Origin: Desulfobacteraceae bacterium
GTDB taxonomy: Bacteria > Desulfobacterota > Desulfobacteria > Desulfobacterales > Desulfosalsimonadaceae
Direction of reading: 5' to 3'
Assembly: GCA_003599885.1 (NCBI GenBank)
Contig: QZKW01000035.1
Location: 1-64,000, forward strand
Length of the DNA: 64,000 bases
The position numbers and the translations under genes are program-made. The notes under the pieces are model-generated. The model had not been told where the DNA came from and made no database searches. It saw only the letters and a program-made list of their open reading frames with translations. Below, piece after piece: positions 1 through 64,000 of the stretch (its first letter is position 1; each line of letters begins with the position of its first letter).

Positions 1-1
1 C

Positions 2-91
2 ACATGTCGAAAACAAGGCATTGCCCCGTCAGAAGCGTTGCGTCTTTTGTTCGAGGGGAAGCAACCGAAGTTCATGACGGTTGCTGAATAG
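2..91 (+). mobile_element. possible transposase C-terminus, cut by window edge
   Basis: The reading frame starting at base 2 is open from the window edge to a TAG at 89-91 and encodes 29 residues ending in EGKQPKFMTVAE. A basic/amphipathic tail of this kind resembles transposase C-termini, but I cannot assign an IS family. It runs directly into the start of a decapitated dehydrogenase gene whose own frame is closed by a TGA at 75-77, which is what an insertion junction would look like. The transposase identity is an inference from this context and a loose resemblance. The upstream sequence is needed to confirm it. Confidence 0.3.
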
Positions 92-494
92 TTACAAAAT
101 TTTAGGATTTGAAAAAAACCGGTTGGGCTTTCTGGGGTTAAGCTTTAAACCCGGCACCGATGATTTGCGCGACAGCCCCATCATCGACATCATCGAACAA
201 TTGCTGGGTAAAGGCTTTGATGTGAGAATTTATGACAGAAACGTCCGGATTTCTCAACTGGTGGGCGCCAACCGTGATTATATATTTAAAAAAATTCCTT
301 ATATATCGCGATTTATCATGGATACACCGGAAGAGACCGTCAGTACATCGGAAGTGATTGTGGTGGTCAATAAAGAAACCGAATTTGCCGATATTTTAAA
401 GCATACGCCTAAGGATAAAATCATTTATGACCTGGTAAATATTGATTTCGAAGCAAAGGAGAAAAACAACAATTACAAAGGAATCGCCTGGTAA
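81..494 (+). pseudogene. C-terminal fragment of UDP-glucose/GDP-mannose 6-dehydrogenase
   Basis: Only the last ~137 residues of a normally ~430-residue nucleotide-sugar dehydrogenase remain. The fragment carries the family C-terminal signature GLSFKPGTDDLRDSP and the following 'KGFDVRIYDRNV' Rossmann-type UDP-binding domain, in the GDP-mannose dehydrogenase style (LVGANRDYI). The N-terminal NAD domain and catalytic Cys are absent, and the frame upstream is closed by TGA at 75-77. The first possible start is a TTG at 81. An intact enzyme would oxidise a hexose to a uronic acid for the exopolysaccharide made by the following genes. As it stands it cannot be catalytic and is probably a relic of an insertion. 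Its stop overlaps the start of the next gene by one base. Confidence 0.75.
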
Positions 495-1681
495 TGAAGA
501 AACACATATTGTTTATAGTGGAAAACTGTGCGGTTCCTCTTGATAAAAGAGTATGGTCCGAAGCGCTTCTGGCCAGGGAAATCGGATTTGATGTAACCAT
601 TATCTCCCCGGAAAATGGAAAAAAAAATAAAAAATTCGAGAGGTTAGACGAAATAGACATATACAGACATCCGATGCCCATAGAAGCCAGCGGAAAGACA
701 GGCTTTATATTTGAATACCTTAACGCCTTATACTGGGAATTATTATTAAGCATAAAAATTTTTATCAGCAAACCTTTTCATATCATTCATGGGGCCAACC
801 CTCCGGACCATATTTTTATAATCGCCCTGTTTTTTAAACTTTTCGGTGTTAAATATATATTCGACCACCATGATCTTACCCCGGAAAATTTTTTAGCCAA
901 ATTCGCAAGAAAAGATCTTCTCTTTAAAACTCTTTCTCTTATGGAAAAGATAACTTTCAAAACAGCAGACATCATCATTTCAACGAATGAAAGCTATAAA
1001 GAAATTGCACAAAAAAGAGGGAATAAAAAAACAAACGAAATTTTCGTTGTCCGAAACGGACCGGATTTGTCTCAGTATACTTTCCCGCCACCAAATAAAA
1101 AATTAAAAGAAGGTTTTGATTATCTTGTGGCTTATCTCGGTGTTATTGCCACCCAGGAAGGAATCGACAATCTACTCAGATCTGTACACCACATTGTATA
1201 TCAGCGGGATATTAAAAATATCATATTTGTTATCGTCGGCACCGGGACAAACTGGCAGGAAATGGTGAATTTATCAAAAGAAATGGGTTTAGAAGAATAC
1301 GTCCATTTCACTGGTTTTATTCCTTACAAAGATCTTTATGAAATCCTGGCGACTGCTGATCTATGCGTCAACCCGGAATTCAGGGATGAGTTCACCGATA
1401 AATCCACCATGATTAAAATAATGGACTATATGGTTTTTGGCAAACCCATTATTCAATACGAAACAACCGAGGGCAAAATCACCGCCGGGGATGCAGCAAA
1501 ATATATCCCGAACAACAACGAAATTGATTTTGCTGAAGCAATCGTTGAACTGCTGAATGATCCGGAAAGCCGATCACATATGGGAAAAATAGCCAAAAAA
1601 AGAATCAATGAAAAACTGAATTGGGATCTGCAAAAAAAGAACCTGGAAAGAGCGTACATGTACTTGGAGAAGACTATATGA
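494..1681 (+). CDS. GT4-family glycosyltransferase
   Basis: A 395-residue retaining glycosyltransferase of the GT-B fold, predicted to add a sugar from a nucleotide donor to a lipid-linked polysaccharide precursor at the inner membrane. The N-terminal domain has HILFIVENCAVPLDKRVW and the acceptor-side segment FDHHDLTPENF. The C-terminal donor domain has the usual GT4 elements: VAYLGVIATQEGIDNLL, VIVGTGTNWQEM, HFTGFIPYKDL, and a KIMDYMVFGKPII segment in place of the usual EAMA-GxPVI box. The length is normal for the family. The start overlaps the stop of the dehydrogenase fragment by one base, and its own stop overlaps the next start (ATGA), so the genes are translationally coupled. Sugar specificity cannot be told. 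Confidence 0.85.
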   Translation: MKKHILFIVENCAVPLDKRVWSEALLAREIGFDVTIISPENGKKNKKFERLDEIDIYRHPMPIEASGKTGFIFEYLNALYWELLLSIKIFISKPFHIIHGANPPDHIFIIALFFKLFGVKYIFDHHDLTPENFLAKFARKDLLFKTLSLMEKITFKTADIIISTNESYKEIAQKRGNKKTNEIFVVRNGPDLSQYTFPPPNKKLKEGFDYLVAYLGVIATQEGIDNLLRSVHHIVYQRDIKNIIFVIVGTGTNWQEMVNLSKEMGLEEYVHFTGFIPYKDLYEILATADLCVNPEFRDEFTDKSTMIKIMDYMVFGKPIIQYETTEGKITAGDAAKYIPNNNEIDFAEAIVELLNDPESRSHMGKIAKKRINEKLNWDLQKKNLERAYMYLEKTI

Positions 1682-2862
1682 GCATTTCAAAAAAAAACCT
1701 ACTTCAAAGCATTGAAAAACTGGACAATTGGATTACCAAAAACGATTGGAAAGCCTATGATCCGTTTGATGGGCTCAGTTCGGATATGCTCAATATACTG
1801 ACTTTCAACAACCACTACCTGAGGATTGCCCTTCAGCAGACCGTGAGACGATTTCCTGTCAATGTAAGACCTTTCATTGGAATCAAAAAAAATACGAGCA
1901 GTAAAGGAATGGGATTTTGCGCATTAGGATATTTGAAACTTTACCAGGCAACAAAAAACAATGAGTATCTGGAAAAAATGCACCTCTGCCTGGACTGGCT
2001 GATACAGAATTTCAGTGAAGGGTATTCAGGATATTGCTGGGGCAATCATTTCAGCTATGAAGCCCGGGGCGGGAAAATCCCATTAGGCGTCCCCACCATT
2101 GTCTGGACCTCTTTAATTGCAAATGTTTTTCTGGATGCTTTTGAATATTTAAATGAACGAAAATATTTTGATATTGCCAAAAGCGCCGGGGATTTTATTG
2201 TCAACGACATTGGCCGGCATGAAGAACCAGACGGAACTATCTGCTTTATGTACACGCCGCAGAATAAAAACAACCCGACCGAGGACGGCCTGGTTCATAA
2301 TTCCAATGTTTTGGGAGCCTCGCTACTGGCCAGAACCTCCCAACACGCAAAAGATGAAAATTTTGAATCACTCGCTAAAAAATCAATTAATTACACTTTG
2401 AAATATCAACTGCCTGACGGCGGATGGTATTATGGCGAGCCGAATAAGTTCAGGTGGGTTGACAGCTTTCATACAGGTTACGTTCTGGAGTCAATTTATG
2501 GATACATGAAAGCAACCAATGACATGGAAAACGAAGCCAAATTAATTAAAGGATACAAATATTTCAAATCGACCTTTTTTGGAGAGAATGGCACCCCCCG
2601 ATATTACAATCATAAAACCTATCCCATTGACATTCAATGCGCATCCCAAGGGATTCAAACCCTGGTCAACTTAAGAGAGTATGATGCGACTTCAATTGAA
2701 ACCGCCGAAAAAGTCGCTTTATGGACCATAAAGAACATGCAGCACCCGGAGGGATATTTCTATTTCAGGAAATATCCGGGCATCACCAATAAAACCCCTA
2801 TGTTTCATTGGGGACAGGCGACCATGCTATCCGGCTTGGCACATCTGTATGCCATCATATAA
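1678..2862 (+). CDS. alpha/alpha-barrel polysaccharide-modifying protein
   Basis: A 394-residue soluble protein without signal peptide. The repeated helical-hairpin pattern (GYLKLYQATKNNEYLEKM, NSNVLGASLLARTSQHA, DSFHTGYVLESIYGY, HWGQATMLSGLAHLY) with aromatic/Gly turns such as LPDGGWYYGE is typical of (alpha/alpha)6 toroids, as in glucuronyl C5-epimerase, unsaturated-glucuronyl hydrolase and terpene-cyclase-like folds. I place the start at ATG 1678 because it overlaps the previous stop as ATGA; a longer reading from 1621 would overlap the glycosyltransferase by 61 bases. In this position it most likely acts on the polysaccharide being made, possibly as a uronosyl epimerase or lyase. That function is inferred from fold and neighbours only. 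Confidence 0.7.
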   Translation: MSISKKNLLQSIEKLDNWITKNDWKAYDPFDGLSSDMLNILTFNNHYLRIALQQTVRRFPVNVRPFIGIKKNTSSKGMGFCALGYLKLYQATKNNEYLEKMHLCLDWLIQNFSEGYSGYCWGNHFSYEARGGKIPLGVPTIVWTSLIANVFLDAFEYLNERKYFDIAKSAGDFIVNDIGRHEEPDGTICFMYTPQNKNNPTEDGLVHNSNVLGASLLARTSQHAKDENFESLAKKSINYTLKYQLPDGGWYYGEPNKFRWVDSFHTGYVLESIYGYMKATNDMENEAKLIKGYKYFKSTFFGENGTPRYYNHKTYPIDIQCASQGIQTLVNLREYDATSIETAEKVALWTIKNMQHPEGYFYFRKYPGITNKTPMFHWGQATMLSGLAHLYAII

Positions 2863-2998
2863 AAATATGTTTCTCGGGGACTTTTCATTGTTTGTCCATA
2901 CGGTCCCACGACAACGATGCAAATCCTTTTTTAGATATAACAGACTGATAAGAATTACTTAAGCTGTTGACCACCGACACCATGCGAGAAAGAAGCTC

Positions 2999-4339
2999 AT
3001 GAAAACAGTTCTTATACTCGGCAATTTGACACTCATGATGGGGGCTTTAATCACATGCCGCATCAGGCACTTCATTTATATTACCCTTGTTTTCATTTTC
3101 TTTCCAATCCATCTGGCGTTCATGAGCAACGATGCTATCACAACAGGTACTATCTGCATATTTCTTCTGTTTCTAAAATATTTAACGGACTGTTTTTTTA
3201 AAAGAAGATTTATTAAAGATGCCTATGATTGGTGGGTCTATCTTCTGATCATCTTCGGCGCGTTGTCCATCATATGGCCCTATGCCACAGGCACTCTGGA
3301 ACAGACCGAAATCGGAAGAGCCGTGCGCCTTTTTTTCGGCTTTCTGGGCGCCATGCTTCTCTTTCTGGTTATTAAAAACGCTTATGGACAAAATGCCCTT
3401 CCCGATGCCTTATCTTTCGAGGATCACATGGAAACCTTGCTGACACTTATCCTCACTCTTGTTGGATGCCACATCCTGATAGCTGTTATTGTTAAATATT
3501 TTCCTTCTTTTGGTGCTGTATTTAACCCATTTCTCTCAAGAGATCACGAAATAATGGATATCTATGGCCGGGGTGGAATAGAGCGGATCGGAACGTTTGT
3601 ATTCACCTATGAAGCGCTTGCAGAAATCCTTGCTGCCTTGGTGCCGGTGGTGGTTTATAAAATATTTCATCAAAGGACCATGGCCTGGTTTACCTGCTTT
3701 CTGCTTTTCAGTGCCGGAATTTTACTGACCGCCACCAGATCCGGCATCATGCTCTTTGTCACAGGGGTCATTTTGTCTACTCTGTTCTACGCTGCCCGTA
3801 ATTTTCGGAAATCTTACGCACTGGTTTTTCTGACATCTTCTCTTTTGATGTTTCTTGTTTTTTTCTATCCCTCAGTATTCGCCGATGTCACATACCGTTT
3901 CAGCGAAGCCGGCGGAACTTACAGCCAGGGGGGAACGTTTATTGAAGTCATTAACAGGGAAGGCGTTTTTACTCAGGCATGGAATGAAACTGTTTCCCAT
4001 CTTTCTTTTGTGGGTAACGGGGTTACAGAATTCCACTTTCATAACCTTTTCCTGACCACGCTGCATCAAAAAGGGATTATCGGGGTTACCCTGTTTTTTA
4101 TTGTTTTTTTATGGCCATTAATCTCATTAATTCAATTATACCGAAGCGGCGCCACCCATCGCCAGCCGCTCATTTTTGCATGCGCCCTTTCAATAACTTT
4201 GCTGCTGATTAATGAAACCAAGTACGAATTTACACGAAGCGCCTCTTATCAGCAGATATGGTGGGGTATTATCGCGACATACCTCTTAATTTCACGAACG
4301 CCTTCAATAAATGTGAAACAGGAATTTCAGCATGATTAA
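2999..4339 (+). CDS. O-antigen ligase/Wzy-like polymerase, membrane protein
   Basis: A 446-residue polytopic membrane protein with about 11-12 hydrophobic segments spread along the chain. It has the Wzy/WaaL-type organisation: a long hydrophilic loop in the C-terminal half (roughly residues 300-350, FADVTYRFSEAGGTYSQGG ... VGNGVTEFHFHNLFL) in which a His follows NG and precedes HN, as in PF04932 polymerases and ligases. Arg residues of the family type occur in TATRSGIMLF. It would polymerise lipid-linked repeat units on the periplasmic side. A 136-base gap separates it from the upstream gene, so it may start a transcript. Its stop overlaps the next gene by 8 bases. Confidence 0.8.
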   Translation: MKTVLILGNLTLMMGALITCRIRHFIYITLVFIFFPIHLAFMSNDAITTGTICIFLLFLKYLTDCFFKRRFIKDAYDWWVYLLIIFGALSIIWPYATGTLEQTEIGRAVRLFFGFLGAMLLFLVIKNAYGQNALPDALSFEDHMETLLTLILTLVGCHILIAVIVKYFPSFGAVFNPFLSRDHEIMDIYGRGGIERIGTFVFTYEALAEILAALVPVVVYKIFHQRTMAWFTCFLLFSAGILLTATRSGIMLFVTGVILSTLFYAARNFRKSYALVFLTSSLLMFLVFFYPSVFADVTYRFSEAGGTYSQGGTFIEVINREGVFTQAWNETVSHLSFVGNGVTEFHFHNLFLTTLHQKGIIGVTLFFIVFLWPLISLIQLYRSGATHRQPLIFACALSITLLLINETKYEFTRSASYQQIWWGIIATYLLISRTPSINVKQEFQHD

Positions 4340-5267
4340 ATACTTATATATATGCTCCGCCGGCCATTCAGGCTCAACCCTTCTTGACCTGCTTATGGGG
4401 TCACACCCGAAAGTTGCCTCTCTTGGAGAAATTTCTTACTTACCCAAAAACATTGCCCTGAATTCTTCCTGCACCTGTGGACAGCCTGTCCGTTCCTGTA
4501 AATTCTGGCAGGAAGTAATCAACAAACTGAGCAACGAACTATCAGTTGATATCTGGAAAAATCCCTACGCACTGAATTTAGGATTTATCAACCCAGCAGT
4601 GGAAATAGATAAAGATTATCAAACGCCGCGTTATCTTCTTCATATGAAATTAATGCATGGGCTCTGGTTCGCCATGCTTCGTTATGGAACAATTATCTCA
4701 TCAGCAGTTTTAAAAACTGTTTCAAAAAGCATAACAAACAATTTTCTTCTATACGATACTGTCCGAACGTTGCTCCAGGTAGATATAGCCGTTGATTCAA
4801 GCAAGCACTATTTAAAAGGCATCCAAGTATATAAAACCAACCCTGATGAAGTGAGGCTTATCTTTCTGACGCGTGATGGAAGAGCCATTCTCTATTCAGG
4901 CATCAAAAGAAATAAAATTATCAATAATCAAGTGATTGGGTGGAAAAAGTATTATACCCGAGCATTTTCGCTGAGGGAGCGTCATGTGAACAAGGAGCAC
5001 TGGATTCAAATAAAATACGAAGATCTTGCGGCTGATCCGAAACAAGAATTAATAAAACTCTGCAAATTTGCTGGTCTGGATTTTGATGATAACATGCTGA
5101 CATTTGCTTCTAAAATCCACCACTCAACCAACGGCAATAGGATGAGATTCAGCAAATCATCAAAGATAAAACCGGATAATGCCTGGCGTGAACATCTTTC
5201 CGATAGCACACTGAACTATTTTGAATCAATCGCAGGAAACTTGAATAAAAGGTTAGGGTATGAATGA
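4332..5267 (+). CDS. sulfotransferase family protein (first of three)
   Basis: A 311-residue cytoplasmic protein with the sulfotransferase fold. The 5'-phosphosulfate-binding P-loop is near the N-terminus (CSAGHSGSTLLDLLMGSHP, residues ~8-26). A DSSKHYLKG segment lies near residue 157. The 3'-phosphate-binding element LTRDGRAILYSG lies near residues 178-190, followed by the conserved IKYEDLAADP. These are the landmarks of PAPS-dependent sulfotransferases (PF00685/PF13469). It would transfer sulfate from PAPS to a sugar hydroxyl. It contains a Cys-rich CTCGQPVRSC segment near residue 50, which could be a small metal site. It overlaps both neighbours (8 and 4 bases), so it belongs to the same operon. 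Confidence 0.82.
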   Translation: MIKYLYICSAGHSGSTLLDLLMGSHPKVASLGEISYLPKNIALNSSCTCGQPVRSCKFWQEVINKLSNELSVDIWKNPYALNLGFINPAVEIDKDYQTPRYLLHMKLMHGLWFAMLRYGTIISSAVLKTVSKSITNNFLLYDTVRTLLQVDIAVDSSKHYLKGIQVYKTNPDEVRLIFLTRDGRAILYSGIKRNKIINNQVIGWKKYYTRAFSLRERHVNKEHWIQIKYEDLAADPKQELIKLCKFAGLDFDDNMLTFASKIHHSTNGNRMRFSKSSKIKPDNAWREHLSDSTLNYFESIAGNLNKRLGYE

Positions 5268-6058
5268 TGATTAAGGCTAACTCCGAACCTTTAAGGTCAT
5301 GGAAGGCTTTTGAGAATCAGATAAGATCCAAAGGGCATTGTCTGCTGAAACGATTGGATGATTTCCCCAATTCCATCCTTGTAACCGGATGTCAGCGTTC
5401 TGGTACAACCATGGTGTCACGGATGATTCGCAGGAGTGAAGGGGTGACAGATTTTCAATTTGGGCATGATGACGAACTGGACGCAGCGCTGATTTTATCA
5501 GGTTATGTGGACCATAAACCGAAAGGCCGATACTGCTTCCAGACAACATATGTGAACGACAATTACGATGAATATTTTTCATCTCAAAACGGACATAAAA
5601 TAATCTGGGTTCTGAGAAACCCGCATTCGGTTGTTTATTCCATTCTTCATAACTGGAGACGAGCTGCGTTAAACCGTCTCTTCCTCTCCTGCGGGGCGAA
5701 ATTTCTAGATGAAAAAGAAAAACAAAAAGTGAATCGTTTTGGCGCATGGACGGTCGGAAGGCCTCGAAAAGCTTGTTTAGCTTTCAATGGAAAGATATCT
5801 CAGCTTTTTGAGTTAAAAAAACACTTCGGCCCCGACCAGTTAATGGTTATCGATTATGACGATCTGGTTCAACGAAAAAACAAAATATTACCTATTCTTT
5901 ATCGATTCACTGACCTCCCTTATAATGACCACTATACGAAAATGATCCACGCGGAAAGTCTTAACAAAACCAAAGGCCAATCTCAAAAAGAAAGCGCTAT
6001 TGTGAGCAATATATGTCAACCGGTCTATTTGAAAGCAAGAAATCTTATCGACACATGA
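5264..6058 (+). CDS. sulfotransferase-fold protein (second of three)
   Basis: A 264-residue protein. After a ~35-residue leader region it has the P-loop SILVTGCQRSGTTMVSRMI (about residues 37-55) and then IIWVLRNPHSVVYSILHNWRR, which corresponds to the 3'-phosphate-binding Arg/Ser element. MVIDYDDLVQRKNKILP corresponds to the 'YEDL' strand. The chain is shorter than many family members but all core elements are present. The start codon overlaps the stop of the preceding sulfotransferase (ATGA), so the two are coupled. The substrate is unknown; with three such genes in one locus, different positions on the repeat unit may be sulfated by different enzymes. Confidence 0.75.
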   Translation: MMIKANSEPLRSWKAFENQIRSKGHCLLKRLDDFPNSILVTGCQRSGTTMVSRMIRRSEGVTDFQFGHDDELDAALILSGYVDHKPKGRYCFQTTYVNDNYDEYFSSQNGHKIIWVLRNPHSVVYSILHNWRRAALNRLFLSCGAKFLDEKEKQKVNRFGAWTVGRPRKACLAFNGKISQLFELKKHFGPDQLMVIDYDDLVQRKNKILPILYRFTDLPYNDHYTKMIHAESLNKTKGQSQKESAIVSNICQPVYLKARNLIDT

Positions 6059-6076
6059 GAACGGGATATACCTGGA

Positions 6077-7291
6077 ATGAAAACGGTCATAAAAAATATA
6101 ATATACCTTGCATCCAACCGCCTCGACAGACGAAGCGCGGATATTGTCAACATTATGGAAATGTGCAACGCATTTTCAAAACAAGGATTGAATATCAGTC
6201 TCATCGTCCCGGATTGCGACTTAACCGAAAAAGAACTCTTCAGTTATTATGGCATCGGTTTCCCTTTTCAATTGATTCCAATAAAGATACCTAAATTACT
6301 GAAAAAAAAAATTATCCCCGGATTATCAACAGTGTTTTCACTATCAGCTATCTCCATAATCAAACGTTTGGAATTTGATCTTGTGTATACCCGTACTCCG
6401 TGGATATTTTTCCTTGTTTCAGCGTTATATCGAAAACCCTGCTTTTTTGAAGCCCATCAATTCAGATATGAGGGATTGCTGACGCAATTTCTTTATCGCT
6501 TACTGATAAAAATGGGAGCAAAGAAGGATACAAGCAAAATTATATGCATATCCAAAATGCTTATGAGACAATGGAAAAATTATGGGATTAAAACTTCCAG
6601 TCTTTATGTGGCGCATGACGGGGTCAATATAGAAAAATTTCACAACGCCATATCCAAAAAAGAAGCCCGGCAGCGACTGGGATTAAATCCGAATCAATTC
6701 ATAGTGGCTTATACAGGCAGTTTTCTCCCCGGAAAAGGCATCAGTGTTCTGGTTAAAGCCGCCAATAGATTACCCGACGTTAAATTCATTATCGTAGGCG
6801 GCGAAAGCGACCAAATCGATGTGCTTGTAAAATTGTCAACCCTTGAGAATATCATTTTTACAGGACATATAGAAATTGAAAAAATTCCATATTATCAAGC
6901 AGCAGCGGATATTTTAGCCTTACCCAACACTATAGGCAGCGTGATTGACGATGTGACTTCTCCAATTAAATTATTTGAATATATTGCTTCACAAAGGCCT
7001 ATTGTTTCATCTGACCGCCCTTCTTTGCTTGAAATATTGCGGCACATGGATACTGCACTAATCAGTCCGGCCGGAGATGAACGAAAATTAGCTGAGAATA
7101 TTAAATTACTCTTTCAAAACCCTATACTGGGCGAAAAATTAGCTAAAAATGCGGGGAGGGATTTGACAAAATACTCTTGGAATGCGAGAGCATCGTATCT
7201 GCATCAACTTTTTATGGACATCCCTCAAAAGAACGGTTTACGTGAAAAGCTGACAGGTATTTATAATGTGCTGGGAAAAAACGATGGGTAA
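6077..7291 (+). CDS. GT4-family glycosyltransferase
   Basis: A 404-residue GT-B glycosyltransferase. The N-terminal domain begins with MKTVIKNIIYLASNRLDRRS and ends around YVAHDGVNIEKF. The C-terminal donor domain has VAYTGSFLPGKGISVLVKA, FIIVGGESDQIDVL, IIFTGHIEIEKIPYYQAAADI and SPIKLFEYIASQRPIVSSD, the usual nucleotide-sugar site with a Glu in the E-x7-E region. It follows the sulfotransferase gene after 18 bases and overlaps the next gene by 8, so it is part of the same operon. It should add one sugar of the repeat unit; donor and linkage are not predictable from sequence alone. Confidence 0.85.
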   Translation: MKTVIKNIIYLASNRLDRRSADIVNIMEMCNAFSKQGLNISLIVPDCDLTEKELFSYYGIGFPFQLIPIKIPKLLKKKIIPGLSTVFSLSAISIIKRLEFDLVYTRTPWIFFLVSALYRKPCFFEAHQFRYEGLLTQFLYRLLIKMGAKKDTSKIICISKMLMRQWKNYGIKTSSLYVAHDGVNIEKFHNAISKKEARQRLGLNPNQFIVAYTGSFLPGKGISVLVKAANRLPDVKFIIVGGESDQIDVLVKLSTLENIIFTGHIEIEKIPYYQAAADILALPNTIGSVIDDVTSPIKLFEYIASQRPIVSSDRPSLLEILRHMDTALISPAGDERKLAENIKLLFQNPILGEKLAKNAGRDLTKYSWNARASYLHQLFMDIPQKNGLREKLTGIYNVLGKNDG

Positions 7292-8381
7292 AAAAGTTCT
7301 GATCCTTTGCCCACATCCTGAACGAAAGGGAGGCGTCGCCCATTATTACAGGGCCATAAAAAGGCATTTTTCATCTGACAACCTAACAATTCAATACTAT
7401 TATACCGGGAAAAAATCGGATAACCCCTCTCTGCCTTTCAGAATTAAACACTCTATTAAAGACATTTTATCACTCCTGACATGCATATCCAAATACGACA
7501 TGATTCATCTAAACCCTTCTCTTGATATGAAAGCTATTATAAGGGATGGCATCTATAATTTTATCGCAAAAAGGATATTTAGAAAAAAAACCATTGTCTT
7601 TTTTCATGGATGGTCATCGGATCTCGAGAATACAATCAACAATGGGTTTATTCCTATTTTTAAAATTATATTTAATTGCGACTGTATATTAGTGCTGGCA
7701 GATTCATTTAAAACAAAACTGCTTTCATGGGGATATGATCCTGATAAGATAATTGTTGAAACAACGAATATTGATGATGCATTGTTTCAAAATTTTTCTA
7801 TTGAAGACCGGCTCGCAAGAATTGATTCCAACTCTCCAATAAAGCTACTTTTTCTGGCAAGAATTGAGAAGAATAAAGGTATCATGGAAACTATCGAGGC
7901 ATTCAGCCTGCTTGCCAAGGATTATCCTGAAATGCGCCTTGTTATTGCCGGAACAGGTTCTTTTATTCATGATGCAAAAAAATACGCAGACAAGATATCC
8001 AAAAACCATATTACTTTTCTCGGGTATGTACGAGGCAATGAAAAAATTAATGTTTATTTAACATCGGATATTTATATATTTCCGACATATTACTCAGAAG
8101 GAATGCCGATTTCGATTCTTGAAGCCATGGCAATGGGCCTCCCTGTTGTTACACGACCCGTGGCTTCGATAAAGGATTTTTTGAAAAATGGAAAGCATGG
8201 ATTCCTGATTGAGAGTAAAAACCCTGTGGATATTGTTTCTTGCATAAATAGAATCATTAATGATGTTGACTTGTGGAAATCCATGGCTTCAGAGTCCCAT
8301 GAATATGCGATTGAACGTTTCCCATGTTCCAGAGTCGCCAGGCGACTGGAAGGAATATATAACAAAATCTTAGCTATCTAA
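7284..8381 (+). CDS. GT4-family glycosyltransferase
   Basis: A 365-residue GT-B glycosyltransferase. It opens with MGKKVLILCPHPERKGGVAHY, the classic Gly-rich acceptor-domain loop. Donor-domain landmarks are IKLLFLARIEKNKGIMETIEAF, RLVIAGTGSFIHDA, ITFLGYVRGNEKINVYL, and YYSEGMPISILEAMAMGLPVV, the complete E-x7-E motif. I chose ATG 7284 because it gives the standard N-terminus and an 8-base overlap. An ATG at 7266 would add six atypical residues inside the preceding gene. Of the three glycosyltransferases here this is the most canonical. Confidence 0.87.
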   Translation: MGKKVLILCPHPERKGGVAHYYRAIKRHFSSDNLTIQYYYTGKKSDNPSLPFRIKHSIKDILSLLTCISKYDMIHLNPSLDMKAIIRDGIYNFIAKRIFRKKTIVFFHGWSSDLENTINNGFIPIFKIIFNCDCILVLADSFKTKLLSWGYDPDKIIVETTNIDDALFQNFSIEDRLARIDSNSPIKLLFLARIEKNKGIMETIEAFSLLAKDYPEMRLVIAGTGSFIHDAKKYADKISKNHITFLGYVRGNEKINVYLTSDIYIFPTYYSEGMPISILEAMAMGLPVVTRPVASIKDFLKNGKHGFLIESKNPVDIVSCINRIINDVDLWKSMASESHEYAIERFPCSRVARRLEGIYNKILAI

Positions 8382-8398
8382 CTTTAGGTGGAATAATA

Positions 8399-9412
8399 AT
8401 GTACCCTCCGATTTTTGTCCTTGGGGCTCCTCGTTCCGGAACCACTTTGACTGCAAAAATACTTGGCAAACATTCGAAAATATTTATGCCCGGCGAGACC
8501 CATTTTTTCGAAGATATCTATTCAAGAAGAAAAGAATTGGGCGAACATATTGATACCCGTGCATCTGAAAAAATATTAGAAAGATTATCAACGATATATG
8601 GCAGAACTAATGAACCAGCTGATCAAAACAGGGTGAGCCATCTTTTTTCAGACCATCAGAATGTGGCTTCTCTTGTTGCTTCTTGGAAAACGTATAAGGA
8701 TGTTATCACGTCTTTCATGGAACTACAGATGCAGCATGAGGGCAAATCCCGATGGGGCAATCAGGTGCCCCGTGATATTTTTAATTATAAGGACATATTA
8801 AATTTTTTCCCCGATGTGAAAATAATCGTATGTATTAGAGATGCACGCGATTTTTTGCTTTCTTACAAAAACAAATGGAGAATCACTTCTCCTGACAACG
8901 TTGAAAGCTTAAGAAAACTTTATCATCCGGTTGTTACATCTCTATTATGGAAATCAAGCATGAGGCTGATCCCCGTCTTAAAGAAAGCAGTCAATCATGA
9001 CAATCTGCTTATTCTATATTATGAAGAATTGGTTGGTCACCCTAAAATCACGGTTAAAAAGATATGTTGTTTTATCGATGAAGATTTTGAACCCGGAATG
9101 CTGAATGTCGACAACCCAAACAGTTCACACAATGTCAGACAAAACGGGATATTTGCCACATCTGTCAACCGGTGGAAGAAAGAATTGCCCCCGGAAGATG
9201 CTTTTCTATCCCAAATAATCTTGAAAAAAGAACTGGAGCGCCATGGGTATAAAATTGAAAACATTAAAATCAATTATTTTCATTTGATAAAAAAAATGTT
9301 ATCTTTTCCATATGTTCTGATCAGGGGCATCAATTCCCGAAGGGGAAGTCATGGCCCCTTATTGCCATATTTAGCGCGTCGTGCAGGAGCGTTAATTTTC
9401 AAAACCGAGTAA
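8399..9412 (+). CDS. sulfotransferase family protein (third of three)
   Basis: A 337-residue protein with the clearest sulfotransferase signature of the locus: the P-loop FVLGAPRSGTTLTAKILGKH at residues ~5-24, MPGETHFFEDI after it, KIIVCIRDARDFLLSYKNKW near residue 141, and ILYYEELVGHP near residue 205. A good ribosome-binding site (AGGTGG) lies 8 bases before ATG 8399. It is the last gene of the polysaccharide operon and is followed by a hairpin at 9445-9475. The basic C-terminus (RRGSHGPLLPYLARRAG) is unusual and may bind membrane or polyanion. Confidence 0.85.
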   Translation: MYPPIFVLGAPRSGTTLTAKILGKHSKIFMPGETHFFEDIYSRRKELGEHIDTRASEKILERLSTIYGRTNEPADQNRVSHLFSDHQNVASLVASWKTYKDVITSFMELQMQHEGKSRWGNQVPRDIFNYKDILNFFPDVKIIVCIRDARDFLLSYKNKWRITSPDNVESLRKLYHPVVTSLLWKSSMRLIPVLKKAVNHDNLLILYYEELVGHPKITVKKICCFIDEDFEPGMLNVDNPNSSHNVRQNGIFATSVNRWKKELPPEDAFLSQIILKKELERHGYKIENIKINYFHLIKKMLSFPYVLIRGINSRRGSHGPLLPYLARRAGALIFKTE

Positions 9413-9444
9413 TGCTATAAAAGTTGAACCATGTCAGTAAGTAG

Positions 9445-9475
9445 GAGTTAGACCCCCTATTGGGAGGCCTAACTC
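9445..9475. terminator. hairpin between convergent genes, likely bidirectional terminator
   Basis: GAGTTAG at 9445-9451 pairs with CTAACTC at 9469-9475. The intervening CCCCC and GGGAGG extend the stem around a TATT loop. It lies between the end of the polysaccharide operon (9412) and the end of the convergent beta-helix gene (9509). There is no long T-run on either side, so termination strength is uncertain. Confidence 0.55.
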
Positions 9476-9508
9476 TTCATACCACTGGCTCTGCTGATGA
9501 GTTTGATT

Positions 9509-11167
9509 TTACTGAGAAATAATCCGAAGTGTATTTGGCGCTTCCAGTGGAGTTGAAATGATGGAACCACCTTCAAACATTCCAATATCCGGAGCACCTC
9601 CGTTGAATGGCAGACTCACCCCCAATCCGGCTTTCCACGATGAGCTTATATCAACAGTGATTGTATTATTATTGATTGCTGTTATTTTCAATACTTGAGT
9701 CTGTCCTTCCAACTGGATTAGATCCCCCTCGACCACACCTAAACCATTACTAAAATAACCTGCATCCTGAACAGGAATATTATTCCCGGTACCTGCGCTT
9801 GTGGTCTTTGTCAGGAAGGCTCCGGCGTCAATCATGGGTGAAGTTTCTATAAGGTTATAATTACTTTTTCCTGCATCGACATAGCCTGGGTTCGCCGCCT
9901 TATTTCCATTCCATTCTGATGAATAAGTGCTTTGCAGATTCGATAAAGAGATAGTTCCGGATTCTGGAGAGAATCGGAAACTGCCCCCATAAAAGTTGTT
10001 GTTATTAAAATAGTTATTCCTTGGCGTACTGTTTATTATTCGATATATCGCATAAGAAACCGAATTTGAGAATATATTATTCTTAAAAACGTTACCATAA
10101 GAGGCTATATCACCCTGGATTTGCCATCCCCACTGGTTACGGTCAATGGTATTGTTATAGATGTGATTATTCGTGGCAGGTGTGTAACCCGCTTTCCAGG
10201 TTGTAAGATCCAGTTTGCCGCAATTAACAATTAAGTTCTTTCTAATAATATTATTCTTCCCATGGCTTATATGCATAGCGCTGTGTCCGCTTCTTGGCAT
10301 GGTTCGGTCACCGTCTGATCCACAATAGTTAAGTGAGGCATCCTGACCGGCATTTGTTATAATATTACTTTCGATTATATTGTTGGATGCTTTATCATAA
10401 ATCTCCAAGGCATGGTGCAATCTGTTATTAAACAAATTATTCCTTATTATACAATAAGTTTGATCACCTCTGGAATCAGTTCTGACTGTCATGCACACAT
10501 GAGCAGCGTTATTAAATGTATTGCCCTCAAACAAGCCATAATGGCTATCAAGGACATATAAAAGGTCTCCATGAGGAAAACCGCAATCCCTGCCACAGGG
10601 AGAAGTGGCCGTGCAGGTATAATCAAAGTCGCAATCCAATACTTTCGCATAATCAACTCTCTCAAATCTCATATGTGCCCATGAGTCCGAGTCTTTAAAG
10701 TAACACTCCTGAATTGTGATATTTGAATAAACACCGGAACTGTTGAGTGCTGCAACCCCATAGTCGCCATTACCAACAAATTGTATCCCATATAGAGTTA
10801 TAAAACTTTTGCCTTGGAGATTTGCACCAAACCCTGATGCATTCGAGACTTTAACAATGTCCTCTTTATACCGCGAATAAGTTATTGGGCTGCCATTTAA
10901 ACCTGAGTTGGCCGGTTTAATCATTTCCTTGTAGGTCCCTGCCTTAATAAAAGCAGTGTCGCCCGCTTTAAGCGTATTGTTTGCTTTGTTTATAGTTTTC
11001 CAAGGACTGGCCAGCGTTCCGGGATTGCCATCACTCCCATTTGTGGCGACATAATAGTCTGCGGCCCAACTTACTGACGACATGACCAGCACTGAAATAC
11101 ACATCGCCATGATTACATGAGTGCTTTTCAATGAAAATTTGAAAAACTTTTTAATGATTGATTTCAT
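9509..11167 (-). CDS. secreted right-handed parallel beta-helix protein
   Basis: A 552-residue exported protein. The signal peptide covers residues ~1-36 (basic MKSIIKKFFKF, hydrophobic VIMAMCISVLVMSS, cleavage near SWA-A). It is followed by the DUF1565-type opening ADYYVATNGSDGNPGTLASPW and many short beta-helix rungs rich in Asn ladders (NNIIESNIITNAG, NNIIRKNLIVNCG, NHIYNNTIDRNQWG). Such folds are typical of polysaccharide lyases, epimerases and surface glycan-binding proteins. I chose ATG 11167 because GGAGGGG precedes it. It lies 92 bases downstream of the lectin/MopE gene on the same strand, with a stable hairpin between them. It may process or bind the matrix polysaccharide. Confidence 0.75.
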   Translation of the reverse strand: MKSIIKKFFKFSLKSTHVIMAMCISVLVMSSVSWAADYYVATNGSDGNPGTLASPWKTINKANNTLKAGDTAFIKAGTYKEMIKPANSGLNGSPITYSRYKEDIVKVSNASGFGANLQGKSFITLYGIQFVGNGDYGVAALNSSGVYSNITIQECYFKDSDSWAHMRFERVDYAKVLDCDFDYTCTATSPCGRDCGFPHGDLLYVLDSHYGLFEGNTFNNAAHVCMTVRTDSRGDQTYCIIRNNLFNNRLHHALEIYDKASNNIIESNIITNAGQDASLNYCGSDGDRTMPRSGHSAMHISHGKNNIIRKNLIVNCGKLDLTTWKAGYTPATNNHIYNNTIDRNQWGWQIQGDIASYGNVFKNNIFSNSVSYAIYRIINSTPRNNYFNNNNFYGGSFRFSPESGTISLSNLQSTYSSEWNGNKAANPGYVDAGKSNYNLIETSPMIDAGAFLTKTTSAGTGNNIPVQDAGYFSNGLGVVEGDLIQLEGQTQVLKITAINNNTITVDISSSWKAGLGVSLPFNGGAPDIGMFEGGSIISTPLEAPNTLRIISQ

Positions 11168-11177
11168 AATCCCCTCC

Positions 11178-11207
11178 AGCAAGACAAAGCCGTTGCTTTG
11201 TCTTGCT
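11178..11207 (-). promoter_or_regulatory. perfect 12-bp stem-loop before the beta-helix gene
   Basis: AGCAAGACAAAG at 11178-11189 is perfectly complementary to CTTTGTCTTGCT at 11196-11207, with a 6-base loop. On the minus strand the stem ends immediately before the GGAGGGG ribosome-binding site of the gene starting at 11167. There is no T-run downstream on that strand, so it is more likely an mRNA stabiliser, processing site or attenuating element than a terminator. On the plus strand it is followed by TTTTAATTT. Confidence 0.5.
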
Positions 11208-11259
11208 TTTAATTTAAATTATGCGTTCATGGTTTGGTTGTTACTTTATCCTGCAATTC

Positions 11260-13749
11260 TTATTCTATTGCCAGATACCCCACTGCCTCAGCGCCATGAA
11301 AGGTTTCTGCATCTCGAGACACCTCTTCCGCTATCCTGACTTCAACCCCTTGCAAGTCCTTGTTTTGCCAGCGCACATTGGCCGTATCTATTCCATTTCT
11401 GGTCTGCATATCTGCAACAAAGACCGGTGCTGTGCTGAACGAGGAACTAAAAAATATTCCATAAAAAGATTGCTTTATTACACTCGGAGTTGTTGCCACT
11501 TCATAGGTTCTTCCATTGACTTCACCAGACGAAGGTTCCCACGCAATATAGGCGATTGTTTCGCTTGCGTGGGCCTGATTACTGCTTTCCTGTTCCTGAA
11601 GATTAAAATTAAACCCTTTTGCGGTCACATTGTAAATTCTTCCGGTGACAGCATCTGCTTCATTATCAGTAACTACTCCCGCCAATACGACCGGTGCTTT
11701 ACTGAATACTTCGTCAAGAGATAGCAGTATCGATTGCGGTCCATTGGTATCGAATGTGCCGGCTTCCACCATAGTGCCATTGGCAAGCTTATGACTGCCT
11801 GCCTCCATAACCATATAACTCACAGTTTCCAACGCATGTTTGCCGTCCTGATAATCCCATTCCTGAACGCGAATCTCAAATCCTTCAGGTGTAACCTTCC
11901 GCACTCGAACAACTGCTGGTTCAGCATCATAAGAGCTTATGGGTTTAGCTACAACTACCGGATCATCAAAAGACAGAGTGAAAGGTACAAAGGTCCATTG
12001 ATCATTTATTTCCACCTCACCGGTTTCCAGACTCAACTCAGGAGTTTTGTCGATCATTATAAAACCGATGGCTTCACCTGCATGGTATACTTCGCTGTCG
12101 AATGAAGTTTCTTCCTCAACCTTGAATTCAATGCCGTAAGCATCCTTGTTTTGCCAACGCACACTGGCAGAATCCATGCCATTGGCAGTCTGCATGCTTG
12201 CAACACAAACTGGCGCTTCTGTAAAAAATTGGGAACAAGGGAGATAATTGAATATTTGTTTGACCGTAGCAGAAGTGCTTGCAGCTTCATAAGCCAGACC
12301 GTCAACTTTACCTACAGAAGGTTCCCATGCAATATAAGAGATTGTTTCCATAGCATGACCATCTTTATTCAATTCCTGTTCCTGTAGAGAAAAATCGAAC
12401 CCATTTTCAACGACCCTGTAAATTCTACCTGCAACAGCGTCGCTGTCGTTGAAACTGCTCACTCCGGCCACGACCACCGGCATCTGGATGAACAATCCAG
12501 AAAATGCAACGGATGCACTGTCATTCGTTTGAAAGTTACCTGCTTCGACCATGGTGCCATCAGGAAGCGTGTGATTGCCCGCCTCCATGACTATGTAGCT
12601 CACACTTTCCAGCCCGTGAATGCCATCCTGATAATCCCATTCCTGAACGCGCATCTCAAACCCTTCAGCAGTCACATTCCGCACCCGAACGACCGCAGGT
12701 GCAGGATCATTTGAACCCAAAGGATTGGCTACCACTATCGGGTTAACAAAGGTTTTCTTCAACTCAACAAATGTCCACTGATGATCGATCTCAATTTCTC
12801 CGGTCTCCATAACAAATTCAGCAGGAGGTGTGCATTCCAAGTCGTCCTCATCGCAGTTCTGGTCAATGCCATCGCCGCAGATTTCGACCGCACCCGGATA
12901 AATAGATGCATTTGCATCATTGCAATCACCCTGGTTTTCCGTGTATCCGTCATGGTCATCATCAATGTCTTCCGGGCAAAGCTGGTCACTGCCATTGCAG
13001 TCCTGATCAATTCCGTCGCCACAGATTTCTACTGCACCCGGATGAATGGATGCATTCGCATCATTACAGTCACCCTGGTTTTCCGTATACCCGTCGCGGT
13101 CATCATCGATGTCTTCCGGGCAAAGCTGATCGCTGCCGCTACAATCCTGATCGATCCCGTCGCCACAGATTTCTACTGCTCCCGGATGGACCTTTGAATT
13201 CGTATCATTGCAGTCGCCTTGGTTTTCCGTATACCCGTCGCGGTCATCATCAATGTCTTCGGGACAAAGCTGGTCGCTGCCGTTGCAGTCTTGGTCAATT
13301 CCGTCTCCGCAGATTTCTACTGCTCCCGGATGAATCGCTGCGTTGGCATCATTGCAGTCACCCTGGTTTTCGGTATATCCATCCCGGTCGTCATCAATGT
13401 CATTCGGAGATATCAATGTATAAGTGATTGTTTCGGAAAAAGCGCTTTCTTTGCCACTGGCATCAGTGCTGGTTGCAGCGAGGCTGTAGGTTTTGCCATC
13501 TTCAATGCCCGAAATGAGACAAGTGGTCTGATCTGCAGAGTTGACTGTCTGGACAGGAGTAGATGTGAAGTTGGTGCCGGAAATGCCGCAGTAAATGTTG
13601 TAGCCGGTCACTCGAGCATCATCGGGCTTGTTCCACGCCAAGGTGAGCTGAGCGCCATAAACTGAACCGGAAAGAGAGAGAATAAACAGCAGAGAAATTA
13701 ATGCTGATGTTACTGTTTTTTTTGTTTGATGTAAAGTCCATTTTTTCAT
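11260..13749 (-). CDS. secreted FnIII/MopE-repeat/lectin-like surface protein
   Basis: An 829-residue exported protein. Signal peptide residues ~1-33 (LISLLFILSLSGSVYG-A). A fibronectin type III domain follows (~34-113). Next come four tandem 48-residue MopE-type putative metal-binding repeats (~117-308; DDDRDGYTENQGDCND ... EICGDGIDQDC), thrombospondin-3-like Ca-binding loops with paired Cys. A ~515-residue region is made of two copies of a ~258-residue block; each block contains H-type-lectin-like modules (EWDYQDGIHGLESVSYIVME, GFDFSLQEQELNKDGHAME, SVRWQNKDAYGIEF). The chain ends without an anchor. It is probably an extracellular adhesin or matrix protein. Its leader holds a c-di-GMP riboswitch. 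The N-terminus is paralogous to the protein at 16461-17159. Confidence 0.8.
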   Translation of the reverse strand: MKKWTLHQTKKTVTSALISLLFILSLSGSVYGAQLTLAWNKPDDARVTGYNIYCGISGTNFTSTPVQTVNSADQTTCLISGIEDGKTYSLAATSTDASGKESAFSETITYTLISPNDIDDDRDGYTENQGDCNDANAAIHPGAVEICGDGIDQDCNGSDQLCPEDIDDDRDGYTENQGDCNDTNSKVHPGAVEICGDGIDQDCSGSDQLCPEDIDDDRDGYTENQGDCNDANASIHPGAVEICGDGIDQDCNGSDQLCPEDIDDDHDGYTENQGDCNDANASIYPGAVEICGDGIDQNCDEDDLECTPPAEFVMETGEIEIDHQWTFVELKKTFVNPIVVANPLGSNDPAPAVVRVRNVTAEGFEMRVQEWDYQDGIHGLESVSYIVMEAGNHTLPDGTMVEAGNFQTNDSASVAFSGLFIQMPVVVAGVSSFNDSDAVAGRIYRVVENGFDFSLQEQELNKDGHAMETISYIAWEPSVGKVDGLAYEAASTSATVKQIFNYLPCSQFFTEAPVCVASMQTANGMDSASVRWQNKDAYGIEFKVEEETSFDSEVYHAGEAIGFIMIDKTPELSLETGEVEINDQWTFVPFTLSFDDPVVVAKPISSYDAEPAVVRVRKVTPEGFEIRVQEWDYQDGKHALETVSYMVMEAGSHKLANGTMVEAGTFDTNGPQSILLSLDEVFSKAPVVLAGVVTDNEADAVTGRIYNVTAKGFNFNLQEQESSNQAHASETIAYIAWEPSSGEVNGRTYEVATTPSVIKQSFYGIFFSSSFSTAPVFVADMQTRNGIDTANVRWQNKDLQGVEVRIAEEVSRDAETFHGAEAVGYLAIE
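12826..13401 (-). repeat. four tandem 144-bp MopE-type repeats
   Basis: Four in-frame copies of a 144-bp unit encode the DDDxDGYTENQGDCND/EICGDGIDQDC motif at a strict 48-residue period. The units are very similar at DNA level, with repeated GGTTTTCCGT-type blocks on the plus strand, which suggests recent duplication or gene conversion. Copy number may vary between strains. Confidence 0.85.
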
Positions 13750-13755
13750 AATAAA

Positions 13756-13903
13756 ATCTCCTTAAATTCTTGTTTCCAGCCGTGCGGGAAACAGCCTTCA
13801 AGGAGATGCTGATTCCACCCGGCAGGCCCGCCGCCCTTCAATAATTCTTATGGGGCCGGTACCTTTGCGCGCCATCCTCTCGAATGGCTTGCCTTTTTCA
13901 AGC
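13756..13903 (-). promoter_or_regulatory. cyclic di-GMP-I (GEMM-I) riboswitch with ribosome-site sequestering platform
   Basis: On the minus strand the leader reads AAAAAGGCAAGCCATTC, a GAGA tetraloop, GGATGGCGCGCAAAG, then GGTACCGGCCCC and, after a variable loop, GGCGGCGGGCCTGCC. These are the conserved blocks of the GEMM-I aptamer, including the 6-bp P2-type stem CCATTC/GGATGG closed by a GNRA loop. The aptamer spans about 13815-13903. Just after it, ATCTCCTT (13799-13806, minus strand) is perfectly complementary to the AAGGAGAT ribosome-binding site at 13756-13763. A GTTTCC/GGAAAC hairpin sits between the two. This suggests translational control of the lectin/MopE gene starting at 13749. 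The direction of control cannot be read directly. Confidence 0.82.
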
Positions 13904-14482
13904 GGTTTGTTATTTGATTTGTTTGTTATTCAAACGAAATCATCATGATCGTTTTTTTTAAGAACATATATTCCCCCTTATTGCATTGTTTTCCGTGATT
14001 TGAACTCCGATTTAAACTCATTTTATGCAAACGGCATGCCATCCTAATATTTTCACTGAAAACATAAGCCTTTCTTATATCTTTCTAACCTGAGATTGAT
14101 TAAATATTGATTTAAAATCATATAGTTCTCATTGATCCAGACAAAGAAAGGCTAAATTTTTATTTTTTGATTACCAGAACTCGACCTATTTGCAATCCGG
14201 ATTTTTTTGTATCGTCTTGTGCAACGGCTGTATACAAAATGATAAGATCCACAGTCTCATTCAAATGGTTTTAAGACCTTAGTTGTAATCTGAAAATCTT
14301 CAGTGAAACAATTAACGCCTCAAAATCATGCCAAAGACCAATTTTTTTTCGTTTCAAATTATTTTATATAATAAATAAAAATAATTATTTAAGCGTTATC
14401 TATCATAGAGTTTTTCGTTCTTTCTGCTACCCGCCAACAATGTTCGATCACTTTATAAAGGACATCATTTAAAGGAGAAAAA
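13904..14482. other. AT-rich divergent intergenic region
   Basis: About 580 bases separate the riboswitch from the start of the RCC1-repeat gene. They are AT-rich and hold no convincing ORF. Promoters for the leftward riboswitch transcript and the rightward RCC1 gene should lie here, but I found no clear -35/-10 pair and no sigma-54 motif. AAAGGAG before 14483 is the ribosome-binding site of the next gene. Confidence 0.5.
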
Positions 14483-16321
14483 ATGAAAATACCTCATGCG
14501 ATAACTGTGATGATAATCAATATGATCATTTTTTTTTATGCTCAAACTTCTCTGGCTATTGAACCTTCAATTGCGGCCGGCGGATATCACGCAGTCGGCC
14601 TAAAGCGCGAAGGGACGGTAATGGCTGCAGGATGGAACGCAGATGGACAATGCGATGTGAAAGAGTGGGCCGATTTAAATCAGATTTCAGCCGGAGGGCA
14701 TCACAGCATCGGTTTAAAAATTGATGGAACCGCCATTGCCACCGGCAGCAATTCAGATGGTCAATGTGATGTGGACGAGTGGATGGACTTAAAACAGGTT
14801 TCATCTGGAAGGCTTCATACGGCGGGATTAAAAAACGACGGGACAGTTGTTGCGACGGGAAGCAATTTAAATGGCCAATGCGATGTGAGCGGATGGGAGG
14901 GGATCGTTCAGATTGCCTGCGGTGGGTATCATACCGTCGGCTTAATAAATGACGGAACCGTCATTGCCGTGGGGAACAATTCGGATGGGCAATGTGGTGC
15001 AAGCGGCTGGTCAGGAATAAAACAAGTAACGGCTGGTATTTATCATACGGCGGGCCTGAAAAATGACGGAACCGTTATTGCTGCGGGGAATAATTCTTAT
15101 GGCCAGTGCGATATTTCAAGCTGGTCCGGAATCCAAAAAATAATGGCTGGCGGCTATCACACTGTGGGTTTAAAAAATGACGGGACCGCCATCGCCGCCG
15201 GTTGGAATGCAAGCCTTCAATGCAACCTATATAATTGGACAGACATACAACAGATCGCTGCCGGCTGGGAATTCACATTGGGATTAAAAAAAGATGGATC
15301 CATCGTTGCCGCAGGATGGGACATGAGCAATCAGTGTACTGCAGATACATGGTCCGAAATCCGGCAAATAGATATTGGTTCGAAGTTTATCGCAGGGCTG
15401 AAAAGGGACGGGACGGTCATTGCCACAGATGCCGCCGGTCATCTTACATATGATGTTAACACCTGGACCGGGATGCAACAGATCGTTGTGGAAAATAATT
15501 TTATCCTGGGCTTGAAAAATGATGGAACAATTCTTTCTGCCGGGTGGTTGTATGATATTGCCTGGTATATGAAAGGCTGGACTGGAATAAAGCAAATCTC
15601 CACTAGTCTCTATCATACAATTGGACTGAAAAACGATGGGACGGTTGTCGCCACGGGATATATGACGCAATCGCCGGAATGGTCCAACGTCCGTCAGGTT
15701 GCTGCCGGCTGGGGATTTACGGTGGGGTTAAACAACGATGGGACGGTTGTCGCCACGGGATCCAACACAGAAGGCCAATGCGATGTAACTGAATGGTCGG
15801 AAATTCATCAGATTGCTACGGGCATGCATCATACAGTTGGGTTGAGAAGTAATGGAACCGTTGTTGCCAGGGGAAAAAACACAAAAAATCAATGTGATGT
15901 AACCGCATGGACAGAAATTCGGCAAATTGCCGCCGGAAATGAGCACACGGTCGGCCTGAAAAATGATGGAACCGTTGTAGACACCGCTCACGATCTCAGT
16001 CTCTGGTCTCAGATTACACAGGTGGAAGCGGGAGGGATGTATACAGCAGGTGTCAAAGAAGATGGTTCTGTTATGATCGCCTATCCGCCGTGCGATTTGT
16101 CTGCATGGAATCTGAATCTGACCGGATTAGAAGATATGGATGATGACGGAGACGGATATTCTGAAAACCAAGGGGACTGCAATGACAGTGATGCCGCAAT
16201 TCATCCGGGCGCAGAAGAAATCTGCGGGGACCAGATTGATCAGGACTGTGATGGCTTAGATGCCGAATGTTCCGCAAAAAAGAAAAATGATGATAGCGGA
16301 TGTTTTATTCGATCAATCTGA
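14483..16321 (+). CDS. secreted RCC1-like repeat protein with MopE motif and CFI C-terminus
   Basis: A 612-residue exported protein. Residues ~1-26 are a signal peptide (ITVMIINMIIFFYAQTSLA). About 14 repeats of ~39 residues follow, each built on GGYHTVGLKNDGTVIAAG, then NSDGQCDV, then W-I-QI; this is the RCC1/BLIP-II type that folds as a beta-propeller. Repeats 8-10 and 13-14 have lost the GQCDV part. After them comes one MopE metal-binding motif (DDDGDGYSENQGDCNDSD ... DQIDQDCDG). The chain ends in SGCFIRSI. The ribosome-binding site AAAGGAG is well placed. It is likely a surface-exposed propeller that binds a ligand. The terminal CFI motif is shared with two neighbours. Confidence 0.8.
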   Translation: MKIPHAITVMIINMIIFFYAQTSLAIEPSIAAGGYHAVGLKREGTVMAAGWNADGQCDVKEWADLNQISAGGHHSIGLKIDGTAIATGSNSDGQCDVDEWMDLKQVSSGRLHTAGLKNDGTVVATGSNLNGQCDVSGWEGIVQIACGGYHTVGLINDGTVIAVGNNSDGQCGASGWSGIKQVTAGIYHTAGLKNDGTVIAAGNNSYGQCDISSWSGIQKIMAGGYHTVGLKNDGTAIAAGWNASLQCNLYNWTDIQQIAAGWEFTLGLKKDGSIVAAGWDMSNQCTADTWSEIRQIDIGSKFIAGLKRDGTVIATDAAGHLTYDVNTWTGMQQIVVENNFILGLKNDGTILSAGWLYDIAWYMKGWTGIKQISTSLYHTIGLKNDGTVVATGYMTQSPEWSNVRQVAAGWGFTVGLNNDGTVVATGSNTEGQCDVTEWSEIHQIATGMHHTVGLRSNGTVVARGKNTKNQCDVTAWTEIRQIAAGNEHTVGLKNDGTVVDTAHDLSLWSQITQVEAGGMYTAGVKEDGSVMIAYPPCDLSAWNLNLTGLEDMDDDGDGYSENQGDCNDSDAAIHPGAEEICGDQIDQDCDGLDAECSAKKKNDDSGCFIRSI

Positions 16322-16460
16322 AAGTGTTTTTGATTTCTGTCGGATATTTTTTTTGCCAATACATGAAGTGGGATGAAAACAAACCTGTAAGGTATAATGA
16401 TCTTCTCCTGTAGGGCTGACCTTTAGAGGCTGGAAAAAATGAATTTAAAGGCAGTTGTTC

Positions 16461-17159
16461 ATGAACAAATGGACTTTATATCAAAAAGGGATGTTAATAA
16501 TAGCGTGTGCTTTCCTGCTGTTTATATTCTCCTTTTCCGGTTCTGATTATGGCGTTCAACTCACTCTGACGTGGGATAAGCCTGCTGACAGCCGAGTGAC
16601 CGGATACAATATTTACTGGGGCATTTATGGGAACGAATTCAAAGCCAAACCTGTCCAGACCATCAATTTGGCAGATAAGACGAGCATCTTACTTTCCGGG
16701 TTGGAAGAGGGTAAAACTTACAGTATTGCAGTAACAAGCATCGACGGCAAAGGCAATGAAAGTGTCTTTTCCGAAACAATTACTTATACAATGATATCTT
16801 CGAACAACATCGATGATGATCGGGATGGATATACCGAAAATGGGGGCGACTGCAATGATGCGGATGCATCAATTCATCCTGGATCAATTGAAATCTGCGG
16901 GGATGGAGTTGATCAGGACTGCAATGGCAAAGAGTTACCATGCATAAAAGCACCTGAAGATATTGATAAAAACGAAGAAGGACATACAGAAAACCAGGGG
17001 GACTCCAATGGCAATGACTCATCCATTCATCCTGCTGTCATTGTCATTTGCGGAGATAATATTTCTCAAGAAGACCGTGGATTAGACACAGAATGTTTAA
17101 CAAAAAAGAAAAACGGAGATAGTGGGTGTTTTATTCATACTCTCAGCATGTATTTTTGA
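16461..17159 (+). CDS. small secreted FnIII/MopE protein with CFI C-terminus
   Basis: A 232-residue exported protein. The signal peptide is residues ~1-32 (MLIIACAFLLFIFSFSGS). One fibronectin type III domain follows (LTLTWDKPADSRVTGYNIYWG ... TYSIAVTSIDG). One intact MopE repeat (DDDRDGYTENGGDCND ... DGVDQDC) and one decayed copy (DKNEEGHTENQGDSN) come next; the decayed copy has lost its Cys and Asp ligands. The chain ends in KKKNGDSGCFIHTLSMYF, so the CFI motif is followed by a few extra residues. The N-terminal third is clearly paralogous to the 829-residue protein at 11260-13749. I use ATG 16461 rather than the TTG two codons upstream. It follows the RCC1 gene on the same strand. Confidence 0.72.
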   Translation: MNKWTLYQKGMLIIACAFLLFIFSFSGSDYGVQLTLTWDKPADSRVTGYNIYWGIYGNEFKAKPVQTINLADKTSILLSGLEEGKTYSIAVTSIDGKGNESVFSETITYTMISSNNIDDDRDGYTENGGDCNDADASIHPGSIEICGDGVDQDCNGKELPCIKAPEDIDKNEEGHTENQGDSNGNDSSIHPAVIVICGDNISQEDRGLDTECLTKKKNGDSGCFIHTLSMYF

Positions 17160-17232
17160 CTTTTAATGGGTGATTTCTTTTCTTCAATGCATCAAATTCA
17201 TTCCGTTCAAGCCATACTGAAAAGAGGGCAAC

Positions 17233-17502
17233 ATGGGAAACAATTCCGATAATCTCACGCAGGTGAAACAATTTATTGTGGAAAACTTCCTTTTCGGAGA
17301 CGGCAGCGACCTGCAAAACCATACCTCGTTTCTTGAGAATGGCATCATTGATTCCACCGGCATACTGGAGTTGATCGCTTTTCTGGAAGCCACTTTCGGG
17401 ATTAAAATTGAAGATACGGAACTGGTTCCGGAAAACCTTGACAGCCTTGACAATATCGCGGCTTTTCTAAAAAGAAAAAATGGTTCAGGCCAAACCCCCT
17501 GA
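17233..17502 (+). CDS. acyl carrier protein
   Basis: An 89-residue four-helix carrier protein. The phosphopantetheine attachment Ser lies in NGIIDSTGILELIAFLE (Ser about residue 40), with the usual acidic helix II and the following FGIKIEDTELVPENLDSLDNI. It would carry an acyl or aminoacyl group as a thioester. It is the first gene of a run with an asparagine-synthase-like enzyme (27 bases downstream), an NAD-synthase-like enzyme and an acyl-adenylating ligase. That suggests a dedicated carrier for a small biosynthetic pathway rather than the housekeeping fatty-acid ACP. GAGGGCAAC precedes the ATG. Confidence 0.85.
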   Translation: MGNNSDNLTQVKQFIVENFLFGDGSDLQNHTSFLENGIIDSTGILELIAFLEATFGIKIEDTELVPENLDSLDNIAAFLKRKNGSGQTP

Positions 17503-17528
17503 TCACCCACTTATTTTGCCGGGGTCAT

Positions 17529-19568
17529 ATGTGCGGTATCACAGGTATCAGCCATATCAGAGGACCGGGGAAAATTTCCCTGGAAACCCTTGGTCAAATG
17601 ACCGAAATGCTGCGTCATCGGGGTCCGGATGAATCCGGCATCTATATTGATGATCAAACCGGCTTGGGCAGCTCCCGGTTAAGCATTATTGATTTAACCA
17701 GCGGAACCCAACCCATTCACAATGAAAACAAAACCCTGTGGATGGTTTTAAACGGAGAAATATTTAATTATCCGGCGCTCCGCAAAGAGCTCCAAAGTGA
17801 AGGGCACCGGTTTTACACATCAACAGATACCGAAGTGGCGCTTCATTTATATGAAAGAGACAGCGTTCATTGCTTAAAGCGTTTAAACGGCCAGTTTGCC
17901 ATGGCGATATGGAATACCGTTAAAAAAGAATTGTTTATCGCCCGAGACCGGATCGGTATTTGCCCTCTCCACTACACCGTCAACAATGGCTGCCTTTACT
18001 TCGCCTCAGAAATTAAATCTTTATTTGTGACACCAAAAATTTCCCGTGAAATCAATCCCATCGCCTTAGATCAAATAGCGACCTTTTGGACGACTTTACC
18101 TGGTTATACAGGTTTTAAAAATATCAATGAGTTGCCCCCCGGCGGATATCTCCGCTTATGCGATGGCCAACTATCTATCCAAAAATACTGGGATTTTCCA
18201 CTACGATCTAAAAAGGACCGGAACGATTCCCTGCCGGAGGAAATCTGTGAACATTTGCATGCGCTTTTGTCAGATGCTGTCAAAATCCGGTTGCAGGCGG
18301 ATGTACCGGTTGGTTCATATTTAAGCGGCGGTCTGGATTCTTCATCCATTACCGCCATCGTGGCCAGTCAGTTTAATAAGCAGATCCAGACATTCGGCAT
18401 CCGTTTTAAAGAGCCTGACTTTGATGAAAGTATCCATCAACACCATATGGCCGAATTTCTTGATGTGCGTCACCACGAACTGATGGTTTCAAATAATGAT
18501 ATTGCGGAAAATTTTGCAAGCACCCTTTGGCATACTGAAAAGCCGACACTCAGAACGGCCTCGACGCCTCTGTTTCTGTTATCAAAACGTGTTTCGGAAA
18601 GTGGCGTAAAGGTGATTCTGACCGGTGAGGGCGCGGATGAAATTTTTGGGGGCTATGATATTTTTAAAGAAGCATTAATCCGAAAATTCTGGGCGCGGCA
18701 ACCGGATTCGAAAACCCGGGCGAATCTTATCACGCGGATTTATCCTGATGTTTTTACAACCCCGGCCCTCAAAAATTCATTCATCGCTTTTTTCGGACAA
18801 GGATTAGATGCAGCGGATGATCCGCTGTTTTCGCATCTCATTCGGTGGAACAACACCAAAAGGATCAAAACCTTTTTCTCCGATGACCTTAAAAATGAAA
18901 TTGGAAGTTATGAGGGTATTGACGAGATGAGGCAATTGCTTCCAGAAAATTTTAATTCCGGCGGTTGCCTTGCCAGGGCACAATATTTAGAGAGTAAACT
19001 GCTTTTAAGCAATTACCTGCTGTCATCCCAGGGAGACCGCGTCGCCATGGCCCATTCCGTGGAAACAAGACCCCCTTATCTGGACCACCGGTTGATTGAA
19101 TGCATGGCCCGCGTACCTTCGGTTTGGAAAATTCTGGGCCTTAACGAAAAGTTCATTCTAAAAAAAACATTCCTTGATTTGCTTCCGGAAGAAATTCTTT
19201 CCCGTCCCAAAAAGCCATTCCGGGCGCCCATCCATGCGAGCCTTCTGGCCCCTTCCCTGCCTGAAGAGATCCAGCAAGCGCTTGCGGAGAAAACAATCCG
19301 AAACAACGGCTATTTCCATCCGAAAAAAACAGCCATGCTCATAAAAAAATTAAAATCAAAAACGCCCTTAAACGAAGTGGAAGGGATGGCGCTGGCCGCC
19401 ATTGTATCAACCCAGCTCATTGATTCACAGTTTGTTAAAAATTTCCCGATGTCCGTGAGCAGATATTTTAAGCCGGATCTGCTTGCGGATTTTCGCGCCC
19501 ATAAACGACGGATATTGTGCCGTGACAAATTAAGAGGCTTTCATGAACAGGAACATCCCCTTTCTTGA
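17529..19568 (+). CDS. asparagine synthase (glutamine-hydrolysing)-type amidotransferase
   Basis: A 679-residue two-domain enzyme. The chain starts MCGITGI, so Cys2 becomes the Ntn nucleophile of the glutaminase domain (RHRGPDESG, SSRLSIIDL, LNGEIFNY, FAMAIW). The C-terminal synthetase domain has the ATP-pyrophosphatase P-loop VPVGSYLSGGLDSSSITAI (about residues 257-275) and LTGEGADEIFGGYDIF. The length is slightly above ordinary AsnB. With an adjacent ACP and acyl ligase it may amidate a carboxylate of a natural product or glycan rather than make free asparagine. Its 3' end overlaps the next gene by 26 bases. Confidence 0.85.
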   Translation: MCGITGISHIRGPGKISLETLGQMTEMLRHRGPDESGIYIDDQTGLGSSRLSIIDLTSGTQPIHNENKTLWMVLNGEIFNYPALRKELQSEGHRFYTSTDTEVALHLYERDSVHCLKRLNGQFAMAIWNTVKKELFIARDRIGICPLHYTVNNGCLYFASEIKSLFVTPKISREINPIALDQIATFWTTLPGYTGFKNINELPPGGYLRLCDGQLSIQKYWDFPLRSKKDRNDSLPEEICEHLHALLSDAVKIRLQADVPVGSYLSGGLDSSSITAIVASQFNKQIQTFGIRFKEPDFDESIHQHHMAEFLDVRHHELMVSNNDIAENFASTLWHTEKPTLRTASTPLFLLSKRVSESGVKVILTGEGADEIFGGYDIFKEALIRKFWARQPDSKTRANLITRIYPDVFTTPALKNSFIAFFGQGLDAADDPLFSHLIRWNNTKRIKTFFSDDLKNEIGSYEGIDEMRQLLPENFNSGGCLARAQYLESKLLLSNYLLSSQGDRVAMAHSVETRPPYLDHRLIECMARVPSVWKILGLNEKFILKKTFLDLLPEEILSRPKKPFRAPIHASLLAPSLPEEIQQALAEKTIRNNGYFHPKKTAMLIKKLKSKTPLNEVEGMALAAIVSTQLIDSQFVKNFPMSVSRYFKPDLLADFRAHKRRILCRDKLRGFHEQEHPLS

Positions 19569-20526
19569 TTTAAACTGTGAAGCGGAAACCGATAAAATCA
19601 CCACAGGCATTCAGCGGATCATGTCCGGTCAATTAAAAAAAAGAGGCTTGGTGGTAGGGCTATCCGGCGGTGTTGACAGCAGTGTGACGGTTGCGCTTTG
19701 TCAAAAGGCCCTGGGCCGGGAACGGGTTGCGGCGATCCTGATGCCGGAACAGCATTCCGCCGATGACACCCTTGAATTGAGCCGAATGGCGGCTGATCAT
19801 TTCGGCGTTTCGATAATCGTTGAAGATATCACGGGAATCCTGACCGCCCTGGGATTTTATGAAAAATACAATGCCGCCATTCAGTCGGTTATTCCTGAAT
19901 ACGGAACCGGCTGGCGCTCCAAAATCATCACTTCCAGTGTTTTTGAAAACAAGGGCTTTACCATTTTCTCCGTTGTCGCCCAGCCGCCTGAAGGGCCTCC
20001 GATAAAAAAACGTCTGGATCTCAAAGCCTATTTAGGGATCGTGGCGGCGACAAATTTTAAACAGCGAACCCGTAAAATGATCGAATATTATCATGCGGAT
20101 CGGTTGAACTATGCGGTGGCGGGCACACCCAACCGGCTAGAGTATGATCAGGGTTTTTTTGTCAAAAACGGCGACGGCGCAGCCGACATCAAGCCGATCG
20201 CCCATTTATACAAAACCCAGGTTTATCAGCTGGGGGCATATCTGGGGGTTCCAGAAGAAATTCTCCAACGGTCACCCACCACCGACACTTACTCACTGCC
20301 CCAGCAACAGGATGAATTTTACTTCACGCTTCCCTATGATCAAATGGATGCCTGCCTGTATGGAAAAAATAACCTTATGCCTCCGGAAACCATTGGCAGA
20401 ATTATCGGCCTGACAGCCGAACAGGTGGCCGGTGTCTATAAAAACATTGACCAGAAACGCGCGACAACCCGATATTTACATTTACCAGGGCAACTTATTG
20501 AAACCGTTCCGGAAATGGATATTTAA
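19543..20526 (+). CDS. NAD synthase-like ATP-pyrophosphatase
   Basis: A 327-residue enzyme of the NAD(+) synthase superfamily. The PP-loop VVGLSGGVDSSVTVALCQKALG is at residues ~37-58. Further family landmarks are YAVAGTPNRLEYDQGFFVKNGDG and IAHLYKTQVYQLGAYLGVPEEI, followed by SPTTDTYSLPQQQDEFYF. It lacks the fused nitrilase glutaminase domain, so it would use free ammonia or ammonia from a partner. The 26-base overlap with the amidotransferase gene suggests the two work together. It could be the cell's NadE, but its place in this cluster makes a pathway-specific amide-forming role possible. I therefore leave the symbol empty. Confidence 0.75.
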   Translation: MNRNIPFLDLNCEAETDKITTGIQRIMSGQLKKRGLVVGLSGGVDSSVTVALCQKALGRERVAAILMPEQHSADDTLELSRMAADHFGVSIIVEDITGILTALGFYEKYNAAIQSVIPEYGTGWRSKIITSSVFENKGFTIFSVVAQPPEGPPIKKRLDLKAYLGIVAATNFKQRTRKMIEYYHADRLNYAVAGTPNRLEYDQGFFVKNGDGAADIKPIAHLYKTQVYQLGAYLGVPEEILQRSPTTDTYSLPQQQDEFYFTLPYDQMDACLYGKNNLMPPETIGRIIGLTAEQVAGVYKNIDQKRATTRYLHLPGQLIETVPEMDI

Positions 20527-20599
20527 TTTTTTCAGAGGTTATGCACAAGATAGCCTCGCCCGGAATCCTTTTTTTTGAACCATTTAACGGGAGCCGGAC

Positions 20600-22174
20600 A
20601 TGCTTTCTCCAACTCTGCTCCACGACTATTTAAGACGATCCGCCGCATTATACCCCGAAAAAACCGCAATAAGTCTCGGGGAGGAACGTTTGAGTTACCG
20701 TGAACTGGACGATCTTTCAGACCGATTGTCGGCCGCGCTGACGCTTTGCGGCTTAAAACGCCAGGACAGAGTGGTCGTTTTTTTAGATAATTGTCTGGAA
20801 TCGGTCATATCGATTTACGGCATTTTAAAAGCCAATGCCGTGTTTGTGATGATCAATCCCGCTGTAAAAAGCAAAAAACTGGCATATATCATCCAGGATG
20901 CCGGCGCTCGCATGCTGATCACTCACACGACAAAAGCGTCAATAATTCAGGAAACGTTACAACATGTTACAACACTCACCCATATTATCTGGAAAGGGGA
21001 AACGCCTCCTATTCCCGGTTCATTGTGCGCCTGTTCCTTGGACTGGCATTCAACCCTAACACATGCCGGACAGACTGATCGCCGTTTGAATGGAAAAAAC
21101 AATGCTGCATCCATTGACATGGATCTGGCGGCCCTGATTTATACCTCCGGAACCACCGGGGAACCCAAGGGCGTGATGGCGACCCATTATAATATGATCA
21201 GCGCGGCCCGGAGCATTATCCTGTATTTAAAAAACACGCCCGAGGACTGCATTCTCAACGTGCTGCCCTTGTCTTTCGGTTATGGCCTTTACCAGGTCAT
21301 TGCCGCCGTTATGTTCAGCGGAAGCGTGGTTCTGGAAAACTCGCTTCTGTATATTCACAATGTGCTCAAGCGCATTCCCGAGAGAGGCATTACGGGATTT
21401 CCATTTGTTCCCACGATTCTCGCCATGATGCTGAAACTGCAGGATCTGCAAAAATACGACTTTACCTCACTCCGGTACGTTACCAATGCCGGCGCTGCGC
21501 TGCCGGTGCCTTATATAAAAAAGTTCCGAAGCATGTTTCCTGATATCCAGTTTTATTCCATGTACGGGTTGACGGAATGCGCCAGGGCTTCATACCTGGA
21601 ACCGGATAAAATTGACGATTTGCCGGCATCCTCAGGCAAGGCCATACCCAATTGCGAACTCTTTCTTGTCGACGAACACGGGAAAATGGCGAAGCCCGGA
21701 GAATCAGGAGAACTTGTTGTTCGCGGAGCCAATGTAATGAAGGGATACTGGAATGCCCCTGCCCTGACGGCCCGGGTCTTCCGGAATGGCCATTTTTCCG
21801 GGGACACGCTGTTATATACCGGGGATTTTTTTAAGCAGGATGAAAATGGATACCTTTATTTTATGGGACGCAAAGATGATTTGATCAAGTGCAAAGGGGA
21901 GCGGCTGAGCGCCAAGGAGATTGAAGACGTGATCTGTGAAATACAATGGGTCATTGAGTCAGCCGTTATCGGTGTGCCCGATGATATTTCCGGTCAGGCT
22001 GTAAAAGCCTTTGTTGTTTGTGACAAAAGTATCCGGACAACGGAAAAGGACATCATCAAACACTGCGCAATGAACCTCGAACCCTTTGCAGTTCCAAAAT
22101 ATGTTGAATTTATTGAAACGCTGCCAAAAACAGACAACGGCAAAATCAATAAGAAAGTACTGAATACTTTTTAA
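20600..22174 (+). CDS. acyl-CoA synthetase/AMP-dependent ligase
   Basis: A 524-residue member of the ANL adenylate-forming family. Core motifs are present in order: the A3 P-loop ALIYTSGTTGEPKGVMATH (~residues 179-197), A5 YSMYGLTECARASYLEP, A7 LLYTGDFFKQDENGYLYFMG, A8 DDLIKCKGERLSAKEIEDVI, and the A10 catalytic Lys in LPKTDNGKINKKVL. It would activate a carboxylic acid as acyl-AMP and load it on CoA or on the ACP encoded at 17233. The substrate is not predictable. It lies 73 bases after the NAD-synthase-like gene on the same strand. Confidence 0.87.
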   Translation: MLSPTLLHDYLRRSAALYPEKTAISLGEERLSYRELDDLSDRLSAALTLCGLKRQDRVVVFLDNCLESVISIYGILKANAVFVMINPAVKSKKLAYIIQDAGARMLITHTTKASIIQETLQHVTTLTHIIWKGETPPIPGSLCACSLDWHSTLTHAGQTDRRLNGKNNAASIDMDLAALIYTSGTTGEPKGVMATHYNMISAARSIILYLKNTPEDCILNVLPLSFGYGLYQVIAAVMFSGSVVLENSLLYIHNVLKRIPERGITGFPFVPTILAMMLKLQDLQKYDFTSLRYVTNAGAALPVPYIKKFRSMFPDIQFYSMYGLTECARASYLEPDKIDDLPASSGKAIPNCELFLVDEHGKMAKPGESGELVVRGANVMKGYWNAPALTARVFRNGHFSGDTLLYTGDFFKQDENGYLYFMGRKDDLIKCKGERLSAKEIEDVICEIQWVIESAVIGVPDDISGQAVKAFVVCDKSIRTTEKDIIKHCAMNLEPFAVPKYVEFIETLPKTDNGKINKKVLNTF

Positions 22175-22193
22175 TCAAGGCTTTAAGATACCG

Positions 22194-23495
22194 ATGCTGT
22201 TTAAACCTGACGGTTTCGCAACTACACCATCACTTAAAAAATCATCCCAAAGAGTCCGATGTACTCTTTTCAGGGCGATCAACGGTAGACCTGATGAAAA
22301 TCTGACAAAAACGATTGAGCAGGCAGGCGGCATTGAAAAGATTATTGATTCTGATGACATTGTCCTGATCAAACCCAATGCCCAGTGGTGGAACCAGGGT
22401 GCGCCCAATCTTTGTGCATTAAAAACGTTTATAGACCTTATAATGAATCGTGCCGGCGGATTTAATGGAGAGGTGGTGCTTGCTGAAAACTGTCATCGGG
22501 GAAAAACACCCTGGAATGCTGATAATTCTGGCTGGTCACATGCTTTTTCCAGAAATTCCGACCTTAAACAGTTTCATAATTATAATGACCTGACAGCACA
22601 TCTTAAGAAAAAATATAAAGAAAAATTCACCGAACACCATTGGATTGATGTGAGCCGGGGGGGTAAACGAGTATACAGTCCGGAAGACGGTAATGGCTAC
22701 GTATATTGTGACGGTACCGGAGGTTCGCCTTTAATGGAATTTAACAACGGCGCAAAAGGTAAAAATTTCCGTCAAGTGATCATGACGTATCCGATTTTTA
22801 AAACCGATCAAAATACGGTTGTCGATTTTAAAAACGGCAGATGGCAAAAGGGGGGGTATACTGATCAACCCTTAAAATTCATTAATTTTGCAGCCCTGAA
22901 CCATCACAGTTCATACTGCGGCGTTACCAGCGCCGTTAAGAATTATCTGGGAATCACTGACCTCAGCGGCGGACCGGACCCGCATACAGACGGAAAACTG
23001 ACGGACAAATACCATAATTTCCATTCATTTCCTTTTAATAAATGGTCAGCGGGGCCCGAACCCGGAATGATTGGCGCTGAAATCGGCATTTTTATGAATT
23101 CAATCCGAAAGGCGAATTTCAACATTACAACCGCTGAATGGATTGGTCTTGTTTCCCGCACTGAAACACCGGTAGCCCGAACAAGAGCAGTAATGGCATG
23201 CACTGATCCAGTGGCATTAGACTATCATGCGGCCAAATACATACTGTTCCCGAACTCAAAGATTCCTGTTCATGATCCGGATAATAAAAACGGGCCACTA
23301 TACCAGTATTTAAAAAAATGCGCTGAATATGGCGGAGGTATACTGAACGAGGAGGATGTTGAAATTCAATCTTTTGATTTTAAGGATAATCACCTTCAGA
23401 AGCATGATGGGCTAATCGTGAAAGGAGACATCAACTGGGGGAATAACCCGAAAATGTTGACGAAATATATTGTGTTACGTTGTGCCTCGGTTTGA
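22194..23495 (+). CDS. DUF362 domain protein
   Basis: A 433-residue protein with the DUF362 pattern: DDIVLIKPNAQWWNQGAPNLC near residue 56, an ALNHHSSYCGVTSAVKNYLG segment, and ARTRAVMACTDPVALDYHAAKYIL toward the C-terminus. No signal peptide or ferredoxin-type Cys cluster is visible, unlike some DUF362 proteins. The biochemical role of the family is not established to my knowledge. It begins 19 bases after the ligase gene and is followed by a second, exported DUF362 gene, so the pair probably acts in the same process. Confidence 0.75.
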   Translation: MLFKPDGFATTPSLKKSSQRVRCTLFRAINGRPDENLTKTIEQAGGIEKIIDSDDIVLIKPNAQWWNQGAPNLCALKTFIDLIMNRAGGFNGEVVLAENCHRGKTPWNADNSGWSHAFSRNSDLKQFHNYNDLTAHLKKKYKEKFTEHHWIDVSRGGKRVYSPEDGNGYVYCDGTGGSPLMEFNNGAKGKNFRQVIMTYPIFKTDQNTVVDFKNGRWQKGGYTDQPLKFINFAALNHHSSYCGVTSAVKNYLGITDLSGGPDPHTDGKLTDKYHNFHSFPFNKWSAGPEPGMIGAEIGIFMNSIRKANFNITTAEWIGLVSRTETPVARTRAVMACTDPVALDYHAAKYILFPNSKIPVHDPDNKNGPLYQYLKKCAEYGGGILNEEDVEIQSFDFKDNHLQKHDGLIVKGDINWGNNPKMLTKYIVLRCASV

Positions 23496-23577
23496 TTTAT
23501 CGTCAATAAAATTTTTCTTGATCAGAAATCAATATCCGAGAAAAAAATATTATCGGCATAAAAAAAGAGTTTTACTT

Positions 23578-24876
23578 ATGGATATGATTTACTTAGAGAA
23601 AAAACCCAATCACACAAAAAAAATATTCGGCAGGCGAACGTTTTCTCGAAGAGATTTCCTCAAATACACAGGCGCCATCGCAGGTCTGTATTTTGCGGGC
23701 CCTTTGATAAATTGTCCTTTTTTAGCCTGGGCCGGTGACCGCCCCAGAGTTATCTCGATTCATGATCCCGATGCAACAAATTATGATTATGTAACAGGTT
23801 ATCACTGGGAATACATTAACCAGAATGTTGTGAATAATATGATGACCCAGGGGGTAATGGCCTTAACCGGAAAAACAAATCGCGCAGATGCCTGGAAGTC
23901 ATTGATCCCTTACAACTCCGGAGAGGTCATTGTAATCAAAATCAATTTAAACAACAGCCGGGATTGCGATGGGAATCTGAATAAAATCAATACCCAGGTC
24001 GAGACAATCAACGCCATTATTGACGGGCTGACATCAATGGGAGTTCCCGGAGACAATATCTGGATTACAGATCCTTCCAGAAGGATCTCCGACAGGTTTC
24101 AAGGAGGCATCTCAAACCCGTATATCCATTATTATAGTAAGGACAGCTGTACGGGGGCCAATTATCACAGCGTGGACTATGTTGATCCTGACTCGCCGGA
24201 TGCATCCGTGGCGACATGCCCGGCTGGAGAAAAAATTTTGCCGTCCCAGGTGTTTGTGGAAGCAGACCACCTGATTAATGTCCCACTTCTGAAAAGCCAT
24301 GGAGCATATGTCACTTTAGCGCTAAAAAACCATTATGGTTCCGTTATTTATGAAAATTTCACCCGATCCGAGATGCACGCTTATTTTAATGAAGGAAAAA
24401 ACAGTGCGGGCTGTGATCTGAATAAGATGAACATATTAGCTGATATCAACAATAACCCGCATATTAAAGACAAAACCCGATTAGTCATCGGAGACGGACT
24501 ATTTGGGAACGCTCACACACATTGGCTGGAGACAAGAACATGGGAAATATTCGGCAATGATGATTCCAATCTTCTATTTTTCAGCAAAGATCCTGTGGCA
24601 ATATCATCTGTAATGGCTGACTATATAATGGCGGAAAGAGGCTGGCAGGACCATGAGCAACTGCATGCAGCTGCAAGCATGGGCTTGGGCGTTCACGACC
24701 ACTGGGATAGTTTTAAGAGCAAAAACTATTCTTTAATTGACTATATCCCCATTGATCTTGATAACCCAAAAGTAAATCGACTGGACATTGATCGATCAAT
24801 AAGGGATTTAAAAGCCGGCAGCGCCAGTGAAAAAGAGGTTAAAGAAACTATAACCAGATATATGGAAGGGATTTAA
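23578..24876 (+). CDS. Tat-exported DUF362 domain protein
   Basis: A 432-residue protein with a twin-arginine signal: FGRRTFSRRDFLKYTGAIAG (about residues 16-35) followed by a hydrophobic stretch and a cleavage region near AWAGD. The mature part has the DUF362 features VIVIKINLNNSRDCDGN, VFVEADHLINVPLLKSHG, and LFFSKDPVAISSVMADYIM. Tat export implies it folds, probably with a cofactor, before crossing the membrane. I chose ATG 23578 because longer readings would place the Tat motif too far from the N-terminus. It is partly paralogous to the upstream gene and sits 82 bases downstream of it. Confidence 0.78.
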   Translation: MDMIYLEKKPNHTKKIFGRRTFSRRDFLKYTGAIAGLYFAGPLINCPFLAWAGDRPRVISIHDPDATNYDYVTGYHWEYINQNVVNNMMTQGVMALTGKTNRADAWKSLIPYNSGEVIVIKINLNNSRDCDGNLNKINTQVETINAIIDGLTSMGVPGDNIWITDPSRRISDRFQGGISNPYIHYYSKDSCTGANYHSVDYVDPDSPDASVATCPAGEKILPSQVFVEADHLINVPLLKSHGAYVTLALKNHYGSVIYENFTRSEMHAYFNEGKNSAGCDLNKMNILADINNNPHIKDKTRLVIGDGLFGNAHTHWLETRTWEIFGNDDSNLLFFSKDPVAISSVMADYIMAERGWQDHEQLHAAASMGLGVHDHWDSFKSKNYSLIDYIPIDLDNPKVNRLDIDRSIRDLKAGSASEKEVKETITRYMEGI

Positions 24877-24900
24877 AATAAATTGACCGGGGATAGAAAC

Positions 24901-26073
24901 ATGAAAAGAATTAAATTATTATTGCTATCATGTCTTTTGTCTTTATTTTTTTCGCATGCTTGGGGCTTTTCTTCACACCACATATTAATCACCCGGACTT
25001 TTAACACATTAGAAACCGCAGTCGGCAACCCCCTTTTCGTTACGGTGAATTTTACAAATAATGAAACCGTTGAAATACGCGGATTCTTTTTTACGGAACA
25101 GATACCATCAGGCCTGTCAGTCAAAACCGAAAGTGTAACAATAAATGGAAAATCAATTTCTGATTATATAGTCGAAGCAGGATCGGAAGGAGATGTTAAT
25201 ACGAAATATATTCCATACCGCTGGATTCTTGAGTCCCCTCCCCTGTTTGAAGAGAATAATCCGATTAACTCTTCAGGCAGTCTTGAGATTATTTATACTG
25301 TCAGTTCATCCCGGGCCGATTCCTTTCGTTTTGATCAATTTAACTGGGCCGGATATTATCAGAAACTCCCGGACGATGATGAGAAAGCCGCTTTCGGACA
25401 TAGTGAAATCACTGATAAACAAACTATAACTTTTGCCCAAAGCAGCCTTGTGGCTGTGGATGATGAATACACTATTAATGAGGGAAAGACGCTGACTTTG
25501 CCGGCTCCGGGTATCATGATCAATGATACGGGTAGTGATGGAAACACATTGAACGCTGTTCTGGATACCGATGTTAAAAGCGGGAATCTGATTTTAAACA
25601 GTGATGGCTCTTTCACCTATTCCCATAATGGCAGTGACACGAATGCAGACCATTTCGCTTACCATACAACAAATGGATCATCTTATTCAGACACCGCGAT
25701 TGTAACGATCCATATAAACCTGGTGGCCGATCCCCCGATAGCCAATGATGATTCCATTGAAACAAAAGAAAATACACCGGTAACAATCAATGTATGCGGC
25801 AATGATACAGACGCGGATGGCACAGTTGAACCATCGAGCGTCACAATAACGAATAAACCCGCGTTTGGGGAGGTTGAAATCCATGAAGATGGGATGGTGA
25901 CATATATACCGAATAATGGATTTACAGGCAAGGATGCATTTGCTTATAAATTAAAAGATTACAGTGGCTTATCATCCAATGAAGCAACGGTGACTGTTTC
26001 TGTGACCAAGGATTCTGGCAACAACGAGACCGGCGGCGGAGGGGGTGGCTGTTTTATTTACAATATCAAGTAA
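24901..26073 (+). CDS. secreted cadherin-like/Ig-like repeat protein with CFI C-terminus
   Basis: A 390-residue exported protein. The signal peptide is residues ~1-23 (KRIKLLLLSCLLSLFFSHAWG). Residues ~30-170 form a DUF11-like beta domain (FNTLETAVGNPLFVTVNFTNN). Two tandem VCBS/cadherin-like modules follow (VDDEYTINEGKTLTLPAPG ... and ANDDSIETKENTPVTINVCG ..., the second ending FTGKDAFAYKLKDYSG). After a short linker the chain ends GGGGGGCFIYNIK. This Gly run plus CFI matches the start of the CFI-box C-terminal domain I recall from deltaproteobacterial annotation, but stops after four further residues. I use ATG 24901 because it starts a standard signal peptide. It lies 24 bases after the Tat-DUF362 gene. 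Confidence 0.75.
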   Translation: MKRIKLLLLSCLLSLFFSHAWGFSSHHILITRTFNTLETAVGNPLFVTVNFTNNETVEIRGFFFTEQIPSGLSVKTESVTINGKSISDYIVEAGSEGDVNTKYIPYRWILESPPLFEENNPINSSGSLEIIYTVSSSRADSFRFDQFNWAGYYQKLPDDDEKAAFGHSEITDKQTITFAQSSLVAVDDEYTINEGKTLTLPAPGIMINDTGSDGNTLNAVLDTDVKSGNLILNSDGSFTYSHNGSDTNADHFAYHTTNGSSYSDTAIVTIHINLVADPPIANDDSIETKENTPVTINVCGNDTDADGTVEPSSVTITNKPAFGEVEIHEDGMVTYIPNNGFTGKDAFAYKLKDYSGLSSNEATVTVSVTKDSGNNETGGGGGGCFIYNIK

Positions 26074-26099
26074 CACTTTTCTTCTTGATTCGATTCTTT

Positions 26100-27179
26100 T
26101 TATAAATTAACCCGAATAAAACGAACTCCGTATCTTCTTAAATAAAGAATGATTTCATTGCCCAAATCATTGTCAAGAAAGGATTGTTCTTTATTTTCCA
26201 CATCTATCCACATAACCTGCCTTACAATTAACTCCTTTCTTAAATTCACCGGTATTGCCCAAAGACTCAAAAACACATCAATATCCTCCTGGGAGGAATT
26301 CCAGGTGTCATCCGGCGGTGTTTCACAGGATAAACTGAAACGCATGGTTCGACGGATATTCATCAATAATTTCTTTTCGGCCTTAGTCACTTCATAAATA
26401 TTTCCTTTGGAGTTACAGGGCAAACCAGAGTCCCGAAAAAATTCCAACATCTCGGATACAATGTTCCGAATCATTTCAACTTTTTCCTCCCAGGTGACTT
26501 CCCTGGGGAAATCCGGAAATTTACTGACAATACGTGCCGGAAATCCGATTGCAAGGCATTTTTCAGGAACTGAACGATTAACTACGGATTGCGCTCCAAT
26601 GACCGCGCCATCTCCGATCTTTGTTCCAGGCAGCAAAAAAGCACCCCACGAAACAGACACACTTTTCCCGATTTCAATCGGCTCAAAGTCAACCGGATAT
26701 CCTTCAAAACGACTCAACCATGAATTATGGCCGAACAGCATGCAGTTTCCACCGATACCCGAATCATCGCCAATGATGATCGATCGGGTGGGATTTAAAA
26801 ACGACATCTGCATTACCTGGCAATTTCTTCCCATAATGAATTTGGAATCCGGGAACTGAAGACCACCGACAAAAACCTGCTCATTGATGCGACTGCCATC
26901 TCCAATTTCAATATACGGAGTATCCAGAAACGAGACTGATCCGATATTTACATAATCTCCGATGGAAATCTTTTTACCCCTGATAATCGTTAAAAAACCG
27001 ATGGTTGTGAAATTTCCTATTAAAACTTCGTCCCCACAAATAACAGATCCAAAACCGATGGAAACATTTTTGCCAATCCGATATCCCTTCAACCGGTAAA
27101 TCAGTTTTTTGAAAAAACCGGGAAGAAAACCAAATAACAGAATATCTTTTATGGGAAATCGCGGTTTTTCAATCAGCAT
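26100..27179 (-). CDS. left-handed beta-helix (hexapeptide) acyltransferase
   Basis: A 359-residue protein. Residues ~30-210 form hexapeptide repeats of the LbH type (IGKNVSIGFGSVICGDEVLIGNF, ISIGDYVNIGSVSFLD, IEIGDGSRINEQVFVGG, IEIGKSVSVSWGAFLLPGTKIGDGAVIGAQSVV). The catalytic His may be in MLFGHNSWLS. The ~130-residue C-terminal part is helical and not recognised. Such enzymes acylate sugars or amino groups with CoA- or ACP-bound acyl chains. It is the last gene of the leftward acyl-building operon, so it may transfer the product of the KAS III/SDR/dehydratase set to a glycan or lipid. Confidence 0.78.
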   Translation of the reverse strand: MLIEKPRFPIKDILLFGFLPGFFKKLIYRLKGYRIGKNVSIGFGSVICGDEVLIGNFTTIGFLTIIRGKKISIGDYVNIGSVSFLDTPYIEIGDGSRINEQVFVGGLQFPDSKFIMGRNCQVMQMSFLNPTRSIIIGDDSGIGGNCMLFGHNSWLSRFEGYPVDFEPIEIGKSVSVSWGAFLLPGTKIGDGAVIGAQSVVNRSVPEKCLAIGFPARIVSKFPDFPREVTWEEKVEMIRNIVSEMLEFFRDSGLPCNSKGNIYEVTKAEKKLLMNIRRTMRFSLSCETPPDDTWNSSQEDIDVFLSLWAIPVNLRKELIVRQVMWIDVENKEQSFLDNDLGNEIILYLRRYGVRFIRVNL

Positions 27180-27241
27180 TCCATCACCATAATGACTTAT
27201 CGCAAAGGCCCGGATGGTTTAAAAAAGTGGCAGAAGAGATT

Positions 27242-28003
27242 CTATTCCGTAATACCCGCGCCGCCATCCACCACCAGTGTATGGCCCACAATGCCGAAGG
27301 AGGCGTCTGAACAAAGAAACTGGGCAGTCAGAGCGACTTCTTCGGGGGTAACAATTCGTCCAATAGGGGTCCGCCGAATGGTTTCGGATAACCGATCTTC
27401 AGCATCCGGCATTATTTTCCAGGCATCGGTCATCACTGCACCCGGTGATAAAATATTTACGCGAATTCCTTTGGGGGCCAATTCAGCGGCAAAATGCCGG
27501 GCAATGGATTCAAGAGCCCCTTTTGATGCCCCGACCATTGAGTACGATGGAATTGCCCGGACAGCGCCTTTGGAGGAAACTGCAACGATACTGGAACCCT
27601 CGGATAATCTGGGTAATATAAGTTTCACCAGCTCAAAAAATGCCCGGACATTAATCGCAAATGTCCAGTCAAAATGGCGAGTTGTCAGTTCTTCAAGAGG
27701 CTTATGAACACCGCTGGCTGCACAGTGGATCAGGCCAGATAAAACGTTATTTTCTGATTCGATAAATAAATTTAATTTTTCCAAGCCCTTTGGACTTGTC
27801 AAATCCGCCCGGCAAAAATCAATCTCAAGGCCTTCCTCAGCCGCTTCTGATTTCAGAAATTCTGCGGATTGAAAGTCCCGAACATAGTTGGCAATAATGG
27901 ATGCGCCACTGCGGGCAAAGCAAAGTGAAATTGCCCTGCCAATCCCTCTTGTCCCTCCGGTAATAAGGAAACGTTTGCCTTTCAAGGAGAAGAGATCCGT
28001 CAT
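27242..28003 (-). CDS. SDR-family reductase (3-oxoacyl-ACP reductase type)
   Basis: A 253-residue classical short-chain dehydrogenase. The cofactor loop is LITGGTRGIGRAISLCF (residues ~13-29). The catalytic triad is visible as Ser in IVAVSSKGAVRAIPSYSMVGASKGAL, which also holds the YxxxK element (Y-S-M-V-G-A-S-K with the family spacing Y..K shifted by insertions, so check by alignment). The C-terminal LSPGAVMTDAW and LVVDGGAGITE are typical. ATG 28003 is preceded by AAAGGA. It would reduce an ACP-bound 3-keto group. It is 63 bases upstream of the acyltransferase gene. Confidence 0.8.
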   Translation of the reverse strand: MTDLFSLKGKRFLITGGTRGIGRAISLCFARSGASIIANYVRDFQSAEFLKSEAAEEGLEIDFCRADLTSPKGLEKLNLFIESENNVLSGLIHCAASGVHKPLEELTTRHFDWTFAINVRAFFELVKLILPRLSEGSSIVAVSSKGAVRAIPSYSMVGASKGALESIARHFAAELAPKGIRVNILSPGAVMTDAWKIMPDAEDRLSETIRRTPIGRIVTPEEVALTAQFLCSDASFGIVGHTLVVDGGAGITE

Positions 28004-28048
28004 TCTGTCCTTTCTCAAAATCATACAATTTGAATTCAACTCAAAAGA

Positions 28049-28489
28049 CTATTTATCATTTAAAAATGATTCCAGAACGTCATCCCTGTAATCCGCTGCG
28101 AATGTTTCATTTGGAACAAAAGTAAAGAACAACTCCGCGCTACTAATTTCTGTGGAATCAACCTCGACCTTACATTTTGCAGTTGCGTATTGATCTCTGT
28201 TAGTCCGGATTTCCGCTGAAATAACAGCGACCTGATCCGGTCTCATCCACTGCCTGAAATTTGCTGAATTAATTTTCGCCAGCATCGCCTTGCCCCGGTG
28301 TTTTTTTTCAGCATCAAGGCATTTACCCGCTGTTTGCGCCATCATTTCCGTCAATAAAACACCGGGCACCACAGGAAAGCCGGGAAAATGATCCTTAAAA
28401 ACATCTTCATCCGCGCCGATTGTCTTCTCAGCCCTAATCGACTGGCCGGTGGTCATCTCTAATATTTTATCGACAAGGAGAAACCTCAA
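28049..28489 (-). CDS. FabZ-like 3-hydroxyacyl-ACP dehydratase
   Basis: A 146-residue hot-dog-fold protein with the FabZ signature DHFPGFPVVPGVLLTEMMAQTAG (His about residue 34, Glu about residue 48), followed by AMLAKINSANFRQWMRPDQV. The start is a TTG at 28489 preceded by GGGGAG; the family N-terminus MRFLLVDKI supports it, and the next ATG is eleven codons in. It would dehydrate a 3-hydroxyacyl-ACP made by the neighbouring reductases. The C-terminal part is slightly divergent from housekeeping FabZ. Confidence 0.82.
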   Translation of the reverse strand: MRFLLVDKILEMTTGQSIRAEKTIGADEDVFKDHFPGFPVVPGVLLTEMMAQTAGKCLDAEKKHRGKAMLAKINSANFRQWMRPDQVAVISAEIRTNRDQYATAKCKVEVDSTEISSAELFFTFVPNETFAADYRDDVLESFLNDK

Positions 28490-28597
28490 TTTTAGCTCCC
28501 CGTAAATATAGTTTATTCAAAATTTAAGTTTCGTTTTATTGCCAAAAATTTTCAAAAGGATATTTTATTAAATTTATATCCGGAGAGATGTATCTTC

Positions 28598-28846
28598 TTA
28601 ATCCTGAAGCTTGCCATTGCTTCGCAAAACCTCCAGAATGTCTTTGACAGACCGCATATTCTGAACATGATCTTCTGTTAAAAAAATTCCAAATTCTTCA
28701 TCCAGCATAGACATCAAGGTGAGCATACCCAGCGAATCCCAGGCCTCGATTTCATCACGCGGGGTATCGGCGGTGATATTCTCCGGAGACTCCTCGAAAA
28801 CATTTGCAATCCATGCTAAAGCGCCTTGTGTTGAGATAAGAGACAA
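28598..28846 (-). CDS. acyl carrier protein
   Basis: An 82-residue carrier protein. The phosphopantetheine site is the Ser of IEAWDSLGMLTLMSMLDEEFGI (about residue 34), and the preceding ITADTPRDEIEAW is typical of standalone carriers of short specialised pathways. It lies between the dehydratase and the second SDR gene, 20 bases downstream of the latter. It is distinct in sequence from the carrier at 17233, so the region encodes two dedicated carriers. Confidence 0.85.
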   Translation of the reverse strand: MSLISTQGALAWIANVFEESPENITADTPRDEIEAWDSLGMLTLMSMLDEEFGIFLTEDHVQNMRSVKDILEVLRSNGKLQD

Positions 28847-28866
28847 TGTGAACCTCCCGCAAAGGC

Positions 28867-29634
28867 TTATTGGGCGATAAAGCCTCCGTCAATAACCAAA
28901 TCAGACCCTGTAATCCAGGCATTTTGAGGGGCCAGCATAAAAGTCGCAGCTCTGGCGACATCTTCCGGTGTTCCGATGCCTAAGGGGTGAGCCTCCTCAA
29001 TCTTTTTGCCCTGCTCTTGTGAGAGCCGGGAAAGCGCCTCATCGGTCATGGTTGTGCGAACCAATCCTGGTGACAACGTGTTGACACGAATCTTCCGCCT
29101 GGCCAGTTCTATCGCCATCGCCCTTGCTGCTGAGATTACCGCCCCTTTGCTTCCGCAATAACCTATTTGACCCGGCATCCCCACATGACCATAGACTGAA
29201 GAAATCAATAAAATTGATCCCCCATTTTCCTCCATGACATCTCTTCGACTAACAGCTCGCGCAAGCTCTAAGCCGGCTAAAAAATTAATATCCAGCATGT
29301 GACGAAGCCCTTCAACTCTGATCGCATTCATTGGCCGGGTCTCCACCACACCGGCTGAATGGCAGAGGCCATATATTCTGCCATTCAGCCGGGAAAAATC
29401 TTTTACTTTTTCATAAATCTCAGAATGTGATGTTAAATCGACGCATAAAATATGATGGCCGGCTGATTCCAGGCGGTCTTCTGTAATCTTTAATTGGTCC
29501 TGATTTCTTCCCAGCAATATCAATTCGGCGCCCCTTCGGCTGAGTTCCACACATATGGCCCGGCCCAACCCGGAAGAAGCACCTGATACCAGGATTTTCC
29601 TGCCTTGAAAATCTACAAACAGCGGATGGGGCAT
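28867..29634 (-). CDS. SDR-family oxidoreductase
   Basis: A 255-residue classical short-chain dehydrogenase. Nucleotide-binding loop LVSGASSGLGRAICVELSRRG (residues ~14-34), CHSAGV, catalytic Ser in ILLISSVYG, YCGSKGAVIS (YxxxK), then NTLSPGLVRTTM and the C-terminal DLVIDGGF. I chose ATG 29634 because GGAAGGAG lies at the right distance; the earlier ATG at 29652 lies inside the previous gene. It nearly touches the KAS III gene (stop at 29636), so the two are co-translated. It is likely a 3-ketoacyl-ACP reductase or a tailoring dehydrogenase. Confidence 0.82.
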   Translation of the reverse strand: MPHPLFVDFQGRKILVSGASSGLGRAICVELSRRGAELILLGRNQDQLKITEDRLESAGHHILCVDLTSHSEIYEKVKDFSRLNGRIYGLCHSAGVVETRPMNAIRVEGLRHMLDINFLAGLELARAVSRRDVMEENGGSILLISSVYGHVGMPGQIGYCGSKGAVISAARAMAIELARRKIRVNTLSPGLVRTTMTDEALSRLSQEQGKKIEEAHPLGIGTPEDVARAATFMLAPQNAWITGSDLVIDGGFIAQ

Positions 29635-29635
29635 A

Positions 29636-30682
29636 TCAAAGACTCCTTCCATGGCTTATTTCCATATGCTCAAGCAAAACTTCCGAATCCAGTTCTATCA
29701 GAGCCGAAGCCCAGGATAAGCCGACACCATACCCCAGCAGCATCAATTTCAGGATTTGACCCTTAGGGCGACTCAACCCTCCGTTTGTCAGTGTCAGGGG
29801 AATCGAAGGTCCTCCGGGATTCCCGAATTTTTTTAAAGTCATAGGGGTCTTATCCTCCGGAAGCGACAGTTTTTTCATCACATGCCGCAGAATATACTGA
29901 TTGGATTGATGAAAAATAAAATAATCCACATCCTCTTTTTGATGTCCGGATAACTTTAGCGTATCCATAATCAATGGCGGCAAACGTTTAATTGTAAAAT
30001 TAAAGATATTGGCGCCGTTCATATTAACATAATGTTTTCTGCGATCATCGGGAAAACGGTCCCGAAAACCACCGCCTTCAATAATCATATCCTTGTAGCC
30101 ATTGCCGTCCGTATGCATGGAAAAAAAATAACCGTCAGAGGCATCGTGAGGAATAGCTTCAATCGCTGTTGCTGAGCCGGCATCACCAAAAAGCAGGGCA
30201 ACCGACCGGTCTGACTGAAGAGAAAAACGCCCGGGTGTATCTCCATGGCAAAAAATAACCCGTTGAAACCCGCCGGTTTGACACATCATTGCCGCCATCC
30301 AAAGACCATAGGGATAACCGGAGCAACCCAACCCGATATCAAAGGCGGCACAGTTTTCCGAAAGTCCCAGTTGTTTATGAATCAAGCAGGATGACGAAGG
30401 TAAAAAATAATCCGGGGTCTGGGTGACCAGGATAACAGCATCAACCGTTTGAGGCTCCCAGTTCAAGGCAGCGATGATTTTACCTGCAGCAGCCACGCAT
30501 AAATCCGTACTGCAGATCGTTTCGTCCGCTAACCGCCGCTCCTGGACACCGGCCATGGCAACAACTTTTCGTATCTCGGCCGGGGTAAAATCTTTTGTGT
30601 CATTTAAATTGTCAAACAGATGCGAAGGGACGCAGGTCCCGATAGCAGCGATTCTAGCCCCTTTGATATGAGCTGTAGCCAT
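29636..30682 (-). CDS. beta-ketoacyl-ACP synthase III (FabH-like)
   Basis: A 348-residue thiolase-fold condensing enzyme. The catalytic Cys is in FDIGLGCSGYPYGLWMAAMM (about residue 120), the His in YFIFHQSNQYILRHVMKKL, and the Asn in KFGNPGGPSIPLTLTNGG, giving the complete Cys-His-Asn triad of the KAS III group. It would start acyl chain building by condensing an acyl-CoA with a malonyl-ACP. As first gene of the leftward operon (KAS III, SDR, ACP, dehydratase, SDR, acyltransferase) it suggests a complete cycle for a short specialised acyl group. Confidence 0.85.
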   Translation of the reverse strand: MATAHIKGARIAAIGTCVPSHLFDNLNDTKDFTPAEIRKVVAMAGVQERRLADETICSTDLCVAAAGKIIAALNWEPQTVDAVILVTQTPDYFLPSSSCLIHKQLGLSENCAAFDIGLGCSGYPYGLWMAAMMCQTGGFQRVIFCHGDTPGRFSLQSDRSVALLFGDAGSATAIEAIPHDASDGYFFSMHTDGNGYKDMIIEGGGFRDRFPDDRRKHYVNMNGANIFNFTIKRLPPLIMDTLKLSGHQKEDVDYFIFHQSNQYILRHVMKKLSLPEDKTPMTLKKFGNPGGPSIPLTLTNGGLSRPKGQILKLMLLGYGVGLSWASALIELDSEVLLEHMEISHGRSL

Positions 30683-30812
30683 TACTTATATCCGGGAATA
30701 CGAATAATTGATTAAAAATAAAGCAGATTAATAAAACTGAAAACCCCGTCCCATTATATGCAACAGGGCTTTCATTATTCAGACCGGTGAAAAACGTTAT
30801 ACAGATTCATTG

Positions 30813-31577
30813 TCAGTCACATAAATACTTACCGCTGGCATTAAACGTTTCCAGGGCGTTCTTCAATGCCACGACACATTTTTTGTCACAGCCTGTGGGA
30901 TCTGTAAAATATGCATCAGCAGCCTCAATAATCAGCTGAATAGAAGGGGCATTGTTGGCAGGCACATTAATTACATTGAGCATTGCCGCAATCAGGTGAT
31001 GGAACAGTTTAATGGAAATATCACCGCGAGCAGGCAAATTGAGCTTTTCCATGAGTGCCGCTTTTGAATACAACACCCCGCCGATGGTGAGTTCTTCAAC
31101 GGGCCATGGTTTTTTCGGATTTTTCCAATATCCGGGAGTGCGTGTACAACCGCAGGGGCAGAAGAATATGTCTGTTTCCAAAACGACCGCATCAGTTTCT
31201 GAAGAATTGTTAATACTTACCAAATCAATCGTTCCAGTTATAAACACATCTCCACAGAATTCGTCCTCCCAGGCACCACTTATTTCAAATGGTTTACAAT
31301 CATTTACTCCAGGTTCTTGAAGAATTTGGGTGCCGAAACCGAATACCGGTATTACAGTTTCAATACCAGATCCATCCGTGTAATTAACCGCTAAATTATA
31401 CGAAATATCAACCCCTTCATGCCAATTTCCGTTAATGCATGCCCTGCCGGAAATGGTAAATCCTTCACAATCAGCTGTGATCACAACATCCTCAAAGTGG
31501 CAAGCTGCAACTGGTGAAATAAAAATCAGAGTAAAAAAAGCAGAAAATAAACAAAAAATTAAAAAGAATTTTTTCAT
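30813..31577 (-). CDS. secreted Cys-rich protein with TPGYWK motif
   Basis: A 254-residue exported protein. Signal peptide residues ~1-25 (KKFFLIFCLFSAFFTLIFISPVAA). The mature N-terminal half has paired Cys (CHFEDVVITADCEGFTISG) in a beta-rich domain. The middle carries FFCPCGCTRTPGYWKNPKKPW, the 'TPGYWKN' motif seen in many bacterial and archaeal secreted proteins of unknown role. A helical C-terminal part follows (LFHHLIAAMLNVINV, CDKKCVVALKNALE). The ribosome-binding site is GGGGGGAT. A 9-1-9 palindrome lies ~60 bases upstream. I do not know its function; a cell-surface role is the best guess. Confidence 0.65.
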   Translation of the reverse strand: MKKFFLIFCLFSAFFTLIFISPVAACHFEDVVITADCEGFTISGRACINGNWHEGVDISYNLAVNYTDGSGIETVIPVFGFGTQILQEPGVNDCKPFEISGAWEDEFCGDVFITGTIDLVSINNSSETDAVVLETDIFFCPCGCTRTPGYWKNPKKPWPVEELTIGGVLYSKAALMEKLNLPARGDISIKLFHHLIAAMLNVINVPANNAPSIQLIIEAADAYFTDPTGCDKKCVVALKNALETFNASGKYLCD

Positions 31578-31627
31578 GATCCCCCCCGATTGTTTATGTT
31601 TTTTGTTGCCGATAATCTCTTCATAAA

Positions 31628-31646
31628 CGGTGAAATAATTTCACCG
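31628..31646. promoter_or_regulatory. perfect palindrome upstream of secreted-protein gene
   Basis: CGGTGAAAT and ATTTCACCG flank a single central base, giving a 19-base perfect palindrome 51 bases before the start of the gene at 31577. The size and symmetry fit a dimeric regulator's operator. The regulator is unknown. Confidence 0.4.
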
Positions 31647-31760
31647 GCTGAGGAGGCTATCACAAAGAAAAACCATTCACCCTGTTTTCAAACCATCGGC
31701 TTAAAACATAAGACCTAACATCATGAAGCGGATTTAAGCCTGCATATTTTCTTTCTACGC

Positions 31761-32225
31761 CTAATATGAGAGGATGACTTCGACAAGCGTTTCACTTTTT
31801 ACTCTTCTGTCTCTGCAGCGGCGATCATCAGGAAGTGCCCCCCCTGATTCCGTCCGACGTTCACGATGTCGGCCGTCAATCACGATGTTCACGTCTTCCT
31901 GCCCCTTAAACACCCGCTCAAGATCATTTGTCAATTGGGCATATTGCCGCTGGATGATAAGATTCATCTGCCAGTTCCTTTCAAGCCGTTTTCTTCTGTC
32001 AGAATACCGATTATCGCATAAAATCAGTCTTTTTTCTTTTCTGCGCTCGCCATATCGCTCATCCACTTTAATGGCTATATCCCCATTGGTTTCATATACT
32101 TTCTGAAATTGTTTAAGCAAATGGGCATAAGGGCGCTGAAGGATTATATTCATGGGGCTATTCGGCTCTTCATTCGCAGGGATGGCTTTAGAAATCCTTA
32201 ATACTAAAGAATCTTGATTTTCCAT
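31761..32225 (-). CDS. hypothetical protein with internal duplication
   Basis: A 154-residue hydrophilic protein without signal peptide or membrane segment. It contains two related halves: LQRPYAHLLKQFQKVYETNGDIAIKVDERYGERRKEKR (start at ~29) and LIQRQYAQLTNDLERVFKGQEDVNIVIDGRHRERR (start at ~87), each followed by an Arg-rich DRR cluster. The repeated 'DxRxGERR' type strand-turn could bind RNA, nucleotides or acidic partners. I do not recognise the family. It lies just downstream (on the minus strand) of the NarL-type regulator gene, with a ~100-base gap. Confidence 0.6.
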   Translation of the reverse strand: MENQDSLVLRISKAIPANEEPNSPMNIILQRPYAHLLKQFQKVYETNGDIAIKVDERYGERRKEKRLILCDNRYSDRRKRLERNWQMNLIIQRQYAQLTNDLERVFKGQEDVNIVIDGRHRERRTESGGALPDDRRCRDRRVKSETLVEVILSY

Positions 32226-32324
32226 AAATTTCTCCCGCCTGCAATTATTTATGTGCCTTATAAATAATTAACTTTTTGGAAAAAATCAATTGGACGAAGG
32301 ATGGATTTTTGGTTTAAAAAGGTA

Positions 32325-32987
32325 CTATGAAAGGCCTAACTTGATCGCAGATAGGATAGCCTCCAAGCGGCGGCTGACATTGAGCTTTCTGAAAACCTGG
32401 TTTAAATGGCTTTTGACGGTTTTTTCACTGATAAACAATTCGTAGGCGATTTCTTTGTTGCTTGCCCCTTTAATCAGAGCGCGAAGCACATCCTGCTCTC
32501 TGGGAGTTAATGCGTCCAGTTTATTCAGATGCCGGTCTTCCGAGTCGGCATCTGCTTTCAAATCGCTATTAAGAAATCGGGTGACCATTTTACGTTCAAT
32601 CCAGAACTCACCCTTGTAAACGACATGGATAGCCTTTATAATATCTGAAGTACTTGTATTCTTTGAAAGATATCCCTGCGCACCGGCCCTGATTGATTTA
32701 ATGATCGCTCGTTCATCCCGGGTATCCGTGAGCATGAGGCATTTTGTTTCCGGGCTTTTTTCCTTGATTATCGGCAGGGCTTCAAGGCCGGTCAATTCCG
32801 GCAGGGAGATATCGAGAATAATGAGATCCGGTTTAAAGTTGGTTATCATGTCAATCGCCTGGATGCCGTTATTGGCCATCCCGACGATTTCAATGGCGCT
32901 TTCAACACTCAGAATAAGCCGGAGGCCTTCCTGAAATAACTTATGGCCTACAGCAATAACGATTCTTATTTTTTCATCGGATTCCAT
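32325..32987 (-). CDS. NarL/FixJ-type response regulator with altered acidic pocket
   Basis: A 220-residue regulator: receiver domain residues ~6-125, linker, LuxR-type HTH ~155-216 (LTPREQDVLRALIKGASNKEIAYELFISEKTVKSHLNQVFRKL). The phospho-acceptor Asp is present in LIILDISLP, as are the switch Thr (MLTDTRD) and Lys (YLSKNTS). However the N-terminal metal-binding pair, normally Asp-Asp before His, is replaced: the strand reads RIVIAVGHKLFQEG. Without those acids, Mg-dependent phosphorylation would be impaired, so it may be constitutive or controlled differently. No histidine kinase gene is adjacent. Confidence 0.83.
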   Translation of the reverse strand: MESDEKIRIVIAVGHKLFQEGLRLILSVESAIEIVGMANNGIQAIDMITNFKPDLIILDISLPELTGLEALPIIKEKSPETKCLMLTDTRDERAIIKSIRAGAQGYLSKNTSTSDIIKAIHVVYKGEFWIERKMVTRFLNSDLKADADSEDRHLNKLDALTPREQDVLRALIKGASNKEIAYELFISEKTVKSHLNQVFRKLNVSRRLEAILSAIKLGLS

Positions 32988-33161
32988 AGCGACTTTCCTT
33001 TATAATATGAAAGAAAGCGGATTAACCGTCAAACGCTGCCGAGAAATTTTTCTATCGATTACTACTAGTTATTAATTTTTTTATTAAACACTGATTTGTC
33101 TAATGTTGCAAGATTAATTTTCAAAATCAGGTTTAAAATCATCAATTCAAAAAAATGATTT

Positions 33162-34526
33162 TCAAGGAAAATATTTACGCACAAATATTGGGAAATAGCC
33201 CACTGTTTTTCCAAACTTAAATTTAATATAAATAAGGGTCGCGATATTCCAGGAACTAATACTTATCATAGCAGCTATTGCCGCCCCATTGAATCCATAA
33301 TTCGGAATGAGCAGCAGGTTCAGTCCGATATTGCCTAAAGCTGTCATAACCATAATATTTCTCAACACATTCTGATTTCCGGTCATATTCATAAAAAGAC
33401 CGCTTGCTCCCGATATTGAATTTACAAACTGCCCCAGAACCAGCAACACCATAGCCGGGTAGGCCACTGCAAACTCATGGCCGAAAAAAATACTGAGTAT
33501 GGGTTTCCCCAACACCAGAAGCCCTATTAAAATCGGGGTGGTTGTATAAAAAATCAGTTTTGCCGATTTTTTAGCCACATGAAAAAGTTCGTCAAGTTTA
33601 TCCGAATGAAAAAGTTCGGAAAATTTTGGGCCGGCCATGGAATTAACAGCCTGAAGTACAAAAGCTGTCAGAGTAGCAAGTTTGACGGCAATGGAATAGT
33701 ATCCAACATCAGCCTCGCTGCGGAAAATTCCCAGCATGATCACTCCCGTCTGCCCGATAATAAAAGTCATAGTCGCTACCATGAGCATGGGAACGGAAAT
33801 GGACAGGACAGATCGACCGGTTATAAAATGAACCGTATCATTGGGTTTCATCCTTTTTTTGAATCCATACTCCATGATGAACCAGCCAATAGTGCCTGTC
33901 ATCGCAAAACTGAATAGTACCGCATAGACCGGCACATCCATAGAACTCCAGAAAAGCCCTAAGGCAGCCAAAAAAACGAGTTTAAAGACCTGCGGAAGTA
34001 TCTGCATAACTGCGAAAACCCGGATAAGCTTCAGTCCGCGAACAGCCTGGGTGTTTAGGCGCTCCATTGAATGGAAAACAATAAATACCGAAGTCATTGC
34101 AAAATAAAACGAAAGATGGGGTTTGGAAAACACCTTGTCTGCGATCAGACTTGAAGCTAAAAAAAACAGAGTAGCCGTGACCAGGGAAACACCAATGACC
34201 ATGTATTGTGTCTTTCGGTATAATTTGAATGCGGAAGTGGGCGAATATTTTGCCAGATGTTCCGGTATCAGGCGGAGGATGGAAGTGGGTGTCCCCAAGA
34301 CTGTAAAGATTGTTGCAAGCGTAAGAAAGGAGTTGATGACAGCTAAAATACCAACGACATCGGCCCCATAAAAACGGGCGACGATAACAGTGAACGCAAG
34401 ACTCAAACCGGTAGCCAATACCCGGGCTGAAAGCGACCAGGCGGAGCCGGAAAGGACTTCGGAAAACCTTGGGTCAGAAATGAGGTTAGTATATTTGCGT
34501 TTCAATAAATTGATCATTTTATGCAA
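33162..34526 (-). CDS. oligosaccharide flippase, Wzx-like
   Basis: A 454-residue polytopic membrane protein with about 12-14 hydrophobic segments. It has the polysaccharide-transporter N-terminus (SEVLSGSAWSLSARVLATGLSLAF, then VARFYGADVVGILAVINSFL) and a C-terminal module near residues 370-440 (SGASGLFMNMTGNQNVLRNIMV, LLLIPNYGFNGAAIAAMIS) typical of Wzx/MATE-like flippases. It would move lipid-linked repeat units across the inner membrane. The start may be TTG 34526 (GAAGG six bases upstream) or ATG 34517. It is ~24 kb from the glycosyltransferase operon but is the only flippase in the window. Confidence 0.82.
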   Translation of the reverse strand: MHKMINLLKRKYTNLISDPRFSEVLSGSAWSLSARVLATGLSLAFTVIVARFYGADVVGILAVINSFLTLATIFTVLGTPTSILRLIPEHLAKYSPTSAFKLYRKTQYMVIGVSLVTATLFFLASSLIADKVFSKPHLSFYFAMTSVFIVFHSMERLNTQAVRGLKLIRVFAVMQILPQVFKLVFLAALGLFWSSMDVPVYAVLFSFAMTGTIGWFIMEYGFKKRMKPNDTVHFITGRSVLSISVPMLMVATMTFIIGQTGVIMLGIFRSEADVGYYSIAVKLATLTAFVLQAVNSMAGPKFSELFHSDKLDELFHVAKKSAKLIFYTTTPILIGLLVLGKPILSIFFGHEFAVAYPAMVLLVLGQFVNSISGASGLFMNMTGNQNVLRNIMVMTALGNIGLNLLLIPNYGFNGAAIAAMISISSWNIATLIYIKFKFGKTVGYFPIFVRKYFP

Positions 34527-34849
34527 CTATGACCTTCGGGGGCATTTATCTCAATGTGACTCTCCAAATTCAATTCGGCATTTGTCTATACCTGTCTTTT
34601 TCAAGATTATTGGATTTCTGGCTGCTGTGCAAAAAATATAACATTAATTATTATATCCGTCAGGATTTTTATACAGGCATCAGCACGAAATCAAAACCGC
34701 ATGAGGAATGCTGGAATTAATTTGCACACTCAGGATACTGGAATTTAAACATCCTCATATTTACAATTTAAAATCAACAGTCCAAAATTTCAGAAATAAA
34801 AAGCCTGAATTGCAGGGCAAAAAACCGACTTCACCTCCAGCAGACAGAT
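34527..34849. other. intergenic region, AT-rich
   Basis: About 320 bases between the flippase start and the end of the FGGY kinase, both leftward. A weak terminator-like element (GCC-TG/CAGGC stem with a T5 tail on the minus strand, 34794-34818) may end the kinase transcript. The rest is AT-rich with no supported gene. Confidence 0.4.
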
Positions 34850-36421
34850 TCACTCCGGATATCCGGTAATATTCTGGATTTCCCGGTAAAGGGGCATCAG
34901 TTTCGCGGATACTTTTGTATAAACGTTTTCATAAAGATGCTTATAAATCCGGCAGTTTTCATCAATGGGTTCAAACACCTGTTTGACGCCGGTCATTGCC
35001 TTGACCGCTGATGGAAAATCGGTAAACAGTCCTAGCCCCACAGCCGCATCAATGGCTGCGCCGATCGCTGATGTTTCATGCGTAAGGGGCCGCTCGGCAG
35101 GCATGCCGAAAATGTCCGCCGCGATCTGCATGGCCGTATCGCTCATGGATCCGCCGCCGGATATGCGAAGGCGCGTGATCGGCGTTTTATTCTTCTTTGC
35201 GGTAAGTTCCGCCCCTTCCTTGAGCCCGAAAATAAGCCCTTCGATCATGGCCCGGTAGAGATGCCCCCGGGTATGGACATCGCCAAACCCGATAATCGAT
35301 CCTTTGGCATATTTTTCCATATGCGGCCCCGGCGACCAGTGAGGTTGAAGCACCAAACCCATGGACCCCGGCGGCACCTCACGGATGATCCGTTCAAACA
35401 GCATTTCCGGCGTCACCCCGGCTTCCTCGGCTTCCAGTTTTTCCTTAAGCCCGAACTGTTCCTTAAACCAGGTGACCATCCAGAAGCCGCGCATGATGGC
35501 GACTTCGGTATAATACTGATCCGGTACCGCCGCTGGATATGGCGGGACAAAAGGCCGCAGCTCCACATATCGCTGAATCGCTGTATTGACTGTGGCGATG
35601 GTGCCGAAACTCAGACAAGCGATTTCCGGGGTCAGGCACCCTGCCCCAAGAACTTCGCAGGCCTTATCAGAGGCCGCCGCAATCACCGGAAGCCCTGCTG
35701 CAATTCCTGTTTCCCGGCTCGCGCCTGATGTAATATGCCCCAGGACCTCGCCCGGCTTGACCAGTTCCGGCAATTTGTCCCGCTCAACCGGGAACAGCTT
35801 CCATTTCAGGTCATAAGGCCCCGCCCACTGATATGTCTTGGTGTTAATCGGCAGATAGCCGACATTGCTGCCAATGGAATCGGAAAATGCGCCGGTGAGC
35901 TTGAAGTTAAAATATCCGGATAACAGGAGGTATTTATGGGTTTTCCCCCAGATTTCCGGCTGGTTCTGTTTTATCCAGTTGATCTGGCAGGATTGAATGA
36001 CGGTATCAATAAACTGATGCAGTTTCAGGACTTTTAACAAGGGACGCAGGGCTGAATGAAGAATCTTTGTTGAATCGGCTTTTCGCTGATCGAGCCAGAC
36101 AATGGCCGGGCGCAGGGATTGTCCGTTTTGATCCACATTGACCACGGTCGCCCGCTGAGTGGTGACACTGACCCCTTTGATCCGGTTTTTCACATCCCCT
36201 GTTTTCTCCCACAGCGCCTGACATGTCCGGCAAAACATATCCCAGTAATATCCCGGTTCCTGTTCCGCCCATCCGGGATGCGCTGAAAAGTAGGGTTCAA
36301 TGGGTGTCTTCACCATATCGACGATATTGCCGCGAAGATCAACCAAAGCGGCACGGATGGACTGGGTACCGGCGTCAATGGTCAAGATCAGCGGGCCATT
36401 TTCATTTAAAGGTTCGGCCAT
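34850..36421 (-). CDS. FGGY-family carbohydrate kinase
   Basis: A 523-residue two-domain sugar kinase. The N-terminal ATPase-fold phosphate loop is ILTIDAGTQSIRAALVDL (residues ~12-29). VVNVDQNGQSLRPAIVWLDQRK follows, and the C-terminal signature LRISGGGSMSDTAMQIAADIFGMP lies near residue 420. It would phosphorylate a polyol or ketose. ATG 36421 is preceded by GAGAGGAGA. The substrate is unknown. It lies 23 bases downstream of an FAD-linked oxidase gene and near a GntR regulator, so an oxidation-plus-phosphorylation route for a glycerol-like or sugar-alcohol compound is a reasonable inference. Confidence 0.85.
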   Translation of the reverse strand: MAEPLNENGPLILTIDAGTQSIRAALVDLRGNIVDMVKTPIEPYFSAHPGWAEQEPGYYWDMFCRTCQALWEKTGDVKNRIKGVSVTTQRATVVNVDQNGQSLRPAIVWLDQRKADSTKILHSALRPLLKVLKLHQFIDTVIQSCQINWIKQNQPEIWGKTHKYLLLSGYFNFKLTGAFSDSIGSNVGYLPINTKTYQWAGPYDLKWKLFPVERDKLPELVKPGEVLGHITSGASRETGIAAGLPVIAAASDKACEVLGAGCLTPEIACLSFGTIATVNTAIQRYVELRPFVPPYPAAVPDQYYTEVAIMRGFWMVTWFKEQFGLKEKLEAEEAGVTPEMLFERIIREVPPGSMGLVLQPHWSPGPHMEKYAKGSIIGFGDVHTRGHLYRAMIEGLIFGLKEGAELTAKKNKTPITRLRISGGGSMSDTAMQIAADIFGMPAERPLTHETSAIGAAIDAAVGLGLFTDFPSAVKAMTGVKQVFEPIDENCRIYKHLYENVYTKVSAKLMPLYREIQNITGYPE

Positions 36422-36444
36422 CAGGAATCTCCTCTCCAATGCAT

Positions 36445-38142
36445 TTATTTTTCCGGAAGATCAAGGCCCATGTGCCCGCCGGGATTCATGATATTATTGG
36501 GATCAAAATGATTTTTCAGGGTCCGGAGAATCGCCATTTGCTCTGGGCCCAAGTGTTTTTCCATGAGCGGCCCGAACAGTTTGCCAACCCCGTGATGGTG
36601 GCTGATGGAACCGCCGTTTTTGAGAATGGCGTTCAGCACCCCGTCATGAAATTTTCTATACTCTTTCAAATCAACCATCTTAAGGATAAAAATAAAATAC
36701 AGGTTGGTGCCCTGGGGATAAAAATGCGAGGCATGGGTCATGCATATGGTTGCCGGGCGTTTTTTGATATATGCCCGGACCCCTTCGTGGAGCCGGTGGA
36801 GGTTTTCCCAGGTCACCCCGGATTCCACAGTATCAATAATCACTCCGTAATCCATGAGATCTTCCCGCATATAGGGTTCCTTATACCGGGTCCGTTCCCA
36901 TTTTTTGGTGGCATATCCGGAGAGCGACATTGCGCCGTATTGCCGGCAGATTTTTGTCACCTGGTCACTGACATGATTGGCATAGCCTTTTTCGCCTTCC
37001 GACCACCCCATGCACAGACATCGTTCCATGGGTTTATATCCGCGAAACGTCATGATTGTGTCGACAGGTGTGCCATGAATACCAAAGAGTTTAAGTCCCA
37101 CTTCAGTCTCTTCCGGGTCGGATATCCGGAAAACTGCGGGTTTGCCGAATTCGCTCTGGATAATTTCACGACTGGCCGCCACCGCCTTCTCCCACGAACC
37201 GAACATAAACCCGAACCGCTGACGGTTTTTCGGCATGTACCGGAAAATTTTCATAGTCACTTCCACCAGAATGCCGAAAGAGCCTTCACTGCCCTTCATG
37301 ATGTCGTTGATTTTCGGACCGGTGGCGGTGGCGGGATATTCCAGCGTTTTAAATGACCCGGCAGGGGTGACGTATTCCTGGGCGAACACCAGATCATAGG
37401 CATCGCCGTAATACGTTGACGCCTGACCGGACCCTAAGGTCACGACCCACCCGCCCACGGTAGAGAATTCAAAGGACTGGGGGAAATGTCCGCAGGTATA
37501 GCGATGTTTGACATTGAATTTTTTCGGCGCATGATTTAAGGCCTCTTCATAGGCGGGTCCGAACATGCCGGGCTGGACAGTGGCTGTCTGGTTTTGCTCA
37601 TTCACTGCCAGGAGATTATTCATATGGGTGCTCATGACCAGCATGATCCCGGATCTGGGCGTATTCAATCCCAAGGTCACCGATGACCCGCCGCCGAATA
37701 CATACACAGGGATTTTCTGTTCATTGCAATAGGCCACGATTTTTCGCACATCTTCCTTATTCCGGGGATGCACCACAATATCCGGCACGCTGCGGACCCG
37801 GTTTTGCCGCAAATCCATCGCCTCGTCCACGGTCTTGCCGTGACTGTATTTCACCCGGCTGTAATCATCACTCGCCACGTTTTTCTTACCGGCAATGGCT
37901 TCAATTGCCTGAATCTGCTGATCTGTTAACCGAATCGGGTGATCAATAACGACTTTTTCATTGCCCTCCTGTTTCGGTTTTTTAAAATCCGCATCCGTTA
38001 ATTCAAACGTTTCTTTCAGCATCTCAAACCACTCGCTGCTCGGATGTTTGAATTCTTTTGGGCTTCCCCACTTGAATATGGAACGATACGACCCTTTTTT
38101 CGGTGGTTTTTCACACCAATCCGGTTGAAAAGTTCTGGACAT
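36445..38142 (-). CDS. FAD-linked oxidase, alkyl-DHAP-synthase/glycolate-oxidase type
   Basis: A 565-residue flavoprotein of the PCMH (vanillyl-alcohol-oxidase) superfamily. The FAD-binding half (residues ~120-300) includes VVHPRNKEDVRKIVAYCNEQ, VYVFGGGSSVTLGLN, and FSTVGGWVVTLGSGQASTYYGDAYD. The C-terminal substrate domain ends with SHHHGVGKLFGPLMEKHLG, LRTLKNHFDPNNIMNPGG, which carries the His-rich loop typical of alkyldihydroxyacetonephosphate-synthase-like members. No signal peptide. It is followed after 23 bases by the FGGY kinase. The true substrate is not predictable; classical ether-lipid synthase activity is possible but not shown. Confidence 0.82.
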   Translation of the reverse strand: MSRTFQPDWCEKPPKKGSYRSIFKWGSPKEFKHPSSEWFEMLKETFELTDADFKKPKQEGNEKVVIDHPIRLTDQQIQAIEAIAGKKNVASDDYSRVKYSHGKTVDEAMDLRQNRVRSVPDIVVHPRNKEDVRKIVAYCNEQKIPVYVFGGGSSVTLGLNTPRSGIMLVMSTHMNNLLAVNEQNQTATVQPGMFGPAYEEALNHAPKKFNVKHRYTCGHFPQSFEFSTVGGWVVTLGSGQASTYYGDAYDLVFAQEYVTPAGSFKTLEYPATATGPKINDIMKGSEGSFGILVEVTMKIFRYMPKNRQRFGFMFGSWEKAVAASREIIQSEFGKPAVFRISDPEETEVGLKLFGIHGTPVDTIMTFRGYKPMERCLCMGWSEGEKGYANHVSDQVTKICRQYGAMSLSGYATKKWERTRYKEPYMREDLMDYGVIIDTVESGVTWENLHRLHEGVRAYIKKRPATICMTHASHFYPQGTNLYFIFILKMVDLKEYRKFHDGVLNAILKNGGSISHHHGVGKLFGPLMEKHLGPEQMAILRTLKNHFDPNNIMNPGGHMGLDLPEK

Positions 38143-38221
38143 AATATTTCCCTCCCTTGTGTTTGACCTTCACCCGCTTGAGACTGTCGCCGGATAAAGT
38201 TAATATTAGTTGTAACTGGTT

Positions 38222-38309
38222 CAGGTATTCAGGAGTCAGAATCCAGGAGCCAGAATGAATGATATGCGGTCTATTCTGAATTCTGGCTCCTGAATCCTGT
38301 ATACCTGAC
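38222..38309. repeat. imperfect inverted repeat with CAGGAGCCAGAAT arms
   Basis: The left arm (38222-38256) contains CAGGTATTCAGGAGTCAGAAT and then CAGGAGCCAGAAT; the right arm (38272-38309) has ATTCTGGCTCCTG and then ATACCTG. The arms pair over most of their length with a small asymmetry. This sequence style recurs as dispersed intergenic palindromes in several deltaproteobacterial genomes, as far as I recall. It lies between the oxidase start and the GntR regulator stop. Confidence 0.6.
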
Positions 38310-38317
38310 AGTTACCA

Positions 38318-39025
38318 TTATTTCATCAATTTGAGCATGTTTTCCTCTGCGGCTTTCAAAACATCCGTCATGATTTGTTTGGCCCTGACCATGTCCCTAT
38401 CCCTGATTGCCTCATAAATGGCTTTGTGGAAAGCCGCAGACGCTGCGACATGGCGTTCGTCCTTAAAATACAGGTTATAATATTGATCCGTCTGGCGGGT
38501 AAAGGCATTGAGCAACAGCACAAACAAGACATTCCCGCTGGCCCGGGCGATGATATGATGAAGGCGCTTGTCTCTTTTGTCCATTGGCATGTCATCAGAA
38601 TGAAAAACGATCTGTTCGAGACTCGACAGGTCCGATTCGGTTCTGTTCTTTGCTGCGCACCAGGCCATTTCCGGCACAAGCAAACGCCTCAGATCCAGCA
38701 GATTTTGAAACACCGCCAGATCCAGCAGGCCGTCTTTAAAGAGAATTTCATGAACCAGTTCCAGGCTCCCGCTTTCAAGGTAGTCTTTGACATAAACTCC
38801 GTCCCCGTGACGGATTTCCACAAGGTCGAGACTTTCAAGCTTTCGGAGCGCCTCCCGGACCGTCGACCGGTTTACTTGTAAAATATCCGCAAGGGCTCTT
38901 TCAGTGGGAATTTTTTCCCCCGGCCCGATATCCCGGCGAATGATCCGGCTTTTGAGCTGCTCTACAATTTCCTCATAGAGCTTGGTTTTACTCAGGGGTT
39001 TCAATAAAGGGGCTGCTTTGATCAA
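38318..39025 (-). CDS. GntR/FadR-family transcriptional regulator
   Basis: A 235-residue regulator. The N-terminal winged helix covers residues ~13-82 (LYEEIVEQLKSRIIRRDIGPGEKIPTERALADILQVNRSTVREALRKLESLDLVEIRHGDGVYVKD, an almost perfect GntR consensus). The helical FCD effector domain follows (~100-230; LLDLRRLLVPEMAWCAAKN, FHKAIYEAIRDRDM). FCD regulators sense small carboxylic acids. The start is probably a TTG at 39025. It is the gene directly upstream of the oxidase/kinase pair on the same strand, 175 bases away, and likely controls it. Confidence 0.85.
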   Translation of the reverse strand: MIKAAPLLKPLSKTKLYEEIVEQLKSRIIRRDIGPGEKIPTERALADILQVNRSTVREALRKLESLDLVEIRHGDGVYVKDYLESGSLELVHEILFKDGLLDLAVFQNLLDLRRLLVPEMAWCAAKNRTESDLSSLEQIVFHSDDMPMDKRDKRLHHIIARASGNVLFVLLLNAFTRQTDQYYNLYFKDERHVAASAAFHKAIYEAIRDRDMVRAKQIMTDVLKAAEENMLKLMK

Positions 39026-39446
39026 TTGGAAACACGGCCTTTCGCCAAAAGAAGATTTCGCGCTATTTAGTGGACCAGTGAACCGGTGGTCCGACCAATA
39101 TTTTTTAAATAAACAAATGCCACCGGGGTGTCAAGATCTTTTTTGGGATAATATATGGAGGGCAACAGCTTGCTGCCGCGATCATCGCGCAGGCGGGCCT
39201 GCGCACTCAATATGGCCGCGCACCGCGAGGGCAAGCCCTCGTCCTCCAAGTTGAAGTTGGTACGTTGAGGAGCCGAAGACGAGCCAACGAAGAGAGCGCT
39301 TTGATTTGGGATTGGAATAAATCGCCATCAATCCCTCCTGTTTTTCCGTTCGGGCCATCAACGAACAGCGGGTGAGTCAACGTTTTGGTTCGCATGAATA
39401 AACCGATCCATCAATAAATATCATTAATGGATCGGTTTATCGCAAA
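39026..39446. repeat. GC-rich structured intergenic block
   Basis: A 421-base region without a supported gene. It holds two adjacent perfect short palindromes, GCGCAGGC/GCCTGCGC (39187-39204) and GAGGGC/GCCCTC (39227-39240), in a GC-rich patch unlike its surroundings. Several short translations cross it but look spurious. The arrangement resembles a REP/BIME-like dispersed element. Its right end carries the hairpin 39398-39440. Confidence 0.45.
39398..39440 (-). terminator. 14-bp perfect stem hairpin after secreted-protein gene
   Basis: ATAAACCGATCCAT (39398-39411) and ATGGATCGGTTTAT (39427-39440) are perfectly complementary around a 15-base AT-rich loop, just beyond the stop of the leftward gene ending at 39447. 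There is no uninterrupted T-run after it, so it may be a weak terminator or a 3' stabiliser. Confidence 0.5.
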
Positions 39447-40256
39447 TTATTCCTCTTCATCCGCTTCTTCACCGTTACGGTCATAGATGTTGAAGCCATA
39501 GTTCACCAGTTCAAGCTCCTCATCCTTAACCAGTCCCACCCGGGGGGAATAAATCTTTTCATCCCCATCCTCTGCTTCGCAGACGCCATCCAGGGGATTG
39601 GTATCGATGACTTTCACGCAGTCTGTAAACGTGCCGGCCGGAGTTTCCACCTCCAGTCCCATCCCGACATTTTCGCCGCGGTCCACGGCAACACCCGGTG
39701 CATATTCCTGAAAGTATTTTGATCCCAGGAGAAACGTGCCGGGCATCATGATACCGGGCATGGCGCCGTCCACACCTGCCTCCCAGGAACCGCCATGGCC
39801 GACGATTTCCCCATCCTCATAATCATCCACCTTTTCTCCGAAATAAAAAACACTGTTGGTTTTGGGACAGATGGCGAAAAAATTTCTTGAAACTTCAATT
39901 AGTTTTCCATCCTCCCATTCGCGTTCCTCGACCACACGGGTGATCACGTTGCCGAAACCCGGAATATAAATTTTCTTGATTTCCCGGAGAACGGAAATGA
40001 CCGCTTTGACCTCGATAATTTCACCGTCATCTTCAGTTTCGCCCTCTAAAATCATCTGGTATCCGGGGATCAGCAGGAAATACGGATTGACCCCAAAAGG
40101 TTTAAAGCACTTGCAATCCTGCAATCGGAAATCTCTTGTAAATTCGTTGTCATTATCGCATTGGGCCAGCGCCATGCCGCTTCCGGTCAACCCAAGGCCG
40201 ATAACTAGTGCAACGGAAATCGCCAGAATAGAAACTATGGATTTTGTTGAAAACAT
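39447..40256 (-). CDS. secreted protein of unknown function
   Basis: A 269-residue exported protein. The signal peptide is residues ~1-32 (STKSIVSILAISVALVIGLGLTGSGMALA). The mature protein opens with two Cys (LQDCKCFKPFG) and is beta-rich and acidic (GETEDDGEIIEVKAVISVL, EEREWEDGKLIEVSRN, FGEKVDDYEDGE). Near its end comes TPAGTFTDCVKVIDTNPLDGV followed by KIYSPRVGLVKDEELELVNYG. That last block (TF-DCVKV ... P-VG-VK-E) resembles a motif common in bacterial secreted DUF families with a lipocalin-like or SmpA-like barrel. I do not recognise a function. ATG 40256 is preceded by AAAGGAGG. Confidence 0.68.
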   Translation of the reverse strand: MFSTKSIVSILAISVALVIGLGLTGSGMALAQCDNDNEFTRDFRLQDCKCFKPFGVNPYFLLIPGYQMILEGETEDDGEIIEVKAVISVLREIKKIYIPGFGNVITRVVEEREWEDGKLIEVSRNFFAICPKTNSVFYFGEKVDDYEDGEIVGHGGSWEAGVDGAMPGIMMPGTFLLGSKYFQEYAPGVAVDRGENVGMGLEVETPAGTFTDCVKVIDTNPLDGVCEAEDGDEKIYSPRVGLVKDEELELVNYGFNIYDRNGEEADEEE

Positions 40257-40909
40257 ACTTGCCTCCTTTTTTTCCTGGTTGTTGGTTCGGCCGGAAGGGA
40301 TTCCAAAACCCAGGGATGGCATCAAAACGGGACAGGGTCGGATAAGCGGCCCGATATCCATCGAAAAGGTTCAGCTTCGATATCACTTTAATAATGATTG
40401 GTTGTCGGACGCGGTTTTGAAATTTCTTCCAGCATTTCCCGGCCTGTTGGGGGAGGCCGGTTTATTTACAGCAAGGATTTTGTTTATTGGGCGCAATGGG
40501 CTAAGGCGATGATGACAGGCAGGACTTAACGTACAGAAGGAAAGCAAATGGTAATGACAATCCGGTTGATCAGGTTTTTTTGTGGCTTTATTTCCTCCTT
40601 TATCTTCATTAAATGTTTGGATGGATCTCATCCAAACACGATTGGGTGAATAATGCAAATGATAAATAGTGAGCAAGTCACAAGATTCCACCGGACCGTT
40701 TCCAGGCAAAATTCTTCTTGGCTTCAGGGAGTGTCAGGGCTTGCCTTGGATTTCATCTTTCGCAAGGATTATCATGGATGTCCCCGGAATCCGGACCGGA
40801 GTTTACCTGGGAAATATTTCCCAGGTAAAAAATCCCTTCACGCCTCTCCTGGAAAAGGTGGTGTTTCGATTGCCGGAACCTCAGGCGTTTCGGTTAAAAA
40901 CGTCACAAT
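40257..40909. other. intergenic region between secreted-protein gene and CRISPR array
   Basis: About 650 bases with no supported gene. It contains a GC-rich stem CCGGCCT/AGGCCGG followed by TTTATTT on the plus strand (40440-40470) and a 28-base perfect palindrome at 40802-40829. Short open frames here run into the CRISPR repeats and are not credible. No degenerate repeat is visible beyond the last full repeat at 40910. Confidence 0.5.
40802..40829. repeat. 28-bp perfect palindrome beside the array
   Basis: TTTACCTGGGAAA and TTTCCCAGGTAAA flank a central TA. It lies 81 bases beyond the leader-distal end of the CRISPR array. It could be a regulator's operator or a hairpin affecting the 3' end of the array transcript. 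No T-run follows on the minus strand. Confidence 0.5.
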
Positions 40910-43900
40910 CGGTTCATCCCCGCGTGTGCGGGGAACATCATTGATTTTTTGGGCATTCACATGGATCAGACGGTTCATCCCCGCGTGTGCGGGGAACATC
41001 TGTCTGTGGGATCAATGGCAACCGGCGTAAACGGTTCATCCCCGCGTGTGCGGGGAACATTTCCGTGATGGAGACATCGGATTTCCCCGTGCCGGTTCAT
41101 CCCCGCGTGTGCGGGGAACATTATCAGGACGGCATTGCGGCGGAACTGAACACCGGTTCATCCCCGCGTGTGCGGGGAACATTCCTGCCAGTCGCTGGGC
41201 GCACCGTCGAACGCCGGTTCATCCCCGCGTGTGCGGGGAACATGCGTGTTCATAGTCAAAATGCAGGTCATTGCCCGGTTCATCCCCGCGTGTGCGGGGA
41301 ACATGATATTTTTCGGATTGTTCCGGTGCCGGAAATCGGTTCATCCCCGCGTGTGCGGGGAACATTTTCCCGTATCGAAATAAAATTGGGTCTGAAACGG
41401 TTCATCCCCGCGTGTGCGGGGAACATGTTTTAAGTAATTAAGCACTTACCCCTTAAATCGGTTCATCCCCGCGTGTGCGGGGAACATGTTTTAAGTTTTA
41501 AGGGTTAAGGGTTAAGCGCCGGTTCATCCCCGCGTGTGCGGGGAACATGCATGTGTCTCCGGTGCGCCTGGCGGTGATCACGGTTCATCCCCGCGTGTGC
41601 GGGGAACATACACCCAGGGTCAGACCCTTCCACCCGATGACCGGTTCATCCCCGCGTGTGCGGGGAACATTAACCGCAAGTGGAGTGGACTCATTTATCC
41701 TGCGGTTCATCCCCGCGTGTGCGGGGAACATATCTATTTTTGTGCCCAAACCATCTACGGAATCGGTTCATCCCCGCGTGTGCGGGGAACATGACATGGT
41801 GGGCCGTGCAATGACCACAAGTGACGGTTCATCCCCGCGTGTGCGGGGAACATAAAAAACCAAGTTTGTAAACAGCCATTAAACGCGGTTCATCCCCGCG
41901 TGTGCGGGGAACATAAGCGTTTGACCCTTCATGTGAAGCCAAAGACCGGTTCATCCCCGCGTGTGCGGGGAACATCCGTCCATTGACTTTATGCTCTCCC
42001 TCGTGGGCGGTTCATCCCCGCGTGTGCGGGGAACATGAATCAAGCCGCGATGATGCGTATAATCTGAGCGGTTCATCCCCGCGTGTGCGGGGAACATGCG
42101 CTGGATTCCCACACGTTCAGCAAGTTCCGCGGTTCATCCCCGCGTGTGCGGGGAACATGCCGGATCATCCGCTGCACCATGGGCGGGATGCGGTTCATCC
42201 CCGCGTGTGCGGGGAACATCGTTTACATGGGATATTCCGGAAGCAATGCGGCGGTTCATCCCCGCGTGTGCGGGGAACATCGTTCATGTCTTCCATTTTC
42301 CCATACCTCCCTCGGTTCATCCCCGCGTGTGCGGGGAACATAACGTCCAGCGTCCGTCGTGGTCCCGTGGTTGCGGTTCATCCCCGCGTGTGCGGGGAAC
42401 ATGACGGCACGGAAGAATGGCCGCATGACTCAGACGGTTCATCCCCGCGTGTGCGGGGAACATTATCGCCATAAGTTAATACCCATGCAAGCCGACGGTT
42501 CATCCCCGCGTGTGCGGGGAACATTTCATGAGGGGGCCTCATGCGGGGCGCACTCCCGGTTCATCCCCGCGTGTGCGGGGAACATTCTAAGTCGGTGAGA
42601 AAACCGCTTGTTTAAACCGGTTCATCCCCGCGTGTGCGGGGAACATTTAAGATTGATTGTTTTTTGTTGTCTTGTTGTCGGTTCATCCCCGCGTGTGCGG
42701 GGAACATATCCTGCTACGCTTTATGCAGTCGTGAGCGCCCGGTTCATCCCCGCGTGTGCGGGGAACATAATCAGGGAGCGTGACCAATGACTAATGAAGA
42801 CGGTTCATCCCCGCGTGTGCGGGGAACATATATACAAAAAACGCCAGCGGCATGTGTCTGACGGTTCATCCCCGCGTGTGCGGGGAACATGGTTTCACCC
42901 GGACCGCCACATTAAACCCCAGCGGTTCATCCCCGCGTGTGCGGGGAACATTGAAAGTATTCTTTCCCGGTTACCTTTTTTAACGGTTCATCCCCGCGTG
43001 TGCGGGGAACATTAACTATCAATTGCCACAAAATAGCACCAAATCGGTTCATCCCCGCGTGTGCGGGGAACATAACTATGATATATTTTTTAAATGGATT
43101 CTTAACGGTTCATCCCCGCGTGTGCGGGGAACATAATGCAACGATAGCGGCATCGTATCTGAGCGCCGGTTCATCCCCGCGTGTGCGGGGAACATTTTTG
43201 GTGATGAGCCTGACCGTGACGGCCTCTCGGTTCATCCCCGCGTGTGCGGGGAACATGTGGCGTTGTTTTTGAGCAGATCAAACCCGGTCGGTTCATCCCC
43301 GCGTGTGCGGGGAACATTCCCGGTTTCCATTCGGTTGCTGTTTTATAGTCCGGTTCATCCCCGCGTGTGCGGGGAACATATTATCTTCCATATCCGGCAC
43401 TCCGTCGCCATCGGTTCATCCCCGCGTGTGCGGGGAACATATCTATTTTTGTGCCCAAACCATCAACGGAATCGGTTCATCCCCGCGTGTGCGGGGAACA
43501 TGGTTCCGTGATGTCCTCGCCGGGGTTCGCCGTCGGTTCATCCCCGCGTGTGCGGGGAACATATTGGCCACATCGCCAGCGCCCACCGGGTAGACGGTTC
43601 ATCCCCGCGTGTGCGGGGAACATTCCCCGGATTCCAGGATAATGCGTTCCTGTGTCGGTTCATCCCCGCGTGTGCGGGGAACATCGATTGTTGACCCAGT
43701 TGGCCCGCCAGATGTACGGTTCATCCCCGCGTGTGCGGGGAACATCTCCCTCACCCTCTTTTTGTGATCTATGCGATCGGTTCATCCCCGCGTGTGCGGG
43801 GAACATATCCGCAGCCAGGGCCGCGGACCATTCGCAGGCGGTTCATCCCCGCGTGTGCGGGGAACATGGTTCGGCATTAGATTCTGTGGATGGTGCGAAC

Positions 43901-43989
43901 GGTTCATCCCCGCGTGTGCGGGGAACATGTGCTTCTGGTGGGCAGGGAAGAAATCTCCGACGGTTCATCCCCGCGTGTGCGGGGAACAT
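40910..43989 (-). CRISPR. type I-E CRISPR array, 51 repeats and 50 spacers
   Basis: Repeats of 29 nt (plus strand CGGTTCATCCCC then GCGTGTGCGGGGAACAT) start at 40910 and recur every 61 bases to 43961. They are identical in sequence as read here. Spacers are 32 nt except one of 33 nt (43318-43350). The repeat matches the E. coli type I-E class when read on the minus strand (ATGTTCCCC ... GGGGATGAACCG, so the crRNA 5' handle is AUGAACCG). The array is therefore transcribed leftward, with its leader at the high-coordinate end next to cas2. Spacers 9 and 37 from the leader (43441-43472, 41732-41763) differ by one base. The perfect leader-distal repeats suggest little decay. Confidence 0.97.
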
Positions 43990-44021
43990 ACTAATTCTAT
44001 CTCAATGAAATAACACAACTT

Positions 44022-45260
<1,239 letters not shown>

Positions 45261-45264
<4 letters not shown>

Positions 45265-46106
45265 GGCAGCTCCTTATGGGCGGATTTGCCTTTCAGCCGT
45301 TTTTTGCTTTCCGGTTCGGCCAGATAGTTTTCCGGGGAGACCACCTTTGCGCCGGTTTCGATTTCCAGCTTTTCGCGGGCGTCCCCCGCGATCTTTCCCC
45401 CTTTCCGGGCAGCAATCCGGTTTTCCGCAAACCCTTCGGCGTCCTGTTTCCGGGCGATTTCCGTGGTGGCCGCTTCGCCGAGCATGGAAAAAATGAGTTC
45501 CAGATCGGTCATGTGGTCCCGAAGGTTTTCCCGCTCCAATTTCTTGAACTGCTTATATTCTCCGGGCGTCATGCCGAACGCCGCCTTGGTGATCTCCGAT
45601 GTCAGGATGGCGTATTCGGGCTCACCATTCACGCCCCGGTTCTTCCATTCGTCGGTCAGCTCGGCCCGGACGGCGATGCCCCGCATCCGTTTTTCAATCC
45701 AGGCGTCTGAATATCCCTTGGCCTTGTAAATGGCGCGGGTGCGTTTTGAGGCCAGCTCCGGATCTTCGATTTCCTGAACCCGCTCGTAGCCGACTTTCGC
45801 CAGCCAGCGCTTGAACGGCTCGGCCTTGGGTGATGGAATGGACTGGATAATGCGGAAAAGGCCTTCGGTGTTGGCGCAATTGATTTTTTGTTTTCCGCCA
45901 GGCGTATCAATGGAAAGGGGGGTGGCAATTTGCCCCCACCCTTTGGCCAGCTCCTTGTCCCTGCGGCGCATATCCTTTATATATCCGGAGGGATCAACGG
46001 AATCCGTCAGCGCGGCAACAACGTCGGTGATGGCAAACCACCATTCATTGTTGTGCAGGGTTCGCCTGATTTGTTTGCTTTTAAAAACAACTAGTTGAGT
46101 ATCCAT
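45261..46106 (-). CDS. Bro-N domain (phage antirepressor-like) protein inside the cas operon
   Basis: A 281-residue protein. Residues ~1-105 form a Bro-N domain: VVFKSKQIRRTLHNNEWWFAI, TDVVAALTDSVDPSGYIKDMRRRD, then INCANTEGLFRIIQSIPSPKAEPFKRWLAKVG, the usual Bro-N end. The remainder is helical and charged (RTRAIYKAKGYSDAWIEKRMRG, TSEITKAAFGMTPGEYKQFKKL, ARKQDAEGFAENRIAARKGGKIAGDARE) and resembles the C-terminal part of stand-alone chromosomal Bro-N/DinD-like proteins. It sits between cas5e and cas1, 34 bases after cas5e and overlapping cas1 by 4. It is not a recognised I-E component. It may regulate the operon, or be a passenger/defence accessory. Confidence 0.85.
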
Positions 46107-46140
46107 CTTGGCTCCTCATTTATACTTGTTTCATGAGTCA

Positions 46141-46821
46141 TCAAAGATTTTCGACTCCCGGGATCGTCCGGACCCTTCTGGGTGAGAACAGACGCCGGTC
46201 CGTGGCAAATGACACAGGCATATCCGGGAGGGAATCGCGCCCATCGGAAAAATTTTGGACTTCCATCTGACGAGTGAAAGAATCCAGCGTTTTTTCGCCA
46301 ATGAGAAGACGCAGCGCATCGTCTTTATTTTCTTTTAAAGCGGCCAGCACCGGGGCTGTGGGGATACAGGTTTTCCGGCCCAGCCAGAGACCCCATTTCG
46401 GATCACTCAGCGCTGTGGCGATTGCATCCAGGAAAGCCGGATCTCCTTCAAGGATTACGCCGAAAGCAGCGTCGGTCAGGTATTGTCGGTGCGTAATGTG
46501 GCAATCTTTGTTTTTACCATCGGCTTTTTTGGTATTTTGTATCGTGTGATAATCCTGCAACCGGCAAACCGACAATACTTTTCCCCTTTTATTTTGTCTG
46601 GGTATGGCGATTGCAGTCATCCCTACAGATCCAAATGCCGACAGGAATTTGCTTTCATCCCCGCTTCCTCGCTGAAGACCGAGGGCGGCACAACACATCC
46701 CGGCAATGGCGCTTTTGGTGGGCATGAGGCCGGTATTGCGGCGGTTGTATTGGCTGTCAAACCCCCAGGATTGCATCGGGCCTTCCAGACGAAGGGCCAG
46801 AAAATGGGTATCAGATGACAT
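46141..46821 (-). CDS. cas5e: Cascade subunit Cas5e
   Basis: A 226-residue Cas5 of type I-E: LALRLEGPMQSWGFDSQYNRRNTGLMPTKSAIAGMCCAALG is the canonical RAMP N-terminus with Gly-rich loop (residues ~7-47). QYLTDAAFGVILEGDP and PKWGLWLGRKTCIPTAPV follow, both typical of Cas5e. It binds the crRNA 5' handle in the Cascade complex. I chose ATG 46821 because it gives this standard start; it overlaps the end of cas7e by 11 bases. The C-terminus (RRLFSPRRVRTIPGVENL) is also typical. Confidence 0.92.
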   Translation of the reverse strand: MSSDTHFLALRLEGPMQSWGFDSQYNRRNTGLMPTKSAIAGMCCAALGLQRGSGDESKFLSAFGSVGMTAIAIPRQNKRGKVLSVCRLQDYHTIQNTKKADGKNKDCHITHRQYLTDAAFGVILEGDPAFLDAIATALSDPKWGLWLGRKTCIPTAPVLAALKENKDDALRLLIGEKTLDSFTRQMEVQNFSDGRDSLPDMPVSFATDRRLFSPRRVRTIPGVENL

Positions 46822-48085
46822 AGTCCACCATCCCATCAAGCAGTTCCGAAAAAGAACAGGTCTCAATCGATCCAAGATCTTTTTTTATCTGTTCTTTCAA
46901 GCTGTTCTTGACGACTGCTTTTGCAAATACAGAATCGACCCCCCATGTATTTTGAATATCGGCAAATTCGGTATTCATTCGATTTATCGATTCAACGGCA
47001 AAGCCGCTTATTGAAGGTCGAACCGGCGCTTCGAATGCATTAACCAGTTGAATCGGATGTCCTTTTTCCCGAATAACTCCCATCATATAAATTGGAAGCG
47101 TGTTGCCGTTCATGGAATTTTTTCGGGCGGTGGGAATGGCTTTAACAGTGGCTTCCACAAACGTCCGCACCACGCTCTGCCGCTCTTCTCTGGTCATTGC
47201 GCCCAAATGGTCTTTGTCGGCAAGCATGTCCAGATTAAGGGCCGCAAACCGGTAATAATTGGCTGAATTGAATTCCAGGGTGCCGGTCATGCCCGCGCCG
47301 GACTCATCTTTAGGTTGCAGGTCATCCACCGCAGAAAAGAAATCAATTTCGTTGTCCGCCTTGTGGGTCGAAAGCGCATGGGAAAACATGGAGGAAGCCT
47401 CTACAGTCAGGGAGTGGTCGTTTGCCACCATGCGGCCAAAAAGGGCAATGTCGGCGGCATCCTTGGGTAGGCTTTTTGTTTCTTTTTTTTCCCCCTTAAA
47501 TGCTTTTTCTACAGGTGTTTTAAGGATTTTAGCCACAAGTTTTCCAAACTGCTTGGCGGTTAGCTTCTTTTCACCTTTTTTCGCTTTTTCCGGTTCTTCC
47601 CCCTCTACATCTTCATCATTATCTTCATCTTTTGCCAATTTCTCTTTATCAACTGAAGAAATCGCATCCACTAATTTTTGTTTATCTTCCTCTTTTAGCG
47701 AGAAAAGAACATCGGCGAATATTTTATATTCCATAGGTGAAAGAAAAACGAGCGTCTTAACTTTGCCTTCCTGTTTCGGATCAAGCTTCGCAAGATAGTG
47801 ACCGGCACATAGAGACAATGCATTCGCTGTAACTTCTGATTCTCCGAGTGTTATTAAAGACGAAAATATTTTTTCAACAAACAGACGACTTCGCTTGCCT
47901 TTGAAATGGCCTGAATTATCAAGTTCTTTACCGGCCATCTCCCGAATCGCACGTTTCCATGACTGGCTGGATACCCGCGCCCGCTGTACACCGCCAAAAA
48001 TAGCGGTTTTGGGAGAATTGAGGTCGTCACGGTTCAGGCAGGCAACAGGTACGGATTGAATAATGTGCAGTTCCAAATGCTTCAT
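46811..48085 (-). CDS. cas7e: Cascade backbone subunit Cas7e with acidic insertion
   Basis: A 424-residue Cas7 of type I-E (E. coli CasC is about 363). The N-terminus MKHLELHIIQSVPVACLNRDDLNSPKTAIFGGVQRARVSSQSWKRA and the segments DIALFGRMVANDHSLTVEA, FSAVDDLQPKDESGAGMTG, ALNLDMLADKDHLG and VRPSISGFAVES identify the family. Residues ~145-207 (47465-47653) hold an extra Lys/Glu/Asp-rich stretch (LAKDEDNDEDVEGEEPEKAKK) that ordinary Cas7e lacks and that accounts for the extra length. It forms the crRNA-binding filament of Cascade. The start ATG 48085 has AAGGAG upstream; longer readings enter a non-coding stretch. Confidence 0.93.
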   Translation of the reverse strand: MKHLELHIIQSVPVACLNRDDLNSPKTAIFGGVQRARVSSQSWKRAIREMAGKELDNSGHFKGKRSRLFVEKIFSSLITLGESEVTANALSLCAGHYLAKLDPKQEGKVKTLVFLSPMEYKIFADVLFSLKEEDKQKLVDAISSVDKEKLAKDEDNDEDVEGEEPEKAKKGEKKLTAKQFGKLVAKILKTPVEKAFKGEKKETKSLPKDAADIALFGRMVANDHSLTVEASSMFSHALSTHKADNEIDFFSAVDDLQPKDESGAGMTGTLEFNSANYYRFAALNLDMLADKDHLGAMTREERQSVVRTFVEATVKAIPTARKNSMNGNTLPIYMMGVIREKGHPIQLVNAFEAPVRPSISGFAVESINRMNTEFADIQNTWGVDSVFAKAVVKNSLKEQIKKDLGSIETCSFSELLDGMVDYVI

Positions 48086-48119
48086 GAATATTCTCCTTAT
48101 ATTATAAATGATGTTGTAT

Positions 48120-48806
48120 TTAAGGATTGAGGGGGGCAAGGAGCAGCAGGCCGAAGCCAAAACCCTTAGCGCTGCCGATGCCGGACTGATAGGTTTTTAT
48201 AAAATTTTCCGGGTCGGTCACTTCCAGGGTTCCACGGAATTGAACCCCGCCGTGATAACCGTACTGTCCTTTTTTGCGAAAATGGCTTTCAACCATCGGG
48301 CTAATTTCAAGGGGCATTTCTTCCAAAATTCGAAATCCGCCGGGTATATTCAGACCGGTGTCTTTATCCCGGCATCGCACTTCACCTTTGCGGATAAGCC
48401 AGGCACGCAGTTCGTCATGTTTTACCAGAGGAACGCGCTTGCCATGCTTTCGTTTTGCATTCGGGTGGATTAAGGTTTCGCCATTGGGTCCACGCTGCAC
48501 AATGGTTTTTACGGGGTTGGCCTTCAAGTCAAAGGCATAAAAGCGATGGGAGAGAAACGAGGGCGCGATTTCCTTGAGCGCAAATCCTTCCGGGGGACAC
48601 CATACGGGGTGCTGCGGTTTTCTCCCGGCAAGCATCCAGATTCGGAACGCGCCTTCAAGAGGATCGATTCGCGTCAGGAAATCCCGTTTGGCATCCGGCG
48701 CATCAGGGTAACACTCCCACAGTCTTTTGTGCCAGGCGTAGTTGTCAAAAATATCGTGAGTTCGGGCGGTTTGGGCATCCACTTCGAAACGGGCAAGCCA
48801 GCTCAT
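48120..48806 (-). CDS. cas6e: crRNA-processing endoribonuclease Cas6e
   Basis: A 228-residue Cas6 of type I-E. It has two RAMP-like halves: residues ~1-110 (ARFEVDAQTARTHDIFDNYAWHKRLWECYPD with the probable catalytic His; RFYAFDLKANPVKTI) and ~130-226, ending in the Gly-rich RNA-binding loop SGIGSAKGFGFGLLLLAPL. It cuts the repeat hairpin and stays bound to the crRNA 3' end. The start overlaps the cse2 stop by 4 bases. In E. coli this gene follows cas5e; here it comes before cas7e. Confidence 0.92.
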   Translation of the reverse strand: MSWLARFEVDAQTARTHDIFDNYAWHKRLWECYPDAPDAKRDFLTRIDPLEGAFRIWMLAGRKPQHPVWCPPEGFALKEIAPSFLSHRFYAFDLKANPVKTIVQRGPNGETLIHPNAKRKHGKRVPLVKHDELRAWLIRKGEVRCRDKDTGLNIPGGFRILEEMPLEISPMVESHFRKKGQYGYHGGVQFRGTLEVTDPENFIKTYQSGIGSAKGFGFGLLLLAPLNP

Positions 48807-49294
48807 ATTGCCTCCTCTGTGTCAGGCGATGCCCCAGGCGACCAGAAGGCGGCGGCCCAATCGGTTTTGGTTCGGTCATTCCAGAACCTCAGATCGGTTT
48901 CCAGTTTTTCATAATTCACCGGGATTCCCTGGGTTTTAGCCATAAATACCATCCGCAGAATCCGGCCTTGCATCTCTTCTCCAGGTTCCGCAGATAGTAA
49001 ATGCTGAAACCTCCGTTCAGTTGGTGTCAATTTGGCTTCATCCGTTCGTTGATTATCCCTTCGCTGCTCAATGTTTTTGCAGGTCGTCCCGAAATTTCCA
49101 GTGGATGTTTCCTCGGGATGGGTGGCGAAAAGACCCGCGACAAAGGCCGAAACATCATTGTTGATTGCCACCCCCAGCCGGTTTAATACCGGCCAGGCGC
49201 GGTGTTTTTTGTTGTCAACAAGCACACACCGGAGATTAGCCATCATCCCTCGGTTCTCTTTGTGTTTGCGGAGTCTTTCAAAAAGCCAGCTCAT
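48803..49294 (-). CDS. cse2: Cascade small subunit Cse2 (Cas11e)
   Basis: A 163-residue helical protein with the Cse2 landmarks NRGMMANLRCVLVDNKKHRAWPVLNRLG at the N-terminus, then SFG-type FATHPEETSTGNFGTTCKNI and RRFQHLLSAEPGEEMQGRILRMVFMAKTQGIPVNYEKLETDLRFW. Two copies form the belly of Cascade and stabilise the R-loop. It overlaps cas8e and cas6e by 4 bases each, so the three are translationally coupled. Confidence 0.9.
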   Translation of the reverse strand: MSWLFERLRKHKENRGMMANLRCVLVDNKKHRAWPVLNRLGVAINNDVSAFVAGLFATHPEETSTGNFGTTCKNIEQRRDNQRTDEAKLTPTERRFQHLLSAEPGEEMQGRILRMVFMAKTQGIPVNYEKLETDLRFWNDRTKTDWAAAFWSPGASPDTEEAI

Positions 49295-50913
49295 AACTCC
49301 TCCTCTCTGGTTTCATTGGTATTTGATTCCGGCTCATCTTTTTTGGCCGTTAATTTTTGCCACCCTTTTGCAAAGGCCCGCATCTGCCGGGGCGTTTCCT
49401 GTCCGCAGGCAATGCGGTAAGCGTCGCAGGCTGAGGCAAACAGCCTCTTCCGCCATGCGTCACGGGACGGTACGGAGGCAGCGGTGTCGAGAGCTTCGAT
49501 ATGGGTCCACAAAAGGGGGAGATTTTTTTCGACCGAGGTCCAGTATGAAAGAAACGCCATCTGTGCCAACCTGTCTTTTAGAGAGTTTTGTTCTTTCGCT
49601 TGGGTTCTTTTGACACGAGAAATCCAATCCTTGTCAATTGTTGAGCGATAAACTTCTATCGCCCAACGAAGTTTTCTGGAATAATTTTCAGCCATCAAGA
49701 CTTCAGCCTGATAGAAGGGCAAGTTGTTTTGAAAAGCAGGGGTTATATGAAATACGGATTCGAGTGCAATATCCATAGATGCCTGGTCGCGGGTTATTGC
49801 GCACACATGAAAATCAAACTCTGTATCGTAAGGCACATTTGCCATGGCCAATGGACCACCAAGGCCATCCGCTGAACGTTTTACAAGCAGCGCGGATAAC
49901 TCTCGCCAAAGCGCTTTTGAAGGCTCCACCTTGACAATCCTGCGCTCGGTGGTTTCCACACCTTTTTTATCTTTCTTTTTGAGCAACCGAACCGCCGCCG
50001 TCGGTTCCGAGGCAAATCCATCCTTGTAAGTGTCATATTTGAATCCGTTGCAACAGTACATCTGATCAGATGAATCAATCAAACGAATCCAGCGGGATAT
50101 CGGAACCAATCTCCCAATATATGTCTTGGTCGCGTTAATTGCTCTGTCAGATTCCTTCTCCGGTGATTCAGGGAAAAACTCCCAGGCAGGCTGCCCCAAA
50201 TTGATATCTGAATAAAAATCCCCTTTCTTTTTATCGACTGTAAGGGTTCTGTATGTCCTCCCAATTGTTTCGAATGTCGGCAAATTCAAATGAATTGTTT
50301 CTGCTAAAGATTTCCCTCGAAACAGGCAGTGAGCCATGGATTGAGACAAACAAGGAGCATCTGGATTACCGACTTGAGAAGTTTTTACGGACTTCCATTG
50401 CGCGACGGGTGATCCTCCCCCGGAAGAAAAATTTTGAAAAGTCAGTAAATTTAATACCATTCGTTCAGATGCGATTCGGCGACAACTCATTTGGCCGCCA
50501 TGGTCGTTAAGGGTTGAGTTATTACCGGTTGCCAGTTCGAAATCAAGAAGGGCCACAGGTGAAGTTTTTCCAGAGACATCTTCTTCTTTTTCAACACCTT
50601 TCAATCCCGCCACCTGCAACCACGGCTTTTCCTTGTGAAACAGCTCAAAGGAATCTTTCCATTCCGTAAGATATTTCCGCACAGACTCAGGCAGACGTTT
50701 CGGCGCTTCCAACCATTCGTCATAATCCTTTGGTCCATTGAGCGCCGCATGTGCGACACAGAGAAAGAGCCGCACCAAGGAAACCCGTTCGTGCGGACGG
50801 ACGGCCAGATCAGCGAAATTTTTCCCTTCAGTGAATACCGTCAGCAGGCTTGCCAGTTTTCGTTCACCCGTGGCCGTTACCAACGGAATCCACGGGTCAA
50901 AGGCCACATTCAT
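49291..50913 (-). CDS. cas8e: Cascade large subunit Cas8e (Cse1)
   Basis: A 540-residue type I-E large subunit. The N-terminus NVAFDPWIPLVTATGERKLASLLTVFTEG and RLFLCVAHAALNGPKDYDEW are the family opening. Further features are FELFHKEKPWLQVAGLKGV and FSSGGGSPVAQWKSVKTSQVG, which correspond to the region that contacts PAM and Cas3 in E. coli Cse1. The C-terminal helical bundle follows (HIEALDTAASVPSRDAWRKRLFASACDAYRIACG). It recognises the PAM and recruits Cas3. The gene starts 11 bases after cas3 ends. Confidence 0.93.
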   Translation of the reverse strand: MNVAFDPWIPLVTATGERKLASLLTVFTEGKNFADLAVRPHERVSLVRLFLCVAHAALNGPKDYDEWLEAPKRLPESVRKYLTEWKDSFELFHKEKPWLQVAGLKGVEKEEDVSGKTSPVALLDFELATGNNSTLNDHGGQMSCRRIASERMVLNLLTFQNFSSGGGSPVAQWKSVKTSQVGNPDAPCLSQSMAHCLFRGKSLAETIHLNLPTFETIGRTYRTLTVDKKKGDFYSDINLGQPAWEFFPESPEKESDRAINATKTYIGRLVPISRWIRLIDSSDQMYCCNGFKYDTYKDGFASEPTAAVRLLKKKDKKGVETTERRIVKVEPSKALWRELSALLVKRSADGLGGPLAMANVPYDTEFDFHVCAITRDQASMDIALESVFHITPAFQNNLPFYQAEVLMAENYSRKLRWAIEVYRSTIDKDWISRVKRTQAKEQNSLKDRLAQMAFLSYWTSVEKNLPLLWTHIEALDTAASVPSRDAWRKRLFASACDAYRIACGQETPRQMRAFAKGWQKLTAKKDEPESNTNETREEEL

Positions 50914-50924
50914 ATTCCCTCCTT

Positions 50925-53468
50925 TCAGGATGATTTCTTGGTAACGAGTCCCAGCTCGTCCGAATAAATAAGCCGGATTCCATCTTTTAATCCTTTCACG
51001 TTTACGGTTCCGGTTCCGTTTTCTGAAACCGTTCCGGCAGTTTGGCCTCCGTAAAGATAATCGGAAAAAGCAGGCAACGGCGAAACATGATCAAAATAAC
51101 GACTCGGAACCCTAACTATGTTCTTGTGGATTGCCTGAGCGAAGGCAAGCCGATACCGCTCTTCACTATGCTGACCGATTGAACCGTCAATAAATACAAC
51201 CCGATTTTTGGTGATTTCCTTACAGAGAACCAGGGCAATTGTCGGGATCTCATTCAGACGGGTTTGAACGCCTTCTTCATCCGGCAAAGGTATGTTCCAG
51301 ACATTGCTGCTCATGAGCGCCTTTTGGCGATGGGCCATCGCTTGGCCCAAGCAATCATCTGAAAGATTGCTCCACGATTCCGGTTCATTGTCCGGTACTT
51401 GATAGGTCTCGTTAATAAGTATTCGAATATGTTCCGGAATTAAGATTGATTTGTGTGCTTGCCAGACATCCAGAGACCGCAAAAGCACGTAGGGAGCATA
51501 AACAAAGGCTTTGCTTCCAAGCGCTTTTTTTATTTCCTCTGGTTCCATTTTCCGGAATTCATCAAGGCTTTTTTCTTCCTCGATGATGCATATTTTTGCA
51601 TTATCTGCCGGTCGTGTGCCACGTTCATGACGCCAGAGCCTGCCGATCCGTTGCAGAAGCATGTCGGTGGGGGCCAGTTCAGAGATCAACAAGTCGGCGT
51701 CCAGATCCACGCTCTGCTCAACCACCTGAGTAGAGACAAGTATTGATCCGCATCGGGTGTTACCGCTTTTTCCGAACCGTCCCATCCATTCCGTTTCCAG
51801 GGTTTCGCGCCGCCAAAAGGGGAACCGTGAATGGAGTAGACCGATGGGAAAAATTTCCTGAACCTGTTCCTGAAGTATTTGATATTGCTTTTGAGCGGAA
51901 TCCACCGTGTTACAAATCCAGAGCACGGCCCCACCTTTTTGGGCAAGCGCAACCGCCTCGCGACAGGCATTTTCCTTGTTGATGAAATCAACGATAACGG
52001 TTCTTGGTTCTGGAGGTATTGCCGCTACCGGCAAAATGGAGTTCTCTTCCTTGCGCCCGGTTATAAGCGGATAAGGAAGCGCAGCCTCATTTTCTCCGTC
52101 TTCCGGAGAAGAAACAATCTGTCCTCGCCGTTTTCCCGTAAGGGTAGCCGACAGAACAATCACCGTGCAGCCAAGCCCCTCTAAGGTTGTAATCAGGTTG
52201 TCAATCAGTGTACCCGTGTAAAGATCATAAGAATGAACCTCATCAAGGATCACCACCTTCCCGGCAAGGGCGAAGTGGCGGACAAAAAAATGTTTGGCCG
52301 CCACAACGCCGAGCAGTGCCTGGTCAACCGTGCCGACGCCAAACGGAGCAATAAGTGACCGTTTTGACGAGGAGAACCAATTCTGACCGGATCGGGCGTC
52401 TTCAGATGGCGGGCCTTGCTTCAAGGTGGCCGTTGGGCAAATTCCGGAATTTGAATCCATGAGCCATGAATTTCCATGGATCAGGCGGCTCGCCGGTGAT
52501 TCCGGAGCGATACGCCGCAAAAATTCATTCATGCGCAGATGAATCCGGTTGCTGGTGGCCTGGGTGGGAAGCGCGAAATAAATGCCGGTTGCTTTTCCGG
52601 ATGTCATCAGTTGATAGGCCGCTCCGAGCGCAGCCTCGGTCTTTCCCATGCCCATCGGCGCTTCGATCACATAGACACCGGGGCCAGTGATAGCAGCAAT
52701 TGCTTTTGTCTGCATGTTATTGGGCGGAAAATCAAAGAGGGATTCAAATGAAAGGTCTTTATTCAACTCCGGCGGGAGAAAACCGATTTCATCAAGGGCC
52801 TTGCGTGCAATGGCGGCAGGATCAATGTCGGAGGGCGTCTGCTCGGGCGAGAAAAATCGCTCATCTGAACCGATCCAGTCTGAAACACTGACAAGTCCGG
52901 CAAGCCACCAGAGGGCAGGGGAATATTCAACGAGTTCAAAAGGGGTATCTCCCGGCGCAAAATAATCCCATACCAGTCTTGCATTCGCCATTCGTTCGGC
53001 GTCCCACTCAATATGGCTGTGGGCTTCGGAAATTCCGCCCCGAGGATGGTAGCCCTTATCATTGGGAGCCGTTAGCCGGCCATGATGCGCACCAAGCAAG
53101 CATGAAACAAACTTGGCGGTTTTTCGACTGATGCCTGCTTCAATAAGAAAAGGCATAATCGCTGCATGGGATACTTTGCCGTGGTCTGATTCCATCCCGG
53201 TGTCCCAGCAGCCATTCCGGGCGATTTTTACCAGGTCATTTTCTTCGAGCCAAGCTTCACATTTTCGCTGAAATCCCGGAGATATTTTTCCGAGATCATG
53301 GAGCGCTGCCAAAACACCCAGTTGCGATGACGCCAGGTTGAACCGCCGAACCAGTCCCGACAGCCCTTCCGCAATGGCGCTGGCCACACAGCCGACATTC
53401 ACCATGTGATCCTGGACGGAAATACCAGGATGCCCGCCTGAATCAGTTTTTGCCCAAAAGTGCACCAT
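50925..53468 (-). CDS. cas3: CRISPR-associated helicase/nuclease Cas3
   Basis: An 847-residue protein. The N-terminal HD nuclease (~1-230) has HMVNVG, ALHDLGKISPGFQRK, CLLGAHHGR. The DExD/H helicase (~255-700) has the Walker A APMGMGKTEAALGAAYQL, motif Ia LPTQATSNRIH, motif II VILDEVHSYDLYTG, motif III LSATLTGKRRG, and motif VI LLQRIGRLWRHER. A C-terminal domain completes it. It unwinds and degrades DNA bound by Cascade. ATG 53468 gives the family N-terminus MVHFWAKTD; a TTG at 53495 could add nine residues. Neither has a strong ribosome-binding site. It is the first cas gene of the operon. Confidence 0.95.
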   Translation of the reverse strand: MVHFWAKTDSGGHPGISVQDHMVNVGCVASAIAEGLSGLVRRFNLASSQLGVLAALHDLGKISPGFQRKCEAWLEENDLVKIARNGCWDTGMESDHGKVSHAAIMPFLIEAGISRKTAKFVSCLLGAHHGRLTAPNDKGYHPRGGISEAHSHIEWDAERMANARLVWDYFAPGDTPFELVEYSPALWWLAGLVSVSDWIGSDERFFSPEQTPSDIDPAAIARKALDEIGFLPPELNKDLSFESLFDFPPNNMQTKAIAAITGPGVYVIEAPMGMGKTEAALGAAYQLMTSGKATGIYFALPTQATSNRIHLRMNEFLRRIAPESPASRLIHGNSWLMDSNSGICPTATLKQGPPSEDARSGQNWFSSSKRSLIAPFGVGTVDQALLGVVAAKHFFVRHFALAGKVVILDEVHSYDLYTGTLIDNLITTLEGLGCTVIVLSATLTGKRRGQIVSSPEDGENEAALPYPLITGRKEENSILPVAAIPPEPRTVIVDFINKENACREAVALAQKGGAVLWICNTVDSAQKQYQILQEQVQEIFPIGLLHSRFPFWRRETLETEWMGRFGKSGNTRCGSILVSTQVVEQSVDLDADLLISELAPTDMLLQRIGRLWRHERGTRPADNAKICIIEEEKSLDEFRKMEPEEIKKALGSKAFVYAPYVLLRSLDVWQAHKSILIPEHIRILINETYQVPDNEPESWSNLSDDCLGQAMAHRQKALMSSNVWNIPLPDEEGVQTRLNEIPTIALVLCKEITKNRVVFIDGSIGQHSEERYRLAFAQAIHKNIVRVPSRYFDHVSPLPAFSDYLYGGQTAGTVSENGTGTVNVKGLKDGIRLIYSDELGLVTKKSS

Positions 53469-53837
53469 TTTCAGTTTTTTGCAACCGCTTAACAAATATC
53501 GGATTACTATGGTGGTGGTGTTCTTATTTCCTTCGTAATATGGGCGATGTCTCGATTTAAGTCAACAGGCAAAAATAAATTTTTTAAACTAAAGTAGCTT
53601 TCAAGATTGACTAAAAAAAAGTCATGCAAAAGAGTAACAGACAAACTACATCGATGGAGAGTCAGCATAAAAAATTATTTTCGGGGAAAAAGCAAACTGA
53701 AATGCTTCCTTAACTTTGCGTTAGGACAGATATCACCTCGGCTTTGCCGGGCAACAAAAAAGGGCCGCGAAGGAGTTGCCTCCCTCGCGGCCTGAGCTTC
53801 TTTACCTGAAATTTTTCTAATTAATGCCTGATTATTT
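53469..53837. other. intergenic region between cas3 start and glnA stop
   Basis: About 370 bases. The cas-side half is AT-rich and should contain the cas operon promoter, but no clear -35/-10 is visible. The glnA-side half contains the terminator at 53755-53792. No gene is supported. Confidence 0.5.
53755..53792 (-). terminator. rho-independent terminator after glnA
   Basis: On the minus strand GGCCGCGA (53785-53792) pairs with TCGCGGCC (53763-53770); a second stem CTCC/GGAG and a small loop lie inside. A run of six T follows (53756-53761). It lies ~45 bases past the glnA stop and should end the nitrogen operon before the cas genes. Confidence 0.85.
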
Positions 53838-55253
53838 CTACAGGTCGTAATAAAGATGAAATTCGTGGGGATGGGGCCGAAGTTTGACCGGATTGACTTC
53901 GTTTTCAGTTTTATACTCAATCCACTTTTCTATTACATCCTGGGTAAACACATCTCCCTTAAGCAGGAACGCATGATCTTCTTTCAATGACGCCAGCGCT
54001 TCTTCCAGACTCCCTGGAGCGGTGGCAATCTGGGCCAGTTCTTCCGGCGGCAGGTCATAAATATTTTTATCCATGGGCTCACCCGGATCGATCTTGTTCT
54101 GAATGCCGTCAAGCACCGCCATAGTGATCGCAGCAAACGACAGGTATCCGTTGCAGGACGGGTCCGGAGTCCGGAACTCAATGCGTTTGGCTTTAGGCGA
54201 TGACGAATACATGGGAATACGAATCGCCGCGCTCCGGTTCCGGCTGGAATACGCCAGATTGACCGGGGCTTCAAATCCAGGCACCAGCCGTTTATAGGAG
54301 TTGGTGGTGGGATTGGTGAATGCGCACAACGCCTTGCAATGTTTCAAAATGCCGCCGATAGCATAGAGCGCATCCTGAGAAACGCCCGCATATTTATCAC
54401 CGGCGAACAAAGGTTTTCCATCCTTCCAGATGCTGACATGGGTATGCATACCGCTGCCGTTGTCTTCAAACAAGGGTTTGGGCATAAAGGTAACCGTATG
54501 GCCGTGACGATAGGCCACGTTTTTCAGCACATATTTAAACCAGACCATCTGATCGCCCATCTGAAGAAGGGGTTTAAAACGCATGTCGATTTCCGCCTGA
54601 CCGGCTGTGGCCACTTCGTGATGCTGGCATTCCATATCAATGCCCATATCCTGAAGGGTCAGCATCATTTCCGTGCGGATGTCCTGAAATTTATCCATGG
54701 GGGGCACGGGAAAATACGCTTCTTTATGCCTGGGTTTGTAGCCGAGATTCGGAAATTCTTCCCGGCCGCTGTTCCAGACGCCCTCTTTGGAGTCGATAGC
54801 GTAAAACGCACTGTTTCTCCCGGATTCAAACCGGATATCGTCAAAGATAAAAAATTCCGCTTCCGGTCCGATAAATACCGTGTCGCCGATACCGGTCTGT
54901 TTAACATAAGACTCTACTTTCTGTGCGATATAACGGGGGTCCCGGGAATAGGGTTCACGGGTGATGGGATCCACAATATTACCGATCAGCACCAGAGTCG
55001 GCACTTCAAAAAACGGGTCCATCTGGGCGGTGGAGGCATCCGGAATCACCAGCATGTCACTTGCATTGATGGGCTGCCATCCCCGGATACTGGAACCGTC
55101 AAAACCGAATCCATCTTCAAAGCTGGATTCATCAAGCTCCGAAGAAGGAACTGAAAAATGCTGCCATACACCCGGAAAATCCATAAACCGAATATCAATC
55201 ACCCGGATGCTCTGGTCTTTCACCATTTTTAATACTTCTTTTGGGCTCTTCAT
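53838..55253 (-). CDS. glnA: glutamine synthetase, type I
   Basis: A 471-residue GS I. The N-terminal beta-grasp part includes [17 protein letters not shown] and the [16 protein letters not shown] loop (residues ~49-64). Catalytic-domain landmarks are [47 protein letters not shown], and [26 protein letters not shown]. The adenylylation Tyr is in [11 protein letters not shown], near residue 400, so it is of the adenylylatable subtype. It condenses glutamate and ammonia to glutamine. It is the last gene of glnD-amt-glnB-glnA. Confidence 0.96.
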
Positions 55254-55313
55254 CTACCTCTCCTCCCTGGTTAGTTTGTTCTTAATTTGATTACTTAACA
55301 AAAAAGAAACTCA

Positions 55314-55673
<360 letters not shown>

Positions 55674-55703
55674 CTATATGCAACAGAAAATACGTCATAA
55701 CCG

Positions 55704-57002
55704 TTAAATTTCAAATGCGCGCTCCCCATGAAGTGCGCTGTCCAATCCCTCAACTTCCTCTTCAAGTTCCACCCGCAATCCGCCGGTAATCGCTTTTGTG
55801 ACCAGCACGACCCCAGCCGTTCCTATAGCGGAAAAAGCGATGGTGGCCACAATGGAAACGACCTGGATCATTACCTGTTTCGGATTGCCGTAAACCAGTC
55901 CCGTTCCGAGGCTGTTGACAAGTGGAGATGCAAACAGACCGGTGGCCAGCGCGCCCCAGATGCCGCAAATGCCATGTACGCCGAAGGCATCCAGAGAATC
56001 GTCATAGCCAAGCTTCACTTTCAACCGGGAAACACTGAAATATCCCAGAATACCGGCCACCAGGCCGATAAGCAGGGACGCCGGAAGATTCACAAACCCT
56101 GCTGCGGGTGTAATGGCTACCAGTCCGGCAACCACGCCCGATGCGATACCCAGCACCGTGGGACGCCGGTTGAAAACCCATTCCGCCCCCATCCATGACA
56201 GCGCGGCCATGGCCGCAGATGTATTGGTGACAAGAAACGCCGAACCCGCAACACCATCCGCCGCCAACTGGGAACCCGCATTAAACCCGAACCATCCGAA
56301 CCACAACAGCGCTGCACCCAGAGCGGTCATCATGACGCTCGACGGGAACATGGCTTCCTTGCCATACCCTTTTCGTTTGCCCAGCATCAGGGAAAGTACG
56401 AGACCGGCCACGCCCGCATTGATATGCACCACATTGCCGCCCGCGAAATCCAGTGCCCCCATTTTGGCCATCCAGCCCCCGCCCCAGACCCAGTGGGCCA
56501 CCGGGCAATAGATAAGGGTAATCCATAACACGGCGAAAACAATCCACGAAGAAAATTTCATCCGGTCCACAACAGATCCCAAAATCAGCGCAACCGTTAT
56601 TCCGGCAAAGGTCAGCTGAAACAGAACAAACACATAGGTGGGGATCGAGCCAGACACGCTGTTGACGTCTATTCCGTTTAAAAACAAGTGGGACAAGCCG
56701 CCGATCATCCCCCCCACATCCGGACCAAAGGCCAGAGAATACCCGTAAACCACCCAGATAATGCTTCCCAGACAATAAGATATAAATGTCATGGCAAACG
56801 TGTTGAGTACATTTTTGTAACGGGACATGCCTGAATAAAACAACGCCAAACCTGCCGGTGTCATCATCATCACCAGAGCGGTTGCGACAATCATCCAGGA
56901 AGTGTTTCCAGTGTCAATGGCATCTGCTGCCATGGCATTTGATGCCGTCAACAAAAAAAATACCGCCCAGGACAGCGTCCTTAATATTCTTTCTTGTGTC
57001 AT
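55704..57002 (-). CDS. amt: ammonium transporter
   Basis: A 432-residue membrane protein of the Amt/MEP/Rh family with signal-like N-terminus (residues ~1-25) and 11 expected transmembrane segments. Conserved elements are MMTPAGLALFYSGMSRYKNVLN, FGPDVGGMIGGLSHLFL, WGGGWMAKMGALDFAGGNVVHINAGVAGL (twin-His partner 1), AALLWFGWFGFNAGSQLAADG, and DDSLDAFGVHGICGIWGALATGLF (twin-His partner 2). It admits ammonium under nitrogen limitation and is blocked by PII, whose gene is 51 bases downstream. GGAAGGAG precedes the ATG. Confidence 0.95.
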   Translation of the reverse strand: MTQERILRTLSWAVFFLLTASNAMAADAIDTGNTSWMIVATALVMMMTPAGLALFYSGMSRYKNVLNTFAMTFISYCLGSIIWVVYGYSLAFGPDVGGMIGGLSHLFLNGIDVNSVSGSIPTYVFVLFQLTFAGITVALILGSVVDRMKFSSWIVFAVLWITLIYCPVAHWVWGGGWMAKMGALDFAGGNVVHINAGVAGLVLSLMLGKRKGYGKEAMFPSSVMMTALGAALLWFGWFGFNAGSQLAADGVAGSAFLVTNTSAAMAALSWMGAEWVFNRRPTVLGIASGVVAGLVAITPAAGFVNLPASLLIGLVAGILGYFSVSRLKVKLGYDDSLDAFGVHGICGIWGALATGLFASPLVNSLGTGLVYGNPKQVMIQVVSIVATIAFSAIGTAGVVLVTKAITGGLRVELEEEVEGLDSALHGERAFEI

Positions 57003-57081
57003 TTTTTTTCTCCTTCCTATCTAACAATATTGAATTACAGAAAATCTGTTAAAAACCGTCAACCATTTTGAGCTTCTATCT

Positions 57082-59724
57082 CTAATCCGGTTTCGCCGAA
57101 GGCAAAACGGACAGAATTTCGCTTTTTATTTTCTCTATAAACTCAGTATCTTTTATTTTGAGTTCGCTTTCATCCCGCACATAAAAAACATCCACCACCT
57201 GGTCAACCTTGGTGGCCACTTTGGCCACCGCAATGTTCAGCCCCAAGCGGCTGATGACACTTGTGATCCTGAAAAGCAGCCCCTTAAAGTCACAGGCAAA
57301 CACCTCTATGATGGTAAAAAAACTGGAACTGTCATTGTCGACAACCACCCGGTTGGGGCGGCAGGATACCGTTATACCGTCTTTTTTCTCAAACGCCGTT
57401 GTCTGAGTCAGGCGGGCCGCCAGGTCCAGTTCCCCTGTCAGCACCGAACAGAGATGATTTTTAACCCGTTGCCAGCGCTCTTCTTCGAACAACTGGTCCG
57501 GCGGGGGTTCCACTGTAAAAATATCCAGCGCAATACCGTTTTTCCATGTATTGGCCTGCGCGTCGAGGATATTGATTTGGTTCAACGTAAAAACGCCTGC
57601 GATTTTAGAAAACAAGCCCGGCCGGTCTTTCGCGCATACCGTCACCATCCGGCTGTTGCGGGTGTCATCATGCCGGATGTCCCACACAAATGTTTCCTGA
57701 CCCAGGCGCTTGTATAAGTGGATATGGGTAATAATATCTTCAGCCGATGTAGAAAGCACATATCGGGGAGACATCCGGTCAAAAACCGCCCCCACGTCAA
57801 TGCCTTGGAAATCCTGACCGGATTTAAGCAGCACCGCCGCTCTTTTTTTATCAATACGATTAACAGCGCTTACCGTGGCGAACTCCCCTTTTTCCAGAAT
57901 TCCCAGCACTTTCAGGAAAAAATCCCGCAGCAGTGAAGCCGTCCATTGATTCCAGGCTTTCGGGCCGGTAGCCCGGGAATCAGCCACAGTCAGCAGATAG
58001 AGCATTTTCAATCGCCGAGGGTCCTTGATTTGACGGGCACAGACGATGGCGGTTTCTTCATCATTGATATCCCGGCGGGTCGCAATTTTCATCAGCAGCA
58101 GATGGTTTTCAATCAAAAACCTTACCGTATCGATATCTCTGGGCTCGTATCCCATTCGCCGCATCACGGCCTCAGCTATTTTCGCACCGGACAGGGAATG
58201 ACGTTCCCCCTGCCCTTTCCCGATATCGTGAAGCAGCGCGGCAAGGAGCAGCAGCCGTTTCCGCTTTAATCCGTGATACAGTTGCGCACTCAACTCATCC
58301 GGTTCCGGATTCTCCGGGCTACCGAACAGTTTCAGGTTCTGCACAGTTCTAAGCATATGCCGGTCCACGGGGTACAGGTGATAGGCGTCATACTGAATCC
58401 GATTGATAATACCGGCGTATTCCGGAATCAGGCTGACCAGAAACCCTGAGTTAAGCATCTGCTCCAGGACATTGAACGTGATGACCGGCAGCATCAGAAT
58501 AGTTTCCATGGCGTCACGGACCTGAAAAGAAGCCCGGAACCCCTCATCCACCAGATAACTGAATTCACGGACCAGCCGCACGGCCTCGCGGCTTAATGGG
58601 GTTTTCATCTGGGCGCTGAGTTCAAAAATATGAATCAACAGTTCAGGATTCGCCACAATGACTTCCGGCGACGTAAAGTTTAAACGGCCATTGTCTAAAA
58701 TAATACCGGGCACCCGGCTGATCTTTCCACCCGCCTGAAACCATTTACGTTTCCTGCCATCCCCGGACTCATATAAAAACAACTGCAGCTGGTTTTTGAT
58801 AAATGTCATGTGCGAATGAAGGTCTCCGAGAAACCGTTCCACCGCCGTTTGTGTTTTTTCATCTATGTATCCCATGGCTTCCGCCAAAGGCCGCTGATAT
58901 TCAAAATACAACTGGTCGCATTTTCGTTTCACCAGAAGATGAAGCTTGTTTCTAACATTCCAGATAAAGGAGAGCGCGGTGTGCAAGTCCTGATATTCCT
59001 GGAAAGACATCACCCCCTGATACTCCAGATCCCGAATCTCCTTAACATCATGAGTGGCTCCGGCCATCCACCGAAGGGTATGGTAGTCCCTGAGACCCCC
59101 CTTGCCTTCTTTTAAATTCGGCTGGAGGAGAAAAGTGGAATCACCGAAATCCTGATGGCGCTTTTCGTTCCTTTCAAGCAGCCAGCTGATCAGCTTTTTG
59201 GAATACCGGCTGACGATGCGGCTGTTGACCTGGTCCCTTAATTTTGAAAACACGGATGAACTGCCGCATACAAATCGCGCGTCCAGTATGGATGTCAGAA
59301 TTTCATAGTCATCTTTTGCCATGGCAACACACTCATCAACGGACCGTGTGGCGTATCCGACCTCCATCTTGAGATCCCATAGCGGGTAGACCATCTCCCG
59401 GATCAATGCTTCAGCAGCCGACGGCACCCGTTTTTGAAACACAAACAGCAAATCAACATCCGAATGCACGCACTGCTCCGACCGGCCGTAACCGCCAAGG
59501 GCCACAATCGCATAAGGATTCCGGATAAAATCCATTTCAGGTCCCACAGCGCTGGATTCAAAACAGCTCTGAAAATACTGATCGAGCATCAGGGCATGGC
59601 GTTTAATCAACGGGATCGTTTCTTCCGAGGTCGACGGAGACTGAAACAACGCCGATCGTTCCTCGGCCAGCTGGGCCGCATACATTGCAGGGACGGATTG
59701 GGTTTTGTTGATTGCAGTATTCAT
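57082..59724 (-). CDS. glnD: PII uridylyltransferase/uridylyl-removing enzyme
   Basis: An 880-residue four-domain sensor. Nucleotidyltransferase domain with VALGGYGRSEQCVHSDVDLLFVF (~residues 72-94). A GlnD-type UTase helical domain follows (LKEGKGGLRDYHTLRWMAGATHD). The HD hydrolase domain has LLAALLHDIGKGQGERHSLSG. Two C-terminal ACT domains sense glutamine (TVCAKDRPGLFSKIAGVFTLNQ and ~790-870, IIEVFACDFKGLLFRITSVISRLGLN). It modifies PII Tyr51 according to glutamine level. A sigma-54 promoter match (59758-59773) lies 34 bases upstream. The start has AGGTGAGG before it. Confidence 0.95.
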   Translation of the reverse strand: MNTAINKTQSVPAMYAAQLAEERSALFQSPSTSEETIPLIKRHALMLDQYFQSCFESSAVGPEMDFIRNPYAIVALGGYGRSEQCVHSDVDLLFVFQKRVPSAAEALIREMVYPLWDLKMEVGYATRSVDECVAMAKDDYEILTSILDARFVCGSSSVFSKLRDQVNSRIVSRYSKKLISWLLERNEKRHQDFGDSTFLLQPNLKEGKGGLRDYHTLRWMAGATHDVKEIRDLEYQGVMSFQEYQDLHTALSFIWNVRNKLHLLVKRKCDQLYFEYQRPLAEAMGYIDEKTQTAVERFLGDLHSHMTFIKNQLQLFLYESGDGRKRKWFQAGGKISRVPGIILDNGRLNFTSPEVIVANPELLIHIFELSAQMKTPLSREAVRLVREFSYLVDEGFRASFQVRDAMETILMLPVITFNVLEQMLNSGFLVSLIPEYAGIINRIQYDAYHLYPVDRHMLRTVQNLKLFGSPENPEPDELSAQLYHGLKRKRLLLLAALLHDIGKGQGERHSLSGAKIAEAVMRRMGYEPRDIDTVRFLIENHLLLMKIATRRDINDEETAIVCARQIKDPRRLKMLYLLTVADSRATGPKAWNQWTASLLRDFFLKVLGILEKGEFATVSAVNRIDKKRAAVLLKSGQDFQGIDVGAVFDRMSPRYVLSTSAEDIITHIHLYKRLGQETFVWDIRHDDTRNSRMVTVCAKDRPGLFSKIAGVFTLNQINILDAQANTWKNGIALDIFTVEPPPDQLFEEERWQRVKNHLCSVLTGELDLAARLTQTTAFEKKDGITVSCRPNRVVVDNDSSSFFTIIEVFACDFKGLLFRITSVISRLGLNIAVAKVATKVDQVVDVFYVRDESELKIKDTEFIEKIKSEILSVLPSAKPD

Positions 59725-59757
59725 TCCTCACCTTTGGGTATCTTATCGCATTAAGAT

Positions 59758-59773
59758 TGCAATGGGCATGCCA
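59758..59773 (-). promoter_or_regulatory. sigma-54 promoter upstream of glnD
   Basis: On the minus strand TGGCATG, four bases, TTGCA matches the -24/-12 consensus (TGGCACG-N4-TTGC) with exact spacing. Transcription would begin about 25 bases before the glnD start and run through amt, glnB and glnA. This fits NtrC-type nitrogen control. Confidence 0.8.
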
Positions 59774-59996
59774 GAATTAAAAAATAAATTTTAATTCATA
59801 TATTCAGATATTTATAAAATTTTTTAGACAGATTAATCACAACGAACCATACAAAATTGTAATAATGCGGGACATAATTGTAAATCAACCAGGCGATCAT
59901 GAAGATTGTAAAAAAATATATCTTGTTCAGGGACAAATGATCAATGAATAAAAAGGGGGATATCGATTATTCGGTATGAATGTTCCCATATTCCCC

Positions 59997-60027
59997 AAAA
60001 AAACCCGGACCGTTTTCACGGTCCGGG
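59997..60027 (-). terminator. rho-independent terminator after glnN
   Basis: CCCGGACCG (60004-60012) and CGGTCCGGG (60019-60027) form a perfect 9-bp GC-rich stem with a 6-base loop. On the minus strand it is followed by seven T. It lies ~58 bases past the glnN stop and separates its transcript from the glnD operon. Confidence 0.9.
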
Positions 60028-60084
60028 CTTAGGGTAATGACAACTTAAACGGCAAAGAAAAAAGCCTCACCATTTATATGAAAA

Positions 60085-62256
60085 TTATCTTGTGAAAAGC
60101 ATTTCCTGATATGTCGGCAGCGGCCACAGGTCATCTGCCACAACACCTTCCAGCTTGTCTGTAATGGCACGGATGTTCAGCATGGCCGGAAGGGTCTTTT
60201 CGCAGTAGGTTTTTGCTTCCGCCATAGCATCATCACTTTCATGGGCAATCAGCGCTTCCAATGTCTTTATTGCGGCCTTTAATTCAAGGATCAGCCCGGC
60301 GGTTTCTTTCAAGACAGAGTCATCGCAATCCACGCCCAGTTCCTTCATCTTCAGGCAGGAGTCGGCCAGGTCGGTCTGGTAACGAACAGCCGCCGGGTAA
60401 ATGATGGTCTTTGCCATTTCCACAACAGTCTTGGCTTCCACATCGATTTTCTTGTTGTATTGTTCCAGGTATATTTCATAGCGACTGTGCATTTCTTTTT
60501 TGGAAAGCACATTATATTTGCTGAAAAGCTCCAGGACATCATCCTCTATAAGCACGGGAAGCGCTTCCGGGGTGGTTTTCAGGTTAGGCAATCCCCGTCT
60601 GGCAGCTTCTTCATGCCATTCTTTGGTGTAGTTGTCGCCGTTAAAAATAATCGTCCCATGTTCGTCGATGATTTTTTTCATCACATCCTGAACCGCAGCA
60701 TTGAGTTTTGACGGATCGCCGGCAGTGGCGTTTTCAAGTTCGGTGGCAATATAGTCAATGGATTCTGCAAAAATCGTGTTCATGGCGACCAGGGGCCCGG
60801 AAACAGACTGATCGGCGCCCACGGCCCGAAACTCAAACCGGTTTCCGGTAAATGCGAACGGGCTGGTCCGGTTTCGGTCACCCGCATCCTTGGGAAGGTC
60901 CGGAAGCGCGTCTACACCGATTTGCATGACGCCGCATTCTTTTGAACAGGTGGCCCCGCCGTTTTTAATTTGTTCAAACACATCCGCCAGCTGTTCGCCC
61001 AGAAAAATGGAAATAATCGCGGGCGGTGCTTCATTGGCGCCTAGCCGATGGTCATTTCCGGCGGAAGCGACAACCGCGCGCAGGACTTTTGCATATTTGT
61101 GGACCCCCCGGATAATTGCTGCGCAGAATACGAGGAACTGGGCGTTTTCATGGGGCGTTGCGCCCGGATCCAGTAGATTGCCCTGGCTGGCATTTCCGAA
61201 TGAATAGTTGCAGTGCTTGCCGGAACCGTTAATGCCGGCAAACGGCTTTTCGTGCAGCAGGCATTCCATGCCATGTTTTTTAGCGATTTTTTTAAGGGTC
61301 ACCATGACCAGTTGCTGATGGTCGGTGGCCAGGTTGGCTGTTTCAAAAACAGGCGCCACTTCAAACTGTCCGGGAGCCACCTCGTTATGGCGGGTTTTTA
61401 CCGGGATGCCCAGCCGGTAAAGTTCAAGTTCCACTTCAAACATAAATGCCAGCACACGGTCGGTGATGGCACCGAAGTAATGGTCATCAAACTGCTGGCC
61501 TTTGGGTGATGGAGCGCCAAACAGGGATCTGCCGGCAGCCTGAATATCCGGCCGGAGGGAGATAAAATGTTTATCAATCAAAAAATATTCCTGTTCAGCA
61601 CCGCATGTGGCGGAAACGATTTTGCCGGAATTGTCACCGAACAGTCTTAATATCCGCTGCGCCTGGGCGTTGAGGGCCTGCATGGATCGAAGGATGGGCG
61701 TTTTTTTGTCCAGCGCTTCGCCGGTCCAAGATAAAAAGGCCGTGGGGATGCAGAGAGTGGCGCCGTTGGGGCTCTCCATGACATATGCCGGGCTGGTGAC
61801 ATCCCATGCCGTGTAACCTCGGGCCTCAAAAGTCTGCCGAATGCCGCCACTGGGAAAACTGGATGCATCCGGTTCGCCCTGGATTAAAGTTTTTCCTGAA
61901 AATTCGGCAATGGCGTTTCCGGACAAATCCGGAACCAGGAAGCTGTCATGTTTTTCAGCCGTTGCGCCGGTCAGCGGGAAGAACACATGGGCGTAATGGG
62001 AAGCGCCTTTGCTGATGGCCCAGTCTTTCATGGCATTGGCCACCACACCCGCAACAGAAGCATCTAAGATGGAATAATTTTCAACGGTTTTTTTTAAGGA
62101 TTTGTAAATATCATTGGGCAGCCGTTTTTTCATTACGGACATGCTGAAGACATTTTCTCCGAATTTATTGATGGAGTTTTCTTCCTTGTAAGGGATGGTT
62201 GTTTTTGCCGGTTTCATTTGGTTGATTGCAGAAATTGCTTTTGCTCTTGTGCTCAT
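60085..62256 (-). CDS. glnN: glutamine synthetase, type III
   Basis: A 723-residue GS III, much longer than GS I. Landmarks: the N-terminal GS III region ([21 protein letters not shown]), THYAHVF-type [87 protein letters not shown], and the C-terminal [18 protein letters not shown]. It is not adenylylated and usually serves during nitrogen starvation. A sigma-54 promoter match lies at 62333-62348. Its own terminator separates it from the glnD operon. Having GS I and GS III in one cluster gives two differently regulated enzymes. Confidence 0.95.
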
Positions 62257-62332
62257 TTTGTTTTTCTCCGCATGGTTAATATTTTCATAAACAAATTTAA
62301 GATTAAAACCTTTTCCGTTTCATGGGGGAACT

Positions 62333-62348
62333 TGCAATCAGCATGCCA
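62333..62348 (-). promoter_or_regulatory. sigma-54 promoter upstream of glnN
   Basis: On the minus strand TGGCATG, four bases, TTGCA, with exact -24/-12 spacing and the same TGGCATG variant seen before glnD. It predicts a leader of about 65 bases before the glnN start. The rest of 62257-62590 is AT-rich and has no supported gene; no palindromic NtrC site was recognised. Confidence 0.78.
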
Positions 62349-62590
62349 ATGATGGTTTAAACTTATAAATATTTGATATTAAATAATATTTAAGTTATCG
62401 TAAAGCCATTAAAGCTCATTTAAATTACATTTTTGTCGTATTTTCAGGGGATATAGTTACATTTTTGTAATTATATTTTGCGATATGGGAGATAAAAAAA
62501 TATTCGGAATTCTCTTACGGACACCCTGCGGGATGAATCGACTTTCCCTTTCTCATTTGCCGGGCGGGCAAAAACCGCCGCCGCTCTCTC

Positions 62591-63103
62591 TTAATGACTC
62601 CGGCCACCCCTTCCCCTGTTTTCCATAACCCCTTGCTGCCGTCCGGGGGGCGCTCCTGTCCCTTTCAAGTGCTGATACCGTTTGATCATCTGTTGCTGCT
62701 GCATGGGCGGCATTTGATGAAATTGCCGGTACTGCTGGCGCATGATCCGTTTTTTTTCTGGAGGCAGAAGACGCCAGCGCTGAAATTTTTCCCGGATCTG
62801 CTGTTTTTCTTCAGGAGTCATCGACTGATACCGGGCGAAATTGTTTTTGAGTCTCGCCTGGTCTTCTTTTGAAAGCGATTGAAATTTTTTATAATTTTTG
62901 AGTATTGCATTTCTTCGGGCTTCCGGCAGGGATTTAAATGCACGGTATTGGTCGCGCAGCCGGTCCTTTTCCTGCGGAGAAAGGTTCTGCCAGATCCCGT
63001 TTTCGGACGAGGCGTCCTCATTGGCGCAAAATGACGGATCGGCATTCATGATCCAAATGCCCGCCAATAGGGTTATTAAAATTAAACTAATTTTCCTTTT
63101 CAT
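62591..63103 (-). CDS. exported DUF3106 protein
   Basis: A 170-residue protein. A signal peptide covers residues ~1-26 (KRKISLILITLLAGIWIMNADPSFC-A). The mature part consists of tandem helical hairpins of the DUF3106 type: WQNLSPQEKDRLRDQYRAF, ILKNYKKFQSLSKEDQARL, YQSMTPEEKQQIREKFQRW, LLPPEKKRIMRQQYRQF. A Gly/Arg-rich tail closes it. This domain is common in proteobacterial operons with ECF sigma factors and may bind outside the inner membrane, as a spheroplast-protein-Y-like sensor. ATG 63103 has GGGGAAG at the right distance. It is the last gene of the ECF-sigma operon. Confidence 0.8.
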   Translation of the reverse strand: MKRKISLILITLLAGIWIMNADPSFCANEDASSENGIWQNLSPQEKDRLRDQYRAFKSLPEARRNAILKNYKKFQSLSKEDQARLKNNFARYQSMTPEEKQQIREKFQRWRLLPPEKKRIMRQQYRQFHQMPPMQQQQMIKRYQHLKGTGAPPGRQQGVMENRGRGGRSH

Positions 63104-63353
63104 TGGTGTCTTCCCCATTGAAAATATCCAGATCTTCCATTAATTCCATGTTTTCCAGTATTTCCATCAGTTGCAGCATTTGGGCCATCTCTGCGATTTC
63201 CTTTTCTTCGCCAGCATTATCTTCCTCTGATATTTCCGGCTGAGGGTCCGGTGCCGACGTATCAGGTGTCGGCGTATCCTGGGCAAATCCCGAGTTTTCC
63301 GCCAACAGCAGAATGATCAAACCGATCATTATTATACGCAAGATGAGCCCCAC
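63087..63353 (-). CDS. small exported acidic protein of the sigma-factor operon
   Basis: An 88-residue protein. A hydrophobic segment with signal-peptide character (GLILRIIMIGLIILLLAENSGFA) is followed by a Pro/Asp/Glu-rich mature part, then a Met/Leu-rich acidic helix (AQMLQLMEILENMELMEDLDIF). I place the start at GTG 63353, just after the anti-sigma stop, with GGAAGAA upstream; ATG 63389, inside the anti-sigma gene, would add 12 residues. It overlaps the DUF3106 gene by 17 bases. The family is not recognised. It may be a periplasmic partner in the sigma/anti-sigma signalling set. Confidence 0.6.
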   Translation of the reverse strand: MGLILRIIMIGLIILLLAENSGFAQDTPTPDTSAPDPQPEISEEDNAGEEKEIAEMAQMLQLMEILENMELMEDLDIFNGEDTNEKEN

Positions 63354-63355
63354 AG

Positions 63356-63853
63356 CTAAATTTCTTCCATAGAGGAAATGGTTTCCCATTGCTCCAACAA
63401 CTCAAGATGCTGGACAACTTCAAAATCATCATACAAGTCAATATCTTCTGCTATTAAAAGCCCTGTTGAATCGCCTGCATCATCCAATGCCCTAAACGGG
63501 GTCCGGTGATACAGGAACACACCGGAAGCAATGACAAGGGTTGCCGCAGCAGCAGCCCATACCGGCCGGAATCCCCAGTCTCGCCAATTGAACCATGCCT
63601 TTCTCTCTTTGGCGGCTTCCATTGCATCCACTTTGCGCCAGAAACTATCGGCAAAATTGGCTGAAGGCTCCAGCTCTTCGGATTTGCGAAGCAGGCGATC
63701 GATTGACTGAATCGCTGCGTATTCATCCCGGCACAGATCGCAGGCCTCGAGATGCCGCACCACCAGACTCCTGTCTTTTTCAGACAAGTGCCCGTCCGCA
63801 AAAGCGGATAGCAGTTGATTCATTTTGGGATTTATGTTGCATGTTTTTTTCAT
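63356..63853 (-). CDS. zinc-finger anti-sigma factor
   Basis: A 165-residue anti-sigma factor. The N-terminal cytoplasmic zinc-binding domain (residues ~8-45) has the HxxxCxxC motif in VVRHLEACDLCRDEYAAI. A linker follows, then a single membrane-spanning segment (VWAAAAATLVIASGVFLY, about residues 97-114). The periplasmic part is short and acidic (AEDIDLYDDFEVVQHLELLEQWE). Its gene follows the ECF sigma factor gene after 10 bases, so it should hold that sigma factor inactive until a periplasmic signal. It is not matched to a specific RseA/RsbW type. Confidence 0.85.
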   Translation of the reverse strand: MKKTCNINPKMNQLLSAFADGHLSEKDRSLVVRHLEACDLCRDEYAAIQSIDRLLRKSEELEPSANFADSFWRKVDAMEAAKERKAWFNWRDWGFRPVWAAAAATLVIASGVFLYHRTPFRALDDAGDSTGLLIAEDIDLYDDFEVVQHLELLEQWETISSMEEI

Positions 63854-63863
63854 TAAGGTTCCC

Positions 63864-64000
63864 TTACAAAAAATCTTTCAACATCTCTTTTAACGACTGT
63901 CGGGCCCTGAAAATCAATGTTTTGACTTTGCCCTCCGAACAGGACATCTGGCCTGCGATGTCTTCATAGGAAAACTCCTGGTACGTTCTTAAGGCCAGCG
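63864..64000 (-). CDS. ECF-type sigma factor, C-terminal part, cut by window edge
   Basis: The last 45 codons are visible. They read LALRTYQEFSYEDIAGQMSC then SEGKVKTLIFRARQSLKEML, the sigma-4 helix-turn-helix that binds the -35 element in ECF-type RNA polymerase sigma factors. The gene continues beyond the window. It lies directly upstream of its putative anti-sigma factor. No start codon is visible. Confidence 0.85.
   Translation of the reverse strand, partial: LALRTYQEFSYEDIAGQMSCSEGKVKTLIFRARQSLKEMLKDFL

Follow-up and report, generated by a model that had tools for sequence, protein, structure and literature searches.

In the window, by which we mean the whole stretch of 64,000 nucleotides analysed here, a type I-E CRISPR-Cas operon that is standard in its NCBIfam matches lies on the minus strand in the order cas3-cse1-cse2-cas6e-cas7e-cas5e-[Bro-N]-cas1e-cas2e. 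Its cas genes, all on that strand, are cas3 (50925-53465; TIGR01587 and Pfam Cas3_HD), cse1 (49291-50913; TIGR02547), cse2 (48803-49294; TIGR02548), cas6e (48120-48806; TIGR01907), cas7e (46811-48085; TIGR01869), cas5e, the last effector gene (46141-46821; TIGR01868), cas1e (44341-45264; TIGR03638, 378 bits) and cas2e (44022-44417; TIGR01873). A CRISPR array at 40910-43989 holds 51 matches to a 29-bp repeat with 0 mismatches, and these identical repeats suggest an array that is recently or actively acquiring. The gene of interest occupies the gap between cas5e and cas1e (45261-46106, minus strand): an intact ORF of 281 codons, assigned to the Bro-N / PDC-S13 family by its translation, by Pfam PF02498 and by the PADLOC profile PDC-S13, which begins 34 bp after the cas5e stop and is the only Bro-N copy in the window's genome. 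The stop codon TGA of the Bro-N gene and the start ATG of cas1e overlap in the sequence ATGA (45261-45264), and the Bro-N gene contains a Shine-Dalgarno-like site for cas1e, AAGGAG (45270-45275, minus strand). An earlier, sequence-only reading had described an intact 281-residue Bro-N protein encoded between cas5e and cas1 and sharing ATGA with the latter, and this arrangement is borne out by the ORF, by Pfam and by the sequence of the junction.

The same reading took the ATGA coupling as an argument against a passive insertion, but overlaps of this kind are not confined to cas operons. Among the best 80 of at least 576 relatives in the genome_contigs collection, 11 overlap the next gene by 4 nt, and in 8 of these 11 no cas gene was found in the locus; furthermore, unrelated genes that use the same gap in other genomes overlap cas1 by ATGA as well (RhuM-Fic in L132, DUF1016 and Fic genes elsewhere), and so does, by 4 nt, the Bro-N gene of the I-C-like locus L060. 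The coupling thus proves little, since relatives without cas neighbours have it too, and we rejected it as proof of function. A promoter and terminator scan of 3 kb gave no promoter-like or terminator-like site on the Bro-N strand at either junction; over its whole length it returned 3 promoter-like sites, against a chance mean of 2.3 (sd 1.4), and 7 terminator-like sites, against 3.9 (sd 1.9).

When the protein itself is considered, the single Pfam match is Bro-N PF02498 over residues 13-104 (E 3.6e-14; 53.6 bits against a cut-off of 25.6), which together with the elements of the structure model delimits a predicted DNA-binding domain (45795-46070, minus strand). Comparison of the family places within it a block-exchanged, putative recognition segment, residues 36-78 (45873-46001, minus strand), and the remainder is dominated by a helical C-terminal domain, residues 115-260 (45327-45764, minus strand), with a DdrC-like predicted fold and a possible distant relation to DinD. 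The PADLOC profile PDC-S13 covers nearly everything, from residue 3 to 273 against profile positions 5-278 of 286 (381 bits). PDC-S13 we take to be a phage-defence candidate label of PADLOC-DB; the match here is full-length, and the PADLOC entry is a candidate label only. The name was not found in any of the papers listed by a literature search, and the main text of PMC9252829 does not contain 'PDC'. The suggestion of the sequence-only reading that the protein may respond to phage repressor or antirepressor signals is not indicated by these boundaries, as antirepressor PHROGs cover only residues ~1-118, about the first 120, and the whole fold matches DdrC instead; the full-length PHROG match, phrog_15286, has no assigned function. 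Phage Bro-N antirepressors (Ant) have the N-terminal domain in common with the protein described here, but they differ in their C-terminal half, and the present gene stands in a chromosomal cas context and has few viral copies.

An AlphaFold2 model was built from 72 family sequences (two of the 73 eligible proteins were dropped from the structure alignment) and reached a mean pLDDT of 88.5; in the Bro-N domain it has strands at residues 15-18, 21-25, 62-68 and 71-78 and helices at residues 26-34, 39-49, 51-60 and 80-88. Compared with the PDB by Foldseek, the model retrieved six chains at E <= 0.001, all of them DdrC of Deinococcus radiodurans (best E 4.5e-7), and the next unrelated match had an E of 0.55. 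VIA-align gave DdrC a Z of 12.9 over 215 residues at 13-16% identity, with 6.6 for the best unrelated row, although the program warns that a Z below ~13 may be due to chance in helical proteins. The rmsd is 10-15 Å when both domains are superposed together and 3.9 Å when only the N-terminal domain is taken (Z 7.7, 93 residues), so both halves match whilst their relative placement differs from that in DdrC. At the sequence level, neither a profile search (E up to 1) nor a single-sequence search (E up to 10) of the PDB matched the DdrC chains, and no meaningful solved relative was found by sequence. The predicted structure matches DdrC over both domains, and a shared fold of this kind shows no function by itself. 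According to the part of PMC5436757 available to us, DdrC is a Deinococcus-specific, damage-induced protein that binds single- and double-stranded DNA without sequence specificity, shields it from nucleases, condenses it, circularises linear DNA and anneals strands. The fold over both domains is what DdrC and the Bro-N protein have in common, whereas an exchangeable segment, which the Bro-N family possesses, is not mentioned for DdrC in that part of the paper.

The C-terminal half shows another, weaker connection. The PDC-S13 profile hits DinD orthologs that are 46-69% identical to E. coli DinD, at positions ~117-277 and with E down to 5e-16. When an alignment of seven DinD proteins was compared with the family by hhalign, 126 columns were aligned at E 1.4e-4, with a probability of only 53% and with the N-terminal part left unaligned; before the seven-protein alignment was used, E. 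coli DinD alone had given probabilities of 0.5 and 6.7%. No NCBIfam family, DinD included, matched the Bro-N protein at E <= 0.001. These comparisons are consistent with a distant and weak relation to DinD that would be confined to the C-terminal half, the N-terminal parts not being aligned by hhalign. DinD is counted among the regulators that act on the RecA filament in the portion of PMC4457935 that was accessible. In E. coli K-12, dinD stands between yicC and yicG and outside any defence operon, whereas the Bro-N gene of the window belongs to a cas operon.

The occupation of the gap before cas1e is recurrent. Of 389 genomes of the class that were searched with the Cas1 of the window, 27, counting the window's own, have a close cas1e, and Bro-N lies 5' of cas1e in 13 of these 27 loci, again counting the window's own. 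Ten of these genes are near full-length (the window's, L160, L165, L167, L034, L170, L172, L173, L175 and L179) and three are damaged (L162, L033 and L169). Five further loci contain only another portable gene (DUF1016 in L164, L174 and L176, Fic in L178, and a Fic remnant of 75 residues in L163), one has an inverted PIN-type pair, recognised by eye (L035), and in eight nothing was recognised (L161, L150, L166, L168, L171, L177, L180 and L181). Since 10 of the 27 loci have neither Bro-N nor an intact gene of the other families (the eight empty ones, that with the PIN pair and that with the Fic remnant), cas1e works without Bro-N. In a scan of the phylum, cas1e was found in 34 of 395 genomes, at 35 places, and 30 loci were read: Bro-N is present in 5 (the window's own, L142, L143, L144 and L146), a Bro-N remnant of 51 residues in L133, another portable gene in 5 (RhuM-Fic L132, four-helix IVP L136, dnstrm_HI1420 L137, Fic L138 and DUF1016 L147), and no such gene in 19. 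Pooling the scans of class and phylum, which have 2 genomes in common, Bro-N is found in 17 of 55 genomes, plus 1 remnant. The damaged copies in L162, L033, L169 and L133 point to turnover of the gene. A further cas1e survey around a Marinifilum genome covered 19 genomes and found a match in 1.

These counts bear on one of the alternatives, namely that the gene is an antirepressor of a prophage that happened to insert into a single genome. Bro-N as such is common in phages, as matches in BFVD confirm, but kin of this particular protein are rare there: at least 9 loci turned up when 2.9 million viral contigs were scanned with two patterns, and 5 of 50,697 phage records contain kin at E 1e-5. 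Among plasmids, 10 of 72,556 records have a relative, all below 60% identity. Given that the gene recurs in 13 of 27 class loci, that viral copies are few and that antirepressor families match its N-terminal part only, chance insertion of this kind was ruled out, and we consider it extremely improbable; a prophage origin was likewise rejected in view of the slot between cas5e and cas1e, the lack of a prophage context and the scarcity of viral kin. The view of the sequence-only reading that the gene is no passive insertion beside the operon is in agreement with the filling of the same slot across the class, and the situation that it had named as evidence for the contrary, a gene absent from related I-E operons and closest to prophage genes, is not what was found.

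The gap before cas1e is not reserved for Bro-N, as genes of the Fic, RhuM-Fic, DUF1016 and four-helix families use it in other genomes; examples are RhuM-Fic at L132:515-1504, DUF1016/YhcG at L147:449-1498, Fic at L138:410-1498 and the four-helix IVP at L136:958-1455. A second accessory site of I-E operons lies 5' of cas3 and receives some of the same families (L185, L190, L203, L206, L208, L210 and L222), among them DUF1016, four-helix IVP and RhuM. Forty operons were fetched, a first batch of 20 chosen mostly for an occupied slot and a further 20 drawn from the rest of the list; with the window, L051, L083 and L096 there were 44, and once L216 (no operon) and L191 (no effector genes) had been set aside, 42 operons remained. 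They contain 48 ORFs of the named accessory families that were sought, a split gene counting twice: 36 in the gap that separates the last effector gene from cas1 and 12 5' of the operon, a ratio biased by the choice of the first batch for slot occupancy. None of the 48 lies inside the effector block, a zero that does not depend on that choice, none lies after cas1, and all 48 are on the cas strand. Bro-N accompanies both effector orders, cas6-cas7-cas5 and cas7-cas5-cas6. Where the slot contains two families, Bro-N comes first in 7 of 8 cases (L189, L190, L191, L192, L193, L194 and L197), the exception being L185, in which a Fic ORF stands before it.

Because unrelated portable genes occupy the same sites, a second alternative has to be taken seriously, namely that Bro-N is a very mobile single gene that survives at the starts of operons and in the gaps between modules, wherever an insertion in the direction of transcription is tolerated, and confers no defence benefit. 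The common occurrence of remnants fits this possibility, and so does the distribution of the family outside cas loci. Relatives at 58-79% identity come from various phyla of bacteria and archaea, and most of them have no cas neighbours. In loci without cas genes the neighbour is on the same strand in 45 of 63 cases upstream and 49 of 64 downstream. In L086, L078, L072 and L124 the Bro-N gene sits between two large co-directional ORFs with gaps of less than 20 nt or overlaps. Neighbours outside I-E were scanned for 70 upstream and 72 downstream ORFs of 154 (four I-E loci, as well as L095 and L109 with their very long upstream ORFs, were dropped), and the 25 commonest families by Pfam and PADLOC include type III methyltransferases (3/70 upstream, 3/72 downstream) and Cas7c (3/70 upstream), with Cas4, Cas1, RhuM and DUF1016 also among those listed; many one-off metabolic genes adjoin the gene too. 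In a family scan, 49 of 297 genomes had a match, a count that takes in fragments and DinD-type matches, and of a control set of 14 genomes only E. coli did, presumably through DinD. The Bro-N family thus lives in defence operons and elsewhere, and a defence locus is not required, since in 66 of the 80 nearest relatives (the best 80 of at least 576), some on short contigs, the available stretch has no cas gene, and many copies stand beside metabolic genes.

The dependence of cas linkage on identity to the window's protein speaks against a mere passenger. The search of genome_contigs gave at least 576 relatives; for the best 80 that were kept, cas genes were found in 4/4 loci at >=75% identity, 2/11 at 70-75%, 3/24 at 65-70%, 5/37 at 60-65% and 0/4 below 60%. 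For 29 copies from the phylum, whose flanks were extended separately and from which the I-E slot copies L012, L018 and L021 had been left out, the corresponding fractions are 5/5, 2/2, 1/2, 1/3 and 0/17. Taken together, the two samples have cas loci in 9 of 9 cases (4 + 5) at >=75% identity and in 0 of 21 below 60%, these more distant copies (L245, L247, L248 and others) showing no cas gene in the available stretches; the nine close relatives belong to two subtypes and take several positions, and L018 and L021, also at >=75%, are further I-E slot copies. Fisher tests give p 0.0006 for the genome_contigs set (>=75% against the rest) and p 2e-5 for the phylum set (>=60% against the rest), values to be read as guides, since related genomes are not independent and both sets may share genomes. 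The detection profiles were grown from I-E and I-C proteins and may miss other subtypes; the cas assignment of L087 and L262 depends on a single match to a cas3-type helicase, so that these may be no cas loci, and L025, adjoined only by a 31-residue Cas4 fragment, was scored as having no cas.

Beyond I-E, the gene is found in loci that we call I-C-like from the PADLOC names of its neighbours (Cas4c and Cas1c in L052) and from likeness to them. There it stands between cas4 and cas1 (L052, L060 and L241), between cas7 and cas4 (L053, L116, L122 and L243), or in the latter gap with RhuM or Fic between Bro-N and cas4 (L068 and L066), and it is also found 5' of cas3 (L239, L240 and L058), as it is in the I-E operons L190 and L203. 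Linkage to cas genes therefore extends beyond close strains, to both I-E and I-C-like loci and to phyla other than the window's (Marinifilum L083, Ignavibacteria L116).

Selection and inheritance provide further indications that the gene is more than a passenger. Among the 25 closest pairs, dN/dS is 0.03-0.23, rough values given that several dS exceed 1, and this purifying selection indicates that the gene is kept as a protein. In 16 operons with Bro-N in the slot, its distance, computed with the exchanged segment left out, correlates with that of Cas1 (Mantel r 0.43, p 0.0005), as compared with r 0.08-0.17 (p 0.06-0.21) for cse1, cas7, cas5 and cas6, and the mean identity is 0.77 for Bro-N, 0.76 for Cas1 and 0.25-0.38 for the four effector proteins. 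The agreement is not uniform: relative to the window, L184-L194 have 77-81% identity in Bro-N and 67-71% in Cas1, and L196 and L197 have 71% and 81-83%, respectively. The co-inheritance of Bro-N and Cas1 is thus partial, and relatedness of the hosts may contribute to it. A clade of Bro-N proteins specific to cas1e loci, which the sequence-only reading had suggested looking for, did not emerge. A tree of all columns requires 9 changes of the I-E label, of which well-supported branches force at least 6, and 7 of the I-C label (at least 6 forced); in a tree without the exchanged segment, 7 changes are required for I-E, at least 2 of them forced, and 7 for I-C, at least 4 of them forced. Both are quick trees in which L004, L019, L020, L023, L024 and L058 carried the label 'other' though later found in cas loci. 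The segment-free tree places the window in a set of 16 (SH-aLRT 99) with 10 I-E, 3 I-C and 3 then-unassigned rows, of which L020 and L023 proved to lie in cas loci and L025 to have no cas, and sampling has enriched this set for I-E, since 7 of its 10 I-E rows came from cas1 searches and one is the window itself. With I-C copies interleaved and 7-9 changes needed for the I-E label, a single I-E-specific clade is not supported.

A third explanation would make Bro-N a dedicated adaptation factor, which takes hold of the DNA ends or nicks that Cas3 or nucleases of the host have made and passes them to Cas1-Cas2, much as Cas4 aids adaptation in I-C systems. Bro-N is found either directly before cas1e or beside cas4 and cas1, in I-E and I-C-like loci alike; the cas1 Shine-Dalgarno-like site within its gene, its closer co-inheritance with Cas1 than with the effectors, the DdrC-like predicted fold and the suggested activity of the window's array point the same way. 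However, the family is not confined to adaptation genes, being found 5' of cas3 in the five loci already named and beside restriction-modification and metabolic genes, and many cas1e loci do without it. Hence, of the inference in the sequence-only reading that the position points to adaptation, the location before cas1 stands, but the other locations weigh against a general rule: a specific role in adaptation is possible, and Bro-N as a dedicated factor seems to us rather unlikely.

Variation within the family is concentrated in one part of the Bro-N domain. For 100 sequences (six distant ones of 106 were dropped), distances in 40-residue windows outside residues 31-80 correlate with those in the rest of the protein (r 0.30-0.50), and hardly any correlation is seen inside (r 0.15 for 31-70, r 0.18 for 41-80). 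L172 and L175, from one genus and in the same slot, are 96% identical in protein sequence outside the segment and 46% inside, and their nucleotide identity is 33% over codons 41-60 and 87-100% beyond codon 70. The corresponding values outside and inside are 91% and 34% for L021 and L012, and 92% and 44% for L051 (I-E) and L052 (I-C-like); in L004 and L096 (94 and 98%) the segment does not differ. At the cut used there are 15 segment types, five of which hold 82 of the 100 sequences. Identity of the body is 0.697 within types and 0.698 between them, so body and segment are unlinked, and 23 of the 37 pairs with a body identity >= 0.88 differ in type. From these sequence comparisons, residues ~36-78 of the putative DNA-binding half, which in the AlphaFold2 model form two helices and a beta hairpin of the Bro-N fold, are swapped as a block between otherwise near-identical proteins, a pattern that would be expected if specificity, and not the fold, were under diversifying pressure. 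That the ligand of the segment is DNA is suggested by the Bro-N and DdrC folds, and an exchangeable recognition segment would fit sequence-specific binding better than the non-specific binding of DdrC, a point against an action modelled on DdrC. Type I specificity subunits, HsdS, exchange target-recognition domains in a comparable way, a recognition part being swapped as a block with the rest unchanged, but what is exchanged here is a segment of ~43 residues from a Bro-N domain, and the protein family is a different one.

A recognition segment would also suit a local transcription regulator, the Bro-N half binding near the operon at a site set by the segment and controlling either cas1-cas2 or the whole operon. 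The Bro-N domain itself, the antirepressor PHROGs over residues ~1-118 and positions 5' of the operon and of the adaptation genes are in line with such a role. Nevertheless, the ATGA overlap leaves no gap for a promoter on the 3' side, no promoter-like site was seen at the junctions, and the segment types are not tied to the kind of system, type 2 being found in I-E (L160) and I-C-like loci (L052 and L060); tracking of the CRISPR subtype by the segment was rejected on this ground. We regard regulation as quite unlikely.

The reading that we prefer, with a probability of about 0.4, is that the Bro-N gene is portable and encodes an accessory protein that binds DNA and serves defence loci of the DNA-cutting kind, mainly I-E and I-C, by acting on cut DNA. 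The passenger explanation comes after it as possible rather than probable, and all these readings overlap in part. Comparison of sequences and models speaks for recurrent linkage, a shared strand, a preferred placement, purifying selection, a predicted fold and an exchangeable segment. With its gene placed at boundaries of the operon, ahead of cas3 or of the adaptation genes, the proposed accessory would be made together with the operon's proteins; the helical C-terminal half would dimerise as in DdrC, the Bro-N half would bind DNA, and its recognition part would be chosen by swapping among a few alternatives. By analogy with DdrC and DinD, its substrate may be DNA cut or nicked by the defence system, and one role would suit both the CRISPR and the restriction-modification neighbourhoods: as with DinD, cut invader DNA could be kept from RecA and recombination repair, or, as with DdrC, cut ends could be held and, beside cas1, might feed Cas1-Cas2. 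The most specific version, a DdrC/DinD-like CRISPR helper with an exchangeable cassette that captures or shields cut DNA, blocks RecA-dependent repair and feeds Cas1-Cas2, we deem unlikely as a whole. If it were true, exchange of the cassette would retarget the helper and add a second, protein-coded layer of specificity to adaptation or to the handling of cut DNA.

Our literature search, which covered the main texts of open-access journal papers, found neither a Bro-N/DdrC-fold family with block exchange as an I-E/I-C accessory nor a Bro-N gene in a type I-E operon with cas1, or in any CRISPR-Cas operon. The closest known kinds are two. In the accessible text of PMC10910872, unexpected genes, such as those for RNaseH, DNA polymerases and others, are described beside CRISPR adaptation modules, and Bro-N, RhuM and DUF1016 are absent from its main text; in that of PMC3710099, portable RhuM and Fic genes within restriction-modification operons are proposed to be toxins, and its main text is without Bro-N, cas1 and DUF1016; RhuM-Fic and Fic fill the same slot here. 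PMC8263062 mentions a phage gene with Bro-N and KilAC that lies divergently next to a phage nuclease or a CRISPR-Cas locus; judged by its C-terminal domain, its product is another type of protein. The comparisons suggest that Bro-N may be a helper of bacterial immunity that has been overlooked. For the open questions of how prespacers are selected and what prevents phages from mending their cut genomes, a DdrC-fold gene recurring at the boundary of interference and adaptation in two CRISPR subtypes is a concrete candidate, and nature supplies loci with and without the gene as well as pairs differing mainly in the recognition segment. If it is a passenger instead, the slot shows where cas operons tolerate new genes, four families also using the site 5' of cas3, and this bears on every claim about accessory genes of CRISPR systems that argues from 'guilt by association'.

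Some loci show additional changes around cas1e. In L034, a 163-residue ORF without a Pfam match (L034:998-1489) lies between a shortened DUF1016 frame and cas1e and overlaps cas1 by 4 nt. The cas1e at L036:1468-2109 breaks off after about residue 202, its last residues being repeat-like, and DUF1016 stands directly upstream. Finally, in L006:1278-1484 (the same locus as L091:10836-11042 and L246), cas1e is truncated as well, here after codon ~66, and continues into residues resembling a translated repeat, which by eye looks like a deletion that would have fused cas1 to the array; the Bro-N gene upstream of this cut cas1e is intact.
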